NCBI RefSeq assembly: GCF_023822025.1
Contig: NZ_CP082909.1
Coordinates: forward strand, 4,880,001-4,944,000
Direction: 5' to 3'
DNA: 64,000 bases
Source of the DNA: Endozoicomonas sp. 4G
Lineage (GTDB): Bacteria; Pseudomonadota; Gammaproteobacteria; Pseudomonadales; Endozoicomonadaceae
In this document: positions 1 through 64,000 of the stretch, in pieces
How the letters are laid out: every line of letters starts with the position of its first letter
Numbering within the stretch: position 1 is the stretch's first letter
Program-made: the position numbers and the translations under genes
The notes under the pieces: model-generated
Told to the model about the DNA's origin: nothing
The model's database searches: none
Seen by the model: the letters and a program-made list of their open reading frames with translations, nothing else

Positions 1-3000
1 CTCACCTTCCAGGTGCTGACTGTCGATCAGATTCATTTCTGAAATCACCACGATGCCGCCTTTGAGTTTTGCCTTGCGAATTGTTTTACAAATTTCGTCC
101 CAGGAACAATCACAGGCATTCAGCAGAAACACCTCTGGCGAGGATTCTCCCCGTTGCAGAGCCTGCTGTCTGACACTTTTAATCACCAGATTCAGCGTGA
201 CATCCTTACCCCGTCCGGCCGGCCCTTCAATCAATGTTGCCTGACGACCGCCGTGTTTTCTTTTGTGATGATAAGCCTGCTGGGCACGGCTTAAATCCTG
301 TCCAAGCCGTTGCGCCAACTCACGGACTGCCGATCCGGAGATATCAAAGTCAGGTTGGAATTGTTCGGCGACTGTCGTTAAGTTTTTCTGAAAATCAAGC
401 TGGGTCTGGTTATGAACCTTGTCCCTCAAGGTGTTGTCCGGCTGGTAACGGGCTGCAAACCAGATGTCCAGTGCGGTCAGGGCATCCTGATGAGCTTCGG
501 TGATTTCGGGCCCCAATACATCCCGAAAACTTTGTTGGATCAAACCATTCATTTGCCTGCCAGTCACCGTGTCACCCTCGGTTAACGAACGATCGAGATA
601 CCAGCCTGTCCAGCTGCAGATATCCGTTAAATCCCTCGGGGTAAACTCATGTTCTGGCAACAGTTCCTGATAAAAATGCCAGAGTGTCATCACACTCTTG
701 GCGGCACTGCGGGCAATGTCGTTTATTTGAGACTCTTTTATTTGAGACTCTTTTAGTTGAGACTCTTTTAGTTGAGACTCTTTTAGTTGAGACTCTCTTA
801 GTTGAGACTCTGTCAGCTGCCGTTGTAGCTGCTTGACCAAAGCCGGTTCCACGACCCTGTCCCTGAGGAAAGCCTGGTCCAGAGGTGGGTAGTAAACCCT
901 GGACAGTTTCTCTTTCAGAGCCGGGTCCAGCCGACGACCGAAATAATGATCGGGGTTACCCGTGAGAATCACCCGATGTTTTTTGCTGACCGGGACAGGA
1001 TGGCCATTCACATAAATACAGGGTTCCGGTTCCCATAAGCCGTTTAAGGATGCCAGTAATCCGGGTTTGGCCAGGTTGGCCTCATCCAGCACCAGAGTGA
1101 CATAGTTTTCTCCAACAGAATTTTCTCCAACAGAATTTTCTCCAACAGAAGCTCCGTCTTTGTCCTGTGAAATGTTGGCCCATTCCATCAACGCCCGGTT
1201 TTGCTGCACCATAGAGCGGTCGCCATCGGCGTCCTGCCACTGCCAGCGTTTCATCAGGGTTGCTTCGCTGTCAGAAGGTCCCAGGGAAATGACCTCAGCC
1301 GATCCTGAAGCTTTCGCGATTTTGGCAGAAAAATAACTTTTCCCGGTGCCGGTTTCCCCCTGCAGGAAGATAACGGGAGAATCGGTAAGCCGGTCATGGA
1401 GTCGAGATAAGCGACGGTGTTCACGATCCTTCTGGCTTATCTCGCCGTGATAAAGATCTGCGGCCAGTGCAGACAGGGGCTCTTCAGCGGAACCCTTCCA
1501 TACCAGTGATTCAGACAGTCGATGCTTTATGCGTTCAATGCCTTCTGTTTCAGATTTCTCTGTTCTGGCCAAATGAAAACAATCACTAGCCAGCGCCTGA
1601 AGCGTATCGGATCGAGTCTCCTCTGGTGGCAAAGTGAACTGCCAGCCGGAAGCCAGGGCATCCTGCAAACGTTTAATCTGTCTGCCTGGCCTGATAGCTA
1701 AAGGTGGGCATTGCTTTGTGGCTTCAAGCTCGATTTCCAACTGATAGGCAATTGCCTCTTGCTGTTCTTCAGGCCCATAAGCCACGATCATGGCGCAGAG
1801 TGTGTTGAGAAGTTCTTCTTCATCCTCTGGACATGACCATGGGTTTTCATAAGACAGTTGTAGTTTTTCATTAAATACAGCCGGGTCAAAGGCTCTGAGC
1901 AACGGCCACAGGTTCTGCTTGACAAACTCTCTATTCAATTGCGGAGCCCTGTTGATGATAGCCGTTAATTGATCCGGGTCTACCCAGGCGGTTTTATCGG
2001 TATCCGGCAGTAATTGCCAACAAGCCACTTTCATAAAATCACGCACGGACGGATGTTGTCGGGTGCCATGGCTGAGAGTGCTATTGATGGCCTTGCGCCA
2101 GTGGCGAGGCAGGAGCTGTGAAGAATGGTCCAGCTGTTGTGCCCGTCGGGCTGCCAGTATCAGGTTATTCAGCAACCCTTCGGTCATTGCTGGCAGAGGG
2201 TTACAAAGGCCGCCAGGCACGGTTGCAAACGCTTGGTAAAGTGCCTGAAGTGCTGGTTCTGGCAGTTGAGCCCGGGGTATACCATACCTGTAGGCATTGA
2301 TCTTCCAGATATCGATCTTGGGGCACGGCTCACCCCTGGCGATCATCCCATTGAATACTGAAGAGCGGCTTTGCAAAAACTCAGGCCAGAATGTTATGAC
2401 ATGAGCTTGTGGGTAGGCCTGTAATTGGCCATTCACTAACAGAGGTTGCCCAGCCACCAGGGGCTCCAGAAGCTGCTGGAGGGTTGGATTGCTCTCGAGC
2501 CCCAGCAGTACCACCGGCCTGCCAGCCGTCAATGCCTGCTGCAACCGGCTCGGACGTCGTTCAAAATGAGCCTTTCGTTCCGAGGTGATACGGATATTAT
2601 CAAACAGCTGGCCAAGGCTGGTCTGTTCATTGATCTGAATGACCAAAGGTGCTTTCAGGTAATAATGAATCCAATGCCGGGGCTGAGCATGTTGCCGATA
2701 AGTGACGACATTAAAGGCAGACCGTTTTCTGAACAGCGGCTGCTCATCGTTTTCTGTCAACCCCAGGGCTTTTGGCTGCCGTTTTGAATGCGTTACCCGA
2801 AGCCGGGGCTCCAGGCCTGTGGTCTCGCGAATCGTCTGTAGTGAACCCAGCAAACGAAACCAGAGTGCCTCAGTGAGCGGCGACGTTACGGTGACTACAC
2901 CACCTGCCCGAATTTGTTCCAGCAGGCAGGTGTTAGGGACGGCATAGCCTCCCGGGGAAATGGCAATCGGGCTCAACCATTGGGCAATATTGCTTTGGTT

Positions 3001-4176
3001 AATAATGATTGGGTTTCGTGGTGCCTGACAGGAAAGTGCTTTTTCACCACCATGGAAGAGGCTTTGAAAGAGTGAATGAAGCTCGTCATTCTTCACCGGC
3101 ATTTGATAAAACTGAACATCGTCCGGTAACGGACAGAGCTTCCCATTGCTCTCATAACACTGTTGCGCCAGCATCTGTCGAATCGTCTGCTCAAAGGCCA
3201 GGTCCTGCCAGTTGGCCCCTTTCAGAATGACCCGTTGTCCGGCCTTCAATGACTCAAGCCTGCCGGGTCTGTGCTGGATTCGCCCCTGTTGATCCACTCC
3301 GGGGCCGCCCAGCAGCAACTGTCGCCAGTCACTGTGCAAGTGGCAGTTAATAAGAAGGGTATTGTCGTCATCCGGGGCATTGTCATCCGGGGCATTGTCA
3401 TCCGGGGCATTGTCGGCACTGGGGAATTCAGGTAATACCGGAGGCACCTTATTGCCAGTCTGGGCATCGGGCTGCCAGCTATTTCCCGGACGATTAACGC
3501 GTCGCCAGAAATCAGCACCGGGGGCCTCATCAGTGTTGCCAACCGATGCCAACTGTGCAGGGTCTGCCACGACCAACAGAGCAACATGCTCGCCCAGGGG
3601 GCGTTTCTTATGGCTGACTTTGTCGTACAGGCAGGGGTTGTCCGGATCCAGCAGGTCGTTAAATTTTGGCAGTTCCTCGCTGGTGAGTTTTCTGATATCC
3701 ACGACCAGAGTTAATGGCTGTGAACCTTCGAACAGCTTGCCCGAACTCAGAGTGTGGCGACCCTCTTCGGAAATGCTCAACCGGGTCACCAGATTAGCCT
3801 CTGAGAGGTCGTCGGGATGGGAAATAATAGTGACATCCTGAGCTTCATCACCAGCCCGGGCAGCGCCGGTTCGGCTAACCAAAAGCTGACGGACTTCATC
3901 ATCGCTGGTGACAAAACGAAAATCGAAAGTATGAGTGGGCTTTTGGGGTGAGGAAGCCAATGAGGATACAGTTCTCACTTTGTCAGGCAGGGTCACCGGA
4001 GGTGATGATCTACTGAGTCTGGCCGTTGCTTCGGGGATGGCTTCTACATTTTTTGACCATGTATCCAGCTCTGCCGTACCGGTTGGCGCACCGCTATTAA
4101 TAGCGCTATCAGGAGCGCTATCAGGAGAGCTATTAATAGCAGGGCTGTTTGTTTTTTCAACAATACGACCATCCAT
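1..4176 (-). CDS. Giant tandem-AAA+ ATPase, C-terminal end beyond window
   Basis: The minus-strand frame is open from an ATG at 4176 to the left edge, giving 1392 visible codons, so the gene is partial. An AGAGGG ribosome site precedes the start. Two AAA+ modules are visible. The first has Walker A GETGTGKS (residues 940-947), Walker B LVLDEANL (acid pair at 1031-1032) and a sensor-1-like ILTGNPDH. The second has a Walker A variant GPAGRGKD (1318-1325, Asp in place of Ser/Thr) and a Walker-B-like VVISEMNLID near the edge. The LDEANL/SEMNL signatures resemble the dynein-related AAA_5 group (midasin, McrB). The first 900 residues hold no motif I recognise. Three blocks of 15-bp in-frame repeats interrupt the protein. 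It lies 61 bp downstream of the coiled-coil gene and is probably co-transcribed. The substrate is unknown. Confidence 0.85.
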   Translation of the reverse strand, partial: MDGRIVEKTNSPAINSSPDSAPDSAINSGAPTGTAELDTWSKNVEAIPEATARLSRSSPPVTLPDKVRTVSSLASSPQKPTHTFDFRFVTSDDEVRQLLVSRTGAARAGDEAQDVTIISHPDDLSEANLVTRLSISEEGRHTLSSGKLFEGSQPLTLVVDIRKLTSEELPKFNDLLDPDNPCLYDKVSHKKRPLGEHVALLVVADPAQLASVGNTDEAPGADFWRRVNRPGNSWQPDAQTGNKVPPVLPEFPSADNAPDDNAPDDNAPDDDNTLLINCHLHSDWRQLLLGGPGVDQQGRIQHRPGRLESLKAGQRVILKGANWQDLAFEQTIRQMLAQQCYESNGKLCPLPDDVQFYQMPVKNDELHSLFQSLFHGGEKALSCQAPRNPIIINQSNIAQWLSPIAISPGGYAVPNTCLLEQIRAGGVVTVTSPLTEALWFRLLGSLQTIRETTGLEPRLRVTHSKRQPKALGLTENDEQPLFRKRSAFNVVTYRQHAQPRHWIHYYLKAPLVIQINEQTSLGQLFDNIRITSERKAHFERRPSRLQQALTAGRPVVLLGLESNPTLQQLLEPLVAGQPLLVNGQLQAYPQAHVITFWPEFLQSRSSVFNGMIARGEPCPKIDIWKINAYRYGIPRAQLPEPALQALYQAFATVPGGLCNPLPAMTEGLLNNLILAARRAQQLDHSSQLLPRHWRKAINSTLSHGTRQHPSVRDFMKVACWQLLPDTDKTAWVDPDQLTAIINRAPQLNREFVKQNLWPLLRAFDPAVFNEKLQLSYENPWSCPEDEEELLNTLCAMIVAYGPEEQQEAIAYQLEIELEATKQCPPLAIRPGRQIKRLQDALASGWQFTLPPEETRSDTLQALASDCFHLARTEKSETEGIERIKHRLSESLVWKGSAEEPLSALAADLYHGEISQKDREHRRLSRLHDRLTDSPVIFLQGETGTGKSYFSAKIAKASGSAEVISLGPSDSEATLMKRWQWQDADGDRSMVQQNRALMEWANISQDKDGASVGENSVGENSVGENYVTLVLDEANLAKPGLLASLNGLWEPEPCIYVNGHPVPVSKKHRVILTGNPDHYFGRRLDPALKEKLSRVYYPPLDQAFLRDRVVEPALVKQLQRQLTESQLRESQLKESQLKESQLKESQIKESQINDIARSAAKSVMTLWHFYQELLPEHEFTPRDLTDICSWTGWYLDRSLTEGDTVTGRQMNGLIQQSFRDVLGPEITEAHQDALTALDIWFAARYQPDNTLRDKVHNQTQLDFQKNLTTVAEQFQPDFDISGSAVRELAQRLGQDLSRAQQAYHHKRKHGGRQATLIEGPAGRGKDVTLNLVIKSVRQQALQRGESSPEVFLLNACDCSWDEICKTIRKAKLKGGIVVISEMNLIDSQHLEGE
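724..815 (-). repeat. 15-bp in-frame tandem repeat, six units
   Basis: The motif gagactc recurs at exact 15-bp spacing (729, 744, 759, 774, 789, 804). In the AAA+ gene it encodes six copies of a pentapeptide of the form ESQ(L/I)K, between the two AAA+ modules. The units are nearly identical, which suggests recent slippage or recombination and a variable copy number that keeps the frame. Confidence 0.95.
1106..1150 (-). repeat. 15-bp tandem repeat, three perfect units
   Basis: Three identical units of ttttctccaacagaa add the pentapeptide SVGEN three times just before the Walker B strand of the first AAA+ module. The insertion lies in a loop position and keeps frame. Confidence 0.95.
3367..3411 (-). 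repeat. 15-bp tandem repeat, three perfect units
   Basis: Three identical units of gtcatccggggcatt encode three copies of the pentapeptide NAPDD in the N-terminal region of the AAA+ protein. This is the third unrelated 15-bp repeat in the same gene. A looser repeat of gctatcaggagc lies near its start, around 4100-4140. Confidence 0.95.
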
Positions 4177-4237
4177 AGTCAACCCTCTTCTGTCACCTAA
4201 AGGACTGCATTAAAACACCCTCACAGGGCGGAGAGTG

Positions 4238-7200
4238 TCAGGTATGTAACGGCAACAGGGTTGCCTGCATCTCCAGAAGCCTGTCTTCAAGTTCTGCCTG
4301 ATCCACGTCAGACAGTTTCTCTCTGAATAGGCCTACCACATCGAGAAATGCCTTCTTGAGCACTTCATTTTGTTGACTCAGGTCCTGATTCTTCTGCATG
4401 ACAGAGGGCATATCCCGTTCCAGACGATGCTCCAGATCATCCACTTTTGTTCTCAAGTGCTTCACATCTGTTTTCAGAACCGCATTTCTACGCACGGTAT
4501 CTTCAGCAAATTCGGCGGCTTCATCCAATTGGGTCTGTTTCTCAAGCTCAAACTGTGCTTTTGCTTTATTCAGTCTGCTGACCTCTTCACGCCATTTTTT
4601 CTGCTCTTCTTTTTGGTCACTGGCAATACGGGCAAATTGCTCGCTTTCGGCCTTAACCTCTTTCAGCTGCTTGCTGATATCTCTCAATTCCCAGGCGGCC
4701 TGACTGGCTCGCTTTTTATGCGCTCTCTCGTTATTCTGAGCCGTTCTGAGTGCTTGCCTGAGTTCTGACATCTGCTCATCCAACGCCTTCTTCTTCCTCA
4801 TAAGATCTTGATACTCAAAGCGAGAGACCCCTTGAGAGCCTGTCATCCGCGGATCGGACAAGCTTGCTTCATCCACCGTAGCAAGAGGTTGTGCTAAAGA
4901 AGCAGGTTGCTGCGTGCTTGTACCCAGGCTCACATAAGCGCCGTGATCGTCAAACCCGACGCCCGACTCCTGAAAATCAAAACCAGAGCCAAGACCCTGA
5001 GCCTGCTCGCTGTTTTCGGGCAACACTTTTAACCTGTCAATGTCAGCCATGGCCTCGGCGTACTTTTTCTGCAACTGCTCCAGCTGGCTTTTGGCAGCAT
5101 TGTAATCCAGCTGGAAAGCTAATTTAGCCGCCTCTTCTTCATCAAGCTTTTGTCGGGACTCATCCAAATCCTGCCTGAGCTTGCCAAGCTGAGTCTTAAG
5201 TGTTCTTTCCATCTGAGAAAGCTGAGCTTTTTGATCGCAGATCACCTTATGCTTAAGCTGTAGCTCCTGCTCAATGGTATCCGCTTTTGTGGCCTTCTCC
5301 CTGAGCGTTGCTACCTCACTTCTCAGCTCAAGCCGTTCATTCTCAAGTTGCATTTTGACCCTGCTCTGTTCATCCGTAAGCTGACAGACCTCTTTAGTCA
5401 GCGTGTCTACCTGTTGCCCAAGACGAACCGACTCACTCTCGAACTTTTTACGCTCTGACTTTGCCAGAGCGGCCTCACTGCGGGCCCTCTGTTGCGCTTC
5501 GGTGGCATTGCTCAGTTCAGCTTTCAGGGCAATGAGTTGCTGTGTCAGTTCACTCACTCTATGCTCAGACTGGCTATAGTCCTGCTCGAATCTGGCTTCG
5601 GATGCCAGCAGTGTCTCTTCGGCTTCCCTTTTCTGATGCTCCAGTTCAGTGACCTGAACGGTCAACAATTCGATGCGCTGCTTTTGTGAACTCTGGTCTG
5701 ACTGAGACTGATTAGAGGCCAGTTGCATTTTTGTATTTAAAGCCAGCAGCTTCTTCCTCAGAACCTCAACGTTCCCGGCCTGTTGGGAGAGTTCCTCCTC
5801 CGCTTTAGACTTATCTTCCGAGAGTGTGCGTAATTCGGCTTTCAGGGTTTCCACCTGCCCTTCCAGAGTTGCCCTGGCGTTATTCCACTGTCTGGATTGA
5901 GTGATCCAGGTTCTCGTTTCTTCTTCTTTCTTCTGCAGCGCTTCCCTGGCGCTTTGCTCTGCCATGGTCGTCTTTTGTAATAGCGACCGAGTCTGACGCA
6001 AATCAGTTTTAATTTGGGCAAGCTTCTCTTTGCTGGTTTTCAGTTCTACTCCCGTGGCTCTCAGTTGTTCAAGTTCTGTCTGTTGCTGACTTAACCGAAC
6101 TTCCAGCGCTGAAACACGACCGTTAGCGCCTTTTATCCGAGTTTGGGTATCCTCCAACTGTTGTTCCAATTGCGTTTTTTGAGATTCAAGCTCGCTGAAA
6201 CGCTCTTGCGCCAGTGTCAATTCCTCTTCCAGCCTTTGGCTTTTTGCAAGATACCTGGACGCTTTTTCACTCTCCTTTTTCATGGCAAGACTGAGAGCGT
6301 CAAGCTGAGTGGACAGCTCGCGATAATGAGCGCTTTCTTTCTCGTACTCCGCCTTTTTCTCTTCCAGCTCCTTATTAAGCTGGATATTGGCAATACTGGC
6401 CTGGATTCTTGCACCACGGACTTGATTGGCAAACTGGCTTCTGAGCTGACGCAGCTCAGTGTCAGAAGACACTTTGTCGGCCTGCAACTTGTCATTGTGC
6501 TCTCGTTCTTCAGCCAGCTTGATTTGCAGCTTTTGAATCTGAGCGTCCAGTTGTTTCAAACCTTTTTCAGCTTTCTTTGTCTCATCCGTGACTTGGTTCA
6601 TTTCTGCGCAGTGTTTCTTTAACTGCTCTTCTACAGCCGCGAACCTTGCACGGGCCTGATCTCTCTCACTCCTGATTTTTTTCAGATCTTTCGCCTGACT
6701 TTTTGTTAGCGTCTCTAAGTGATCGCTTTTATGTTGCAACGCTGCCAGATTCTCCAGAACTTCTGATGTTGATGTGGAGCTGGCTTGTGCCGTTTGCAAC
6801 TGTCTCTGCAATCGAGTGTTTTCGAGTCCCAGTTCAGAAACTTTCGCTTCCATCTCTCTCTGATCCCGTAACTGGGCAGTGAGCTGGTTTAGCTGGAATT
6901 CGAGTTGGTCAGCACGTTGGGCTTGTTTAGTTCTTGCGTTCTGTATTTTGTCAACGGCGCCCTGAAAGATATTTATACGACGTTCACTTTCTGATAAATC
7001 GATCTTTAGAGTACTGGCTAATTGATCAACACGCCCCATTCTGTGCTGCTCATTCAGCGCCTGGAGCATTTGCTTGTCGCTGTATTTAGCCAGTTGTGTA
7101 AGCCCCTGAACTGTCATATCGAGTTCACGCACTTTTTGATTTTTCACTTCGATCATCAGGGCTTTATGACGCAGCTCATTCTCGAGCGAGCGAACCTTGG

Positions 7201-7819
7201 CCACCAAAACCTTGTAAAAAGATCCTGGAGGGTTTTGATCATCCGCTTGTGAATGCGCCTGCTCTCTTTTTTGGATTTCTGCAAGGAAGGTTTCATTTAA
7301 CGTCCCGAATTCATCCAGAAGTTCATTAGCCCTTACCTCTATCGCTTGCTGACCCTGATGCTGACTTCTCAACGCCTGATCGTGGCGGGGAATAACCTGA
7401 CCTAATGAAGCTTCAGCCACACTGACACTATTCAAAATTACACGGAGCTGACGATGGAGCTGGCAGATGCGCTGGTAATCCTTGTGAATACGCTCATCCA
7501 TTTCCTTCAGTTCAGCCAGAATTTCAGCCTCACTGGCCTTGGTAATTGAGCTGGTTGGCGCGAACATAAGACTGCCAAACCAGGATGGAGACGCTTCTAC
7601 CGTGCGAAACTCCAGGCGTTTGCCGCCATTCAGAAAACGACTCTGCAGAGGCGGTTCAGGTAACTCTGGCAAAGCCTCTTTTGCCAGAATTATGCTTAAC
7701 TGACCCTTAATTGCACGACACCGGGTCAATGCATGTTCGGCCTTGCTGCCAGAGTCGTTGCCGGGCCTTTCGCTGGTTGGTAAAACAGGCGTTCTTCCTG
7801 AACTTACTGGATTGGTCAT
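4238..7819 (-). CDS. Long coiled-coil (SMC-like) protein without ATPase head
   Basis: A 1193-residue protein. The first 110 residues look globular or disordered and are rich in Pro and Ser. From about 120 to 890 and again from 970 to 1190 it is almost continuous heptad-repeat sequence rich in Glu, Gln, Lys, Leu and Ala. The two coils are separated by a Gly/Ser/Gln-rich linker (about 890-960). No Walker A motif or ABC signature is present, so this is not an SMC ATPase. The start is backed by an ideal AAGGAG seven bases before the ATG. The giant AAA+ gene follows on the same strand, suggesting a motor and its filamentous partner. I do not recognise the family; a structural or secreted effector role is equally possible. 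Confidence 0.85.
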   Translation of the reverse strand: MTNPVSSGRTPVLPTSERPGNDSGSKAEHALTRCRAIKGQLSIILAKEALPELPEPPLQSRFLNGGKRLEFRTVEASPSWFGSLMFAPTSSITKASEAEILAELKEMDERIHKDYQRICQLHRQLRVILNSVSVAEASLGQVIPRHDQALRSQHQGQQAIEVRANELLDEFGTLNETFLAEIQKREQAHSQADDQNPPGSFYKVLVAKVRSLENELRHKALMIEVKNQKVRELDMTVQGLTQLAKYSDKQMLQALNEQHRMGRVDQLASTLKIDLSESERRINIFQGAVDKIQNARTKQAQRADQLEFQLNQLTAQLRDQREMEAKVSELGLENTRLQRQLQTAQASSTSTSEVLENLAALQHKSDHLETLTKSQAKDLKKIRSERDQARARFAAVEEQLKKHCAEMNQVTDETKKAEKGLKQLDAQIQKLQIKLAEEREHNDKLQADKVSSDTELRQLRSQFANQVRGARIQASIANIQLNKELEEKKAEYEKESAHYRELSTQLDALSLAMKKESEKASRYLAKSQRLEEELTLAQERFSELESQKTQLEQQLEDTQTRIKGANGRVSALEVRLSQQQTELEQLRATGVELKTSKEKLAQIKTDLRQTRSLLQKTTMAEQSAREALQKKEEETRTWITQSRQWNNARATLEGQVETLKAELRTLSEDKSKAEEELSQQAGNVEVLRKKLLALNTKMQLASNQSQSDQSSQKQRIELLTVQVTELEHQKREAEETLLASEARFEQDYSQSEHRVSELTQQLIALKAELSNATEAQQRARSEAALAKSERKKFESESVRLGQQVDTLTKEVCQLTDEQSRVKMQLENERLELRSEVATLREKATKADTIEQELQLKHKVICDQKAQLSQMERTLKTQLGKLRQDLDESRQKLDEEEAAKLAFQLDYNAAKSQLEQLQKKYAEAMADIDRLKVLPENSEQAQGLGSGFDFQESGVGFDDHGAYVSLGTSTQQPASLAQPLATVDEASLSDPRMTGSQGVSRFEYQDLMRKKKALDEQMSELRQALRTAQNNERAHKKRASQAAWELRDISKQLKEVKAESEQFARIASDQKEEQKKWREEVSRLNKAKAQFELEKQTQLDEAAEFAEDTVRRNAVLKTDVKHLRTKVDDLEHRLERDMPSVMQKNQDLSQQNEVLKKAFLDVVGLFREKLSDVDQAELEDRLLEMQATLLPLHT

Positions 7820-8077
7820 AGTGATACTCCTTTCACCACCTTTAAAAATTCATACACCCTTTGATTGTGGGCAGTATGACTTGTTCCCCTTCAAGATCCC
7901 GAATAACACACTTGTTAGCCATTCTGACAAAATTTCTTCAGACCGAAGAAAAACCTGCCATTCTCCTCTTAGACTTACGGGCGATTCCCTGTAGTATTCA
8001 TTCCCCTGAAAACAAAACAAAAGGGGCCTGGACAAAAAAAACACAGGCACCCAACCATTGATGAGAGCGGCAGCAAC

Positions 8078-9073
8078 ATGATTGACACATCCCTTCCCCT
8101 TACCGACATTCATCGTCATCTGGACGGCAATATTCGTCCCCAGACTATTCTGGAGCTGGGTCAGCAGCACAACCTGACATTACCCGCCGATAATCTGGAA
8201 GCTCTGATTCCCCATGTTCAGGTTATGAGTAATGAGCCGGACCTGGTGAGTTTCCTGGCCAAGCTGGACTGGGGTGTAAAGGTTCTGGCGGATTACGACG
8301 CCTGTCGTCGAATCGCCTATGAGAATGTTGAAGACGCCCTGAATGCCCGAATTGATTACACCGAGCTGCGTTTCAGTCCTTACTACATGGCCATGACTCA
8401 CCATCTTGATCCTCAGGGTGTGGTGGAAGCCGTGGTGGACGGTGTGCAGGCAGGTAGCCGTGACTTTGGGGTCAAAACCAACCTGATCGGTATCATGAGT
8501 CGTACTTTTGGTCAGGAAGCCTGCCAGCAGGAGCTGGATGCGTGTCTGGCCTTTAAAGACAGTCTGGTCGCTATTGATCTGGCCGGTGATGAGTTCGGCA
8601 AGCCGGGTGAGCTGTTTGTCGATCATTTCAAACAGGTGCGTGATGCCGGGCTGAATGTCACCGTTCATGCGGGTGAGGCTGTGGGTGCTGAAAGTGTCTG
8701 GCAGGCTATTCGAGAGCTGGGAGCCACCCGAATTGGCCACGGTGTCAGAGCCATCGAGGATCCGGCACTGATGGATTATCTGGCCGAGCACCGTATTGGT
8801 ATCGAGTCCTGCCTGACTTCAAACATTCAGACCAGCACTTTCCCAAGTATTGAAAAGCACCCGCTCAAGAAATTCCTGGAACACGGCGTACTGGCCACCA
8901 TCAATACCGATGATCCTGCCGTGGAAGGCATTGAGCTGCCTTATGAATACGAAGTGGCGGCTCCGGCTGCTGGCCTGTCCGGGAAGCAGATTCGTCAGGC
9001 TCAGGAAAATGGCCTGACCCTATCTTTCCTGAGTGACGCCGAGAAAGCAGCACTCAGGGCTGCCAAACAGTGA
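8078..9073 (+). CDS. add: Adenosine deaminase
   Basis: 331 residues, the normal length for bacterial adenosine deaminase, which hydrolyses adenosine or deoxyadenosine to inosine and ammonia in cytoplasmic purine salvage. Zinc-site and catalytic motifs are present: HRHLDG with H12 and H14, HAGE with H197 and E200, the GHG motif near residue 220, and NTDDP with D278/D279. The gene stands alone, divergent from the coiled-coil gene and convergent with ldhA. Some bacterial relatives deaminate adenine instead. The classic STTDDP-like motif appears here as INTDDP, so substrate preference is inferred. Confidence 0.93.
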
Positions 9074-9078
9074 GCCGG

Positions 9079-9109
9079 TGAAGGTCGGACCTGTCCGGCC
9101 CGACCTTCA
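9079..9109. terminator. Hairpin between convergent add and ldhA
   Basis: A perfect 10-bp inverted repeat (tgaaggtcgg / ccgaccttca, 11-base loop) sits between the add stop and the ldhA stop, overlapping the last codon of ldhA. There is no long T run, so it may act on both strands or be an mRNA stabiliser. Confidence 0.5.
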
Positions 9110-10117
9110 ATGCTGATCCGGTGCTTCTCTGGCTATTTCGTTGCCAGAGGCTTTTCCCTCAGAAAAAGCGCTGGCATTGCTCAGGGTGGTTTTGGCAATA
9201 GCCATCAGAGCTTCTTCGGTAAGAAAGGCCTGGTGGCCGGTAAAGATCACGTTGTGGCAGGCTGAAAGACGCCTGAAAACATCGTCCTGAATCACTTCAT
9301 CGGACAGGTCCTCAAAAAACAGTTCCTGCTCGTTTTCGTAAACATCCAGCGCCAGTCCACCCAGGATTCCTTTTTTCAGAGCGTTCATCGCTGCCATTGA
9401 ATCCAGCAGCTTCCCTCTGCTGGTATTCACCAGTACCACGCCAGGTTGCATCTGGTTAAAGGCGTCCTCATTGATCATGTACTCGTTGTCTTTCGTTAAC
9501 GGGCAATGCAGGGTGATTAATTTGCTCTGTTGCAACAGCTGATGCAGGGAAACATAGTCTCCGCCCAGTGCTTCAAAAGCCGGGTTCGGGTAAGGGTCGT
9601 AGCCCAGCAGTTGACAACCAAAACCTTTCAGAATTCGGGCGGCAGCAATACCGATTTTGCCCGTGCCAATGACTCCCGCTACACGACCATGGAGGTTAAA
9701 TCCGGTCAGCCCCTCCAGTGAGAAATTGGCATCCCGGGTTCTCTGGTAGGCTTTATGGGTTTTGCGATTCAGGGTCATAATCAGGGCGATGGCGTGCTCT
9801 GCCGTAGCCTCGGGAGAATAAGCCGGAACCCTTGCTACGGTGATACCCAGCTCTGTTGCCGCAGCTAAGTCGACATTGTTAAATCCGGCACAGCGCATAA
9901 GCAGAAGCCTGATATTATACTCAGCCAGTACCTTCAGAACTGGCCGACTGAGATCGTCATTCACAAAAGCGCAGACGGCGTCACCCGCTCTGGCCAGGTG
10001 AGCCGTTTTTTCATCCAGCTGAATGTCAAAGTATTCCAGTTCAAAACCGTAGTCGGCGTTACACCGGTCAAAATATTCACGATCGTATTTTTTGGCGTTG
10101 AAGATACAGATTTTCAT
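9107..10117 (-). CDS. ldhA: D-lactate dehydrogenase (2-hydroxyacid dehydrogenase)
   Basis: 336 residues, close to the E. coli fermentative LdhA, which reduces pyruvate to D-lactate with NADH. The NAD-binding motif GTGKIG lies near residue 150. The catalytic triad motifs follow: the Arg in NTSRG, the Glu in DVYENE and the His in GHQAF. A GAGG ribosome site precedes the ATG. It is divergent from lrgAB. With lrgAB and acs it forms a neighbourhood for pyruvate, lactate and acetate overflow, which fits but does not prove co-regulation. Confidence 0.9.
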   Translation of the reverse strand: MKICIFNAKKYDREYFDRCNADYGFELEYFDIQLDEKTAHLARAGDAVCAFVNDDLSRPVLKVLAEYNIRLLLMRCAGFNNVDLAAATELGITVARVPAYSPEATAEHAIALIMTLNRKTHKAYQRTRDANFSLEGLTGFNLHGRVAGVIGTGKIGIAAARILKGFGCQLLGYDPYPNPAFEALGGDYVSLHQLLQQSKLITLHCPLTKDNEYMINEDAFNQMQPGVVLVNTSRGKLLDSMAAMNALKKGILGGLALDVYENEQELFFEDLSDEVIQDDVFRRLSACHNVIFTGHQAFLTEEALMAIAKTTLSNASAFSEGKASGNEIAREAPDQH

Positions 10118-10214
10118 CGCTTTACCTCAACTGAATACACCGCACTTCGACAAGCTTAGTGCGAACGGAGTCGGGTATCATACTCAATGAAACCATGTCC
10201 CAGGGAGTTTTTTA

Positions 10215-10592
10215 GTGAAAATAGCCTTTCTATGCCAACGTATGGCAGCCTGGCTAAGCAGTGTCATTATTCTTATGGCCTGTCTGTGGACAGGTGATCT
10301 GGTCAGCGTCTGGATCGGCCATGCCCTTCCGGGCAGTATTATCGGAATGCTGCTGCTGGCAGCGCTGCTGGGCAGCGGCCTGATTCGACTGTCCTGGGTT
10401 GAGGCCGGTGCCGGTTTTCTTGTGCGCTGGATGTCCCTGTTGTTTGTCCCCATTGGAGTCGGTGTCGTCGATCAGCTGGACCTGCTGGCCAATAGCCTTG
10501 GCGCCCTCCTGTTAACCTGTGTTCTTGGGACAGTGATCATTATGGCCGTTGCTGGTTGGTTGTTTCAATGGCTGGAGCGTACACGACAATGA
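10215..10592 (+). CDS. lrgA: CidA/LrgA-family membrane protein
   Basis: A 125-residue hydrophobic protein with four predicted membrane segments. It contains the family's conserved LPGSIIGMLLL stretch around residues 35-46 and the FVPIGVG motif near residue 80. LrgA/CidA proteins were described as holin-like and, with LrgB, as a pyruvate transport system. The start is a GTG preceded by GGGAG. Its stop overlaps the start of lrgB by four bases (ATGA), so the two are translationally coupled. Confidence 0.88.
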   Translation: MKIAFLCQRMAAWLSSVIILMACLWTGDLVSVWIGHALPGSIIGMLLLAALLGSGLIRLSWVEAGAGFLVRWMSLLFVPIGVGVVDQLDLLANSLGALLLTCVLGTVIIMAVAGWLFQWLERTRQ

Positions 10593-11302
10593 CCTTGTTT
10601 ACGATGCTTGCAAGCACTCCAATGAAAGGCCTGCTGTATTGTTCTCTGACGATAGCCGTCTATCTGATGGCCTGGAAGCTTCAGAATCGTTTCCAGCATT
10701 CACTGCTCAATCCTGTATTGATCAGCATTCTGGTACTCGCAGGTATGCTTCTCGCTGGCAATATTCCTTACTCCGATTACCAACAGGGAGGTGACTGGCT
10801 AAGCAAGCTGCTGAACATCGCCGTTGTTGCTTTGGGAGTGCCTCTTTATCAACAGATGAGGGAGATTCATCGGGAGCTGCCCGGTGTGATTCTGGTGGTA
10901 TTTATCTCCAGCCTGTTTGCCCTTGTCAGCACGGTTATCCTGGCGCTTCTGGCCGGTGCCGATGGTCAGGTGGCTATTTCCCTGGCCCCCAAATCGGTGA
11001 CAACCCCCATTGCCCTGATGATTGTGGATAACCTTAATGGTGTCCCTTCGCTGGCCGCTATTGCCGTCATCCTGACGGGCTTGATGGGGGCTATCTTTGG
11101 TTTGCCATTACTGTCGTTGCTGAAAATCACGGATCCCAAAGCCAGGGGCATCGCCATGGGCACGGCCTGTCACGCGTTGGGCACGGCAAGAATGGCGCAA
11201 AGCTCACTGAAAGAAGGCGCCTATAGTGCCCTGGCGCTGGTGCTTTCTGCCAGTATCAGCGCCCTGTTAGCACCCTGGGTGGTGCCATGGGTTCTATACT
11301 AG
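10589..11302 (+). CDS. lrgB: CidB/LrgB-family membrane protein
   Basis: 237 residues from the ATG that overlaps the lrgA stop (an in-frame ATG at 10556 would lie inside lrgA and has no ribosome site). It has multiple membrane helices and the LrgB signatures LAPKSVTTPIA near residue 130 and GTACHALGTARM near residue 190. LrgB is the larger partner of the LrgAB system for pyruvate uptake and control of cell lysis or death. acs follows 33 bases later on the same strand. Confidence 0.9.
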   Translation: MTLFTMLASTPMKGLLYCSLTIAVYLMAWKLQNRFQHSLLNPVLISILVLAGMLLAGNIPYSDYQQGGDWLSKLLNIAVVALGVPLYQQMREIHRELPGVILVVFISSLFALVSTVILALLAGADGQVAISLAPKSVTTPIALMIVDNLNGVPSLAAIAVILTGLMGAIFGLPLLSLLKITDPKARGIAMGTACHALGTARMAQSSLKEGAYSALALVLSASISALLAPWVVPWVLY

Positions 11303-11335
11303 GTACCGGTTTAAAGATAAGACAGGTAATAGGCG

Positions 11336-13261
11336 ATGACCCAGGCAACAATCTACCCGGTTCCCGAAGCTTTTAAAGACTCATGGATGAGCGAAGAAAA
11401 ATATCAGGAGCTGTATCGCTACTCTCTGGAGAACCCGGAAACGTTCTGGGCTAACAAGGCCGAGCATTACCTGGATTGGTATCGCCCCTGGGATGCCATT
11501 TATGAAGGGGACTTCGAACGCTGTGAAGTCACCTGGTTCAGGGGGGGACAGCTGAATGCCAGCGTCAACTGCATAGACAGGCATCTGGAAAATCGGGCCG
11601 ACCAGATCGCCATCATCTGGGAAGGTGACACGCCCGACCTGCAACGCAACATCACTTATCAGGAGATTCATAATGAGGTCTGCCGGCTGGCCAATGGTTT
11701 GAAGGCACGGGGAGTTAACCGGGGTGACCGGGTGTGTATCTACATGCCCATGGTGCCAGAAGCCGTTTATGCCATGCTCGCCTGTGCACGCATTGGCGCG
11801 GTTCATTCCGTCGTCTTTGGCGGTTTCTCGCCAAACTCTCTTCGCGACCGTATTCTCGACTGTGGCTGTCGGGCAGTGATCACCGCTGATGAGGGCGTTC
11901 GGGGAGGGAAGCCTGTTCCTCTCAAACAGAATACGGATGAAGCCCTGAAAGGGTGTCCTGATGTCGACACAGTCGTGGTTTACGAAAGAACCGGAGCCAG
12001 GATTGAATGGCAGGAAGGGCGGGATATTTCCTATCGGGCACTGATATCAGGCCAGCCCGTTATCTGTGAACCTGAAGTCATGGAATCTGAAGATCCACTC
12101 TTTATTCTTTACACTTCCGGCTCCACCGGAAAGCCTAAAGGAGTTCTGCACAGCACAGCGGGCTATCTGCTTCATACCGCGGTCACATTCCATTACGTGT
12201 TTGATTACCACGAAGGTGACGTTTTTTGGTGCGGTGCCGATGTCGGCTGGATTACCGGCCACTCCTATATTGTCTATGGTCCATTAGCCAACGGTGCCAC
12301 CATGGTCATGTATGAGGGTGTGCCTTTTTGGCCTGATGCCTCAAGAATCTGGGAAATGGTGGATCGTCACCAGGTCAATACGCTCTACATAGCCCCCACG
12401 GCCATCCGGGCTTTGATGGCCAAGGGGGATGAATACGTCAAACGAACCTCACGCGCCAGTCTGAAAATTCTGGGAACCGTAGGTGAACCCATTAACCCGG
12501 AAGCCTGGCAGTGGTACCACCAGAGCGTGGGTGAAGAACGCTGCCCCATTATCGATACCTGGTGGCAAACAGAAACGGGCGGCATGATGATTACCCCTTT
12601 GCCGGGAGCTACGGCGTTAAAACCCGGCTTTGCAACCCGGCCTTTCCCTGGTATCCGTCCCGCCCTTCTGGATAACGAGGGTAATGAGATTGTCGGCCCC
12701 GGTGAAGGGAGTCTGGTGATCACCAGTTCCTGGCCGGGCCAGATCAGAACCGTGTATGGCAATCACCAGCGAACCATCGACACTTACTTCAGTCAGTACC
12801 CGGGTTATTACTTTACGGGAGACGGAGCCCGCAGGGATGAAAATGGTTATTACCAGATCACCGGCAGAATAGATGATGTCATTAATGTTTCAGGTCATCG
12901 CCTGGGTACTGTAGAAATTGAAAGTGCCCTGGTATTGCATGAAGCGATTGCAGAAGCCGCCGTAGTGGGAGTGCCTCACCCGGTCAAGGGCGAAAGCCTT
13001 TACGCCTTCATAACGCCCATGGACGGTGTTGAAATCACCGACGCTCTGAAACAGGAACTGTCGAACCTGGTGGTCAGTGAAATCGGTTCATTCGCCCGCC
13101 CGGAGGTACTCCACCCATGCCCTGCCCTGCCAAAAACACGCTCTGGAAAAATCATGCGACGCATCCTGCGCAAACTGGCCCAGGGCGAGAAAGATAACCT
13201 GGGCGACTTGAGTACACTGGCGGATCCGGCGGTGATTAACCAGCTTTTGGGTTCCGGTTGA
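11336..13261 (+). CDS. acs: Acetyl-CoA synthetase
   Basis: 641 residues, typical of AMP-forming acetyl-CoA synthetase (acetate + ATP + CoA to acetyl-CoA). The AMP-binding P-loop [11 protein letters not shown] lies at about 257-267. The [10 protein letters not shown] motif is near residue 410, TGDGA and [13 protein letters not shown] are near 500-525, and the C-terminal [11 protein letters not shown] places the catalytic, acetylation-regulated lysine at K605. The organism can therefore scavenge acetate. Propionyl-CoA synthetases share the fold, but the tryptophan-rich acetate pocket (DTWWQTE) favours acetate. Confidence 0.93.
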
Positions 13262-13407
13262 AAATCTATAAACCTTGAAGGAGTCCATACGCTCGGCATA
13301 GCCACGCTTGCCAATCAAAGGTGAAACTTTTTTATGACCGTATGGTCAATAAATTATCTATCACTTTCTAAAGGCGTGCCCTTGGATACAATTGAGGAGT
13401 TCTTCTA

Positions 13408-14628
13408 ATGGGACCAATTTCGCATATCTCCATGTTTCGTGAAAACTGGGGCAACAACGAGCGTGATCATGTTTCTGCATCCCGGGGGCGCAATGCTTCT
13501 GAGTTATTCTGGCATCATGGTTCCGAGCATCAGACCTTTACTACCAAGGAGGCCAGTAACAGCCTCATAGAACATTCAACCGTTAACCATATTGGTTGTT
13601 GCCTGGTCTCTTTTGATTCAGGAAAACGAAAAGTTGCTCAGCTTAACCCTGGCACCCGGCTGCTATTCCTTCATCAATTGCCTGATGAATCCTTCCTGGG
13701 TTCGGAGAAAATCAAGGAACTGTCCACCAGGGATATTATCGTGCTTCATGGTTTTTCAGGACTCCATCATGCGCAAGACTTTGAGCGCCATCAGAGAGTG
13801 CACTCATACTCTAACGAAGATGGCCTTTGCTTATTGGAAAAGTTCCCAAGATGGCCCTCGGCAGACCGGATGGCCAGTTATGGTTATGTATTTACCGATA
13901 TCCGGGTTCACGGGAGCAAAGTGTGCGTTGAGATGGATTCAATCTGGCAAAATGGCTTGTGGACTAACTTTGCCCTAGAAACTATGAATAATATCCAGGT
14001 TCACGGGGGCAGAGTTTACGTTGACATGGATTCAATCTGGCAAAGTGATTTGTGGACTAACTTTGCCAAAGAAACTATGAATAAACAGGATTCTGACAAC
14101 ATAACGATGGAGGATATATATTCAGCTTCCTGTAAAGCTGCAAATGTTGATAAACAGCAATATTTTGCTGAACTCAATGTCGCACGCAGGCAACCGGTTC
14201 TGAAACTGAACCGCAGAGACTCGGAGAATAATGAGATACCGACGCCTGTTCTGGCCTGGCGCTCAGTGGTACAAACCGAAGATTCCAGTCTGCCCGAATT
14301 ACAGCTAATCACGCCAGCCAGGTTTGATGTTCTGGCCAGGTGCAATCCTCCGGGTTTCCCTGTTCCCGCCCACACTTGGCCGACAGGCCCGGCTGTTGGT
14401 TATACTCCGTCCTCTACTGACCCTGTTTTTCGGTCGAAAGGAGCGCCCTTTTTGTCACAAAGGCTGTCACAAAGGCTGTCACAAAGGCAACCAATCAAAT
14501 CGTACCCGTCGGCCTATCCCCTTGCTCAGGTAAGAGCTTTGCATGTGGCCAGGTCTGGTGCTAATTCTTTTTCCGCCACGCTGAAATTTGCCGGGTCAGT
14601 GTTAGGGCACCTGATTTTGAGACGGTAA
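13408..14628 (+). CDS. Orphan protein with internal 31-residue duplication
   Basis: 406 residues with no family I recognise. A GAGGAG site nine bases upstream supports the ATG. Residues 165-195 and 196-226 are tandem copies of one 31-residue unit built around DSIWQ and LWTNFA. Near the C-terminus a tetrapeptide SQRL is repeated through a 12-bp DNA repeat. The C-terminal third is Pro/Ser-rich. There is no clear membrane segment or signal peptide. It ends six bases before the convergent YaiI gene. Such repeat-bearing orphans are often secreted effectors in host-associated bacteria, but nothing here proves it. Confidence 0.7.
   Translation: MGPISHISMFRENWGNNERDHVSASRGRNASELFWHHGSEHQTFTTKEASNSLIEHSTVNHIGCCLVSFDSGKRKVAQLNPGTRLLFLHQLPDESFLGSEKIKELSTRDIIVLHGFSGLHHAQDFERHQRVHSYSNEDGLCLLEKFPRWPSADRMASYGYVFTDIRVHGSKVCVEMDSIWQNGLWTNFALETMNNIQVHGGRVYVDMDSIWQSDLWTNFAKETMNKQDSDNITMEDIYSASCKAANVDKQQYFAELNVARRQPVLKLNRRDSENNEIPTPVLAWRSVVQTEDSSLPELQLITPARFDVLARCNPPGFPVPAHTWPTGPAVGYTPSSTDPVFRSKGAPFLSQRLSQRLSQRQPIKSYPSAYPLAQVRALHVARSGANSFSATLKFAGSVLGHLILRR
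13900..14085 (+). repeat. Tandem 93-bp duplication within the orphan gene
   Basis: Two adjacent 93-bp units encode 31 residues each and share about three quarters of their bases, with long identical blocks such as atggattcaatctggcaaa. Divergence is spread over the unit, so the duplication is not brand new. Confidence 0.9.
14452..14487 (+). repeat. 12-bp in-frame tandem repeat, three units
   Basis: Three units of (c/t)tgtcacaaagg in tandem encode the repeated tetrapeptide LSQR near the C-terminus of the orphan protein. Confidence 0.9.
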
Positions 14629-14634
14629 GTGTCT

Positions 14635-15087
14635 TTAATGACACTGAAACCTGGCCAGCCACTTATCCAGCTGGTTGGCAAACTGCTGGCGATCACTCTG
14701 GCTCAGTGCCGGAGGCCCACCGGATTCAATACCACTGGCTCGGAGTGTGTCCATAAAGTCACGCATATTCAGTCTTGCCCGAATATTATCTTCTGTGAAG
14801 AGTTCACCGCGAGGACTCAATGCACCAGCGCCTTTTTCAATCACTTCAGCGGCCAGGGGAATATCGCTGGTGATTACCAGGTCTCCTGGTTCAGCTCTTT
14901 TGACAATCTCGTTGTCCGCTACGTCAAAGCCGGAGGCGACCTGCAGGGATTTTATAAAGCGGGATCCCGGAACCCTGAGTGGCTGGTTGGCCACCAGGGT
15001 CAGCGGGGTTTCGGTTCGGTCGGCGGCTCTGAAAAGAATTTCCTTAATCACCACCGGGCAGGCATCGGCATCAACCCAAATTTTCAT
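14635..15087 (-). CDS. YaiI/YqxD family protein (UPF0178, DUF188)
   Basis: 150 residues. The N-terminus [15 protein letters not shown] is the hallmark of the UPF0178 family, which has a PIN-like fold and no proven activity. Further family motifs are [11 protein letters not shown] near residue 55 and [11 protein letters not shown] near residue 70, whose acidic residues would line a metal site. The length matches the family. It is convergent with the orphan gene and has no operon partner. Confidence 0.85.
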
Positions 15088-15164
15088 TCTGCAAAAACGC
15101 TCTTAATCCGGACATCAGGAGCCTGTCTGATTTAAGACCTCTCAGGCCCGAATTCCAGATATCA

Positions 15165-16541
15165 TCAAAAAGTGAAAAAGATCAGGACCATCACCATGAA
15201 CGGGCAGAAAAACCGGATGTACCAGGGCCAGATTTTCCAGAAGAGACTGTGCTCAATATCCGGATAGCCTTTCTGCAGTTCTTTCAGTTTTTGATCTCTG
15301 GACCAAATCCAGGCCGCATAGATACAGACGACCAGGCTCAACAGAGGCATAGCATATCGGGTTGTCAGGTTGACCACAAAGTCAAAGAGCAGATCAAACC
15401 AGATCATGACGCAGACACTGACCCCGAAGGTAATCAGCGAGATCAGCCAGGCGCTGGTAGCCCTGTGGGCAAGGTGTCGTCTCTGGAAAACCGCGACCGG
15501 CACTTCCAGAATGGAAACCGCTGAGGTTAAAGCAGTAATAGTGAGCAGCAGAAAGAAGCCCAGAGAGAGAAAAATACCCAGCGGACCAAACTGAAGAAAG
15601 AGCTGTGGCAAAACATCAAACACCAGCTTATCGGCACTTTTCAGGGCACCCTCGGCAGTGTAGATATCAATTCCGTGATTGAGCGCCACAAACATGCCCG
15701 GAATAATCAGCAATCCGGCCATTACCGCCACCAGCGTATCCGTCACCGCAACACCGGCAGCCATCACGGGAATATTGCAGTCGCGAGTCAGGTAGGCACC
15801 ATAAACCACCATAATGCCCACTCCCAGGGACATGGAAAAAAACGACTGGCCCAGGGCACTGATCAGCAGGTCTTTGCTCAGCAGTTTGGAAACATCCGGC
15901 AGGACAAAATATCGAAGGCCCTCCAGCGCCCCTTCCTGCGTCATGGTAAAAGCAATCAGCAACAGAATCAGCAGTACCAGCAGTGGCATCAGACGGCTGC
16001 ACCATTTTTCAATGCCGTCAGCCACACCACCAGAGACAATGGCCGCCACCATGGCCATAAACACTCCGGCGGCTATCATGGTGGGCAAGGGACTAAATGA
16101 AATCAGTGAAGCCGCCAGACTGTCGAGCCCCAGGGCCGCCGCTATGGGAGCCAGTCCAAAACAGATGATCCAGCCGGAGATAATGGCATAAAAGGTGTAG
16201 ATCAGCAGAACCGTGATGGTTGATGCCCAACCCGTCAGCTTACCCAGAAGCTTGAAAAAGAAGCTGTTGCTGACACTTTCCAGCGTAGAAACCGGATCTG
16301 AACGACCATAACGACCAATCACCAGTTCAGCCACCAGCATCGGCCATGCAAGAAGGAAAGAGAAACAAAGATAAACAAAAACGAAGGCAGCACCACCGTT
16401 GTCGGCAGTCTGGGTAGGAAATCCCCAGATATTGCCTATACCGACAGCGGAGCCCACAGCCGCAAGATAAAAACCCAGTCTGGAAGTAAACTGGGGAGCA
16501 TTCTCCGGAGGTTTGTCACACGCGATGTTTTCCTGATCCAT
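15165..16541 (-). CDS. Sodium-dependent transporter, NSS/SNF family
   Basis: 458 residues with about eleven to twelve membrane helices. The N-terminal FTSRLGFYLAAVGSAVGIGNIWGFP is the first helix signature of the neurotransmitter:sodium symporter family (LeuT-like). Such proteins import amino acids or related solutes with Na+. The substrate cannot be read from the sequence. An AAGGT site precedes the ATG. The 257 bp upstream are AT-rich and hold no other feature I can support. A marine organism fits the use of a sodium symporter. Confidence 0.88.
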   Translation of the reverse strand: MDQENIACDKPPENAPQFTSRLGFYLAAVGSAVGIGNIWGFPTQTADNGGAAFVFVYLCFSFLLAWPMLVAELVIGRYGRSDPVSTLESVSNSFFFKLLGKLTGWASTITVLLIYTFYAIISGWIICFGLAPIAAALGLDSLAASLISFSPLPTMIAAGVFMAMVAAIVSGGVADGIEKWCSRLMPLLVLLILLLIAFTMTQEGALEGLRYFVLPDVSKLLSKDLLISALGQSFFSMSLGVGIMVVYGAYLTRDCNIPVMAAGVAVTDTLVAVMAGLLIIPGMFVALNHGIDIYTAEGALKSADKLVFDVLPQLFLQFGPLGIFLSLGFFLLLTITALTSAVSILEVPVAVFQRRHLAHRATSAWLISLITFGVSVCVMIWFDLLFDFVVNLTTRYAMPLLSLVVCIYAAWIWSRDQKLKELQKGYPDIEHSLFWKIWPWYIRFFCPFMVMVLIFFTF

Positions 16542-16798
16542 TCAAATTTACCTTTTTATATTTGAAAGATATTTCCCTTCCCTCACACAAACTTCCTTAT
16601 ACTTTGTATTCCCCCGAAGTACTGCACTCAATTAGTACAGATGTACAATAAAAACCTATCAACTGAGCCTATATCACAAACAAAGCATCTATCCAGTCTA
16701 TACAAAATAAACAGATAGAGAGGATTAATTTTGATTTCTTCTAAAAAAACACTTTGAGGAAAAAAAGAGCGTTTTGTTCCATGGCACTTTTCCCGAAG

Positions 16799-17110
16799 TT
16801 AACCCCCTGAACGCTTGGCATCGTATCCGGCTTTTTTGAGTACATCGACCATGACATCCACATGGTCACCCTGTAATTCGATATTGCCGTCTTTTACAGC
16901 ACCACCACCGCCACAGCGCTTTTTCAATGTTTTGGCATAAGCCTTGAGGTCGTTACCCGCAAGAGGCAGGCCGCTGATGACGGTCACGACTTTGCCGCCA
17001 CGGCCTTTCTTTTCCGGGCGGACACGGACGTTGCCATCACCCACGGTTTCCTTAACCTTGTCTTCCCTGATGCGACCCATATCGGTCGAATAAACCAGTT
17101 TGCTGCTCAT
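16799..17110 (-). CDS. yciH: YciH/SUI1-family translation factor
   Basis: 103 residues with the SUI1 fold of eukaryotic eIF1. The core GRGGKVVTVISGL lies at about residues 36-48, KRCGGGGAVKDG at about 64-75, and IELQGDH follows. Bacterial YciH is a non-essential protein that influences initiation fidelity and stress translation. A GAGG site precedes the ATG. It lies eight bases downstream of the HD-domain gene, so they form an operon. Confidence 0.9.
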   Translation of the reverse strand: MSSKLVYSTDMGRIREDKVKETVGDGNVRVRPEKKGRGGKVVTVISGLPLAGNDLKAYAKTLKKRCGGGGAVKDGNIELQGDHVDVMVDVLKKAGYDAKRSGG

Positions 17111-17118
17111 TGTTCACC

Positions 17119-17709
17119 TCAATCTTTTACCAGCCAGCCTTTGTCTGTGGCTTGATCAATCTCTTGCACAGCATAATCCCAAAGTCTGGGTACGCTCCCT
17201 TTCAGGTATTCATTCCGCTTGATGACCTGAGAGCGTGAAACACCATGTTCAAGCCAGCTACCACCCTCATTCCGGCAGTTTTGCAGTAATGGCAGCAGAC
17301 GGTCCATCGCCTTGGCAAAGCGGCCATCGGCTGTTTGTGCCTCTTCAAACTCCTGCCAGAGCGCGCGATAGCTTTTTGCCTGTGGTTCTGGCAAGAGTCC
17401 GAAAATTCGGTCTGCAGCTTTGGCCTCAACCTCTGCCGTACTTTCCTGACCTGCCATATCAAAGGCAAAGGTGTCCCCTGCGTCAATCTCAACAATGTCG
17501 TGTATCAACAACATCGTCACTACCCTGTCGAGATTCACGGGCTCGTCGGCATAGACCGACAATACCTGAGCCATCAGGGCAATATGCCAGCTGTGCTCGG
17601 CACTGTTCTCAAAACGGTTGTCATCACATTTGATCCGGCATCGACGCTGGACAGCCTTCAGGCGATCCAGCTCCATTATAAAATTGATGTGTTGATTTAA
17701 GTTTTCCAT
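17119..17709 (-). CDS. HD-domain phosphohydrolase (YfbR/HDDC2-like)
   Basis: 196 residues from the ATG at 17709; an alternative ATG at 17727 adds six residues and has no better ribosome site. The metal-binding HD pattern is visible: ENSAEHSWH near residue 38 and the LLIHDIVEID doublet near residue 70, with AKAMDRLLPL later on. Proteins of this group hydrolyse deoxynucleoside 5'-monophosphates. The length and HD spacing agree with YfbR and human HDDC2. It is followed by the yciH-like gene. Confidence 0.85.
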   Translation of the reverse strand: MENLNQHINFIMELDRLKAVQRRCRIKCDDNRFENSAEHSWHIALMAQVLSVYADEPVNLDRVVTMLLIHDIVEIDAGDTFAFDMAGQESTAEVEAKAADRIFGLLPEPQAKSYRALWQEFEEAQTADGRFAKAMDRLLPLLQNCRNEGGSWLEHGVSRSQVIKRNEYLKGSVPRLWDYAVQEIDQATDKGWLVKD

Positions 17710-17732
17710 AGCATTTAAAAAAACCATCCGTT

Positions 17733-17763
17733 AGAAATAAGAACGGCCTTCACAATGAAGGCC
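17733..17763 (-). terminator. Hairpin after the J-domain/HNH operon
   Basis: An 8-bp inverted repeat (ggccttca / tgaaggcc, 3-base loop) lies between the stop of the leftward unit at 17827 and the HD gene. On the minus strand it is followed by a T-rich stretch, giving a weak intrinsic terminator. Confidence 0.55.
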
Positions 17764-17826
17764 ATTGATAATCAGACGTTACCAATACCAAGAGCCTGTA
17801 TTACCTCTTAATACTATTGTTGAAAT

Positions 17827-18561
17827 TCAGTCTGCCCATTTTGTGGAAAAACCTTTCTCCTTACAAAACTCATACATTTCTGAAAAGCCATGTAGTTTTC
17901 TTCGAGTAATCTCATGATGAATAGTTTTCAATATTATTACTCCGTTATTAATATCAAGTGCTAATGATGGGTTACTAATAACACTTTCAATATGAGAAAA
18001 TTCCACTTCACTTTTATTAGTGAAACTATTTCCTGAAAATTCGCACGCAGTAATATTTAATTCAGATATACGCTGTATTTTCAAAAGTGGTCGATTATTA
18101 TCAATATCGCTAAGAAAAACATCTTTTAAATCTCTAACTTCAGGAAGATTGATTATCCTCTCATATGCACTCTTTGCAATCTGTAGATATTCTTTTGTTC
18201 TGCCCCTTGAAAAATTCATTCTTGCTTCAATAAGCATTACCAGAGTAGGGCCGGATATATGTTCCTCCCCCTTAATTTCAATAATCTCAGCCGCCGATGT
18301 TATGCCTGGCATTCCCTGATAGATCAGAGGTCTCTCCGCACCTGAGTTACCGGTTCTGAGAATATTAGACAGTCCCTTGATCTTTATATACGGAATCCCA
18401 TTGACACATATTTTTGTGTTAATAAAGAAGGAGTTGAGTATAGCTGTAATATGTCCTTTGTTTAAACGATGAATCGTAGCATCAACTATATGTTTTAGCT
18501 CGCTGTCCTCAGCTAAACTGTTGAGTTCGTGATATACAATAGACGGTAACCTACTACTCAT
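17827..18561 (-). CDS. Probable HNH-type nuclease partnered with J-domain protein
   Basis: 244 residues. The N-terminal 160 residues match nothing I know. The C-terminal part has the layout of an HNH/His-Me finger: C173 in ACEFSG, H190 in EFSHIES, the DINNGV turn with N205/N206, and a final IHHEI with H215/H216. This H..N..H pattern is inferred by eye and only one of the usual zinc cysteines is visible. The gene overlaps the upstream J-domain gene by four bases (ATGA), so both are made together. Base composition is clearly more AT-rich than the flanking housekeeping genes, a sign of transfer. A defence or toxin-like role is a hypothesis. Confidence 0.6.
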   Translation of the reverse strand: MSSRLPSIVYHELNSLAEDSELKHIVDATIHRLNKGHITAILNSFFINTKICVNGIPYIKIKGLSNILRTGNSGAERPLIYQGMPGITSAAEIIEIKGEEHISGPTLVMLIEARMNFSRGRTKEYLQIAKSAYERIINLPEVRDLKDVFLSDIDNNRPLLKIQRISELNITACEFSGNSFTNKSEVEFSHIESVISNPSLALDINNGVIILKTIHHEITRRKLHGFSEMYEFCKEKGFSTKWAD

Positions 18562-18983
18562 GCTTTACCTACCATCCTCTTGTAAATCTTGTTTATTTTT
18601 TGCATTACCTCATCATAATTAATGGTTTTGTCATTAATATTTTTATCTGGATGAAATATTGCCTGATATTTTTTCTTCCACTCTTTTGCTGCATTAGCAT
18701 CTAAATAGTGCTTCTTTTTTATGCCTAACTCTTCATCAAAAATTCCTTTTTGATTATTCAATATCAAAAAAGCCTGTCTATGTTTGCCTGATCTAAAATA
18801 AGCATCATTTTCCTGTTGAGGAGATATTTCTTGAAAAAGTTTGATCACTTTCAACAGATCACTTTTTGATCTGATCGATAGCAAATCCTGAAGACCTGTT
18901 GAATCAACCACTTCATTCTTTAAAGTATTGTACTCTTCCTCTATCTCACTTTCTGATAGAGAAAGCCATGAATATTCCCTCAT
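18558..18983 (-). CDS. Small protein with C-terminal J-domain
   Basis: 141 residues. Residues 95-138 form a J-domain: a basic helix AKEWKKKYQAIF, the HPD tripeptide at 111-113 followed by KN, then a third helix YDEVMQKINKIYKRM. The first 95 residues are unknown and mostly helical. J-domains stimulate Hsp70 ATPase and bring DnaK to clients; here the likely client is the coupled HNH-like protein. There is no Gly/Phe region, zinc domain or DnaJ C-terminal domain, so this is a specialised class III co-chaperone. GGAGG precedes the ATG. AT-rich like its partner. Confidence 0.75.
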   Translation of the reverse strand: MREYSWLSLSESEIEEEYNTLKNEVVDSTGLQDLLSIRSKSDLLKVIKLFQEISPQQENDAYFRSGKHRQAFLILNNQKGIFDEELGIKKKHYLDANAAKEWKKKYQAIFHPDKNINDKTINYDEVMQKINKIYKRMVGKA

Positions 18984-19038
18984 ACACAGCCTCCGAATAG
19001 TAAATGACTCAATATAGCACTAAAACCTTATAGCGCAC

Positions 19039-20091
19039 TTATCCCTTCTCAAGCAACCGGCGCAAATCAATGATTGCGGCATTGGCACGGGAAATATAAT
19101 TAGCCATGACCAGCGAATGGTTGGCCAGTACGCCAAACCCACCACCATTAAGAATGAAGGGACTCCAAACCGTTTCCTGGGTGGCTTCCAGCTCCCGAAT
19201 GATTTGCTTCAGGCTGATGGTGGCGTTCTTTTTCTCCAGCACATCAGCGAAGTCCACTTCTACCGCCTTCATCAGATGAATCAGTGCCCAGGAAGAACCT
19301 CGGGCCTCATAGAAAACATCGTCGATTTTGGTCCAGGGTGTTTTCACTTCTACCAGGGCGCTGGCTTCTGTGGACTGGGAAGCTTCGGCATCCCCCGCCA
19401 GATCGGTATTAATGCGCGGTTTGCCGACACTGGCACTTAACCTTTGCGAAAGACTGCCCAAACGGGTTTCAACATCGGTCAGCCAGCGGGTCAGGTTATC
19501 GGCACGGGCATAGAACTGGGCACGGTCCTGCCTGTCAGGCAGTCGGTTCATATAATTGCCCAGTTTATCAATACCACGCTGATATTCTTTTTCACTGGAA
19601 GGCAGAATCCAGCTCTTGGAATCAAAGTTAAACTGAGGCTCGGCAATGGCCAGATCACGATCTTCCTGGGACTGAGACTGTGAACGACTCATATCTTTAC
19701 GAAGGGAGCGCGCCATATCACGCACCTGAACCAGTACACCCAGCTCCCAGCTTGGCATATTGTCCATAAGCACACCGGGAGGGCCGATATCATTGCGAAG
19801 ATAACCACCGGGCTTGTTCAGCAGTGTATCGGCAATGCGATAAAGCGTAGCCGTCGTCGTGTAACCCACCACAACTTCCTGGCCATTCGCCTGTGCCATC
19901 TGATCAGTATTGGCTTTTACTGAAAAACTGTCCGGCTCATTGCTCCAGTACATCCCCAAAGCAGCCAGACCAATCACTACGACACCCGCCGCGACGGCAA
20001 TCGTTTTACCCCCGGGCATACTGCCCCCCAAGGTGCCCGTGAGACCTTCAGCGACTGAAGACACACGCTCTTTTATCTTTTCCAGAGCCAT
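19039..20091 (-). CDS. DUF2333 family membrane-anchored protein
   Basis: 350 residues from the ATG at 20091, chosen for its GAGGAATCT ribosome site; an ATG at 20127 would add twelve residues. One membrane segment lies at about residues 33-50 (GGKTIAVAAGVVVIGLAAL), followed by a long soluble region containing the conserved-looking TLYRIADTLLNKPGGYLRND and MPSWELGVL. I assign it to DUF2333, a proteobacterial family of unknown function, from memory of these motifs. It stands alone. Confidence 0.75.
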   Translation of the reverse strand: MALEKIKERVSSVAEGLTGTLGGSMPGGKTIAVAAGVVVIGLAALGMYWSNEPDSFSVKANTDQMAQANGQEVVVGYTTTATLYRIADTLLNKPGGYLRNDIGPPGVLMDNMPSWELGVLVQVRDMARSLRKDMSRSQSQSQEDRDLAIAEPQFNFDSKSWILPSSEKEYQRGIDKLGNYMNRLPDRQDRAQFYARADNLTRWLTDVETRLGSLSQRLSASVGKPRINTDLAGDAEASQSTEASALVEVKTPWTKIDDVFYEARGSSWALIHLMKAVEVDFADVLEKKNATISLKQIIRELEATQETVWSPFILNGGGFGVLANHSLVMANYISRANAAIIDLRRLLEKG

Positions 20092-20218
20092 AGATTCCTC
20101 ATTGCCCCCTATCTGAGTGTTGCTCATTATCCTCTATTCGGGGCGGGTATTAAAGACACGGCACCTGTGTCAGATGAATTATGACTCGGAAAAGACCCGG
20201 AGCAGACTTTTCTTAAAT

Positions 20219-20620
20219 TTAAAGGCGAAGTTTTTCCATAGCTGCATCCGCCAGGAATGCTGATCGACTTTTTACGTCGTGACTTTTTACATAAGAGTCA
20301 ATTTTGTTGACCAGTACACCGGGAAGCGTGACATTGATTTTTTCTGTTTTCCCAAGGTAAGGAGATAAATCTACTTCGATCAGGCCCCAACCCCATCCTT
20401 CATAATCCGGATTGACCATCAAGTCTTTCACTGGAGATGGAAGAGGAACCTCCTCACCGTTACCAACCATCTCCTCTAACATAATATGAGCGACCTCAAC
20501 GGCCCCCTTATAAGCTTCTTCGTAGGTATCCCCTGCCGTGATTGCCCCCGGTATGTCAGGTATTGCAATACCAGTGGCATGCTCATCGTCACCCCACTCA
20601 ATAGCAATTGGGTATTTCAT
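20219..20620 (-). CDS. hicB: HicB-type antitoxin
   Basis: 133 residues from the ATG at 20620, which has GAGGACTACGT in front; an upstream start at 20653 is less likely. The N-terminal half is the HicB partial RNase-H-like fold (MKYPIAIEWGDD, IPDIPGAITAGDT, YEEAYKGAVEVA). The C-terminus (VTLPGVLVNKIDSYV, SRSAFLADAAMEKL) is a ribbon-helix-helix DNA-binding tail. It neutralises HicA and represses the pair. The toxin gene lies upstream with a gap of about 65 bases. Confidence 0.9.
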   Translation of the reverse strand: MKYPIAIEWGDDEHATGIAIPDIPGAITAGDTYEEAYKGAVEVAHIMLEEMVGNGEEVPLPSPVKDLMVNPDYEGWGWGLIEVDLSPYLGKTEKINVTLPGVLVNKIDSYVKSHDVKSRSAFLADAAMEKLRL

Positions 20621-20685
20621 ACGTAGTCCTCGTTGAGTAACCCTATTCTGCATGAAGGTTTTGAGTTGATACCGAGCTCATCGTT

Positions 20686-20868
20686 TTATATGAGTCCGGC
20701 TTGCTTCCTGATTGCTTTCAATGTTCCCTGCTTCAAATCCTTTTTGGGATGCGGTATGGGTACTGATCTGTTGAAATCTGGATGTTTGAAAATGTGGTGG
20801 CTTCCTCTCACCCTGTCGAGCTTCCAGCCGGCCGCCTCCATTTCCTTTATCAACTCTGAACTTTTCAC
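20686..20868 (-). CDS. hicA: HicA-type mRNA interferase toxin
   Basis: About 60 residues with the double-stranded-RNA-binding-like HicA fold: KSSELIKEMEAAGW, then GSHHIFKHP with the catalytic histidine, and PIPHPKKDLKQGTLKAIRKQAG. HicA cleaves mRNA when free of HicB. I place the start at the GTG at 20868, because the family begins close to KSSEL and an AAGGG lies eight bases upstream; a TTG at 20874 is the alternative. The palindrome upstream is a likely HicB operator. Confidence 0.88.
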   Translation of the reverse strand: MKSSELIKEMEAAGWKLDRVRGSHHIFKHPDFNRSVPIPHPKKDLKQGTLKAIRKQAGLI

Positions 20869-20904
20869 CTCCAACGCCCTTGTTTGTCGAACATCGTTTT
20901 AATA

Positions 20905-20918
20905 TAACTCTAGAGTTA
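20905..20918. promoter_or_regulatory. 14-bp perfect palindrome upstream of hicA
   Basis: TAACTCTAGAGTTA is a perfect 14-bp palindrome about 37 bases before the hicA start, the usual place for the operator bound by the HicB ribbon-helix-helix tail. The surrounding sequence is AT-rich and promoter-like. Confidence 0.6.
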
Positions 20919-21042
20919 CCTTTTTCAAGTATTTTTATATCTCGAGAGCTATTTTTTTATGGTTACCTCTCATCACGTTGTACTTTGGTCAACGTCACTT
21001 CCTGTCTCTACTTTGATGCCATGAACGGAGATAACGGTAGTA

Positions 21043-21073
21043 ACCTACTTGCCCCTAAAAGGAGCGGGCAGGT
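21043..21073 (-). repeat. IS605-type right-end hairpin relic
   Basis: The sequence around cttgcccctaaaaggagcggg closely resembles the hairpin at the end of the TnpB element near 33524-33550 (ctcgcccctaaaggagcgag). No transposase remains nearby, so this looks like a scar. The rest of the 344-bp stretch 20875-21218 holds the hicA operator and the tRNA promoter. Confidence 0.4.
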
Positions 21074-21104
21074 CGCCAGAAAAAGCTTTATTAAAATCAG
21101 AGGG

Positions 21105-21134
21105 TTGGCGAGAACGCCCTGATATGCTTATAAT
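21105..21134 (+). promoter_or_regulatory. Sigma-70 promoter for the tRNA gene
   Basis: TTGGCG (21105-21110) and TATAAT (21129-21134) are separated by 18 bp, giving a start near 21141 and a leader of about 75 bases before the tRNA. The perfect -10 box supports it. Confidence 0.55.
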
Positions 21135-21218
21135 TCACACCCACTAGGGCTCTGTGACCTACAGTCTTGTGCGTTATGCGTCATCAGGAAAGATTACAGG
21201 GTCGATAGTGTCAAAATG

Positions 21219-21295
21219 GGGCCTTTAGCTCAGTTGGTTAGAGCATCCGACTCATAATCGGCAGGTCCTGGGTTCGAGTCCCGGAAGGCCCACCA
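21219..21295 (+). tRNA. tRNA with CAT anticodon (Met elongator, or Ile2)
   Basis: A full cloverleaf including encoded CCA: acceptor GGGCCTT/AAGGCCC, D arm gctc/gagc, anticodon loop CTCATAA with CAT, T arm ctggg-ttcgagt-cccgg. CAT with an A discriminator fits elongator tRNA-Met, or tRNA-Ile2 if C34 becomes lysidine; the sequence alone does not separate them. Base pair 27-43 is a T-C mismatch and 50-64 a T-G wobble. The gene is the left attachment site of the integrative element: its 3' half from the anticodon onward is supplied by the element. Confidence 0.93.
21249..21295 (+). other. attL: core plus element-supplied tRNA 3' half
   Basis: The core gactcataatcggcaggtc is followed by the T arm ctggg/cccgg and the shared aaggcccacca. 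Compared with attR the T stem differs at most positions yet remains paired, so the two 3' halves derive from different tRNA alleles. Confidence 0.85.
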
Positions 21296-21303
21296 GATAC
21301 AGC

Positions 21304-21340
21304 AAGGGTTAGCGTGTTAATAACTGCTAACCCTTTTTCT
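21304..21340 (+). terminator. Intrinsic terminator after the tRNA
   Basis: A 10-bp stem (aagggttagc / gctaaccctt, 12-base loop) followed by TTT lies nine bases after the CCA end. It is inside the element, which therefore brings its own terminator to replace the one displaced to 30840. Confidence 0.8.
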
Positions 21341-21351
21341 TTGAATCCGTA

Positions 21352-21373
21352 TTTGCTCCCCTCTTTGCTCCCC
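21352..21373. repeat. Integrase arm-type sites, left end
   Basis: Two copies of TTTGCTCCCC (21352-21361 and 21364-21373) followed by tgtcgggct. The same arrangement, with the same spacing and the same following octamer, occurs at the right end just inside attR, as expected for tyrosine-integrase arm sites. Confidence 0.7.
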
Positions 21374-21577
21374 TTTATTGTCGGGCTGTAGCGGCATTAC
21401 ACGGGAATGAAACAGACCTTTTTTTACCTGTCTTCTCTCCTGTCGGTGTCCAGAAATACTTAAAAACAAGCAATCCAAATATGCAGTTACCCCAGACTGG
21501 CGTGGGTCCTTTCTGGCCTAATTGCTGCGGGTGTGAATGGTCGCGGTATTTTCAGTGTGGCTGGAGGGTGAAAATGG

Positions 21578-21661
21578 ATTTCCTCTATTGAGGGATTTAA
21601 TAGAGGAAATTCCCGTAATAACAAGGCCTACAGGATAGTGATGAGTAAAAATAGAGGAAAT
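21578..21661. repeat. 12-mer iterons, candidate replication or control site
   Basis: AATAGAGGAAAT occurs exactly at 21599-21610 and 21650-21661 and inverted at 21578-21589. The first two form a 33-bp palindrome with a 9-base spacer. The position, in the non-coding left end of an element that carries its own primase, suggests an origin or crr-like site, but this is inference. Confidence 0.45.
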
Positions 21662-21922
21662 GATAGTGTCAATTTCCCCTCCCTGTCGTCAGCTTCGCCA
21701 GCTCTCAGGCCAGTAGAAGCAAGGGCTTTATAGAGCTGCTGCTGACGACCATAGAACACAGGAATTTAGCCAATTCCCGCGCGTCCGTTCCCCCGTGGAT
21801 GTGCCGATCTGGTCAGGGTCCCATCGCAACTATTCGAATCTGCACAGTTTGGGGCTGGTGGCTGTCTGGTTGTTCTATCAGTTCTGTTTTTATCTTCATG
21901 GCCAATGGGTTATCAGACACAA

Positions 21923-22060
21923 GTGACACTCCCCGCCTTGTCAGGCGAGGCTTCTGATTTCACAGGCTACAGCCAGCCTGTAACGACTGGACTTACATGG
22001 AAGCCTCCATCAGCAGTAACCGGGTGCCCCTCGGTTATTTGTTGGTCTTTTGTTTGGTTT
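21923..22060 (-). ncRNA. Possible TnpB guide-RNA (reRNA) relic without TnpB
   Basis: On the minus strand the segment ends with gaagcctcgcctg, a hairpin, then gggagtgtcac, the shape of an IS605-group right end. Upstream of it are three more hairpins: acaggct/agcctgt (21962-21981), atgga/tccat (21997-22010) and aaccg/cggtt (22018-22036). No tnpB reading frame adjoins. It could be a solo guide RNA or a decayed element; it could also be an unrelated structured RNA of the satellite. Confidence 0.3.
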
Positions 22061-22558
22061 TCCGCTGCCTTAACGGGTCACTCAGGTATGGGCTCGTCTG
22101 GTTCTTCAAGGGCGGTTGGGCAGTTTTCTCTGCCTTAACTTTTCGTCCAGTGCTTGGTTTTCGTCACCGGGTGCCCTTGCAGGGGCAGACCGAGGGTGAA
22201 TATAGCCAGCTATGTACAAAAACGCAACCGGAACGCTCTGCGTTCCCGTCTTATATCCCCGCCCGATTGGGCGAGGGTTTACGACGATTTTGCTAAACAA
22301 CAACCACCTTCAGTGAATTCTCATATTTAGTGAAATTCTGCGCGCCAGCTTACCCGCAACGGGGAGACTCTCCAGAAGGACCCACGGCACTTACCGAACG
22401 ATGGGACCCTGAACAGTCGGTATGCTCCACGGGGTGACGGACTCGCGGGAACTGGGAGATTTTCGGGACTGTATGCTTTCCACCACCAGCGACCCTAGCC
22501 CCTCTGGTAGCAAGGCTGGATACCGGAAAAGGTGGAAAACCAGAGAGGACAGAAAAGC
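22061..22558. other. Gene-free left end of the satellite
   Basis: No convincing gene is seen on either strand. Open frames here are short, mutually overlapping and lack ribosome sites. The stretch is GC-rich with small inverted repeats (for example cctctggt near 22500 and accagagagg near 22541). Together with 21374-22060 it makes about 1.2 kb of non-coding DNA, long for so compact an element. Confidence 0.5.
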
Positions 22559-22789
22559 TTACCGGGTCTGCCTGCGCTGTTGTGGTTTGTGTATCCTGGT
22601 CATTGGCTGGAAGGGTTGCCACTGTCGGCTATTCCTATTCCGGTATTGTCCAGTAATCAGTAAACCCAGTTCACAGTTAAACAGCCTGGTTATCTTCACG
22701 TGAGTTGCTGGCACATTCAGGTATTCAGCCACCCAATTTATTATCATCCGCTGGTTAGCAATGAACCTGTTTTCAGCATTGATTAGCAT
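22559..22789 (-). CDS. Small unknown protein of the satellite
   Basis: 76 residues from the ATG at 22789, which is preceded by AGGAG at good spacing; an earlier in-frame start at 22819 lacks one. The sequence has a hydrophobic helix-like middle (MIINWVAEYLNVPATHVKITRLF) and a Gln/Arg-rich tail. No family recognised. It is the last gene of the leftward satellite operon, after a strong hairpin. Confidence 0.55.
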   Translation of the reverse strand: MLINAENRFIANQRMIINWVAEYLNVPATHVKITRLFNCELGLLITGQYRNRNSRQWQPFQPMTRIHKPQQRRQTR

Positions 22790-22824
22790 GGTCGTTCTCC
22801 TGAAAAAAACAGAAATCATGTAGG

Positions 22825-22887
22825 GTAGGGGTCAGTAAAAAGGGGTAAAAAGTCTTTTTACTGGTTTTTACTGATACCTACCCCTAC
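22825..22887. promoter_or_regulatory. Nested inverted repeats over the DUF3987 stop
   Basis: Outer arms GTAGGGGTCAGTAAAAA (22825-22841) and the matching 22865-22887 enclose a perfect inner repeat gtaaaaa-gtc-tttttac (22846-22862). The structure spans the last codons of the DUF3987 gene and could act as terminator, attenuator or mRNA end. Confidence 0.5.
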
Positions 22888-24463
22888 TATTTTTCGTTTT
22901 TTCTTCTTCTGTCAGGCAAGCCGGGTTTATATGAAAAGTGACTGAAGGACGGCCCCGGCCTTTTGATTCTTCCCGCACAATATAGCCATGTAGTTCTAAC
23001 CACTTTACAGCCTGTTCTCGGTTCCGCTTCTCTTGCAGCCCTACCCACCTTCTACGCTCAAGGTCTGCCATTTTGAAGGGTTGTGGCAACTGCCCTATAC
23101 GGTCCGCCAGTATCCGGGCCCCGGCTAATGGATCGTCGGCCAGGGCATAAACCCGTCTGGCGTGAGTCTCCAATACATCGCACCAGCGGATAGCCATTTC
23201 AACCGATGCCTTGCTGATCCGGCCTGTTGCCCCGTTGCTGATAACATGAAACACAAGGGCCAGTGCTGGCATTAAAGACGGATACTTTCCGAGGTGGCTT
23301 TCCATCTGCAGGCTGACACCTTCGCCACTGATCCGGGTCATCAGATCAGAGTACCAGCGGTTAAACAGTGCCTGCGCCTGATCATCGAATCGGATAGCGG
23401 GCCTGTCCTCTTCCTCTGGTTGGTATGGGATGTTGTCCAGCCTTCGAAATACCTGATATGCCTGTTCCTTCAATGCCTTGTCCGGGCTCCTGTCGGTCAG
23501 CCTGAATGATCGTTTATCTGGATACACCAGCAGCTGAAAACGTTCTACAAGTCCATCGTCCCCGCTCCCGTCTCTCTGGGTCATCAACAGTGGCAGTAAT
23601 CGCCCCGGTTGAATCCCTCCAAGCAATGACACTGTGTTAGAGGGTATGTATACATCGTCACGGGTTACACGGTCATAGCTGTATGTTCCATCGCCGTTGA
23701 ACGCTTCCAGCCAGAAAGCCCGGTCCTGTTGTCGGTCGTCCCGGTTGAGCCCTGCTATCCATCCGGCCAGCTCATCACGAAACAGTAGCAACCCCCATGG
23801 ATTTTCAGACAGCAATATACCCAGTTTCTCTACAGTGGCGTCATTGACGATGTAACGGCGGCTGGCGGGCTTCTCCGGGTCGCTGCTTTCATCCATCAAC
23901 AAGGCTTCAGCGGCCTGTAGATCCTTTTTCTTTACCAGTGCCTGCGCCTGTCGCTCTGCTTCCCTGGTTGCCATCTGGTTTATTTTCTCTTGCGCCTGGT
24001 AACGCTTCAGGTCTTCCTTGTGCTCTGCTCTGGCTTCAGCCTCCAGCCGGGTTAATGGCTTGGTAGTGTCTTTGATAACAGGTATCTTTTTCTGGCTTGG
24101 CCTGCCAATACAGCAACCCCACAGATTAGGAATGATTGCCCAGTCGTCATACTGCTTTGGTTTCACACTAACCTTTCGACCGATCAAACTCCCCAGGGCA
24201 GTTACAGCAGAAACAGCGGCATATTCAAAGGGGGCATTGTCCATTCGCTCTACTGTGTCCACCAGCCAGCCGGAAAGCTCCGGGGGGAGCATATCCGGTG
24301 TAATCTCCTGAACGGGTAGCAGGTCGTTCTTGATAGGCTTCAGTTCCGGCCAATCAATAGCGGGCCTGCTCCCACTGTCTAAACCACTCTGCCTGATTTC
24401 TTTCTGTATGGCTTCAGGCTGGACGACTTTAATGTTTGGGTGTGTCTGGTCACACAGTGCCAT
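22868..24463 (-). CDS. DUF3987 (YfjI-like) replication-associated protein
   Basis: 531 residues. DUF3987 proteins accompany primases in prophages and satellites and are thought to be helicase-like. Family features: PPELSGWLVDTVERMDNAPFEY near residue 60, a degenerate P-loop region CCIGRPSQKKIPVIKD near residue 115 (GxPxxxK rather than GxxxxGK), a long Lys/Glu/Ala helix, and LLLFRDELAGWIAGLNRDD near 225, a Walker-B-like strand. The C-terminus (QAVKWLELHGYIVREESKG) resembles a winged helix. It overlaps the upstream primase gene by 14 bases. A primase plus DUF3987 pair would replace the fused P4 alpha protein. Confidence 0.8.
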   Translation of the reverse strand: MALCDQTHPNIKVVQPEAIQKEIRQSGLDSGSRPAIDWPELKPIKNDLLPVQEITPDMLPPELSGWLVDTVERMDNAPFEYAAVSAVTALGSLIGRKVSVKPKQYDDWAIIPNLWGCCIGRPSQKKIPVIKDTTKPLTRLEAEARAEHKEDLKRYQAQEKINQMATREAERQAQALVKKKDLQAAEALLMDESSDPEKPASRRYIVNDATVEKLGILLSENPWGLLLFRDELAGWIAGLNRDDRQQDRAFWLEAFNGDGTYSYDRVTRDDVYIPSNTVSLLGGIQPGRLLPLLMTQRDGSGDDGLVERFQLLVYPDKRSFRLTDRSPDKALKEQAYQVFRRLDNIPYQPEEEDRPAIRFDDQAQALFNRWYSDLMTRISGEGVSLQMESHLGKYPSLMPALALVFHVISNGATGRISKASVEMAIRWCDVLETHARRVYALADDPLAGARILADRIGQLPQPFKMADLERRRWVGLQEKRNREQAVKWLELHGYIVREESKGRGRPSVTFHINPACLTEEEKTKNSRGRYQ

Positions 24464-25451
24464 GCTTTAGCCCTCCGGTGGCAAGATAAAAGTCTGAAAA
24501 GTCTGTGCCCTGATCGCTGGTCTGTTTCAGTGTTGGCAGTAACACAGCGGCCCCGGTGGATTCAGCCGCTTTAAGTGCCTGAGATAGCCCGGGGTTGTCG
24601 GGCTGGTGGGTGTCGTTGTCGGCGGCAATGATTAACCGGCTGTCCGGGTTCTGGTCTCTGGCGATCCGTGCGACGGCTTCAAGGTTGTGTTTGCCCGCAG
24701 CGGCATAGACCCTCACAGCTTGGCTATCCATCAGGTACAGGCTTGCCCCGGTTGCCCAGCCTTCACAGACGTACACAGTCCATGCCTCAGCTCCGAAACG
24801 ATGGTAAACCCCTTCGCACAGGCCATATTTGAGCCTGAACTTTTTGCCTTCCGGGGTGATCCGTTCCAAATTAACCAGCTTGTGCCCTTCAGCATACAGA
24901 GCCACCAGCAGCAAGCGGCCTTGCTGGTACAGTCCCAAGGGTGGGAGTTTCTTTTTGACAAGGTAAGGGTGGTTCGGGTCAGCCGGTTTTGCCCCTGCCA
25001 GAATAAACGGCACCCTATCAGCTACCTGGTTCTGCCTTCTCCGCTTCTCTTCTGCTTCCAGAGCCTGCCATTCTTCCTGCAGCGCTTTTCTCTGTGCCAT
25101 TCTGACCGCTATACGGGTCTGTTCTGCCAGCGCTTCGGCTTCATTGCGGTATGGCTTCCGCTCGATCCCCAGATAACGGGCTACCTGGTCTACTGCTTCA
25201 GGAAACCGGCATTCCTGCATTTTCATAATCAGGCTGAAACCGTCACCAGAACCACAATGACGACAGAAGTAATGCCCAATGTCAGCGTTCCTGAATTCGT
25301 AACGGTCACGGCCGCCACAATGGGGACAGGGTATATTTCGCTTGCGAGGGTTTACCTCGTTATCTGTCAGGCCACATACAGCCTGTAGAATGCTGTCCCA
25401 CTGTCCACCAGCAGCCAGCTTTACCCGATCCGTGAATAGCTGTGCTGTCAT
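24450..25451 (-). CDS. TOPRIM primase with zinc ribbon (P4 alpha N-terminal type)
   Basis: 333 residues. The N-terminal zinc ribbon CPHCGGRDRYEF ... YFCRHCGSGDGF lies at residues 40-73, as in P4 alpha and DnaG-like primases. A charged helical linker follows. The TOPRIM domain starts with the Glu motif VYVCEGWATGASLYL near residue 225 and ends with the acidic cluster LIIAADNDTH near residue 275. It would prime replication of the excised element. The start overlaps the stop of the 48-residue gene upstream, and its end overlaps the DUF3987 gene. Confidence 0.87.
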   Translation of the reverse strand: MTAQLFTDRVKLAAGGQWDSILQAVCGLTDNEVNPRKRNIPCPHCGGRDRYEFRNADIGHYFCRHCGSGDGFSLIMKMQECRFPEAVDQVARYLGIERKPYRNEAEALAEQTRIAVRMAQRKALQEEWQALEAEEKRRRQNQVADRVPFILAGAKPADPNHPYLVKKKLPPLGLYQQGRLLLVALYAEGHKLVNLERITPEGKKFRLKYGLCEGVYHRFGAEAWTVYVCEGWATGASLYLMDSQAVRVYAAAGKHNLEAVARIARDQNPDSRLIIAADNDTHQPDNPGLSQALKAAESTGAAVLLPTLKQTSDQGTDFSDFYLATGGLKHGTV

Positions 25452-25594
25452 CGTCTTTCACTCCTGCCCGCTTTTGATGGGTCTCTGACCAGCTCTTTAA
25501 GGTGTTCAAGCCACCTATTGCCGCTCTGGAGCCTAACCGAGTTTCTGATCGAGTATTTTTTGTGGGCACCACGGTTTAGAGGTTTACGAGTCAT
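25448..25594 (-). CDS. 48-residue basic protein in the satellite operon
   Basis: A small open frame from ATG 25594 to TGA 25448. Its start overlaps the end of the preceding gene and its stop overlaps the primase start (ATGA), the tight coupling typical of real phage-type genes. The product is strongly basic (MTRKPLNRGAHKKYSIRNS at the N-terminus). No family recognised; it may bind nucleic acid. Confidence 0.55.
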   Translation of the reverse strand: MTRKPLNRGAHKKYSIRNSVRLQSGNRWLEHLKELVRDPSKAGRSERR

Positions 25595-25835
25595 CACTGC
25601 TTTCCTCCATCCTTTCCTCCATCCTTTCTTCCAGCTCTCCCGCCAGATGGTGAACGGATCGGCACAGCTCTTTCAGAGCGGTGGCAATATGGGTTGTCTC
25701 AAGTTCAGTCAACCGTGGAGAAATGCCGCATTCAGCACTAACAGTCTCTTCAGCCAACAGACAGGACAGGCCATAAGCCGGAATACTGAGGCGGCTGATT
25801 TCATTGGTCAGCTGTTTTACTGTTTTATGACCCAT
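25584..25835 (-). CDS. Small unknown satellite protein
   Basis: 83 residues, helical, ending in an acidic tail with a tandem EERM repeat coded by a 12-bp DNA repeat (about 25603-25630). It has no recognised family. It begins four bases after the preceding gene and overlaps the following 48-residue gene, so it belongs to the same translation-coupled operon. Confidence 0.55.
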   Translation of the reverse strand: MGHKTVKQLTNEISRLSIPAYGLSCLLAEETVSAECGISPRLTELETTHIATALKELCRSVHHLAGELEERMEERMEESSDDS

Positions 25836-25839
25836 GCGC

Positions 25840-26034
25840 TTACCCTCCCTGCTGATTCATTTCTTTGATCATTTCCCACAAGTGATCCCTTGCGGCTTTG
25901 TCCTTTTCGATTACCTCCAGCCACTGATCGCGGTCTGACTCAGAAATATGGTCTTGTCGGGAAAAGAATTCAGCTTGGCCCTTTTCAAAGGACAGGGCTA
26001 ACAATGCCTGCTCGAGTGCTTCAATGCGAGTCAT
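25840..26034 (-). CDS. Small acidic helical satellite protein
   Basis: 64 residues, mostly charged helix (MTRIEALEQALLALSFEKGQ at the N-terminus). Its ATG overlaps the stop of the previous gene by four bases. No family recognised. Confidence 0.55.
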   Translation of the reverse strand: MTRIEALEQALLALSFEKGQAEFFSRQDHISESDRDQWLEVIEKDKAARDHLWEMIKEMNQQGG

Positions 26035-26741
26035 GCTGACACCCTCCAGCCACAGACGACGGCATCCAGCTTTCTGGCTTCTTTACGGGCTTGCTGGTGG
26101 GAGTTGAACGACAGGGTAATGTAACCACGTACACGACGGTCACATAGACGGTGGGAGCTGCCTTTCAGTAAGGCAAGACGACAGGTTATAGCCATTGGGT
26201 GGCCTCCTTTAGTTTTGGAGCCTGCCACCCAGGGTGATAAGTCTGAATTGGTGGCAGAGCTGATAGGGTTATCACCACCGGCACTAAAGGAAACCGGCCT
26301 ACCCGAAGGTAGCCCCATCAGCCCTACCATAAAACGGTAAGTACGCTGAAGTAAGCAACAAAAAAGCCGCTCTGCTGGCGACTGTTGCGCCTTTAGTATT
26401 ACCGGGGTGATAGTCCGGGTTACAGATTTTGCTGTAACACTGTGAACGATAGCGCACTCATTCCCGTCAGGCAATGAGTTATTAACACACAAGGTGATTC
26501 CGCTATAGCAGCCTTGCTTTTGGACTACGGGTAAACTGCTCACATCTGAGAAGTTAGGCAAATACGCCTTCTGAACTATGGGTAAACTCATCAAATCTGA
26601 GGAGTTAAGCGAATCTACCTGCTGTTGCTCTTTGTGTTGCTCATAACGGGTTAAACCTTGCTGTACGTGGGTTGGCCTTTGTCCTTCTTTATGCCCTTCA
26701 TAGCATTTTGCTACTGCCTGACCGACTTTATTTTTTTTCAT
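26031..26741 (-). CDS. Ash-like satellite protein; true start may be 26195
   Basis: The open frame codes 236 residues, but only the end is clearly gene-like. An internal ATG at 26195 has GGAGG at ideal spacing and would give a 54-residue basic protein (MAITCRLALLKGSSHRL start). The part before it contains FMVGLMGLPSGRPVSF, which recalls the Ash family of P4-like elements, and two imperfect copies of a 58-bp sequence near 26510-26630. In P4 the corresponding region holds the immunity RNA, so the upstream half may be RNA rather than protein. Both readings are kept open. Confidence 0.45.
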   Translation of the reverse strand: MKKNKVGQAVAKCYEGHKEGQRPTHVQQGLTRYEQHKEQQQVDSLNSSDLMSLPIVQKAYLPNFSDVSSLPVVQKQGCYSGITLCVNNSLPDGNECAIVHSVTAKSVTRTITPVILKAQQSPAERLFCCLLQRTYRFMVGLMGLPSGRPVSFSAGGDNPISSATNSDLSPWVAGSKTKGGHPMAITCRLALLKGSSHRLCDRRVRGYITLSFNSHQQARKEARKLDAVVCGWRVSA

Positions 26742-26860
26742 AGCCTGGTATCCATTCTTGAAGCTGACAGGGCAGGACGTTTATTTATCAGCGGGTTTAG
26801 GGGTGTCCTACCCTGCGTCTATTTTCTGGCTGGTGGGTCTACTCAAATTGAGTAAGCCAG

Positions 26861-27250
26861 TTAACGGGCCTGCGTTTCTTCTGGCGGGAATTGCTCCACC
26901 AGCATCTGAACCAGATTGACCGTTAGATAATCAGCCCCACGCTTCAGCCGGTAATGGTTCAGCAGGTTAATGGCCTGACCTGCTGCCTTACGGTTGGGTA
27001 ACCAGTAGCGGTAAAAGTTGGCCTGTCCGCCATCTTTGCGCGTGAACGGGTCCAGAGTCCGGGCAATCAGAATGTTCTGCTTTCCCAGCCTTGAAACGTC
27101 GGTATTAAGGCAGCTACTCCAGAACAATCCGGGTTGCTGTTTAAACCGATAACCCTGTAGAGGGCTGGCGACTTCAATCTGTCGTAAGCCTGCCGGCCCT
27201 GCCTCAAGAAAGGCATACAGACAGTTTTCTATTTTGGTTGGCTGTTTCAT
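26861..27250 (-). CDS. Unknown satellite protein, possible winged helix
   Basis: 129 residues. The N-terminus (ENCLYAFLEAGPAGLRQIEV) looks like a winged-helix DNA-binding start, and a second part contains RYWLPNRKAAGQAINLLNHY. AAGGAC precedes the ATG. It lies between the AlpA-like gene and the early small genes, as expected for a regulator. No family can be named. Confidence 0.6.
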   Translation of the reverse strand: MKQPTKIENCLYAFLEAGPAGLRQIEVASPLQGYRFKQQPGLFWSSCLNTDVSRLGKQNILIARTLDPFTRKDGGQANFYRYWLPNRKAAGQAINLLNHYRLKRGADYLTVNLVQMLVEQFPPEETQAR

Positions 27251-27314
27251 AATGAGCTGTCCTTAACTGTATTACGGGCTTACTGGTGGGGACTGGTGGC
27301 CCGTAGTCCTTTCT

Positions 27315-27515
27315 TTATGCGGCTTCTGTCTGGCGCTTTTCCTCCCAAGCTTCCAGCTCTGACATTTTCCAGCGGACACAGCGCGGCCCCATCTGGACAG
27401 GCTTGGGAAAGCTTACTTCTGAATCCTGCATCCAGCGGTAAAGGGTGGTGTTACCGATCCCGTAACGGGTCAGCACTTGTTGGCGGGTGAGGTAGGTTTG
27501 AGGTTGTTGGGTCAT
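27315..27515 (-). CDS. alpA: AlpA-family transcriptional regulator
   Basis: 66 residues with the MerR-like helix-turn-helix of AlpA/Vis excisionase-regulators: YLTRQQVLTRYGIGNTTLYRW followed by FPKPVQMGPRCVRWKMSELEAW. In P4-type elements this small protein activates the integrase or excision genes. It is the first gene of the leftward early operon; the palindrome at 27597-27638 lies upstream. Confidence 0.88.
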   Translation of the reverse strand: MTQQPQTYLTRQQVLTRYGIGNTTLYRWMQDSEVSFPKPVQMGPRCVRWKMSELEAWEEKRQTEAA

Positions 27516-27596
27516 GGTCTGGTTTCCGTGTTGTTCTTTGTTATTCCACGGAAAATAATTTGCTATTAACGGAAGGTACTAAAAATTGTGTGTAGA

Positions 27597-27638
27597 GGTA
27601 GAAAACCTGTTTTATTCCCTAAAAAACATGTTTCTACC
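27597..27638. promoter_or_regulatory. Inverted repeat upstream of alpA
   Basis: Arms ggtagaaa and tttctacc, extended by aacctgt/acatg, enclose an AT-rich centre between the cargo gene and alpA. This is the likely promoter-operator of the early operon. Confidence 0.4.
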
Positions 27639-27656
27639 CCTATAAGGTGGTTTTTT

Positions 27657-28505
27657 TCAATTTTTATTCTTTGGTCTCCCCCCTTTTTTTGCTTCTGCTG
27701 GCGCAATATCACTAATCCATTGTCGGATAACTTTATCTGCTGGGGGCTTAAATCCTTTCTTTTTTAATTCATCATTTATCCATTTTGAAACAACACCAAT
27801 TCGTGGAGGATTTGATTCATTATCAGACCAGCACTCTTTTGCTATGAAACGTGCTTGCTCCCTAGCCTTATTGCTTGCCACATGTCTAGCTTTTCCACCA
27901 ATACTGCCAGCCTGTTTAGCACTCAAGCTATAAATCGCTCTTTCTACGTCATCGCTCATTTCCTTTTCCGATTTTTCAGCGCAATAACTCACTATATGCT
28001 GAGCTGCTACTTGATCCATTCCAAGCACATGTGATGTGAATCCAGCTTTAAGAGGTAGTGGAATGTTTTGATCCAATGAAAATTTTCGTATTAATGCTTG
28101 CTTAAAGCTCTTTATATCTTCATTTGTAACTGATTCATCATATGAAAATAAATCGTCAAAAGGTTGAACTGGATCAGCGTTAACTGCTTCTTCTTGGCGG
28201 TATCTGAACTCGTTTCTTATCGCCAGTATCACTTCTGGAAAATTCTTTATTACTTCATCAAGATAGTCTTTAAAGTAGCTTTTCTGTATCTGCCGAGCTT
28301 GCTCATAAAGCTTACTGTATTCAGAGCCACCCATATCAAAGCGACTTTCAAACTCTTCCAGTCGATCTAATATACTTATATATTTTTCGTCCTTTAGTAG
28401 CTCAGACTCCGCTTGAGTTTGTTTTAACTCCAACTCATTTATTTTCTTCTGTTCCTGTGTCGTTAGTTCCCGGCTTAGGTGTTTATAAATATCTACTGTA
28501 TCCAT
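27657..28505 (-). CDS. Satellite cargo protein of unknown function
   Basis: 282 residues from the ATG at 28505 (an earlier start at 28520 is possible). Residues 10-60 form a charged coiled coil. The C-terminal 80 residues are basic, with SIGGKARHVASNKAREQARF and a helix-turn-helix-like stretch, ending in KKGGRPKNKN. The gene is markedly AT-rich compared with the rest of the element, which suggests later acquisition. It sits between the regulator and the integrase side, a usual cargo position in P4-type satellites. Anti-phage function is a guess from position only. Confidence 0.6.
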   Translation of the reverse strand: MDTVDIYKHLSRELTTQEQKKINELELKQTQAESELLKDEKYISILDRLEEFESRFDMGGSEYSKLYEQARQIQKSYFKDYLDEVIKNFPEVILAIRNEFRYRQEEAVNADPVQPFDDLFSYDESVTNEDIKSFKQALIRKFSLDQNIPLPLKAGFTSHVLGMDQVAAQHIVSYCAEKSEKEMSDDVERAIYSLSAKQAGSIGGKARHVASNKAREQARFIAKECWSDNESNPPRIGVVSKWINDELKKKGFKPPADKVIRQWISDIAPAEAKKGGRPKNKN

Positions 28506-28622
28506 CACTGCCCCCAGCAATCCCCACGATTAAGTTAGCCAGTCAGGGCGGGTGGGTTATCCGCCTTTTCAGGAGCTACCCTAGACTGGCTATTCAGTTA
28601 CAGGCTCCGGCCTGCGTTGTTC

Positions 28623-28883
28623 TTATCGGTAGACTTCTTTCCGGTGGCCTACCTTCACCACTTCAATGATTAACTGCCCGTTATCTACCTGGTACACAAT
28701 CCGATAATCACCAGACCTTACCCGGTAAGTGTGTTCTGTGCCTGACAGCTTGCGGCATCCTTCCGGGTGTGGATCATTCACCAGCGATTCAGCCAAGGCC
28801 ACCAGCTTTATTACTGTTGCCTTGGGTAGCTTCCTGAGTTCCTTCTGTGCTGATTTCTTCCAGCTCAACAGGTACCGGTTCAT
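28623..28883 (-). CDS. relE: RelE/ParE-superfamily toxin
   Basis: 86 residues. The RelE fold is clear: WKKSAQKELRKLP at the N-terminus, then GCRKLSG, YRVRSGDYRIVYQV, and the terminal VVKVGHRKEVYR with basic and tyrosine residues used in ribosome-dependent mRNA cleavage. Its start overlaps the antitoxin stop by four bases. It would stabilise the integrated element. Confidence 0.92.
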   Translation of the reverse strand: MNRYLLSWKKSAQKELRKLPKATVIKLVALAESLVNDPHPEGCRKLSGTEHTYRVRSGDYRIVYQVDNGQLIIEVVKVGHRKEVYR

Positions 28884-29074
28884 AGCTTGCCGTCAGCCTT
28901 CAGGGATTTGATAAGATCGTCATGGGATACGGTTTCTTCGTCCCGGCGTTCTGCCACTGTCGCAAGGTCTTCAAGGTCTTCTATCAGTTCCTGATACTGA
29001 TCCACTGGCAAAACAACAGATACCCGGTTGCCCTGGTCATCGGTTATGTATTGTGGCTTTGGTTGTGCTGGCAT
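28880..29074 (-). CDS. relB: RelB/Phd-type antitoxin
   Basis: 64 residues. The N-terminus (YITDDQGNRVSVVLPVDQYQELIED) is Phd/RelB-like, followed by an acidic helix that would wrap the toxin. A 44-bp piece of this gene is found again at 37674-37717. Confidence 0.85.
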   Translation of the reverse strand: MPAQPKPQYITDDQGNRVSVVLPVDQYQELIEDLEDLATVAERRDEETVSHDDLIKSLKADGKL

Positions 29075-29135
29075 GGTGTTATCTCCGGTAACTGATTAAA
29101 TGAGATATTTTGGAGTATCCACTTTTACGTATTTC

Positions 29136-30536
29136 CTAATTTTTAACACTGCTGGTGGACTGCCGGTACTGGTCAAGATCCACCAGCTTGGTATCTTTGC
29201 CCTTGAGTATCTTGTCTAAAAATGCGTCGTATTTCTTCAGGGCTTCCCGCTTCTCTGGCAACCTGTCCGAGTGGTCGTAGTGCTTACTTTCAATGCTGCC
29301 ATCTTCCCGGCTCTGGATCAGGAATCGCTGCTCTTGTGGTACACGGCACTCGATAAGCAGGTTGGTTGCCGTCCGTCGAATATCCTTAGAGGTGAATCGT
29401 TCAGGTAATGGCTCTCCTGCTGCCTTGGCTTCAGCTTCCAGACAGTCACAGTATTCATTCACTCGCCTTGTAAGACCGGTAACCGTCATCGGAGCTTTCC
29501 CTGTAATTGAAAAAGGCCATTCATGGGAGCCTGTTATCAGTTTCAGCTCTTCAAGTATTTTCAGTGCCTTGCTTGTCAGTGGCATTACTCGCTTTCTTGG
29601 CTTGCCGCTTTTCCCTTTCCGCTCAATGAAGGTAAATACTCTTCTTTCAAAATCAATATCTGACCATCGGCATTGGGCTAATTGCTCTGGCCTGTTACCT
29701 GCTGTCGCCAGCATGAAGCGCAACAGCAAACCATACACAGGGCTTCTGTTTGGCAGCGATGGGGTAAAGTCATACCAGAGCCGATTAATCTCCTGGTGGT
29801 TCAGGTAACGCTCTCTGACTCTTTCAAAGTCTGCCTGACGGGGTACGGCTGACACGGGGTTGTGCTCTATCAGAAAGCGCTTGCCGTGTTCTACTTGCTC
29901 ACGGGGATTATTATCAGCCTTCATACCGTATTCATACGCCGCATGGAGATAACTTCTCAGCCGGTTACTGGTGGTTGTTATGCCCTTCTCTATCATGCGC
30001 CTGATAATGGTTACTATGTCCTCAACAGTAATGTCCTTGGCTTTGGTTTTCGCCAGATTGGGGAATGGCTCCAGAACGTATAGAGTAAATGCCCCCTTAA
30101 CCACTCTGGCTGATTTCTTGCCCTGCCTGTAGAGGGATGAAACGTAGGTTTCGCACAGTTCTGAAAGTGTGCCCTGGGTCTTGGCTAATTCTTCCTGTCG
30201 CTTAAGTTCTCGCTGCTTCTGCTGGTACTCCAATGCTTGGGCTTCAAGGTGCGCTTTCAGATCACCGTTACACTCTCTGCGAAGCTTTGATAACTGTTGC
30301 GCTCTCTCTCTACACTCCGCTAAGGTATAGCCGTACCCGTTACGAGTAATTTTGTACTGACCGATCTTGAGAAATGTTTCTTTGCCTTTTTCACGGTAGC
30401 GGTAATAGGCCTCAATACTTTCAGGACTGCGCCGCCAGAACAGCAAGGTACCGTCTCCACGGCTCCCGATACTCTCCCCGGTCTTGGCTTTTTCCTTTAG
30501 ATTCCTTAACTGAAGGTCTGTTAATCGCTTGCCCAT
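29136..30536 (-). CDS. int: Tyrosine integrase of the satellite
   Basis: 466 residues. The N-terminal part is an arm-binding domain (residues 1-100). The catalytic domain shows ATAGNRPEQLAQ with the first Arg, the box-II motif as SKDIRRTATN (Lys in place of the usual His, Arg kept) and the nucleophile Tyr in SKHYDHS. The gene lies at the right end next to attR, facing inward, as usual for tRNA-targeted elements. An AGGTGG site precedes the ATG. Confidence 0.93.
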   Translation of the reverse strand: MGKRLTDLQLRNLKEKAKTGESIGSRGDGTLLFWRRSPESIEAYYRYREKGKETFLKIGQYKITRNGYGYTLAECRERAQQLSKLRRECNGDLKAHLEAQALEYQQKQRELKRQEELAKTQGTLSELCETYVSSLYRQGKKSARVVKGAFTLYVLEPFPNLAKTKAKDITVEDIVTIIRRMIEKGITTTSNRLRSYLHAAYEYGMKADNNPREQVEHGKRFLIEHNPVSAVPRQADFERVRERYLNHQEINRLWYDFTPSLPNRSPVYGLLLRFMLATAGNRPEQLAQCRWSDIDFERRVFTFIERKGKSGKPRKRVMPLTSKALKILEELKLITGSHEWPFSITGKAPMTVTGLTRRVNEYCDCLEAEAKAAGEPLPERFTSKDIRRTATNLLIECRVPQEQRFLIQSREDGSIESKHYDHSDRLPEKREALKKYDAFLDKILKGKDTKLVDLDQYRQSTSSVKN

Positions 30537-30585
30537 AAATTACCCACCTGAATTACTTGTTATTGCCCGGTCACCTACCTGTTAA

Positions 30586-30654
30586 TTTGCTCCCCGTTTG
30601 CTCCCTGTAAGACAAATTGAATTTGCTCCCCGTTTGCTCCCCTCTTTGCTCCCC
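30586..30654. repeat. Integrase arm-type sites, right end
   Basis: Four copies of TTTGCTCCCC (30586, 30622, 30633, 30645) and one TTTGCTCCCT (30597), the last followed by a run and tgtcgggct as at the left end. They lie between the integrase start and attR. Confidence 0.7.
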
Positions 30655-30783
30655 CTTTCTGTCGGGCTTGAGTGGAAAACTATAGTACAGTCTGGAATCA
30701 TGCGGAAATAATAAACCCAGTAAACAAGGGGTTACAAGCGATATAAGGAATTATGTGGAATGGTACGAAAGTACAAATTGAAA

Positions 30784-30830
30784 GACTCATAATCGGCAGG
30801 TCGGCAGTTCGAGTCTGCCAAGGCCCACCA
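30784..30830 (+). other. attR: displaced original tRNA 3' half
   Basis: Core gactcataatcggcaggtc, then a T arm ggcag-ttcgagt-ctgcc that pairs perfectly, then aaggcccacca. It has no 5' half and is not a gene. This should be the original 3' half of the host tRNA, pushed aside by the element. Confidence 0.85.
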
Positions 30831-30839
30831 AACAAAAAC

Positions 30840-30877
30840 CCTGAAAGCCTTATAAAACAAGGCTTTCAGGTTTTTTT
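30840..30877 (+). terminator. Original tRNA terminator, stranded by the element
   Basis: A 12-bp stem (cctgaaagcctt / aaggctttcagg) with a run of seven T lies nine bases after attR, the same spacing as the terminator behind the intact tRNA. The stretch 30878-31041 after it shows nothing further. Confidence 0.8.
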
Positions 30878-31041
30878 ATGCCTGTTTTTTATGGGTGTCA
30901 CAAGGGCATCACAGCTCTAAAAATAGGCTTTTGTGTCACAAAAGTGTCACCACGCAGCCTACCCACCCGCACACCCACCAAAACCGCACAAAAAAAAACA
31001 CCAAAATCCCGCAGGCGGGGCGAGGAGGAGTGCGTTTTTCA

Positions 31042-31115
31042 CCTCGTTCCCAAGCCCTGCGTGGGAATGCATACCGGTAGTGCGTCATGCTTCCACGCTG
31101 GAGCGTGGGAACGAG
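31042..31115. repeat. Palindromic genome repeat (two half-sites)
   Basis: ctcgttcccaagccctgcgtgggaa faces ttccacgctggagcgtgggaacgag. The right half recurs at 42594-42620, and a worn copy lies at about 36240-36265. It looks like a small dispersed palindromic repeat family. Confidence 0.65.
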
Positions 31116-31333
31116 CCATACGAGCTATAATTCAACTCCGTTCAGTGGGTACCAGTCTTCAGTCATAATCTGATCGTAAGACCAAGGGCACCGGTCTGGA
31201 AAACTGCTGTCGTCAAGCTGTTGATTTTTATTAACGTAAAGATTCATAGCTTTAATAGCTTCTTTTTTAGCGTCGGGATATGCTTCTATCAAGGAACCTT
31301 CAACTCTTGGTTTTAAACCATAATTCTTTCGGA

Positions 31334-32940
31334 GTAACTATTCAGCACCCAGCAAAGGATGATCATGGTAATTCTTCATGGCTATAAGCAGGGCTTCGAA
31401 AACGTTCTGACCCTGCTTTCTCGCCGATGAAACATAACTCCGTATCCGGCAATACCATTTCGCTCCTTTCTTGCTTCTGATACAACCTGATATTTTTTGC
31501 TTCACCTTGCCATTTCTGATGTCTCGTTCACTGCCATTATTGTCGAAGGGGATGTTGAGGTCGGTCATGAATCTCAAGGTTTCGTCCTTGAACTCCACCA
31601 ACCGCTTAAACAGGTTGAAGGCTTTGGTATTTTTGACTTTGTCACGACCCAGCCGTTGCCGTACTCGTTCCATATACTCAGCCTCTTCAGCCAGCGCTCT
31701 TCTCGCTGTCCGCTCGAACAGTGAGGCAATGCGCTGGTAAATCACTTCTGGCATAGCCTTCATGCCAATCTTTCTGAAACCGTTGCTGAGATGGCAGGCC
31801 AGTCTCAGTAACCGTTGCAAGCGTGCGGCAAGATGGTTGCAGTCCCTGTCAACAACACCCTGTAACTCTCTTAGGTGATGGGCATTGCAGAGGGCATGAA
31901 GTGCAGCATAACGGAAGTAAGCCTTGTAGTGGTCATGAACTAATATTCCAGCAAAGGCCAGTAAGATGCCCATGGACTCTATGGCGGAGTGACCTCGACT
32001 GGGATCAAGGTGGTACATCGTCCATTTTTCAGTACGAAGGACATGCATCCACCATAGCGCCCCGGCTACTCTCATGCCTGTTTCGTCAGCACCGGCAATG
32101 GGTTCTACCTTGAGGGCATCGGCAATAGCCTGTTCGGTGCTGGCTAACTGGTTATAAGCCTTTTCCTGGAAGGTGCAGATAGAACCCGGGCTAACCTCTA
32201 ATCCGAAAATATCCATGAAGAACTGGGAAGCACGCTTGTAAGGCACCAGCTGATACTGGCAAAGATACACGGCCAGTGCCTGAGTAACGGGCCCATACTG
32301 CACATGAGAGTCTACGCCTTCAGGGAAGCTGGCCTGCGTTACATGACCGCAGCTACACTTTTTGACCTCTGCTACATGAGCAGTCACTTCAAAGTGACCA
32401 AAACGACCAGGTTCAAACACTTGTCGTTCAACCCGCTTAACCGTTTTTTCCGAACGCAGCGAGCAACCGCATTTTTCGCAGTCAATGACAGGGTGGTAGT
32501 GGGTATGCTCTGCTTTAGCAGCTTGTCGAAGCGTAGAACCCTTGTGACCTTTCTGGCCGCCAGGCTTACGACCTGACTTCTTTCGTAAGCTTTTTGGGTT
32601 GGGTTTTTCGTCTTTTGGGTCGCTCTCCGTCGCCTCTAAAGAGTCCTTTGCTTTGGCGTTGGGTTTTGCATATCCATCCGAGGATGGAGGCTTGCTGCTG
32701 TTGCGGCTGTTGGTATTGAGTCTAGCTGAGAGTTCTTTGTTCTCCGTCTCCAGCTTTGCCCCTTGCTGGCTCAGCACGGTCACCTGCTCTTGCAGCTCAT
32801 TCACAACGGCAAGGAGGGCGACAATCATCTGAAATTCGGGAGTAAGCTGACTCATAGCGGCATACGACCAGGAAACTGTACTTCAGAGTGGCACAAAATC
32901 ACGAAAATACCAGTCGATTACAGGGGGGCTGAATAGTTAC
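31334..32940 (-). mobile_element. IS66-family insertion sequence, 1607 bp
   Basis: Terminal inverted repeats GTAACTATTCAGC(A/C)CCC at both ends, and a perfect 8-bp target duplication ctttcgga at 31326-31333 and 32941-32948, the IS66 standard length. Only the tnpC-type gene is present, as in the ISBst12 subgroup. The intact duplication means a fairly recent insertion. Confidence 0.95.
31338..32855 (-). CDS. tnpC: IS66-family transposase
   Basis: 505 residues. It has an N-terminal leucine-rich helix, the SSKPPSSDG motif near residue 57, a GRKPGGQKGHKG motif, a zinc-binding region (CEKCGC ... CSCGH), and the DDE core: GADETGM, HDHYKAYF and FDNNGSERDIRNGKVKQK. The stop codon lies inside the left terminal repeat. 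Apparently intact and able to act. Confidence 0.95.
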   Translation of the reverse strand: MSQLTPEFQMIVALLAVVNELQEQVTVLSQQGAKLETENKELSARLNTNSRNSSKPPSSDGYAKPNAKAKDSLEATESDPKDEKPNPKSLRKKSGRKPGGQKGHKGSTLRQAAKAEHTHYHPVIDCEKCGCSLRSEKTVKRVERQVFEPGRFGHFEVTAHVAEVKKCSCGHVTQASFPEGVDSHVQYGPVTQALAVYLCQYQLVPYKRASQFFMDIFGLEVSPGSICTFQEKAYNQLASTEQAIADALKVEPIAGADETGMRVAGALWWMHVLRTEKWTMYHLDPSRGHSAIESMGILLAFAGILVHDHYKAYFRYAALHALCNAHHLRELQGVVDRDCNHLAARLQRLLRLACHLSNGFRKIGMKAMPEVIYQRIASLFERTARRALAEEAEYMERVRQRLGRDKVKNTKAFNLFKRLVEFKDETLRFMTDLNIPFDNNGSERDIRNGKVKQKISGCIRSKKGAKWYCRIRSYVSSARKQGQNVFEALLIAMKNYHDHPLLGAE

Positions 32941-33229
32941 CTTTCGGATCAGCCTATTAATCCCACTCCTTGACGTGTTAATAGTCACCATCCAACCTTT
33001 TAAAACTCTCTCAGTGGTTATCGTGTCCCTTAACACCGTAGTTTGATAATCCATTTTAAGCAGATGGTGTATGAGATTAACTAGAAAATTCTCAAGATTG
33101 TCTATCTTGGATTCTATACCCAACTCCAAATCCTCCAACAGATTTTCAAGGTCTAACTGGTCAAAGCGATGATTTCTCAGCAAAGCTACCTGATTGGATA
33201 ACCACTGGTGATAATCAGTTTCGTATAAA

Positions 33230-33345
33230 TTACTCATAGATGTTCACTCCATTAAACGGATACCATTCTTCAGCCATCAACCGCTCCCTCCCAGTCGCGC
33301 CCCAGGCGCTTGGTGGGATACCCCCCATCCCTGGGGATAAGTCTT
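33230..33345 (-). pseudogene. Tail of an upstream DUF29 paralogue
   Basis: The minus frame ending at 33230 reads ...GRERLMAEEWYPFNGVNIYE, matching the C-terminal MTEDWYPLNGVEL of DUF29. Its stop overlaps the next DUF29 start by eight bases. The rest is gone, so it is a remnant of a tandem pair. From 33346 to 33518 I see nothing else. Confidence 0.65.
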
Positions 33346-33518
33346 CACTTTTGTGTGAGGTTTGAGGATAGCAGTTGAAGAGGGGGGTGCAAGTTGTTGG
33401 GGTGGCCATCTCCCCCACAGGCGGCTGAGTGTAATGCTTATGGCTCAGCGTCATCACAAACCCGGCCTGAAACCCCAATCCCACAGGTTTATGGATAATG
33501 ACGGCTGGTATACGGTGG

Positions 33519-33600
33519 GTGAACTACTCGCCCCTAAAGGAGCGAGCTTCCAATACTAAGCAACTACCGGAGTAGTTACCGTTCTTTTCTTTTTTGACGT
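33519..33600 (-). ncRNA. TnpB guide-RNA (reRNA) 3' end and element right end
   Basis: Directly after and overlapping the tnpB 3' end, the minus strand carries gaagctcgctcctttaggg, a hairpin, then gcgagtagttcac. This hairpin-plus-TTCAC layout is what IS605-group right ends look like. The guide would be the 16 or so bases of flank left of 33519. The 5' end of the RNA inside tnpB cannot be fixed by eye. Confidence 0.6.
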
Positions 33601-34938
33601 TTCACTGCGAGCTGCGGAAGAGGGCTTGCCCTTTCCCGACTTACATTTCGCTCCACGTCCTTTAGTTAGCACAGGAATTCCTTTGCCAACCAACTCCGTT
33701 CCAGAGTCCATAAAAAACCTAATTGCTCGTTTCTTGATTACGATGCTGGCGTTTCTGTCAGCGTTGTCAAAGTGTCCACATTGACCGCAAAGAAACAGTT
33801 CTTGTGTCTTGCGGTTGTCGGGGTGAGTGTGACCGCAATCAGCACACTCTTGACTCGTAAAGGGTGCAGGCACTTTGAATACAGCTTTGCCTGCTTTTGC
33901 TGCTTTATATCGGGTATAGGTTTCCAAGAAGTGCCATCCTACGTTGAGAATGGCCTTGTTCAGTCCGGCTTTTTGTTTCGCCTTGTTGGAGATGAACTTT
34001 CCGTTTTGATCTTTTTTTGCTTTTGGCCTGCGAGTCATTTTTGAGGTTTTCAGATCTTCGAAAACAATGACCCTGGCCTTGCTGTCAACCATTTTACGGC
34101 TGGTTTTGTGACAGAAATCTTGCCGAATGTTGGCTACTTTCTTGTGCTGCCTGCTAATCCTGTTCTTTGTTTTCTGACGACGGTTAGAGCCTTTGGTTTG
34201 GCGAGACAAACGACGCTGAAACCTCTTTAGGTATCGCTGGCGCTTATCCATGTTCTTTGTCTGGTTTTCTGTAAAGTCGTAAGGCTTAACGCCAGTATGA
34301 ACAGGTATAACAACACCTCGATCGACGCCGATAACATGCTCTTCCAGCCACTCTTTGGAAGCACCTTTAAGGTATTCCAAATGCTCTTTTTCTGTTGCTG
34401 GTTCTTCTGATCCATCGTCATAACAGAAAGAAACGGAGTACTGACCAGCCTCTTTTCTAATGTAAATGGATTTTGGTTCGTTGAATGGGCGATGAGTTTT
34501 AAACGACAAATAACCAATATTGTTGGTCTTTGTACCAATGAAAAGACGGGTTACACCATCTTCACAGATATCGAACCGGAACACTTCATTGGTGAGATAA
34601 ATGCTGCCCTTGTCGGATTTTGGCTTTTTCTTTGGCTTGCCGCACTGGCCATTGATGTGTTTTTGGTAGGTCTTATACCAGTTGGTAGCCGAGTTTCTGA
34701 TTATCTGACTGGGACAATCGGATAACCAGGGTGATAACTCTTCGCTTTTGAATTGGGCTGCCTTTGTGTCAATAGGGGCATACGCACCTATGGGGCAGTA
34801 TTTTTTTGCGTAAGTGCTGTAATAGCGATGTTCATCACATTTCGCATTCCAGATAAACCGAGCGCAACCCATCCACTGAGACAGAACCAACTTTTGCTGA
34901 TCTGTTGGATTGGCTTTGAGTCGGATACCTTGCAGCAT
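33556..34938 (-). CDS. tnpB: TnpB RNA-guided nuclease (IS605 OrfB)
   Basis: 460 residues from the ATG at 34938 (AGGTT upstream; the ATG at 34968 lacks a ribosome site). The start LQGIRLKANPTDQQK and the catalytic RuvC residues are present: Asp in VIGVDRGV, Glu in VIVFEDLKTS, Asp in NADRNASI. The zinc finger CADCGH...CGQCGH lies between the last two. All key residues are intact, so the nuclease may be active although its tnpA partner is ruined. Confidence 0.93.
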   Translation of the reverse strand: MLQGIRLKANPTDQQKLVLSQWMGCARFIWNAKCDEHRYYSTYAKKYCPIGAYAPIDTKAAQFKSEELSPWLSDCPSQIIRNSATNWYKTYQKHINGQCGKPKKKPKSDKGSIYLTNEVFRFDICEDGVTRLFIGTKTNNIGYLSFKTHRPFNEPKSIYIRKEAGQYSVSFCYDDGSEEPATEKEHLEYLKGASKEWLEEHVIGVDRGVVIPVHTGVKPYDFTENQTKNMDKRQRYLKRFQRRLSRQTKGSNRRQKTKNRISRQHKKVANIRQDFCHKTSRKMVDSKARVIVFEDLKTSKMTRRPKAKKDQNGKFISNKAKQKAGLNKAILNVGWHFLETYTRYKAAKAGKAVFKVPAPFTSQECADCGHTHPDNRKTQELFLCGQCGHFDNADRNASIVIKKRAIRFFMDSGTELVGKGIPVLTKGRGAKCKSGKGKPSSAARSETSKKKRTVTTPVVA

Positions 34939-35008
34939 TACATAACCTGTTGAATTGAATGGCTTCATGCTAGTCTGGCTAGAAATATCTGTCAAATATG
35001 AGGTTTTT

Positions 35009-35235
35009 ATGTACGAATGGAGATCGGTAGATCATGTGTATTTAGGAATAACGTACATCTAGTATTTGTTACTAAATACCGTAGAAACGAGTTCAGCAGG
35101 GAAATGGTAGGCAAGCCAAAGGGAAAGTCGTCTTATACATTAAGGCGTGAATACTGGGAGCGCATAAAGCCGATGTTATGGGGGAAACACTTCTGGAGAA
35201 AGCCAGAGAACACCGCCTTCAGAAAAGTCTGTTAA
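35009..35235 (+). pseudogene. Ruined tnpA (Y1 transposase) of the IS605-type element
   Basis: Divergent from tnpB. A GAGG-led ATG begins MYEWRSVDHV, then a frameshift near 35045 moves to the frame reading NNVHLVFVTKYRRNEFSREM. After that it jumps to YWERIKPMLWGKHFW, so most of the middle, including the HUH region, is deleted and the catalytic Tyr region is lost. Between here and 35435 there is only another gcccctgaaggaacggg hairpin and short frames I cannot assign. Confidence 0.75.
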
Positions 35236-35435
35236 AACTTCTAAGCGACTGTCACAGCAAGGCTAACGCCTTGCGCTGGCTAGACCCGCCCCTGAAGGAA
35301 CGGGTTTGCGCCAGCATTTCGATCAATGGTGGAACCCCTGTGGCCACGTTGACAAGTATCCTGATGTTTTGAAGGAAGCTGCGTTGCTGGAGGATCCAGA
35401 ACCTTCCCGGGGCGGATAAAACAAAGGTTGTCTAA

Positions 35436-36181
35436 TGCCTGGCCTGCCAAGGCCGATGGATATTCTTCATAATCAAATCACAGGCAGTACAGGCAAGGAC
35501 TAACCCGTACCGAGGCAAGGATGCCAAACGAAATGGCGTGACGCCCCTGGAGGGCGATGGTGACTTCCGCAGCCCTGAGTGTATCGCCCTGCTGAAAAAG
35601 GCTGACATTGTCGTCACCAATCCACCGTTTTCCCTGTTCAGTGAGTATGTAGGTCAGCTGGCCAGCTTTAATAAGAAATTCATTATCATCGGTAACCAAA
35701 ACGCCATTACCTACAAGGGTGTTTTCTCTCTTATCAAAGAAAACAAAATGTGGCTGGGCTTTGGCTTCAAAAGGAACATGGCTCATTTCATTGCACCCTA
35801 CTACGACGATGTCGCTTCTGATACTGACCATCGTGAAGGCCTGATCTGGGTTTCAGGTGTTGTCTGGTTCACAAACCTTGATCATAACAAACGACACGAG
35901 GAAATGATTTTGGTGCAGCGATACCGGGGTAATAAGGCTGCCTACCCACACTACGACAATTACGATGCCATTGAAGTGTCATGGGTGTACCTATTACGTT
36001 CCTGAGTAAGTTCAACCCGGAACAATTTGAAATCATTGGCACTTCAGACCGAGGTGGGGACGGTTTCATTAACCATCTTTACTTACCCCACGATCGACGA
36101 GATGCCGCTGTCGTCAATGGTAAGGGTGTTTATAAACGGCTGTTTATCCGCCACCGCAAACCCCTGGCCAAGGTGGCATAA
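35436..36181 (+). pseudogene. EcoRI-type adenine methyltransferase, decayed
   Basis: Family motifs are plain: GDGDFRSPECI, the catalytic NPPF in VVTNPPFSLFSEYV, FIIIGNQNAITYK, VWFTNLDHNKRHEEMI and YDNYDAIEVS. The frame then shifts near 35985-36000 and continues as MGVPITFLSKFNPEQFEIIG. The N-terminal part is missing: an in-frame stop lies at 35433 and no start is seen. The gene is therefore broken twice. It would have methylated adenine as the guard of a restriction-like system. Confidence 0.82.
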
Positions 36182-36229
36182 ATGAAAGTCATCCAACATA
36201 ACATCACCCTCCGGGACCTGGCCAAAGAT
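36182..36229 (+). pseudogene. First codons of a lost downstream gene (DUF262-like)
   Basis: An ATG overlapping the methyltransferase stop begins MKVIQHNITLRDLAKD and is then cut by the dispersed repeat and the DUF29 region. The start recalls the DUF262 protein that often follows EcoRI-type methyltransferases; this is from memory and weak. Confidence 0.35.
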
Positions 36230-36270
36230 TCTTCACCTCGTTTGCTGAGCGTGGGTAAGAGCTATACGAG

Positions 36271-36771
36271 CTACAATTCAACCCCGTTCAGTGGGTACCA
36301 GTCTTCAGTCATTAGCTGGTCGTAAGACCAAGGGCACTGGTCTGGAAAGCTACTGTTGTTCAGCTTTGGGCATTTAGGTGGTATGTGTAAATTCATTTCT
36401 CTAATAGCTTTCTTTTTACCTTTAGGATAAGCCTCTTTTAAAACGTCTTCGATACGTCTGTTTAAACTGTGATTCTTATCCAATAATTCATTAATCCCAT
36501 CCCTTGCATTCCATACGCTAACCATCCAGCCTTTAATGACTCTTTCAGTGGCTACGGTGTCCCTTAACACTGTTGTTTGGTAATCCATTTTAAGCAAGTG
36601 GAGTATGAGATTAACTAAAAATTTCTCTAACTCACGAATGTCTTGCTTAATGCTCAACTCCAAATCCTCCAACAAGTTTTCTAAATCTAGCTGGTCAAAG
36701 TGATGATTTCTCAGCAAAGCTACCTGATTGGATAACCACTGGTGATAATCAGTTTCGTATAAATTACTCAT
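36271..36771 (-). CDS. DUF29 family protein
   Basis: 166 residues, start MSNLYETDYHQWLSNQVALLR, central LLKMDYQTT, end CPWSYDQLMTEDWYPLN. DUF29 proteins are small, helical, of unknown function and often found in multiple copies near mobile DNA. This copy is intact, whereas its twin at 31-33 kb is split by IS66. Its 5' side (36771-36955) repeats the flank of the other copy almost exactly, including the paralogue tail. Confidence 0.85.
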   Translation of the reverse strand: MSNLYETDYHQWLSNQVALLRNHHFDQLDLENLLEDLELSIKQDIRELEKFLVNLILHLLKMDYQTTVLRDTVATERVIKGWMVSVWNARDGINELLDKNHSLNRRIEDVLKEAYPKGKKKAIREMNLHIPPKCPKLNNSSFPDQCPWSYDQLMTEDWYPLNGVEL

Positions 36772-36877
36772 AGATGTTCACTCCATTAAACGGATACCAT
36801 TCTTCAGCCATCAACCGCTCCCTCCCAGTCGCGCCCCAGGCGCTTGGTGGGATACCCCCCATCCCTGGGGATAAGTC
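36764..36877 (-). pseudogene. Second copy of the DUF29 paralogue tail
   Basis: Nearly identical to 33230-33345 and again overlapping the DUF29 start by eight bases. It marks the block as a segmental duplication. 36878-37056 holds no other feature. Confidence 0.6.
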
Positions 36878-37056
36878 GGCCAGCAGGTCTGAGTGTTCAA
36901 CTTTGTTTGAGGTTTGAGGATAGCAGTTGAAGAGGGGGGTGCAAGTTGTTGGCGGGGGTTCAGGGGCTGTGGGAACTGCGCAGAAAGTCCAACCACTGAG
37001 CCACGTTTGCCCGGCTCAACTGATGACAAAAGGCATACATCCGCTATATTTCTCCC

Positions 37057-37355
37057 ATGAAACCCTTTAACTGGAACCCCCCCAGAAGAATCAGCAGCTG
37101 ATCCGCGAACGGAATAAATCCTTCGGGGAAGTGGTTTTCCACATAGAGAACGGCGACCTGCTGGACGACATTGACCACCCTAACCCGCAAGCCTATCCCC
37201 ATCAGCGGATGTTTGTGGTGAATGTACAGGGTTACGTCTGGCTGGTGCCTTACGTGGAAAGTGAGCAGGAGTACTTTTTAAAAACACTGATACCCAGCCG
37301 CAAATATACCCGTGACTATTTGGGAGATAAACATGACAAAAACCAAACTGGATAA
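37057..37355 (+). pseudogene. BrnT-like toxin, out of frame at a C7 tract
   Basis: The body reads ...KSFGEVVFHIENGDLLDDI, FVVNVQGYVWLVPYV and FLKTLIPSRKYTRDYLG, a BrnT-type toxin. The natural start MKPFNWNP (ATG 37057) is in another frame; the shift falls in a run of seven C at 37077-37083. One more C or two fewer would restore the frame. Without it, translation could begin only at a late GTG (37131), losing the first third. It overlaps its antitoxin by 23 bases. Confidence 0.7.
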
Positions 37356-37617
37356 CGAAGAGCAGGCGTTGCTCGATGCCTTTGAACGAGGTGAGTATGA
37401 ATCCGTGCTGACGCCTGAGCGCAAGGCGACGTTGGAAGCGGCGGCCAGGGAGACGCTTAAGAAGGATAAGCGTATTAACATCCGAATTTCCCAACAGGAT
37501 CTGTTGGCGATTCAGTCACGGGCCCAGCGGGAAGGGATTCCATACCAGACACTGGTGTCCAGTATTCTCCACAAGTACCTGTCCGGTGCTTTGCGGGATG
37601 TCTCAACTCAGCCTTGA
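37333..37617 (+). CDS. CopG/RHH-type antitoxin
   Basis: 94 residues from ATG 37333 (an upstream ATG at 37312 is in frame but buried in the toxin gene). The C-terminal ribbon-helix-helix is visible: DKRINIRISQQDLLAIQSRAQREGIPYQT. The acidic N-terminus would bind the toxin. It remains intact while its toxin is out of frame. Confidence 0.8.
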   Translation: MTKTKLDNEEQALLDAFERGEYESVLTPERKATLEAAARETLKKDKRINIRISQQDLLAIQSRAQREGIPYQTLVSSILHKYLSGALRDVSTQP

Positions 37618-37673
37618 ACAGTCAGTGAACAATGGGGTCGCCATCACCCCACCTTCCCCAACATTACTCGCGG

Positions 37674-37717
37674 GGTTTCTTCGTCCCGGCGTTCTGCCAC
37701 TGTCGCAAGGTCTTCAA
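37674..37717. repeat. 44-bp fragment of the satellite relB gene
   Basis: These 44 bases are identical to 28931-28974 inside relB of the satellite, in the same orientation. The fragment supplies the stop codon and last bases of the oxidase gene at 37714. It may be a relic of an earlier relB copy or of recombination with the satellite. Confidence 0.85.
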
Positions 37718-38871
37718 AGCGAATAACCAAAAAACTGCTTATTTTCCCTCAGTATTCTCGTGAACAACGCCTCATTCAAAGCGTTATCGGAGCCATCGTT
37801 GTGGTCGATAAAGGTGGCTCCCAGTAACCCTCCTCTTCTGGGCATAAAATAGATATCCGCCTTATCCACAGGGCTGGCACGTTTGGGGGCTCCCGGCGGC
37901 TGGTAGCGAGTGTAAATAATGTAGTCGAGCTTGTTCAGGGGTTGATGAGCCAGCTCAAGCAACAACCCCATGTTGGGGTAAACCCTGTCATCGTGATTCA
38001 GTTTTGCAGCCCCCAGCCCGGAACAGTTAAAAACAACATCGGTTTTAATATCATCGAGACTGCCGATTGTCCCACGAACCACAGGGATATTTCGGGTTCT
38101 GAGTTCACGGTCAAAGGCTGCCATAATGACCGCAGTATCCATAAAGTAAGTCCGGAATTTTTGCATCGGGTAATTCACGCCTGTGGAAAACTTAACCACG
38201 CCCTGCTCAGGTTTGGGTAACAATCCGGCTTCAGCAAAGGGTTCAATACCGGTGTAAGTTTCTAAAGGACCTTCTTCCCCTTCTTTACCCAGACCACTGT
38301 AGACATCAATAAGATGCACCCCTTCATTGATGATGGAATGGGTGCCTTTGTCGACTTTCTGATACCCCTTGAGCGTCTCAATGGCGAGCTGTTCAGCCTC
38401 TTTTTTCTCGGACTTATTTTCTGTTGCCATAGACACCATGGCCAGATACCCCGTTGAGTTCAATGAAGCAATACCGTCGTCTTTCTCAGCCACCACACGA
38501 AGGTTCCGGTAGCCTGCCTGATAAAGCGATAAGGCGACGGCTTTTCCCATACAACCTGCGCCAATGACCGTTACAGAAACCTGGTCGTTTAATTTATGCG
38601 CTCTGGCCCTCTCCTCAAATAAGGCCATGGCTTTGTTTACACTACCCCAGAGCAGCGTCCAGCCGCTGCCGCCATGACCGTATAAATGGACTCTTATTTG
38701 CTCACCGATACGCTCAGCACTGATTTCTGGCAACCCCTTTCGCATGGGACGAAGACAGATAGTTTTGCGATCAATATCGCCGCCCAACACCACTCGCCCC
38801 TGTGCATCAAAATGGGCATCACCCAGCTGAACTGCCTCCAGCTGGTCATAAAAGGGGGCTAAATGGATCAT
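37714..38871 (-). CDS. D-amino-acid-oxidase-like flavoprotein, circularly permuted
   Basis: 385 residues from the ATG at 38871, which overlaps the aminotransferase stop (ATGA). Normal D-amino-acid oxidases begin with the FAD motif and end with the RPxR and HNYGHGGSGW signatures. Here RPMR (41-44) and HLYGHGGSGWTLLWG (62-76) come first, the FAD motif VIGAGCMG (G104, G106, G109) follows, then NCSGLGA near 285. The end (FMPRRGGLLGATF ... FTRILRENKQFF) matches the part that usually precedes RPxR. All pieces are present, in rotated order. It should oxidise an amine next to a carboxylate using O2 or another acceptor; the substrate is unknown but may be the product of its operon. An FAD enzyme lacking the permutation cannot explain this layout. 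Confidence 0.8.
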   Translation of the reverse strand: MIHLAPFYDQLEAVQLGDAHFDAQGRVVLGGDIDRKTICLRPMRKGLPEISAERIGEQIRVHLYGHGGSGWTLLWGSVNKAMALFEERARAHKLNDQVSVTVIGAGCMGKAVALSLYQAGYRNLRVVAEKDDGIASLNSTGYLAMVSMATENKSEKKEAEQLAIETLKGYQKVDKGTHSIINEGVHLIDVYSGLGKEGEEGPLETYTGIEPFAEAGLLPKPEQGVVKFSTGVNYPMQKFRTYFMDTAVIMAAFDRELRTRNIPVVRGTIGSLDDIKTDVVFNCSGLGAAKLNHDDRVYPNMGLLLELAHQPLNKLDYIIYTRYQPPGAPKRASPVDKADIYFMPRRGGLLGATFIDHNDGSDNALNEALFTRILRENKQFFGYSL

Positions 38872-40016
38872 TTGTATAAAACTCCCGCCAACCCATAAGA
38901 AGGCTCTGCCTGTTCGTCCAAAAAGAAACGGGAAACAGACTCTGCTACCCGGCTCACCTGCGCCGCCGTCATTCCCGGAAACACAGGCAAAGAAAGACAA
39001 CGCCGGGACACCTGCTCGGCGACAAAAAGATCCTGTGTTATCGGTAAGCCTCTAAACACTGGCTGCTGATGTAATGGGATCGGATAATACAGGGCGGATG
39101 CAATGCCCTGACTGGCCAGATGCGCTTTCAGTTGATCCCGTTGATCGGTTAACACCGTAAACTGGTGATAAACGTGCCCCTGTCCTGCTGGCAACAGAAC
39201 ATCCAATCCCTGCAGACAGGATCGGTACACTTCTGCTATTTTTTTCCGCTCCTGGTTATAACGTTCAATGTACTTGAGCTTGACTCTGAGCAGCGCCGCC
39301 TGCATTTCATCCAATCGGCTGTTGAAACCCATGCACTCATGTCGGTATTGAATGCTGCTGCCGTGGTTTCTCAATACCTTTAACTGCTCCGCCATGAACT
39401 CCGTCTTTGCAGTAATTAAACCACCATCACCAAAACCACCGAGGTTCTTGCTGGGGAAAAAGCTGAAACAACCAAGATCACCCCAGGTTCCCGTCATTCT
39501 GCCGTTGACAGACGCACCAAAGGACTGGGCACAATCCTCAATCAGCAGCAGGGAATGTTCCTCGCAGAGCCACTGAATTTCCTGAATACGGGCGGGCAAA
39601 CCGAAGAGATGAACCACCAGCACTGCACGAGTGCGGTCAGTCATTGCCTGCTGTATCCGAAGTGGATCCATATTAAACGTCTCCGGCTCTATATCCGCAA
39701 ACACAGGCGTTGCACCTACCCGGACAATGGCTTCAGCGGTGGCAAAAAAAGTAAAAGGCGTGGTAATGACTTCATCACCGGGGCCCAGACCAGCGGCTGA
39801 GAGGGCAAGGATCAGGGCATCGGTGCCATTGCCACAACTGACAGCCTGGTTAGCCTGAAGAAACGCTCCGACTTCCTGTTCAAAAGCAGTGACTTCCTCG
39901 CCCATCAAAAAACGACCGGAGTCCAGCACCCGGCTGGCCGCTGCCCTGAGTTCCTGCTGAATAGGCTGGTGCCAGGCCAGTGTATCCACCATCGGGATCA
40001 TTGCTTTCGAATTCAC
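38868..40016 (-). CDS. DegT/DnrJ/EryC1/StrS-type PLP aminotransferase
   Basis: 382 residues, the usual length. It has the SCGNGTDALILAL motif near residue 60, the EDCAQSFGA motif near 160 and the PLP lysine in FSFFPSKNLGGFGDGG near 190. These enzymes transaminate keto-sugars for surface sugars or antibiotics. It overlaps both neighbours by four bases, so oxidoreductase, aminotransferase and oxidase are made from one mRNA. The combination with a dehydrogenase upstream is typical of 3-amino-sugar synthesis; the oxidase is the unusual third member. Confidence 0.9.
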   Translation of the reverse strand: MNSKAMIPMVDTLAWHQPIQQELRAAASRVLDSGRFLMGEEVTAFEQEVGAFLQANQAVSCGNGTDALILALSAAGLGPGDEVITTPFTFFATAEAIVRVGATPVFADIEPETFNMDPLRIQQAMTDRTRAVLVVHLFGLPARIQEIQWLCEEHSLLLIEDCAQSFGASVNGRMTGTWGDLGCFSFFPSKNLGGFGDGGLITAKTEFMAEQLKVLRNHGSSIQYRHECMGFNSRLDEMQAALLRVKLKYIERYNQERKKIAEVYRSCLQGLDVLLPAGQGHVYHQFTVLTDQRDQLKAHLASQGIASALYYPIPLHQQPVFRGLPITQDLFVAEQVSRRCLSLPVFPGMTAAQVSRVAESVSRFFLDEQAEPSYGLAGVLYK

Positions 40017-40951
40017 TGGACATCTCCCTCGATGATACCGGAAATCCGGGTGGCTAACGCCAGGGCACGATGGCCATCCTCACCGCTGACCCTGGGCTCT
40101 TTTGAGTAACGAACACAGTTGAGGAAGTCTTCTATCTCCCTGCGCAGGGAGTCGCTGTCTTTATAACTCAGTGCATCACACTCAATGGTGGGAATGCCGG
40201 GAAACATCTCACCTTTACCTTTGTAAAAGTGCGACATATTCAGAGACTGAAAATCGATACAAATACACGACTTTTCTTGAAAGATGTGCATTTTTCGCTT
40301 GGCTTTCTGACTGATCCGGCTGGCGGTTACATTAGCGACGCAGCCACCACTGAATGTCAGTCGGGCCTGGGCAATATCCACTGAGTCAGACAGTACCGCT
40401 GTACCGTTGGCAACGACATCCACTAATGGCTTGTTCACCAGGCTCAGAATAATATCCAGATCATGGATCATAAGATCCATAACCACATTGATATCCATGG
40501 AGCGAGGCTTGAATCCAGCCAGCCGGTGAGACTCAATAAAACGGGGCTCCCTCAATAAAGAGCCTACGCCGGAAAGGGCTTCGTTAAAACGCTCCAGACA
40601 ACCCACCTGCAGAACCAGCTCCTGCTCCCTGGCTATCTGAACCAGCTCATGGGCCTCATCCAGACTGGAAGTGATGGGCTTTTCCACCAGTACATGCACA
40701 CCCGCCTTAAGAAAATCTCTGGAAACCTGATGATGGAGAAACGTGGGTACAGCGATACTGACCGCATCCACCCGGCCTAACAGTTGTTGGTAATCAGCAA
40801 AGAATTCTGTGCCACACTCACTGGCAACAACACGACCACTGTCTTCATTGATATCTGCTACGCCAACCAGCTGACACTCAGGCAACATGGCGTATTTATG
40901 GGCGTGAAATTTTCCCAGATATCCGATCCCGACTACTGCGGTTCTGAGCAT
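40013..40951 (-). CDS. Gfo/Idh/MocA-family oxidoreductase
   Basis: 312 residues from ATG 40951. The Rossmann motif VVGIGYLGKFHAHKY lies at the N-terminus, the catalytic EKPI motif near residue 92, and DLMIHDLDIILSL near 165. It likely oxidises a sugar nucleotide hydroxyl to a ketone for the following aminotransferase. The longer frame to 41035 has no ribosome site. It is the first gene of the three-gene operon; stop and next start overlap (ATGA). Confidence 0.88.
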   Translation of the reverse strand: MLRTAVVGIGYLGKFHAHKYAMLPECQLVGVADINEDSGRVVASECGTEFFADYQQLLGRVDAVSIAVPTFLHHQVSRDFLKAGVHVLVEKPITSSLDEAHELVQIAREQELVLQVGCLERFNEALSGVGSLLREPRFIESHRLAGFKPRSMDINVVMDLMIHDLDIILSLVNKPLVDVVANGTAVLSDSVDIAQARLTFSGGCVANVTASRISQKAKRKMHIFQEKSCICIDFQSLNMSHFYKGKGEMFPGIPTIECDALSYKDSDSLRREIEDFLNCVRYSKEPRVSGEDGHRALALATRISGIIEGDVQ

Positions 40952-41067
40952 TGAAAGATTCCATAAGGTTTTGATGTTTCGGCTTTTAAGATAGACGTTA
41001 TTTCGCGCGCTATCCGAACCATCAAGCAGAAACAAAATGGAATTCAGTCCCCCGGATCTGGAGCTGA

Positions 41068-41802
41068 TCAGTCAATATCCAGAACCGGCAGCGTCCGGGT
41101 CAGGGTGATCTCCTGGGTCGATATTTCAGCGCCCAGAGCCATAATTTCAACCCCTGCGGCTGCCGCTTCTTTAATGGCCTGACCGTATGCCGGATCAATC
41201 TCATGAGCTGGAGCCACACGTTCAATCCCCGTGTGCTGAACACAAAACAGCAGCACTGCCCTATAACCTGACTTCACCATAGCCACCAACTCCCTGAGAT
41301 GCCTGGTTCCCCGTGTGGTGACGGCATCGGGAAACAGGCCCAGGCCATCACCAACCGCCAGAGTGACACTTTTCACTTCGACATAGCAATCGGGCAAACC
41401 TTCCTGCTGTAGCAAAAAGTCGATACGGCTTTTTTCTTCACCGTAAGGCACTTCGCTGCGAACGTTGTCGTAATCTGCCAGACCGGGAATCTTTTTCAGG
41501 TTCAACGCCTCGGCCACCAGCTTGTTGGCCCTGCCGGTATTCAGCCCGGCCAGAGTGCTTTTTTCCTGTGCGCCATAGATAACGGGAATCTCAGCCAACT
41601 CCCAGGTGCAGGGGTACTTACGTTTGGGATTGCCAGAATCGAGATACCAGACCTGTTTGCCGGGATAGAGACAGTTTTTCATGGAACCGGTATTCGGACA
41701 GTGAAGGGTAATAATGCTGCCATCCTCCAACTCCACGTCCGCCATGAAGCGTTTGTAACGTCGAAGCAAACGGGCTGACTGAAGATCTTTCTCAAATTTC
41801 AT
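41068..41802 (-). CDS. sfsA: SfsA, sugar fermentation stimulation protein
   Basis: 244 residues from ATG 41802, which follows GAGGAAACC; the longer frame to 41934 is untranslated leader. Family motifs: LLRRYKRFMADVEL, HCPNTGSM near 36, KYPCTWEL, and SRIDFLL...CYVEVKSVTL with a PD-(D/E)xK-like nuclease core. Function is still poorly defined. It is divergent from dksA, and the 283 bp between hold their promoters; this gene pair is conserved in Pseudomonas. Confidence 0.92.
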   Translation of the reverse strand: MKFEKDLQSARLLRRYKRFMADVELEDGSIITLHCPNTGSMKNCLYPGKQVWYLDSGNPKRKYPCTWELAEIPVIYGAQEKSTLAGLNTGRANKLVAEALNLKKIPGLADYDNVRSEVPYGEEKSRIDFLLQQEGLPDCYVEVKSVTLAVGDGLGLFPDAVTTRGTRHLRELVAMVKSGYRAVLLFCVQHTGIERVAPAHEIDPAYGQAIKEAAAAGVEIMALGAEISTQEITLTRTLPVLDID

Positions 41803-42085
41803 GGTTTCCTCGAGGAGTATTTTGTGATTACTATGTACTATGTGGATGATTACTTGTCGACAACGGCAGAAGCAATTTTTTATGGCGCATTGCCATAGGT
41901 TTTGGTAGTTTCTTCGCTTCTGTGAGGAAGGCAAGAGGCATAGGGTCCAGATTACGCAACGGATACTGGCAACCCGTAGTGTTGACCTCAGCTTTCAAGG
42001 AAGCCGGTGATATCCGGCGTTCGGATGGAAAGCCTGGCAGGCAGTATGTCGGGCTACTTAATGAGAAGGTGATGAGGCTGTAATC

Positions 42086-42529
42086 ATGTCAGCACAGAAA
42101 AAAGCCGATCAAGGTAATTTGCTTCGCTCTTTCACTCCGTATGTGGAGAAAGAAGGCGAAGAATACATGAATGAGAAGCAGGTCGAACATTTCACCAACA
42201 TCCTCAAGCACTGGAAGCAGGAATTGATGGAAGAAGTGGATCGCACCGTAAACCATATGCAGGATGAAGCAGCAAACTTCCCTGACCCGGCTGACCGTGC
42301 CAGCCAGGAAGAAGAGTTCAGCCTGGAGCTACGTACCCGCGACCGCGAGCGCAAACTGATTAGAAAAATCGATAAAACTCTGGCTCGTATTGAGGAAGAA
42401 GATTACGGTTTCTGCGATTCTTGCGGTGTCGAGATTGGCGTCCGCCGTCTGGAAGCTCGTCCTACAGCCACTCTTTGTATTGACTGCAAAACCCTGGCTG
42501 AAATCAAAGAAAAGCAGCTGGGTCAATAA
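42086..42529 (+). CDS. dksA: RNA polymerase-binding transcription factor DksA
   Basis: 147 residues. The coiled-coil tip acids lie in FPDPADRASQEEE (D67, D70). The zinc finger uses C110, C113, C131 and C134. With ppGpp it binds the RNA polymerase secondary channel to shut down rRNA and activate amino-acid genes. GAGG precedes the ATG. A strong terminator follows, so gluQ is probably expressed by read-through or its own promoter. Confidence 0.96.
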   Translation: MSAQKKADQGNLLRSFTPYVEKEGEEYMNEKQVEHFTNILKHWKQELMEEVDRTVNHMQDEAANFPDPADRASQEEEFSLELRTRDRERKLIRKIDKTLARIEEEDYGFCDSCGVEIGVRRLEARPTATLCIDCKTLAEIKEKQLGQ

Positions 42530-42554
42530 TATACCCTGTCACTGCTGCCTTCTT

Positions 42555-42590
42555 ACAAAGCCGCGAATTACATCGCGGCTTTGTTATTTA
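42555..42590 (+). terminator. Intrinsic terminator after dksA
   Basis: A perfect 12-bp stem (acaaagccgcga / tcgcggctttgt, 6-base loop) followed by a T-rich tail, 26 bases after the stop. Confidence 0.85.
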
Positions 42591-42591
42591 T

Positions 42592-42620
42592 GCATTTCCA
42601 CGCTGGAGCGTAGGAACGAG
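42592..42620. repeat. Half copy of the dispersed palindromic repeat
   Basis: ttccacgctggagcgtaggaacgag differs by one base from the right half of the repeat at 31091-31115. It lies between the dksA terminator and gluQ. Confidence 0.7.
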
Positions 42621-42628
42621 TTGTTAAC

Positions 42629-43546
42629 ATGCCCACAGCAAACAGAAATGCCAACAGTGAAGAAAAGCCAAACTACGTTGGTCGCTTTGCCCCCTCTCCT
42701 TCCGGGCCATTGCACTTTGGCTCACTGGTCGCCGCCCTGGCCAGTTTTCTGGATGCCCGTTCGCAAAACGGAATCTGGCGGGTTCGCATGGAAGACATTG
42801 ACCCTCCCAGGGAACAACCCGGCGCAGCCCGTCAGATTCTGAAGTCACTGGAAGCCTATGGTTTGCACTGGGATGATCAGGTGCTCTATCAAAGCAGGCG
42901 TCACGAGACCTATCGACACATCATCAGTGACCTGAAAACCAGAGGCCTGGTATACCCCTGCACCTGCACCCGTAAAGACCTTCGTGGGCAAGGGGGCGTC
43001 TATCCGGGTACCTGTCGGGACAAAACCGATAACACAAAGTCCCCATATGCCCTGAGAGTCAGATGCCCGGAAAAAGTCATTGAGTTTCAGGATCTGATCC
43101 AGGGCCCGATCAAATATGCCCTGCCTGATCTGGGCGACTTTATTATTCAGCGCAAGGATGGTCTCTTTGCCTACCAGCTGGCCGTCTGTGCTGACGACGC
43201 TGACCAGGGGATCACTCACATCGTCAGGGGCCATGACCTTCTGAATGCCACGCCCTGGCAGATCTATCTGTTGTCGTTGCTCAACACTGCCACTCCTGCC
43301 TATGCCCATATTCCTGTTATCACGCTGGCAAACGGCGACAAGCTGAGCAAGCAGAACCATGCTCCGGAGATTCCCCTCCACCAGCCTGAACAGCAATTGA
43401 TTAATGCATTACAGGCATTGGGACAGAGCCCGGACGCCGAACTGCACGGCAGCAGTGTTTCCGAGATTCTGCAATGGGGTATAGCGCACTGGCAGATAGA
43501 AAAGGTCGCAAAACAACCTTTTGTGCCACTGGCGGCTTTATCCTGA
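42629..43546 (+). CDS. gluQ: Glutamyl-Q tRNA(Asp) synthetase
   Basis: 305 residues. A class-I synthetase catalytic core without the anticodon-binding domain: RFAPSPSGPLHFGSL carries the HIGH equivalent (HFGS, 29-32) and GDKLSKQN is the KMSKS equivalent. A zinc site CTCTRKD...YPGTCRD lies near 100-125. It attaches glutamate to queuosine in tRNA(Asp). Its place after dksA is conserved in gammaproteobacteria. Confidence 0.95.
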   Translation: MPTANRNANSEEKPNYVGRFAPSPSGPLHFGSLVAALASFLDARSQNGIWRVRMEDIDPPREQPGAARQILKSLEAYGLHWDDQVLYQSRRHETYRHIISDLKTRGLVYPCTCTRKDLRGQGGVYPGTCRDKTDNTKSPYALRVRCPEKVIEFQDLIQGPIKYALPDLGDFIIQRKDGLFAYQLAVCADDADQGITHIVRGHDLLNATPWQIYLLSLLNTATPAYAHIPVITLANGDKLSKQNHAPEIPLHQPEQQLINALQALGQSPDAELHGSSVSEILQWGIAHWQIEKVAKQPFVPLAALS

Positions 43547-43574
43547 GGACCGGGAGTGGTATATATAGACTATT

Positions 43575-43600
43575 AACCTTGTCGAGTAACCTTGTCGAGA
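43575..43600. repeat. 13-bp tandem direct repeat upstream of a secreted-protein gene
   Basis: aaccttgtcgag(t/a) twice in tandem, 22 bases before the start at 43623, next to an AT-rich tatatagactatt. Possibly a duplicated operator or promoter element. Confidence 0.5.
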
Positions 43601-43622
43601 AAGATATGTCTAGGGAGTGGAT

Positions 43623-44396
43623 ATGTCCGTTATCAACGCCGTTATTAAAAAAATTGCACGTCGATGTCTGCCTGCTACTACCTTGTTTTTTATTTCCAAC
43701 TCTTTGGCGATTACCCCACAGGAAATCACTCCCATGCCGGGAGCTGCGATTGATATAACCGACTCTGAATTCTGTCAAAAGGCTCGCTTTGAGCGCGAAA
43801 ACGCTGTTGGCAAGGAACCCGACCTTTCTAAAATTGATGTGGTTAACGCTCAAGATGCTGCGCTCTGTTTTACCCCGGATGAAAACCTGTTTTTCGTTGC
43901 CAATCAGGAAGCGCAGAATATCCTTGGCCCTCATGCTCCCTGGTATATAGAGATCAGTCGTGAGTTTCGTGCGCGGGTGAAAGAAGCCTGCGAGATCATG
44001 GGCTATCAAAACGACGATGTCAGCCGGTCTTACGATTACTGTATAGAAAACCGCTTTGAAGAACTGATGGGCCCCTACGAAGATAAATATCGAAGGGAAG
44101 CAGGAAACTACGTCAGCAAAAGAAGACAGGTGGCAGAAAGCCTGGTGGTTCGTTGCGATGCCGCGTTAAGTATCAAACGTGCCCGCCTGCCAAGAGACCT
44201 TAAGTTCCCCCTGGCTTACTACGATAAGCGCATCAACGCCCTGCCCAACTGGTATCTGGAAGAAAAACTGGATGACACTGACGCGATCAAAAAGATAGGT
44301 GACCTGAAAGCGAACGAGCTGATGACCGACGTACTGGGTGATGACTGCCCGGGCAACATGGTTTACTGGGTGACCTACAATCCACCGAGCGTTTAA
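43623..44396 (+). CDS. Unknown exported protein between gluQ and cbrX
   Basis: 257 residues from ATG 43623, with AGGGAG six bases upstream. The N-terminus KKIARRCLPATTLFFISNSLA looks like a signal peptide with cleavage near residue 30. The mature part has four to six cysteines (FCQKA, ALCFTP, KEACEIM, YDYCIEN, VRCDAA, DDCPG), suggesting disulfides in the periplasm. No family recognised. It interrupts the usual gluQ-cbrXA order. Confidence 0.7.
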   Translation: MSVINAVIKKIARRCLPATTLFFISNSLAITPQEITPMPGAAIDITDSEFCQKARFERENAVGKEPDLSKIDVVNAQDAALCFTPDENLFFVANQEAQNILGPHAPWYIEISREFRARVKEACEIMGYQNDDVSRSYDYCIENRFEELMGPYEDKYRREAGNYVSKRRQVAESLVVRCDAALSIKRARLPRDLKFPLAYYDKRINALPNWYLEEKLDDTDAIKKIGDLKANELMTDVLGDDCPGNMVYWVTYNPPSV

Positions 44397-44481
44397 TAGA
44401 TGACATTACTCACCCACTTTGCGGTTTACCCCGGCACTGGTTAACATAGACAGCCCGATCTAAAACTCGTACTGAAGTTTC

Positions 44482-44658
44482 ATGTACATCTATCGCCTGG
44501 TTCTGCTTCTGGTTATCAGTATCTACCTGTTCTCTCCCGCCATCATGGGCTGGTGGATTACCACTGGCGACAGCTGGTACCAACCCTGGATTCTCTGGTT
44601 TATCGTCATTCTGGCAGGCTTCCTGCTCCAGCCCAGAGGGAAGTCGGATGAGTTTTGA
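44482..44658 (+). CDS. cbrX: CbrX-like small membrane protein
   Basis: 58 residues with two membrane helices (YRLVLLLVISIYLFSPAIMG and PWILWFIVILAGFLL). Its stop overlaps the cbrA start by 11 bases, so cbrA translation is coupled to it. In Pseudomonas a small gene named cbrX has exactly this size, position and overlap with cbrA. Too short for most gene finders. Confidence 0.8.
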   Translation: MYIYRLVLLLVISIYLFSPAIMGWWITTGDSWYQPWILWFIVILAGFLLQPRGKSDEF

Positions 44659-47638
44659 ACTCGAACAACTTCTTCTTATCAGTGTCGTATACCTGCTGGT
44701 TTTGTTCCTCTGTGCCTGGGCGACCGAGAAAGGCCTGATCCCCGATAAAATCACTCAGCACCCTGCTGTCTACGTTCTGTCTCTGGGGGTCTATGCCTCC
44801 AGCTGGGCCTATTTTGGCAGTCTGGGTATCGCCAGTGAGCACGGTTACGTCTTTCTGGCTTTCTATCTGGGACTGAGTGGCGCTTTCCTTCTGGCTCCGG
44901 TTTTGCTCCATCCCATTCTCAGGATCACCCGTACTTACCAGCTCAGTTCGCTGGCAGACCTTTTTGCGTTCCGGTTCCGAAGCCCGGTAGCCGGTACCCT
45001 GGCCACGTTACTGATGCTGACCGCGATCATGCCTCTGCTATCTTTGCAGATTCAGGCGATATCCGACAGTATTCACCTGATCAGCAAGGAGTACTCTCCG
45101 GAACGACTCGCTGTCGTTTTCTGTGTCATGGTGGCCCTGTTTGCTGTCTTGTTTGGGACCCGGAACCTCTCAACCCGTGACAGGCATCAAGGCCTGGTCA
45201 TGGCAATCGCGGTTGAGTCAGTGGTCAAACTGATGGTTATGATAACCTTGGGACTGGTGATTCTGTTTGAAGTCTTTAATGGTCTTGACGGTGTGGAAGT
45301 CTGGCTCGCTGCCCATCAGGACACACTGATAACCATGCAAACGCCCCTTGAGGATGGCCCCTGGCGCAGTATGTTGCTGATGTTTTTTGCCTCGGCGATT
45401 GTCATGCCACACATGTTCCACATGACCTTTGCTGAGAATCGCAGCCAGCGTTCTCTTCATATTGCCAGCTGGGCGCTCCCCCTGTTTCTGCTGGTGCTGA
45501 GTCTACCCACCCTGCTGATTCTCTGGGCGGGTATCAAGCTGGACAGCCCGGTGGCGGCTGACTACTTCCCACTGTTCATTGGTCAGGCCCTGGATATGCC
45601 CTGGCTGACCATTGTCGCTTATGTAGGAGGACTGGCGGCTGCCAGCGGCCTGACCATTGTGACAATACTGGCCCTGTCTGCAATGATCATGAATCACATC
45701 GTGTTGCCCTATTATCCGCCCCGCCTTCAGGTTGAAGTGAATATCTATCGTTGGCTGACCCGGTTCAAGCGTTGCATTATTCTGGCGCTGATGGCTGGCT
45801 CCTACGGCTTCTATCGAATACTTGAAGCTGAGCACGCGCTCTACAACCTGGGGGCTATTGCCTATGTGGGCGCCCTGCAACTGCTGCCCGGCGCACTTTG
45901 TGTACTGTATTGGCCCAAAGCCAACCATAAAGGGTTTATTGCCGGCCTGATCGGCGGCACCACCTTCTGGTTCTTCACCATGATGCTGCCCCAGATCATC
46001 GATTTCAGTCCCCATAGCTCAACCATGGATGAAGCTCCGAACGCCTTTTACCACTACTTTTATGGGCAATGGCATCATGAGCAGTGGCATCTGCTGGGCA
46101 TGGCCTCTCTGGTCGTCAACGCCGCGCTTATTTATCTGGTCTCCAGCTTCACCCGCATGTCCCCGGAAGAACATTCAGCCGCCAGTGCCTGTCAGGTTGA
46201 GAACAACAGCCGCAACGAGCAAAAAGTACCTGAAGCCAAGTCTGCCCATGATTTCCATGCAATGTTGAGCAAACCCCTGGGAGGACAGGTGGCCCATAAG
46301 GAAGTATCCAGGGCACTGAGCGATCTCAACCTGAGAGAAGATGAAAACCGTCCCCATGCTCTCCGTCGTCTAAGGGAGCGAATTGAGAAAAACCTTTCGG
46401 GTCTGATGGGACCCAGCGTAGCCCATGATATTGTTGACACCTTCCTGCCCTGGGATGAAAGCAAGGGCTACGTTGCCCGGGATATTCATTTCATGGAATC
46501 CCGGCTGGAGGCTTATCACAGTCGATTAAGCGGTCTGGCCGGAGAACTGGACGACCTGCGGCGGTACCACCGGGACATCCTCAATAATCTTCCTATGGCG
46601 CTCTGCTCGGTGGATGCGGCGGGAGACATCATGCTCTGGAATCAGGCTATGAGTCATATGACCGATATCCCGGCCGCTGAGGTTCTGGGCAGTCCCCTGA
46701 ACCGGATTCCAGGGCCCTGGAATAACATTCTCAGCAACTTTGCCCGGATAGACAGTCAACACCTGCCTAAACACGGTATAAAAATGAATGGGCAGTTGCG
46801 TTACTTCAATCTGCACAAGGCTAACCTTGAAGCACCCGCGTCCGGTACCAGTGGCAATAAAGTGATGTTGCTGGAAGATCAGACAGAAAACCAGATGCTT
46901 GAAGATCAACTGTTTCACAGTGAACGTCTGGCTTCCATCGGTCAGCTGGCGGCCGGTGTCGCCCACGAGATTGGTAACCCGGTCACCGCTATTGACTGTC
47001 TGGCCCAGGAGCTGAAAGCCCTGTCGGAAGAGAACGACACCCGGCAAATGGCTGAGCAGGTACTCGAACAAACCAAAAGGGTATCCAGAATCGTACAAAT
47101 GCTGATGAGCTACTCCCACAACGGTAAGCATCGATCAGAAACGGGCACCCATGAACCTGTTGATCTTTTCACCTGCGTCCAGAAGTCCATCAGCCTGTTG
47201 CAACTTGGACGAAAGAGCAGCAATATCAGCTTTCTTAACGTGTGTGATCCAGAACACAGAGTGACAGGTGACCCACAGAAACTGCAACAGGTATTCATCA
47301 ACCTGCTGAGTAATGCCGTGGATGCTTCCGATGAGAACAGTACAATCACTATCAGAACATCGGCCTCTGTCCACACCGTCAAGATTGAAGTAGAAGACCA
47401 GGGTCATGGCATTCCTGCCAACATCAGGGAGCGTCTGTTTGAACCCTTCTTCACTACCAAAGAGGCCGGTAAGGGGACCGGCCTCGGTCTGGCACTTACC
47501 TGGAATATTATTGAAGAGCACTTTGGTACCATCGAGGTCATCAGCCCAATCGATAAAAATCTGGATAAAGGTACACGCTTTGATATTTCCCTGCCGCGTC
47601 ATGAGCCGCAGAGCATCAGGCAGCAGCATGGTTATTGA
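44648..47638 (+). CDS. cbrA: CbrA-type sensor histidine kinase with SSS transporter domain
   Basis: 996 residues. Residues 1-500 form about 13 membrane helices of the sodium:solute symporter family (ASSWAYFGSLGIASEHG, SLADLFAFRF). A PAS domain follows near 655-760, then HisKA with the phospho-His in GVAHEIGNP near 772, and HATPase with FINLLSNAVDAS, DQGHGIP and GTGLGLAL. In Pseudomonas CbrA takes up histidine and signals carbon/nitrogen balance to CbrB. It is coupled to cbrX upstream and precedes cbrB by 43 bases. Confidence 0.95.
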   Translation: MSFELEQLLLISVVYLLVLFLCAWATEKGLIPDKITQHPAVYVLSLGVYASSWAYFGSLGIASEHGYVFLAFYLGLSGAFLLAPVLLHPILRITRTYQLSSLADLFAFRFRSPVAGTLATLLMLTAIMPLLSLQIQAISDSIHLISKEYSPERLAVVFCVMVALFAVLFGTRNLSTRDRHQGLVMAIAVESVVKLMVMITLGLVILFEVFNGLDGVEVWLAAHQDTLITMQTPLEDGPWRSMLLMFFASAIVMPHMFHMTFAENRSQRSLHIASWALPLFLLVLSLPTLLILWAGIKLDSPVAADYFPLFIGQALDMPWLTIVAYVGGLAAASGLTIVTILALSAMIMNHIVLPYYPPRLQVEVNIYRWLTRFKRCIILALMAGSYGFYRILEAEHALYNLGAIAYVGALQLLPGALCVLYWPKANHKGFIAGLIGGTTFWFFTMMLPQIIDFSPHSSTMDEAPNAFYHYFYGQWHHEQWHLLGMASLVVNAALIYLVSSFTRMSPEEHSAASACQVENNSRNEQKVPEAKSAHDFHAMLSKPLGGQVAHKEVSRALSDLNLREDENRPHALRRLRERIEKNLSGLMGPSVAHDIVDTFLPWDESKGYVARDIHFMESRLEAYHSRLSGLAGELDDLRRYHRDILNNLPMALCSVDAAGDIMLWNQAMSHMTDIPAAEVLGSPLNRIPGPWNNILSNFARIDSQHLPKHGIKMNGQLRYFNLHKANLEAPASGTSGNKVMLLEDQTENQMLEDQLFHSERLASIGQLAAGVAHEIGNPVTAIDCLAQELKALSEENDTRQMAEQVLEQTKRVSRIVQMLMSYSHNGKHRSETGTHEPVDLFTCVQKSISLLQLGRKSSNISFLNVCDPEHRVTGDPQKLQQVFINLLSNAVDASDENSTITIRTSASVHTVKIEVEDQGHGIPANIRERLFEPFFTTKEAGKGTGLGLALTWNIIEEHFGTIEVISPIDKNLDKGTRFDISLPRHEPQSIRQQHGY

Positions 47639-47681
47639 CTTATCAGCCCCGTGAATTATTGGGGCAGGAGGGGGAAACCGT

Positions 47682-49043
47682 ATGAACCAGGGCAATATTC
47701 TCATTGTTGAGGACGAAGAAATTATTCGAGCCTCCCTGAAAAGACTGCTGGAAAGAAACGATTACAAAGTCAGTGAAGCAGGCTCTGTCCACGAAGCTGA
47801 GCTGTCGTATACATTAAAAGACTTTGACCTGATCATCAGTGACTTGCGTCTGCCCGGCTCACCCGGTACCGAAATGATCCACCTGGCTGAAGGCGTACCG
47901 GTCCTCATTATGACCAGCTATGCCAGTCTCAACTCCGCTGTCAGCACCATGAAAATGGGTGCCGTTGACTATATCGCCAAACCCTTTGATCACTCCGAAA
48001 TGCTGCATCGTGTTGCCGCGATTATGGTACGCAAACCCGCTGCACCTGAGCCATCGGTTTGCGACGCACAGACGGGATACAACGGGATTCTGGGACACTG
48101 TGATGCCATGAAACTGCTGTTCAAACGCATCCAGAAAGTGGCTCCCACCGATGCCACGGTTCTGATTCAGGGTGAATCGGGAACGGGCAAAGAACTGGTC
48201 GCCAGAGCACTCCACGAGAACAGCCGCCGGGCCAATGGCCCGATGATCTCCGTCAACTGTGCCGCAATCCCGGAGACACTGATTGAATCGGAACTGTTTG
48301 GTCACGAGAAGGGTTCCTTTACCGGCGCCACAGCGGCCCGAACCGGCCTGATTGAAGCCGCCAATGCCGGTACCCTGTTCCTTGATGAAATCGGTGAACT
48401 GCCTCTGGAGGCTCAGGCTCGATTGCTCCGGGTTCTGCAGGAAGGAGAAATCAGAAAGGTCGGCTCCGTGCAATCCCAGAAAGTCGATGTACGACTGATT
48501 GCCGCTACCCACAGAAACCTGCGCCAGCTCTCTGTAAGCGGTGATTTCCGTGAAGACCTCTACTATCGATTGAAAGTGGTAGAGCTGAGAATTCCGGCTT
48601 TACGTGAACGGGGCAACGACGTATTAATGCTCGCGGAAAAGCTGCTGGAAAAAATCTGTAACAAAATGGAGCTGGAAGTGTATTCCTACTCTCCTGAAGC
48701 CATGGCAGCTATCTGTCAGCATCAGTGGCCGGGAAATGTACGAGAACTGGAACATGCCATTGAGCGAGCGGTTATTCTCTGTGACGACGACATCATTACG
48801 CCTGAGACTCTGGATCTGGATGTGCATGTCAAGTCGACTCTGTTCAGGACTGATGCCGGCAGAAACCACGTGGTTGAGACTCAGGATGGTTTGTCTCTGG
48901 AAGATTACTTTCAGCGCTTTGTGCTTGAGCATCAGGATCAAATGACCGAAACCGACCTGGCCCAGAAACTCGGCATCAGTCGTAAAACACTCTGGGAGAG
49001 ACGACAACGACTGGGTATTCCCAGGAAAAAGGCTTCGGCCTGA
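47682..49043 (+). CDS. cbrB: CbrB-type sigma-54 response regulator
   Basis: 453 residues. Receiver domain with phosphorylated D54 (IISDLRLPG), then an AAA+ sigma-54 activator with Walker A GESGTGKE near 165 and a contact loop reading GSFTGA instead of the usual GAFTGA. Walker B is LFLDEIGEL, and the Fis-type helix-turn-helix [21 protein letters not shown] ends it. It drives sigma-54 promoters, in Pseudomonas the CrcZ small RNA and amino-acid catabolism. In Pseudomonas pcnB follows; here it does not. Confidence 0.94.
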
Positions 49044-49220
49044 GCCTGGCCAATTTCAATGAGAAGCTTATGCTAATTGAGGATAAATTACTTTTATAAG
49101 CATGTAACTGCTCTTTCATAACAGATCAAGCTATTAAATCAATGGGGATACACCTGAACACTGCCTATAATCTTTCCGTTGCTTTCGCAACCATTCAATA
49201 TCTTCATTGAGAGGATGGTC

Positions 49221-49775
49221 ATGAATTCGCTACAACCAAACGGCTTATGTCGTAGGGCTTCTCTTATCGCAGTGTCAGGTCTGTTCATTGGCTTCGCACC
49301 ACTCAGTCACGCCGATTATGCAGACATAGCAACCTCAAAGGTAAGAGCTGTTTTTGATCAGGGTGTTGGTTTGCATGGAACCGTTGATTTTGGCAAATGT
49401 GTAATACAAGCCGGTTCCGACGGCACCACGCCGGAAAACAAAATACCGGCAAGAATCTTTTCGAGTCAGCACGAGGGCTATATCAAGGATGTGAGCGTCA
49501 GTCTGGATAATACTCGCCTTGCCAGACTGCACTTTGATGAAATGATCAGCCCCACCTTTCTGGTACGATCTGAAGACCTTAGAATCACACCAGAAATCCG
49601 GCCGGGCTGGGTAATCATGGAATTCAGGTTTAGCCTGGGAACGTACATGGAGGCCAAAGTTCAGCTCAGTCCTAACCTGATGTGGACCTGGCACTGCGGT
49701 GATTCTGCCATCAACATAACTAATCGGTTCCCTCAGGCCGATGAAGTTTCCAATAAATCGTCTGGAGAGCTGTAG
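49221..49775 (+). CDS. Unknown secreted protein
   Basis: 184 residues from ATG 49221, nine bases after AGAGGA; two earlier starts are possible. A signal peptide (CRRASLIAVSGLFIGFAPLSHA) would be cut after residue 31. The mature protein has two Cys (FGKCVI and WTWHCGD) and beta-rich sequence. No family recognised. It is convergent with the coiled-coil pair. Confidence 0.65.
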   Translation: MNSLQPNGLCRRASLIAVSGLFIGFAPLSHADYADIATSKVRAVFDQGVGLHGTVDFGKCVIQAGSDGTTPENKIPARIFSSQHEGYIKDVSVSLDNTRLARLHFDEMISPTFLVRSEDLRITPEIRPGWVIMEFRFSLGTYMEAKVQLSPNLMWTWHCGDSAINITNRFPQADEVSNKSSGEL

Positions 49776-49783
49776 CAGCGTTT

Positions 49784-50134
49784 TCAGGAGCCAGATTTGA
49801 GCTGGGCAATTTTCAGCTCGTTTCTGGCTCCCTTAAGATGGCTGATGGCATCCAGCTCCATTTTCTGTAACCTGGATTCCTGGGCCATCTGTTCACGGTA
49901 CGCAGCCTCGGCATCAACCAGCTCGGATTTAAGCGCATCCATTTTCTTCGCCAGTTCTTCATCAGCTTCCTGACTGGCTTCCAGCATGGCCATCTGGCTA
50001 TTCAGTCGGGTCAGCTTTTCGGAGCATTCGCCAACTCTGTGCTGGATTTCTTCCAGATTTTTCAAAATGGAGGCTTCAAAGGCTTCAGCCTCACTCACCC
50101 GATGCTGGAGCCGTTGCAGATGATCAGATTGCAT
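49784..50134 (-). CDS. Small coiled-coil protein
   Basis: 116 residues, one long amphipathic coiled coil (LQHRVSEAEAFEASILKNLE ... EYREQ-type heptads). It starts eight bases after the 519-residue gene and belongs to its operon. It may be a chaperone or partner of that protein. No family recognised. Confidence 0.65.
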   Translation of the reverse strand: MQSDHLQRLQHRVSEAEAFEASILKNLEEIQHRVGECSEKLTRLNSQMAMLEASQEADEELAKKMDALKSELVDAEAAYREQMAQESRLQKMELDAISHLKGARNELKIAQLKSGS

Positions 50135-50142
50135 GAATAGTG

Positions 50143-51702
50143 TTATTTCCTCGCTACTGCTTTATCAATTCTTTCTATGTCTTTTTTCACCGACAGGGGA
50201 TATTGCTGCTGAATCTCAACCATGCTATCGCCAAACATAATATGTTCAATAAAGCCTCGGTCAAACTGTTTAAATTTTTCGGGATCTTTCATGGCACCCA
50301 ACAGGCAGGCACTGAGGTTGGACCTGAGTCTGAGCTGCTCCTTCACATTCAGGCCTGAAGCCGTGATATCGGCCAACACCTGTCGGTAATCGTTGGGCTT
50401 GGACAGATTTTCCATGGCCTTTTCCAGCGCCTGGGTATCCATTCCTTTATGAGGCGTTATGCCTTTGAGAAAAGCCCTCATCTGGGTCTTGCCGGGCTTC
50501 AGTGGAAGCGGTTCTGATGGGCTGAAACTGGCCTTGTCGGATGGGATATGGGTCACCGTTTCGTCTTTGTTTAACCGTTTTTCTCGACTTTGCGTTTTCT
50601 CTGGCAGTCTGGTTTTTTTCCGGGAAGCCTGTTTTTCTGCTCTCTCCTGTTGCCTGATAGTGCTATCGATTGCTTTTTGCGCCTGCTTTTTTGCTTTTTC
50701 AGATTTTCGAGCCGATTTCACTTTTTCCTTTAATGAAGCCACCTCGACCTCCAGCCGTTTTGCTTCAGTTTTGGCTTCTGAAATACGATTCGTAACCAGG
50801 GTTTTTATGGGCGCGGTATCAATACCATGCTTCATCTGCTTTTCATCGGCTTTAGCCAGTAACTTCTCACCATGAGACGCCACACCGTTGGCCTTCTTCA
50901 GAGCCCTTTGTAAAGACTTGAGTTCTTCTCCCAATCCTTTGCTGGACTGATCTTTAGCTTTTACCACCTTACTGCAAATTTTGGCTACCGACCTACCCAG
51001 AGACAATGTCTCTTTCTGCAATCTTTCCAGCGCCTGATGGGCTTTCTTATCTGCTTTGGCAGCTTTCTTTTGCTCTGCTTTCAGATCCTTTTGCGCCCGC
51101 TCCAGACCCTTCACTTCCTGCTTTCGTGTATTTACCAGCTGGTCGGCGTCCTGAGCTGCGCTGAATGCTTCGCTTTCAGCCCTGGTCATTCTCTTACCGC
51201 CCAGTCCCAGTTCCAGCAAGTTCTCTTCCAGTACTCCCTGTTTGGCCAGATTGTGAGCCTCTGACTGAAGCCCTTTGGCCTCTTTCAATGATTTATTGGC
51301 ATTTTTCAGAGCTGCTGTCAGGGCATCTTTGCTGCTTTTGTCGACGCTGGGTCTTACTTTCGATCTTTCCAGAGAAATTCTTTTTCTAACATCACTGACT
51401 CTGAATAAAAGTTGATCTTCGCGGGAAGGTCCTGAAGGCAATAGCTTCTTCACATCACCGGGTGAAGCCGCCTGAATATCGAATTCCGACAGACTTTTGC
51501 CAGAGAGTCTCGAAGGCTCAAGGCTGCCATTATTCAGGCGGACTTTTGGATCAACAGTGGTTATAGATTGACGATTAAGACGACCAGGATTGTCAGCTTC
51601 CTGCCGGGTAACAGGCGCTGAATCCATTCCTGAGGTTTTAGGGAGGGTTGGGGATATCCCTGCTTGTGAAATGCTGGAGTGAGGCATCTGGTTCCTGACC
51701 AT
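50143..51702 (-). CDS. Lys/Glu-rich coiled-coil protein, possible effector
   Basis: 519 residues. The first 110 are Ser/Pro-rich and look disordered. Residues 120-370 form long Lys/Ala/Glu coiled coils. A small globular end follows (about 395-519: PHKGMDTQALEKAMENL, LRLRSNLSACLLGAMKDP, FGDSMVEIQQQYPLSV). There is no signal peptide or membrane segment. A disordered N-terminus, coils and a small partner gene are the layout of many type III secreted proteins, which is only suggestive. It recalls the coiled-coil gene at 4238-7819 in style, not clearly in sequence. Confidence 0.65.
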   Translation of the reverse strand: MVRNQMPHSSISQAGISPTLPKTSGMDSAPVTRQEADNPGRLNRQSITTVDPKVRLNNGSLEPSRLSGKSLSEFDIQAASPGDVKKLLPSGPSREDQLLFRVSDVRKRISLERSKVRPSVDKSSKDALTAALKNANKSLKEAKGLQSEAHNLAKQGVLEENLLELGLGGKRMTRAESEAFSAAQDADQLVNTRKQEVKGLERAQKDLKAEQKKAAKADKKAHQALERLQKETLSLGRSVAKICSKVVKAKDQSSKGLGEELKSLQRALKKANGVASHGEKLLAKADEKQMKHGIDTAPIKTLVTNRISEAKTEAKRLEVEVASLKEKVKSARKSEKAKKQAQKAIDSTIRQQERAEKQASRKKTRLPEKTQSREKRLNKDETVTHIPSDKASFSPSEPLPLKPGKTQMRAFLKGITPHKGMDTQALEKAMENLSKPNDYRQVLADITASGLNVKEQLRLRSNLSACLLGAMKDPEKFKQFDRGFIEHIMFGDSMVEIQQQYPLSVKKDIERIDKAVARK

Positions 51703-51789
51703 TCTGTAAACGGGCCTCAGAGAAGAGGCCCTTTATTTTTAATCTAGTCCAGTCGCCGATTCAGTCAGTGCTTTAAAGCAACTATCAAG

Positions 51790-53064
51790 TTAAGTACTCA
51801 TTATTTTGATGATTAATTTATCAGCATTGGCCAGTCCATCATTGGCAATGTGACCAATATTGTCGATAGTGCTCTCCACGGAATCTTCAATAATGCCTTC
51901 GTGGGAGGTAATACGGACGCCATTCATTGCCATAATAGCGGACTTAACGGCGGCCTGGGCTGAAGTAGAAACTTTCAGGGAGCAGCCCGATCCTGCACCG
52001 TCGCACAAAACACCAGTGACATCACCGAAGATATTAAAAATCGCCGATTCAACCTCTTTTTCACCTCCCCCCATCAGCCAGGTGATGGCGGCAGAGGCAC
52101 CGACCGCAGCGGTAGTGGCGGCGCAGAAGGCGGACAACACATGCATGTGCGATTTAATGTGAATGGCAATCAGGTGGCTCATAATCAGGGCGCGGACCAG
52201 TTGGCTCTCTTGCGCACCAATGCAGTTCGCGACAGCGACCACCGGCATGGTGGCAGCAATGCCCTGGTTACCACTGCCGGAATTACTCATGGCGGGCAGC
52301 ATGGCACCCCCCATCCGGGCGTCAGAAGCGGCGGCAGAACGAATCATTGCCTGTGACATCAGGTCGCGGGTGGACAATCCGTCGACCGTGGAGTCCCGCA
52401 GCACCTTACCAATTTTCAAGCCATAATCCTGTTCCAGTCCAAGATCACTTAAGGCGCAGTTAAGCTCTGAGGCTTTTAGAATAAAAGTGAGTTTCTCCAC
52501 ATCTGCCTGGGTGGCAAATTCGTAGATGGCAGAAATACTGAGGTCCGGTTTCTCTTTTTCTTCAACAGGCTTATCAGTATCTGCGGTGCTTGCTATAACT
52601 TTGCCGTTTAAAGACTGAAAGGCAATGTTGGTATGGTAATCCTGAATCACCACGGTCGCGGTGTCCTTGCCGGCGTAGGCAATTACTTTAACGTAAAGAA
52701 TCGACGGAGAATCCACTTGGGATAACTGTATCCTGCCATCGTCAACCATCTGTCTGGCTATGGCGACATTGGCAGGGTTGGCATTATCGAGTACCTCAAG
52801 ACCTTTATCCGGATCACCGCACACCGCACCCAGGGCGGCAGCAATTAATAGCCCTGTTTCACCGGTGCCAGGAATGCCCACTCCCATACCGTTTTTTAAC
52901 AGATTGCCGCTGACCATAACCTCCATCCGCTCCACCGTCTGGTCGAGGAGCTGGACTGCTTTAGCACAAGCCAGTGCGGTGGAAACAGGTTCCGTACAAC
53001 CAAGCGCCGGTGTCACTTGCTCTTGAATCAGATCCCGATAAGTAGACCATTTATCTTGCCACAT
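51790..53064 (-). CDS. cyuA: L-cysteine desulfidase CyuA (UPF0597, YhaM)
   Basis: 424 residues, normal length. The N-terminal ALGCTEPVSTALACAKA carries the first iron-sulfur Cys. Others lie in VANCIGAQ, LSAFCAATTAAVG and GVLCDGAGSGCSLK. The enzyme breaks L-cysteine into pyruvate, ammonia and sulfide through a 4Fe-4S cluster. It often lies beside a serine/cysteine transporter; none is seen here. The 190 bp upstream carry its promoter region. Confidence 0.9.
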   Translation of the reverse strand: MWQDKWSTYRDLIQEQVTPALGCTEPVSTALACAKAVQLLDQTVERMEVMVSGNLLKNGMGVGIPGTGETGLLIAAALGAVCGDPDKGLEVLDNANPANVAIARQMVDDGRIQLSQVDSPSILYVKVIAYAGKDTATVVIQDYHTNIAFQSLNGKVIASTADTDKPVEEKEKPDLSISAIYEFATQADVEKLTFILKASELNCALSDLGLEQDYGLKIGKVLRDSTVDGLSTRDLMSQAMIRSAAASDARMGGAMLPAMSNSGSGNQGIAATMPVVAVANCIGAQESQLVRALIMSHLIAIHIKSHMHVLSAFCAATTAAVGASAAITWLMGGGEKEVESAIFNIFGDVTGVLCDGAGSGCSLKVSTSAQAAVKSAIMAMNGVRITSHEGIIEDSVESTIDNIGHIANDGLANADKLIIKIMST

Positions 53065-53255
53065 ACGATGACTCCTTGCGTTGACCCTTGAAAGCAGACG
53101 ACACTGGTAATCCCGTCTGCATGATCAGTCACTGAAGTCAGTTTATCGTGAATTAAAGGGAAAAATTGTTCATTTTTTGCCCCATAAAACCCTATTTACG
53201 ATCAATTTATTTCCCATTTATTGGCTTTTGAGAAAAAATAGATCGACGACTAAGG

Positions 53256-54736
53256 TCAATGCCTCATCCAGTCATGATACTTTTTGACCCACTTCAACAC
53301 AGCCTCCGGCGCATGGGCCCGTTTCCATTCACCAGCGGCATACTTGTTGGATTCGCTGAGTGTTGGATAAATATGAATGGTGCCAAGAATCTTGTTCATT
53401 CCCAGCCCGTGCTTCATAGCGGTGATGTACTCTGTGATCAGTTCACCGGCATGGTAACCGACAATAGTGCACCCCAGAATCTTATCGCTGCCCGGTCTGG
53501 TGAGAACCTTAATAAAGCCCCTGGCTTCCTGATCGGCAATAGCCCGGTCCAGATCATCAATACCGTAACGGGTGATCTCATAGGGAACCCCCTGTTCCCT
53601 GGCTTCAGTTTCATTGAGACCCACTCTGGCCACTTCCGGATCAGTAAAGGTGCACCAGGGCATCACTGAGTAATCCACTTTAAACTTTTTGAAGCGACCG
53701 AACAGAGCGTTCACCGCGGCATACCAGGCCTGGTGAGCCGCTGCATGGGTGAACTGATAAGGTCCGGCGACATCACCGCAGGCATAGATATTCGGGAACC
53801 GTGTCTGCAAATATTGGTTCACCGCTATCGTGCCACGCTCTGTGGTTGCTATCCCCAGTGCTGCCAGCCCCAGATCGTCGGTGTTGGCTTTGCGACCTGT
53901 GGCAAACAGGACGGCATCGAAATCGATTTCAACGGTTTGACCTTCATGCGCAGCCACGAGCCACTGTCTATCACCTTCCCGGTGAAAAGATCGGGTTTCG
54001 TGGTTCAGCCGCAGATCAACCCCGTCTTCACGAAACTGAGACATCACCGCCGCAGAAACGTCCGGATCTTCCCGATGCAACAGGCGGGAGCCATGATCCA
54101 GTTGAATGACATTCACACCCAGTCGGGTGAAGGCTTGGGTTAATTCACAGCCGATCGGCCCGCCACCGATGACCAGCAACGTTTGTGGTTGTGCCCGAAT
54201 ACCCCAGATGGAATCTGACGTGTAGTGGGTAACCTGATCCACACCGGGCAAAGGCGGCACAAAAGGCCTGCCGCCACTGGCAATAATGATATTGCGGCTG
54301 GAAATCCGCTGACCGTCCACCTCGATTTCCCAGGGGCTGACCAGCCTGGCCGCACCCGTTACGCAATTGACCCCCAGACCGGTATAGCGTTCAACCGAAT
54401 CATGGGGTTCAACCTGCCTGATGACCGACTGTACCCGCTCCATAACGGCAGCGAAGTTGACATCAGCCTGCGCATTTTGCAGACCAAACTCACTGGCCCG
54501 CTTCAGGTAATGAGCGATTCGGGCAGATCGAATCAAAGCCTTGCTGGGAACACAGCCGGTATTAAGACAGTCCCCACCCATTTTGTGCTTTTCAATCAAA
54601 GTGACTCTGGCTTTCACAGCGGCAGCAATGTAACTGCTGACCAGCCCGGCAGAACCGGCACCGATCACGGTCAGGTTATTATCGAACCTGCGGGGTTTCC
54701 TGAAGCCCTTGTAAACACCGGAATGACCGAACATAC

Positions 54737-54740
<4 letters not shown>
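53256..54740 (-). CDS. Mercuric-reductase-like pyridine nucleotide-disulfide oxidoreductase
   Basis: 494 residues. FAD motif VIGAGSAGLVSSYIAA near residue 26, redox pair GGDCLNTGCVPSKAL near residue 58, NAD motif VIGGGPIGCEL near 200, FATGRKAN and CGDVAG, and the C-terminal dimer region with HIYPTLSE. There is no N-terminal metal-binding domain and no Cys pair at the C-terminus, so mercury reduction is unlikely. It overlaps the TVP38-type gene upstream by four bases, a pairing seen widely in bacteria. Confidence 0.88.
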
Positions 54741-56523
<1,783 letters not shown>

Positions 56524-56610
56524 TGTCTTAATGCTCAACTCAGTCATCAAAACGTCGTACAATCGCGCTACAACAAGAGCGCACTGCCAACCGATGTCGT
56601 TAGAGGTTCC

Positions 56611-58785
56611 ATGGATAACTCACAAGACCGGGAACTCCCCGAACTCACAGCCAGCCTGAAAGAGAGCCCGGGACCTGTTGCCCCGGTGCCTCGTATCACG
56701 GATCTGGGCAACCCGGAATATTACATCAACAGGGAACTGAGTCATTTACAGTTCAACCGTCGTGTGCTTGAACAGGCTTTAAACGACGACCATCCGCTGA
56801 TTGAACGCCTCCGTTTCCTGTTGATTTACAGCTCAAACATGGATGAATTTTTTGAGATTCGTGTGGCTGGCCTGATGCAGCAGGTAGAGTTTGCCCGTGA
56901 ACAAGTGGGCTTGGACGGTCTGGGTCCTCAGGCGGTTCTGAAAGAGATCAGCCATCAGGCTAAGCAAAATGTTCAGCTTCAATACGAAATTCTGAACGAC
57001 AAACTGCTGCCTCGTCTGGCCAGGCAGGGCATTCGCTTTATTCGACGTCATCAGCTGAACGATAAACAGAGAGCCTGGATCAAGCGTTTTTTCTACAACG
57101 AAGTCATGCCCATCATCAGCCCTATTGGACTGGACCCGGCTCATCCCTTCCCAAGGCTCACCAACAAACTGCTCTGTTTTATCGTGGCAATGGAAGGCAA
57201 AGATGCTTTTGGCCGTGAAACCGGCATGGCGATTATCCCTGCGCCAAGATCCTTGCCCAGAGTCGTTAAACTGCCCGATGATGTCTGTGACAAAGGCGGC
57301 AGGAACTATGTATTTTTGTCGTCTATCATCCACCTGCATATGCAGGACCTGTTCCCGGGCATGACGATCAAGGGCTGCTACCAGTTCCGACTGACCCGAA
57401 ACAGCGATCTGGATCTTGAAGATGAAGTGGAAGACCTGGCCAAGGCTCTGCAGGGTGAGCTGCTTTCCCGCCGCTACGGTGAAGCAGTGCGCCTTGAAGT
57501 GGTGGATAACTGCCCACAGCCACTGGTTGATTTCCTGCTGAAAGAATTTGGCCTGACAGAAGATGAGCTCTATTGCGTCAGTGGCCCGGTCAACCTGACC
57601 CGCATGATGTCGGTATGCAACGAGGCATCGCCTGAGTTTGAACACCTGATCTTCCCCAGCTTTACACCGAGCTACCCGAAGGCGCTGCAAGCCCGAAGCC
57701 CCCGGTCTGTTAATATGCTGGATGCCATTCGTAAGTCCGATATTCTGCTGCACCACCCCTTCGAATCCTTTACCCCGGTTGTGGATATGTTGCGTCAGGC
57801 CGCGACTGACCCTAACGTTCTGGCAATACGACAGACGTTGTATCGGACCGGTGCCCGCTCTGAAATGGTCGACGCCCTGGTGGACGCCGCCAGAAAAGGT
57901 AAAGAAGTCACGGTTATCGTAGAAATTCGAGCCCGCTTTGACGAAGAAGAAAACCTGGCACTGGCAAGAAGGCTTCAGGAAGCCGGGGCCGTTGTCGTAT
58001 ACGGGGTGGTTGCCTATAAAACCCACGCCAAACTGATTCTGATTGTTCGCCGGGAAGGCAAAAAAATTCAGCGTTATGCACACCTGGGCACCGGTAACTA
58101 TCACGCGGGTAACGCACGACTCTACACCGACTACAGCCTGCTGACCTGCGACAAGGACATCACTAACGATGTTCGCAAGATCTTTCAGCAACTGACGGGG
58201 ATGGGTAAGGCAGTGCGTGTGCGTAAGCTTTTCCATGCCCCCTTCACGCTCAAGAAAAGCCTGATTGAACTGATCAATCAGGAAGCCGCTAACGCCAAAG
58301 AAGGCAAACCGGCCCGTATCATTATGAAGGTCAATTCACTGACCGAAAGTCAGCTGATCAAGGCGCTCTACCGGGCTTCCCAGTCTGGTGTCGAGGTTCA
58401 TTTGATCATTCGGGGCATCTGCTGCCTGAGACCTGGTATTCCCGGACTGTCTGAAAATATCCAGGTACGTTCCATTGTTGGCCGTTTTCTTGAGCACACC
58501 CGCGTTTTCTACTTTGAAAACGATGGCAAATTCAGAGTCTACTGCTCCAGTGCCGATGGCATGGTTCGTAATCTGGATATGCGCGTTGAGACCTGCTTCC
58601 CGATTGAAGAACCCAAACTGACTGCACGAGTCAAGAAAGAGCTGGAGCTGTACCTGTCCGACAATACCCGCAGCTGGAAGCTGCAAAGTGATGGTCATTA
58701 TCTGCAGAATAAGCCATCAAGAGGCCAGCGTCGTAGAGATGCCCAGAGAAAGTTACTGGAAACACTGGCTAACTACACGCAGTGA
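56611..58785 (+). CDS. ppk1: Polyphosphate kinase 1
   Basis: 724 residues, usual length. N-terminal YINRELSHLQFNRRVLEQA, the head domain, then two phospholipase-D-like domains. The autophosphorylated His is H472 in AYKTHAKLILI, followed by HLGTGNYHAGNARLYTDYSL; the second HKD-type region lies near 600-640. It makes inorganic polyphosphate from ATP at the inner membrane. The hemB-ppk neighbourhood is conserved in many gammaproteobacteria. Confidence 0.96.
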   Translation: MDNSQDRELPELTASLKESPGPVAPVPRITDLGNPEYYINRELSHLQFNRRVLEQALNDDHPLIERLRFLLIYSSNMDEFFEIRVAGLMQQVEFAREQVGLDGLGPQAVLKEISHQAKQNVQLQYEILNDKLLPRLARQGIRFIRRHQLNDKQRAWIKRFFYNEVMPIISPIGLDPAHPFPRLTNKLLCFIVAMEGKDAFGRETGMAIIPAPRSLPRVVKLPDDVCDKGGRNYVFLSSIIHLHMQDLFPGMTIKGCYQFRLTRNSDLDLEDEVEDLAKALQGELLSRRYGEAVRLEVVDNCPQPLVDFLLKEFGLTEDELYCVSGPVNLTRMMSVCNEASPEFEHLIFPSFTPSYPKALQARSPRSVNMLDAIRKSDILLHHPFESFTPVVDMLRQAATDPNVLAIRQTLYRTGARSEMVDALVDAARKGKEVTVIVEIRARFDEEENLALARRLQEAGAVVVYGVVAYKTHAKLILIVRREGKKIQRYAHLGTGNYHAGNARLYTDYSLLTCDKDITNDVRKIFQQLTGMGKAVRVRKLFHAPFTLKKSLIELINQEAANAKEGKPARIIMKVNSLTESQLIKALYRASQSGVEVHLIIRGICCLRPGIPGLSENIQVRSIVGRFLEHTRVFYFENDGKFRVYCSSADGMVRNLDMRVETCFPIEEPKLTARVKKELELYLSDNTRSWKLQSDGHYLQNKPSRGQRRRDAQRKLLETLANYTQ

Positions 58786-58834
58786 TTTGCAAACCGGCAT
58801 TCAGGATAGAAAATAAGTACAAAGCATCGATGAT

Positions 58835-59131
58835 TCAGGAATGAGTCAGCCCTAGCATCGCGACAATCTGTTTGGGTTCTCTGGCGAGCAGGTTCAGCAA
58901 TACACGAGCAGGGCCGTTCGGTTTGCGGTCGCCCCGTTCCCAGTGGCGAAGGGTGGGGAGTTTTACACCTACAGCCTGGGCAAACTCTTCCTGAGTCATA
59001 TCAAGCTGCTGGCGAATGTCTTTGATGTCCAGGGGTGTCATCTCATGGACGATTGCTCCTGTATCCTCACCTTTTGTGTAGGCCACGGCCTCTTCAAGGC
59101 CCTGGATAATGCTGTTCGCTACGCTTTTCAT
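58835..59131 (-). CDS. NadS-like XRE-family regulator
   Basis: 98 residues from ATG 59131, which overlaps the nitrilase stop (ATGA). The helix-turn-helix DIRQQLDMTQEEFAQAVGVKLPTLRHWERG spans 40-70, with the N-terminal SIIQGLEEAVAYTKGE typical of NadS/MqsA-like antitoxins. No toxin gene adjoins, so it is either a solo regulator or an antitoxin that lost its toxin. Confidence 0.8.
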   Translation of the reverse strand: MKSVANSIIQGLEEAVAYTKGEDTGAIVHEMTPLDIKDIRQQLDMTQEEFAQAVGVKLPTLRHWERGDRKPNGPARVLLNLLAREPKQIVAMLGLTHS

Positions 59132-59937
59132 TTTTTCCACAACACACGATGTTCAAAACAAGGCATTTGCTTCCTGATTTCCCGCAGTGCTTTCATATCC
59201 AGTTCAGCGGTCAGAATACAGGGAGCCTTACCAGCTTCTGCCAACACTTCACCCCAGGGTGAAATAATCAGGCTGTGGCCCCAGGTTTCTCTCTCGTTGG
59301 GATGAGTGCCACTCTGGTCAGGTGCCAGTACATAACACTGGTTCTCGATAGCACGAGCTCTTAATAATGGCTCCCAGTGTGCCCGCCCGGTCACCCTGGT
59401 AAAGGCAGAAGGTACGGTAATGATTTCTGCCTCCCTGACTCGCAACTCTCGGTAGAGCTCTGGAAAACGAACGTCGTAGCAGATGGATAGACCGGTTCTG
59501 GCAAATTCCATATCCACTACCTTCAGATCACTCCCCGGCGAATAATCATCAGATTCCCTGTAGCGGCGCGTGCCGTCCGATACATCAGCATCAAACAGGT
59601 GAATCTTGTCGTAACGGGTGACTTCGTTACCCTCAGGGTCATAGACAAAACAGGATGCCCTGCTGTTCTCTCCTTCATTAACGACACAGGGAATGGAACC
59701 ACCTACCAGCCAGGCCCTGGACTGACGGGCAAGGCGGGACATCCAGTTTCTGACCACACTGGTGTTGTTGCCCAGAACGGGAACATCTCCCCCGAACTGG
59801 GCAAAACATTCAGGCAGTACAATAAGGTCAACCGAAGACTCCATGTCTGCAAAAAGCTCTTCTGCCTGCTTGAGATTGGCTTGAACGTCGGGTCCGGAAC
59901 ACATTTGGACCACAGCAGCAGTTACCGTTTTACTCAT
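59128..59937 (-). CDS. Nitrilase-superfamily amidase (Nit1/Nit2-like)
   Basis: 269 residues from ATG 59937 (GGGGAG upstream); the frame to 60126 is leader. The Glu-Lys-Cys triad is visible: VLPECFAQF, RYDKIHLFDAD and LSICYDVRFPELYR. The residues around the Cys (CYDVRFPELY) match the Nit1/Nit2 group that repairs deaminated glutathione or acts as omega-amidase. The XRE gene follows by overlap. Confidence 0.88.
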   Translation of the reverse strand: MSKTVTAAVVQMCSGPDVQANLKQAEELFADMESSVDLIVLPECFAQFGGDVPVLGNNTSVVRNWMSRLARQSRAWLVGGSIPCVVNEGENSRASCFVYDPEGNEVTRYDKIHLFDADVSDGTRRYRESDDYSPGSDLKVVDMEFARTGLSICYDVRFPELYRELRVREAEIITVPSAFTRVTGRAHWEPLLRARAIENQCYVLAPDQSGTHPNERETWGHSLIISPWGEVLAEAGKAPCILTAELDMKALREIRKQMPCFEHRVLWKK

Positions 59938-60167
59938 AGGCGCTCTCCCCTCTGCTATTCCAGTGAAATAGATACGGCTCCCTCTGAACCAGAGTGAACG
60001 AAATGTAGTATATCTGATTAAAAAAATGTCGTTAGCTTTCAACGGGGCGACAGAACGGTCAAAACCAGCTAGCTTTCTAACACACCATTTATATCTACTG
60101 CTTTCAGAACCTTCCGCAAACTGCATGTCTTCGCAACTAGTGCGTGATGAAAATCAAGGTGTGTAAG

Positions 60168-60608
60168 ATGAGATTAAAAAACTCAACCCGACTTTATCAG
60201 TCCCTGCTCGCCACACTGGTGCTTTTGTTATCTATGATCCTGCAGGCCGCTGCCAGCGGAGAATGGCAGAAAATAGGTGAAAAACAAGTCCTTCCTTCTG
60301 AAGACACTGTCAACATCAAAATCTCTTCACAAGCCCGGAAAATGCCTTACAAGGCGCTGAAATTTCATATCACCCAAGGTGATTTGAAGATCCGTTCCGG
60401 CAAGGTGTATATGAGCGATGGGCAGGTCATTAACCTGAGTATCCAGAAGCGAGTGCGGTCAGGCATGGAAACCCGGGAGTTCCCGATTCCTGCCCATAAC
60501 CGCTCCATTCAAAAAATTATGCTTTTTATTCAGCCCCCCATTGATCACTCATCCAATGTGACTGTTTACGCTATAAAAGCCAATAATTCTGGAAAGAAAC
60601 CCCAATAG
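60168..60608 (+). CDS. Unknown exported protein
   Basis: 146 residues from ATG 60168, chosen because GGTGTG precedes it and it begins a good signal peptide (LYQSLLATLVLLLSMILQAAAS); ATG 60147 is an alternative. The mature part starts with EWQKIGEKQV and is beta-rich, a little like DUF2541 (YaaI) proteins, but I am not sure. It is divergent from the nitrilase. Confidence 0.6.
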   Translation: MRLKNSTRLYQSLLATLVLLLSMILQAAASGEWQKIGEKQVLPSEDTVNIKISSQARKMPYKALKFHITQGDLKIRSGKVYMSDGQVINLSIQKRVRSGMETREFPIPAHNRSIQKIMLFIQPPIDHSSNVTVYAIKANNSGKKPQ

Positions 60609-60742
60609 CCTGTGGAGCTTGAACACCCCCATCAACCAGCCAATCTGCGACAGAGCAAAAAAACATGAATCTTTTTTAAAAATTCGGGAATAAAGGGAGA
60701 ACTCACTCCGTCTTTAGGGTGAGTAATCTTTTTGGTGTATCC

Positions 60743-61315
60743 ATGCCTGACATTGCAAAACAGTTTCAACAGCTTACGTCACCCTGGCGCGACCGCTTGT
60801 TCTCTGTAGCGGTGCGCCAGACAGACTCACGACAGCGAGCTGAAGACTGGGTGCAGGAAAGTATGCTCAAAGCCTGGAGACATTTTTCTGATCTCAAGGA
60901 GAAAGAAACGGTCTACGTCTGGCTGCTGAAAATACTTCAAAACGTCATCGTCGACGATGTACGACGGGAGTCAAGAAGAGTGCAGCTCGCACCGGTGGTC
61001 AGCGTTGAAGATGCAGAGCTTCAAAGGCACCCCTCGTCATCTCCGGGCCCCTTTGAAGAGCTACTAAAGAAGCAGAGCCAGGATCAGCTTCAGACCGCTA
61101 TTTCGGCCTTACCCTGCGAGTTTCGCGAAGTGCTCCTGTTCAGGGATGTTGAAGGGCTGAGCTATCTGGAAATCAGTGACATCCTGGGAATTCCAAAAGG
61201 AACGGTGATGAGCCGTCTTTCCAGAGCGAGAAGAATGCTGTCCACCGCAATAATCAAATCGAGTGATAATCGCTCAAACCAGACTCGCAGCCGATCAGCA
61301 GAAGGTGTGTCATGA
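60743..61315 (+). CDS. ECF-type RNA polymerase sigma factor
   Basis: 190 residues from ATG 60743 (a GTG at 60719 is possible). Region 2 is visible as AEDWVQESMLKAWRHFSDL with the WLLKILQNVIVDDVRRESRR helix, region 4 as LPCEFREVLLFRDVEGLSYLEISDILGIPKGTVMSRLSRARRML. The linker carries no extra domain. It overlaps its anti-sigma gene by four bases. Targets unknown; its own promoter may be among them. Confidence 0.93.
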   Translation: MPDIAKQFQQLTSPWRDRLFSVAVRQTDSRQRAEDWVQESMLKAWRHFSDLKEKETVYVWLLKILQNVIVDDVRRESRRVQLAPVVSVEDAELQRHPSSSPGPFEELLKKQSQDQLQTAISALPCEFREVLLFRDVEGLSYLEISDILGIPKGTVMSRLSRARRMLSTAIIKSSDNRSNQTRSRSAEGVS

Positions 61316-62121
61316 GTACTTCTTACAAAACAGAGGATCCTGAATGGCAGGAGCTTCATACCTCTTTGCAAGACCTACTGGCTGGCTATGCAGACAATGA
61401 GCTGGAAGACGACGAAGTCCTGATTGTCGAAGCTCATCTGGCAGGCTGCAAACTCTGTCGCGATGACCTTGCCAGACAGGTTGCTCTTAACCAGCACCTG
61501 AGCGCAATGCCACTGGCAAGAATGACTGTCAGCCTGCACGAAAAGCTGGACAGGATTACCGGACAACCCCGGAGCACGGACACTCAGAAACAAAAACCCG
61601 GAATAACGATCAGTCCGGGGCGGTGGCTGGAACGCCAATGGCTGAAGCTGACCTTTTCAGCCGGAGGCTGGGCAACCGCGTTGGCCCTGATGGTGGCCTT
61701 GTACATGCAACAGATGCCCAGTGCCCCCCATAGCGAAATTCCTATGGTGGCGGATGCTCTCTCCCATTACCAGGCAGCTGAGCAAGCCACTCTGCCGGTA
61801 TCGCTACACGGGACAGAAGCCCCTGCCACCTGGCCGGGAGGCACCCTGCTGTCCAGTTGGGAAACGTCCATAGGCGGGGCACCAGCACAGGTTTACGCGA
61901 TGCGCAGTGGCAAAGATATTGTGTTCCAGTATCGAATCGAAGAGTCCGTTCTCTTCAGGAATCCGCAAGTTCGTGCAGCCATTGCCCAACAGGGTAGCTT
62001 CACCCGCGAAAAGGATGGCACCGAAATCCGCGCGCTCCCCATGAAGTCCTCCGGACTGCTGATGGTAGGCCCACGCAGAGCGATGCCAGCCGTAAACGAT
62101 TTGAAAATGAATACCATCTGA
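61312..62121 (+). CDS. Zinc-binding membrane-spanning anti-sigma factor
   Basis: 269 residues. The anti-sigma zinc motif HLAGCKLC (H42, C46, C49) lies in the N-terminal domain. A membrane segment follows at about 114-134 and then a 135-residue periplasmic part (SSWETSIGGAPAQVYAMRSG, beta-rich). It should hold the sigma factor at the membrane until a periplasmic signal triggers release. A coupled start (ATGA) ensures equal synthesis. Confidence 0.88.
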   Translation: MSTSYKTEDPEWQELHTSLQDLLAGYADNELEDDEVLIVEAHLAGCKLCRDDLARQVALNQHLSAMPLARMTVSLHEKLDRITGQPRSTDTQKQKPGITISPGRWLERQWLKLTFSAGGWATALALMVALYMQQMPSAPHSEIPMVADALSHYQAAEQATLPVSLHGTEAPATWPGGTLLSSWETSIGGAPAQVYAMRSGKDIVFQYRIEESVLFRNPQVRAAIAQQGSFTREKDGTEIRALPMKSSGLLMVGPRRAMPAVNDLKMNTI

Positions 62122-62172
62122 GCAGGCATGAAAAGCCTGACTGAATAACCATTAGTTGAGTGAGAGACAAAC

Positions 62173-63021
62173 ATGAAAAAGCTTAAAGCATTAGCAACTT
62201 CCATTGCCCTGGCTACCCTGGCAGCCTCTTCCATAGCTTCAGCCACTGTTGCTGCAACTGCCGCTACAGGCACCGCGAATGATCGCGAAGGTGTGTTCTA
62301 CGACGCTGCTATTGAGCATCAGCCTGCCGATGGCGTGATCAGACTTTACGGTCCGGGTGGTCCTCACACCGCCCTGATTAAAGTGGCTGAAGCCTATGAA
62401 AAGAAAACAGGTAAAAAAGTAGAGGTTATTTTCGGACCTGAAACTAAGTGGACCCATGATGCCCAGGCCAAGGCTGACATTATCTTTGGTGCCTCTGAGC
62501 AGTCCATTACTGCGTACCTGGAAAACTACCACTTCATTTCCGAAAAAGATGTCCAGCCGGTTTACCTTCGTCGTGCCACCATCGCCGTTAAAGAAGGCAA
62601 CCCAAAGGACATTCAAGGCTTTGATGATCTGCTAAAGCCGGGCATCAAAGTGGTTGTGACCGAAGGCAAGGGTGTCTACAACACTTCAGGCACGGGTCTC
62701 TGGGAAGATATCGCAGGCCGTGAAGGCTCACTGCAAGACATCCAGAAACTGAGAAAGAACATTGTTGCTTTCGAAAAAGGCAGTGGTGCGGCCTTTAAAG
62801 CCTTCGATAAAAAAGCTGACGCGTGGATTACCTGGATCGACTGGCCTCTGGCTAACTCCAGCAAAGTGGATTATGTAGAGCTGGAGAAAACCAGAACCAT
62901 TTACCGGGACATGAACATCGCCGTATCTCCAAAAGCGGACCCGGCAACAGCTGACTTCGTTAAATTCCTGAACAGCAGCGAAGGGGAAAAGCTCGTCGCA
63001 ACTCTCGGCTGGACTCGCTGA
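62173..63021 (+). CDS. acfC: AcfC-like periplasmic substrate-binding protein
   Basis: 282 residues. Signal peptide KKLKALATSIALATLAASS cut near residue 25-30. The mature protein has the YGPGGPHTALIKVAEAYEKK start, TKWTHDAQAKADIIFG, and DAWITWIDWPL of the AcfC group (accessory colonisation factor of Vibrio cholerae), related to sulfate/molybdate-binding proteins. No ABC transporter genes adjoin. It lies 51 bases after the anti-sigma gene and may be under its sigma factor. Confidence 0.87.
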   Translation: MKKLKALATSIALATLAASSIASATVAATAATGTANDREGVFYDAAIEHQPADGVIRLYGPGGPHTALIKVAEAYEKKTGKKVEVIFGPETKWTHDAQAKADIIFGASEQSITAYLENYHFISEKDVQPVYLRRATIAVKEGNPKDIQGFDDLLKPGIKVVVTEGKGVYNTSGTGLWEDIAGREGSLQDIQKLRKNIVAFEKGSGAAFKAFDKKADAWITWIDWPLANSSKVDYVELEKTRTIYRDMNIAVSPKADPATADFVKFLNSSEGEKLVATLGWTR

Positions 63022-63055
63022 CAGTAAAAACTGGTCAGATTGATGCTGGCAAGCA

Positions 63056-64000
63056 TCAGTCTGGCAGGCCAGAAAAACGCTTACTTTTGATACCCAGAAC
63101 CTGGCCGAGCCCCTCACGACAAAGGGCCAGCTCCAGAGTACTCCGGATCAGATGAGCGTTGTCCAGCGTCATCACATCATCAAGCATTTCCCTGGCTCTC
63201 TCCATAGTGATTTTCCTGAGCACCCATTTCACCTTAAGCAAGTTGGCCGCGCTCATGGAAAGCATGTCGAACCCCATGGCCAGAAGCAGAACAGAAGCCA
63301 CCGGATCGCCCGCCATTTCACCGCAAATAGCGACTGACCGGCCTTCTTTGTGGCAATCTTCGACAATTTTTCGAAGTGCCTGCAAAACAGCCGGATGGAA
63401 AGAATGATATAAGCCCGCCACCCTGGGGTTATTACGATCCACCGCCAGCAGGTACTGCGTAAGGTCATTGGAACCGATCGACATAAAGTCCACGCTCTGG
63501 GCCAGTTCACGAACCTGATAGACGGCAGCAGGCACTTCAATCAAAACGCCAACCGGAGGCATCACCACAGTCAGGCCCTCGGCTAACACTTCACCATGTG
63601 CCCTGTGGATAAGATACAATGCATCTTCTACTTCATGGACACTGGTTATCATGGGCAGCATGATTCGAAGATTATCCAGGCCAACACTGGCCTTTAGCAT
63701 CGCCTTGATTTGCACCAGAAATATTTCCGGATGATCCAGTGTGACCCGGATACCCCGCCAGCCAAGGAAAGGATTGTCTTCTTCAATGGGAAAATAGGAC
63801 AACGCCTTGTCACCGCCCACATCCAGCGTGCGCATGGTGACCGGCCTGGGTGCAAAAGCCTCAAGTTGCTGACGATAGATTTTTTCCTGTTCCGCTTCAC
63901 TGGGGAATCGATCCCTGAGCATAAAAGGAACTTCGGTACGATAGAGACCGACACCTTCCGCGCCACGATCCAGGGAGCGAACCGTATCCGTCATAAGACC
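63056..64000 (-). CDS. ptsP: PtsP (Enzyme I-Ntr), C-terminal part
   Basis: The frame is open to the right edge, so the gene is partial; the ATG at 63994 is internal. The visible 314 codons are the PEP-binding barrel: GLYRTEVPFMLRDRFP, LDVGGDKALSYFP, MLPMITSV, IGSNDLTQYLLAVDR, and the catalytic Cys in VAICGEMAGDP. Enzyme I-Ntr passes phosphate from PEP to NPr in the nitrogen PTS. The C-terminal extension after GFDMLSMSA is of normal length. The GAF domain lies beyond the window. Confidence 0.92.
   Translation of the reverse strand, partial: GLMTDTVRSLDRGAEGVGLYRTEVPFMLRDRFPSEAEQEKIYRQQLEAFAPRPVTMRTLDVGGDKALSYFPIEEDNPFLGWRGIRVTLDHPEIFLVQIKAMLKASVGLDNLRIMLPMITSVHEVEDALYLIHRAHGEVLAEGLTVVMPPVGVLIEVPAAVYQVRELAQSVDFMSIGSNDLTQYLLAVDRNNPRVAGLYHSFHPAVLQALRKIVEDCHKEGRSVAICGEMAGDPVASVLLLAMGFDMLSMSAANLLKVKWVLRKITMERAREMLDDVMTLDNAHLIRSTLELALCREGLGQVLGIKSKRFSGLPD

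Follow-up and report, generated by a model that had tools for sequence, protein, structure and literature searches.

A conserved, circularly permuted relative of D-amino-acid oxidase in Endozoicomonas and other bacteria

D-amino-acid oxidase (DAAO) is among the best studied flavoenzymes and serves as a biocatalyst. Human DAAO (2du8), human D-aspartate oxidase (DASPO, 6rkf) and Rasamsonia DAAO (7ct4) have in common an FAD motif, an NC[ST]G motif, an RPxR motif containing the equivalent of human R283, and an H-x-YGHGG signature; in the usual order, the FAD motif is N-terminal, and RPxR and YGHGG are C-terminal. We take R283 of human DAAO, within RPxR, to be the substrate-carboxylate arginine, and Y228 to be an active-site tyrosine. 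The nearest ordinary-order relatives tested here are DAAO-like proteins of Streptomyces (L043 and L046), Streptantibioticus (L082), Nocardia (L083), Mycobacterium (L084) and Tsukamurella (L085), which have these motifs in common with the proteins described below but carry the FAD motif first. Glycine oxidase ThiO and D-amino acid dehydrogenase DadA belong to the Pfam family DAO as well. Among the matches listed in our search of open papers, no permuted DAAO was found; of PMC5169069, PMC6957218, PMC4699246 and PMC9844085, PMC6957218 is the one whose passages mention permutation, for other folds.

We analyzed a 64,000-nucleotide stretch of the Endozoicomonas sp. 4G genome (NZ_CP082909.1, hereafter the window), one gene of which encodes a DAAO-like protein with a rotated motif order instead of the usual one. 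The first-pass annotation had placed this gene correctly; to its position we add the minus strand, on which the frame reads from an ATG at 38871 to a stop at 37714 (Table 1). The motifs RPMR (residues 41-44), HLYGHGGSGWTLLWG (62-76) and VIGAGCMG (102-109) occur in the translation exactly as claimed, HLYGHGGSGW being residues 62-71. The protein matched Pfam DAO (PF01266) in three stretches with 56.3 bits (5.2e-15), above the cut-off of 27.9 bits. It shares with ThiO and DadA the Rossmann FAD motif and weak NCBIfam matches, far below the curated cut-offs (ThiO TIGR02352, 35.5 bits versus 250.8; DadA NF001933, 11.1 bits versus 383).

Table 1. Features of the locus, in window positions
Feature	Position	Strand	Basis or remark
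Permuted DAAO-like flavoenzyme gene, 385 aa	37714..38871	minus	ORF and translation, Pfam DAO, permutation tests
Residues 1-97, C-terminal part of ordinary DAAOs (RPxR, HxYGHGGSGW, last helix)	38581..38871	minus	phmmer
RPMR, residues 41-44	38740..38751	minus	R41 aligned with human DAAO R283
HLYGHGGSGWTLLWG, residues 62-76	38644..38688	minus	Translation; H62, Y64, GHGG and G70 in 34/34
Residues 98-385, N-terminal and middle part of ordinary DAAOs (FAD Rossmann motif to segment before RPxR)	37717..38580	minus	Rotation scan
FAD motif VIGAGCMG, residues 102-109	38545..38568	minus	Three glycines in 34/34
NCSG, residues 282-285, mid-protein DAAO motif	38017..38028	minus	Aligned inside 185-215 of 6rkf
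ATGA overlap, aminotransferase stop and permuted gene ATG	38868..38871	minus	Read as deletion scar
DegT/DnrJ/EryC1 aminotransferase, best NCBIfam PseC, under cut-off	38868..40016	minus	Gene order conserved in 4/4 close genomes, window included
Gfo/Idh/MocA oxidoreductase, best NCBIfam UDP-GlcNAc 3-dehydrogenase, under cut-off; start uncertain	40013..41035	minus	Domain matches

We compared the order of the segments with that of solved structures. In phmmer searches, residues 35-90 of the query matched chain positions 281-339 of human DASPO (6rkf), and residues 277-307 matched positions 185-215 of the same chain; residues 23-92 matched positions 310-379 of 7ct4. Note that scoring by local multi-domain matches hardly registers the order of segments: the HMMER best-domain score of the full 385-residue protein was 46.2 in both native and rotated order because the match is cut in two, and in single-sequence phmmer searches the rotated query did no better than the native one. 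We therefore used trimmed cores, a single-path aligner and a rotated profile. The cores of 34 distinct family members, collected as described below, were each scored twice against a profile of five ordinary-order bacterial DAAOs (L043, L046, L082, L084 and L085; 320 positions), once unrotated and once with everything ahead of the FAD strand transferred to the C-terminus (for the window protein, the cut was at residue 97). The best single piece of the native-order cores ended by position 259 of 320 in all 34. Of the 34 rotated cores, 26 matched in one piece that extended at least to position 310, the eight that failed to join being L020, L037, L039, L041, L042, L044, L086 and L087. Upon rotation, the score of the window core rose from 46.3 to 82.3 bits.

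The single-path scan of all 385 rotations of the window protein, run with author-chosen gap costs at one setting only, gave 62.8 bits for the native order, a maximum of 103.3 bits for cuts after residues 84-95 and a lower plateau of 81.7 bits for cuts after about residues 112-232, compared with 14.0-19.2 bits when the sequence was shuffled (six times). For ordinary DAAOs, the best-scoring rotation was the native order or one adjacent to it; this held in one test for two proteins that were within the profile and in another for five, each left out of the profile in turn. A rotated profile of eight family members aligned in one piece to positions 2-341 of the 344 of Rasamsonia DAAO 7ct4 (6.1e-46) and to positions 2-339 of human DAAO (2.5e-37). 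The native-order eight-member profile matched 7ct4 in two pieces of swapped order (1.7e-24); the two profiles hold different sequence sets, so that their scores are not a strict pair, as the core comparison (n = 34) is. The DAAO match thus becomes nearly full-length and collinear on rotation, which bears out the proposal of a circular permutation of a DAAO-type protein and the claim that no piece is missing: RPMR and YGHGG come first, the FAD motif and the middle part follow, and the segment that normally precedes RPxR comes last. The permutation is real and conserved. A predicted structure of the window protein had a pLDDT of 44.4 with a shallow, five-row alignment and gave no useful fold match, and a model with the sibling L039 as query was better but of low confidence, resembling DAAO from the FAD strand on.

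Conservation of the motifs was examined across the 34 proteins, all of which matched Pfam DAO at E 0.001 or better. R41, which aligns with human R283 in the rotated-profile alignment, is invariant (34/34), and R44 is kept in 33. Each of G104, G106 and G109 of the GxGxxG FAD motif is present in all 34, as is the H-x-YGHGG-x-G signature. Y341 aligns with human Y228, and this tyrosine is kept in 22 members and replaced in 12, which, together with the chain order and the export-type N-termini of many members, distinguishes the family from DAAO and DASPO. Judged from its sequence, the window protein would be a permuted variant of DAAO and not an ordinary member.

The family was next traced in other genomes. 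Same-order homologues, which the first-pass annotation had proposed to look for, were found: the 34 distinct proteins were drawn from Endozoicomonas and further Pseudomonadota, plus a single actinomycete and two IMG/VR contigs, although the collecting pattern required the order RPxR, YGHGG, FAD motif and may have biased this set. Profile searches imposed no whole order; yet all 19 other phylum loci and the three order loci outside the genus were permuted, L016 among them having a truncated frame. Within the genus, a full-length or nearly full-length member is present in 6 of 10 genomes (own included), and matching records include E. arenosclerae (80% identity) and Endozoicomonas sp. ISHI1 (86%). 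A seventh genome, without a full copy, holds a remnant of 71 matched residues in an 80-residue frame (L007, G006:C1, about 1501-1701), adjoining a stretch that looks tRNA-like by eye. With a threshold of 1e-12, profile scans were positive for 7 of 292 genomes at the level of the order (the close Endozoicomonas, own included, accounting for four), for one of 369 at class level, which was the window's own, and for 20 of 398 at phylum level, again counting its own. Named members from plasmid records belong to Kozakia, Niveispirillum, Rhizobium, Bradyrhizobium and the actinomycete Nonomuraea. Where annotation was seen (Kozakia, Rhizobium and Bradyrhizobium), it reads only 'FAD-dependent oxidoreductase', perhaps because sequential searches split the match. 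One family gene on the minus strand (L016, G239) has a frame that ends after 246 residues and is apparently frameshifted or broken. A match in Rubrobacteraceae (L011) was rejected, by reading of the sequence, as a chance match inside a D-aminoacylase-like gene. For viruses, phage records gave no match with L017 as query, PHROGs gave none for two family proteins, three scans of viral contigs returned the same three contigs, and a scan of viral contigs with one further profile (A1) returned no relative.

Only the form of the observation speaks for an assembly artefact or for two half-genes having been fused in a single genome, and we give this explanation a negligible probability. The order is identical in several Endozoicomonas genomes, other families and other collections, so that independent genomes already contradict it, and the gene is under purifying selection (see below). 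The genome of the window gave a single match in total, with no second half-gene elsewhere at E 0.001. Fused half-genes with an extra copy elsewhere, the arrangement named beforehand as a refutation, were likewise not what we found: G000, G002, G003 and G005 gave one match each, and the order is the same in all 34 proteins.

In a tree of rotated sequences, one branch (83/81) set the 34 proteins together with the paralogue L008 apart, another (99/96) did so for six ordinary-order proteins, and three ThiO glycine oxidases were the outgroup (100/100). The ordinary-order L083, missed by the collecting pattern, is absent from the ordinary profile and present in the tree; a fourth ThiO row, L104, was missed in the same way. 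Without L008, the 34 were not set apart by any branch (1% of 200 bootstrap trees). The tree fits one origin of the permutation and is no proof of it. L008 (G007:C1, minus strand, about 535-1911) is a second, very divergent permuted paralogue found in one of the ten genus genomes, with a 459-residue frame, YGYGGAG ahead of the FAD motif and an extremely long branch (3.51). We also considered whether permutation characterizes the DAAO-like proteins of Pseudomonadota in general, and rejected this as stated. A Streptomyces DAAO at 1e-10 matched 7 of 299 genomes, all at the places of permuted genes; against plasmid records, it matched 61, including 37 of Burkholderia and 10 of Vibrio, and the Burkholderia matches, among the matches listed, covered 97% of the query in one piece, pointing to ordinary order. 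Ordinary-order DAAOs thus seem to exist in Pseudomonadota too.

We then characterized the start of the window gene, which had been regarded as fixed by the ATGA overlap. The overlap is real in the window, but it does not indicate the ancestral start: in a DNA alignment, the stretch that separates the aminotransferase gene from the permuted gene is shorter in the window than in the close relatives L002 (by about 50 bp) and L003 (by more), and we therefore read the overlap as a derived scar. The extra DNA of L002 and L003 encodes a hydrophobic N-terminal segment, and such a stretch is found in L002-L004 and is absent from the window copy (best 15-residue mean hydrophobicity 0.43 in the window versus 1.55, 1.23 and 1.60 in L002, L003 and L004). 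This gap and the loss of hydrophobicity would be expected if the window copy were a decaying gene that had lost the N-terminal segment of its relatives; however, its reading frame is intact, GGGAG stands ten bases ahead of its ATG, and dN/dS was 0.147 against L002 and 0.151 against L003, compared with 0.128 between L002 and L003 (against L004, synonymous sites were saturated). Decay is therefore a highly improbable account, and the window gene is under purifying selection, with dN/dS of about 0.15.

The neighboring genes raise another possibility, namely that the fold is a permuted DAAO fold but the Endozoicomonas branch has left D-amino acids for a neighboring sugar pathway, acting on an amino-sugar nucleotide or on a 2-hydroxy or 2-amino acid by-product of the dehydrogenase-aminotransferase pair. 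The order Gfo/Idh/MocA, DegT, permuted gene is kept in 4 of 4 close genomes (window included), with SfsA upstream; the best weak NCBIfam matches of the Gfo/DegT pair are nucleotide-sugar enzymes, and the Endozoicomonas branch is long (2.32). However, about 1.1 kb with an opposite open frame lies between DegT and the permuted gene at L071, and the loci around the two more distant Endozoicomonas members, L072 and L073, have no DegT match and one weak Gfo-like match each. Such sugars are made in the cytoplasm, and the hydrophobic N-terminal segment of L002-L004 could carry the protein out of it. R41 and Y341 are also kept. We consider a switch to this pathway unlikely. At L071, the available stretch ends within SfsA, and a further frame separates this gene from Gfo. 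Elsewhere in the window (33556-34995, minus strand), an open frame with a zinc-finger-like C-terminus is presumably a TnpB-like gene of the IS200/IS605 type.

Outside Endozoicomonas, surroundings differed. A cytochrome c gene directly follows the permuted gene in Kozakia, where hydrolases, a prolyl-oligopeptidase-type protein and a TonB receptor are nearby, and a gene for a thiamine-diphosphate enzyme comes next in Rhizobium, Bradyrhizobium and Nonomuraea. Across 26 loci with 104 neighbors (crude gene calling, first 25 of 118 families), no general neighbor partner was found; TPP-enzyme domains occurred at least 4 times and CoA transferase at least 3 times. As for cell location, a crude pattern applied to the whole in-frame upstream stretch found a twin-arginine-like motif in 21 of 34 members, 14 of which had a lipobox as well, and many members appear to be Tat substrates, a good part of them lipoproteins. 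The same pattern found no such motif in the six Endozoicomonas proteins. L086, L087 and L042 have no twin-arginine motif and a thiamine-diphosphate enzyme gene downstream; in L086 the permuted gene is preceded by a berberine-bridge-type FAD oxidase, and in L087 by an annotated FAD-binding oxidoreductase. A cytoplasmic pathway is suggested for these three.

Taken together, we consider it probable that the window gene encodes a natural circular permutant of the DAAO fold that binds FAD and oxidizes a D-amino acid, that this arrangement arose once or very few times, and that many members of the family would be exported by Tat. The last DAAO part, with the substrate-carboxylate arginine and the GHGG loop beside the flavin, would have been moved ahead of the FAD Rossmann strand via a short linker, and new chain ends would have opened before RPxR. 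The permuted chain would adopt the three-dimensional structure of the ordinary enzyme, bind FAD and act on a D-amino acid or a closely similar D-alpha-amino acid, oxidizing it to the imino or keto acid. An arrangement of such rare origin would mark a bacterial family, the exported members of which, often lipoproteins, may pass electrons to a c-type cytochrome or to oxygen. For the window member, we infer fold, flavin binding, substrate, electron acceptor and export from the sequence, and the protein is likely a D-amino-acid oxidase or dehydrogenase. More tentatively, and with the balance leaning against it, a single ancient permutation could have founded a DAAO family exported folded via Tat, with many lipoproteins, whose members would be periplasmic D-amino-acid dehydrogenases feeding c-type cytochromes. 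The permutation may have been favored since a signal peptide would then be attached to a segment at the surface and not to the first Rossmann strand, which is buried.

A natural permutant conserved in several bacterial families indicates that the DAAO fold tolerates new chain ends, and the family offers ready-made alternative DAAO scaffolds. Since it has ordinary-order relatives, the passage of a permutation through viable intermediates becomes testable. If exported members oxidize D-amino acids outside the cytoplasm, they would add to the places close to peptidoglycan and hosts where D-amino acids are turned over.
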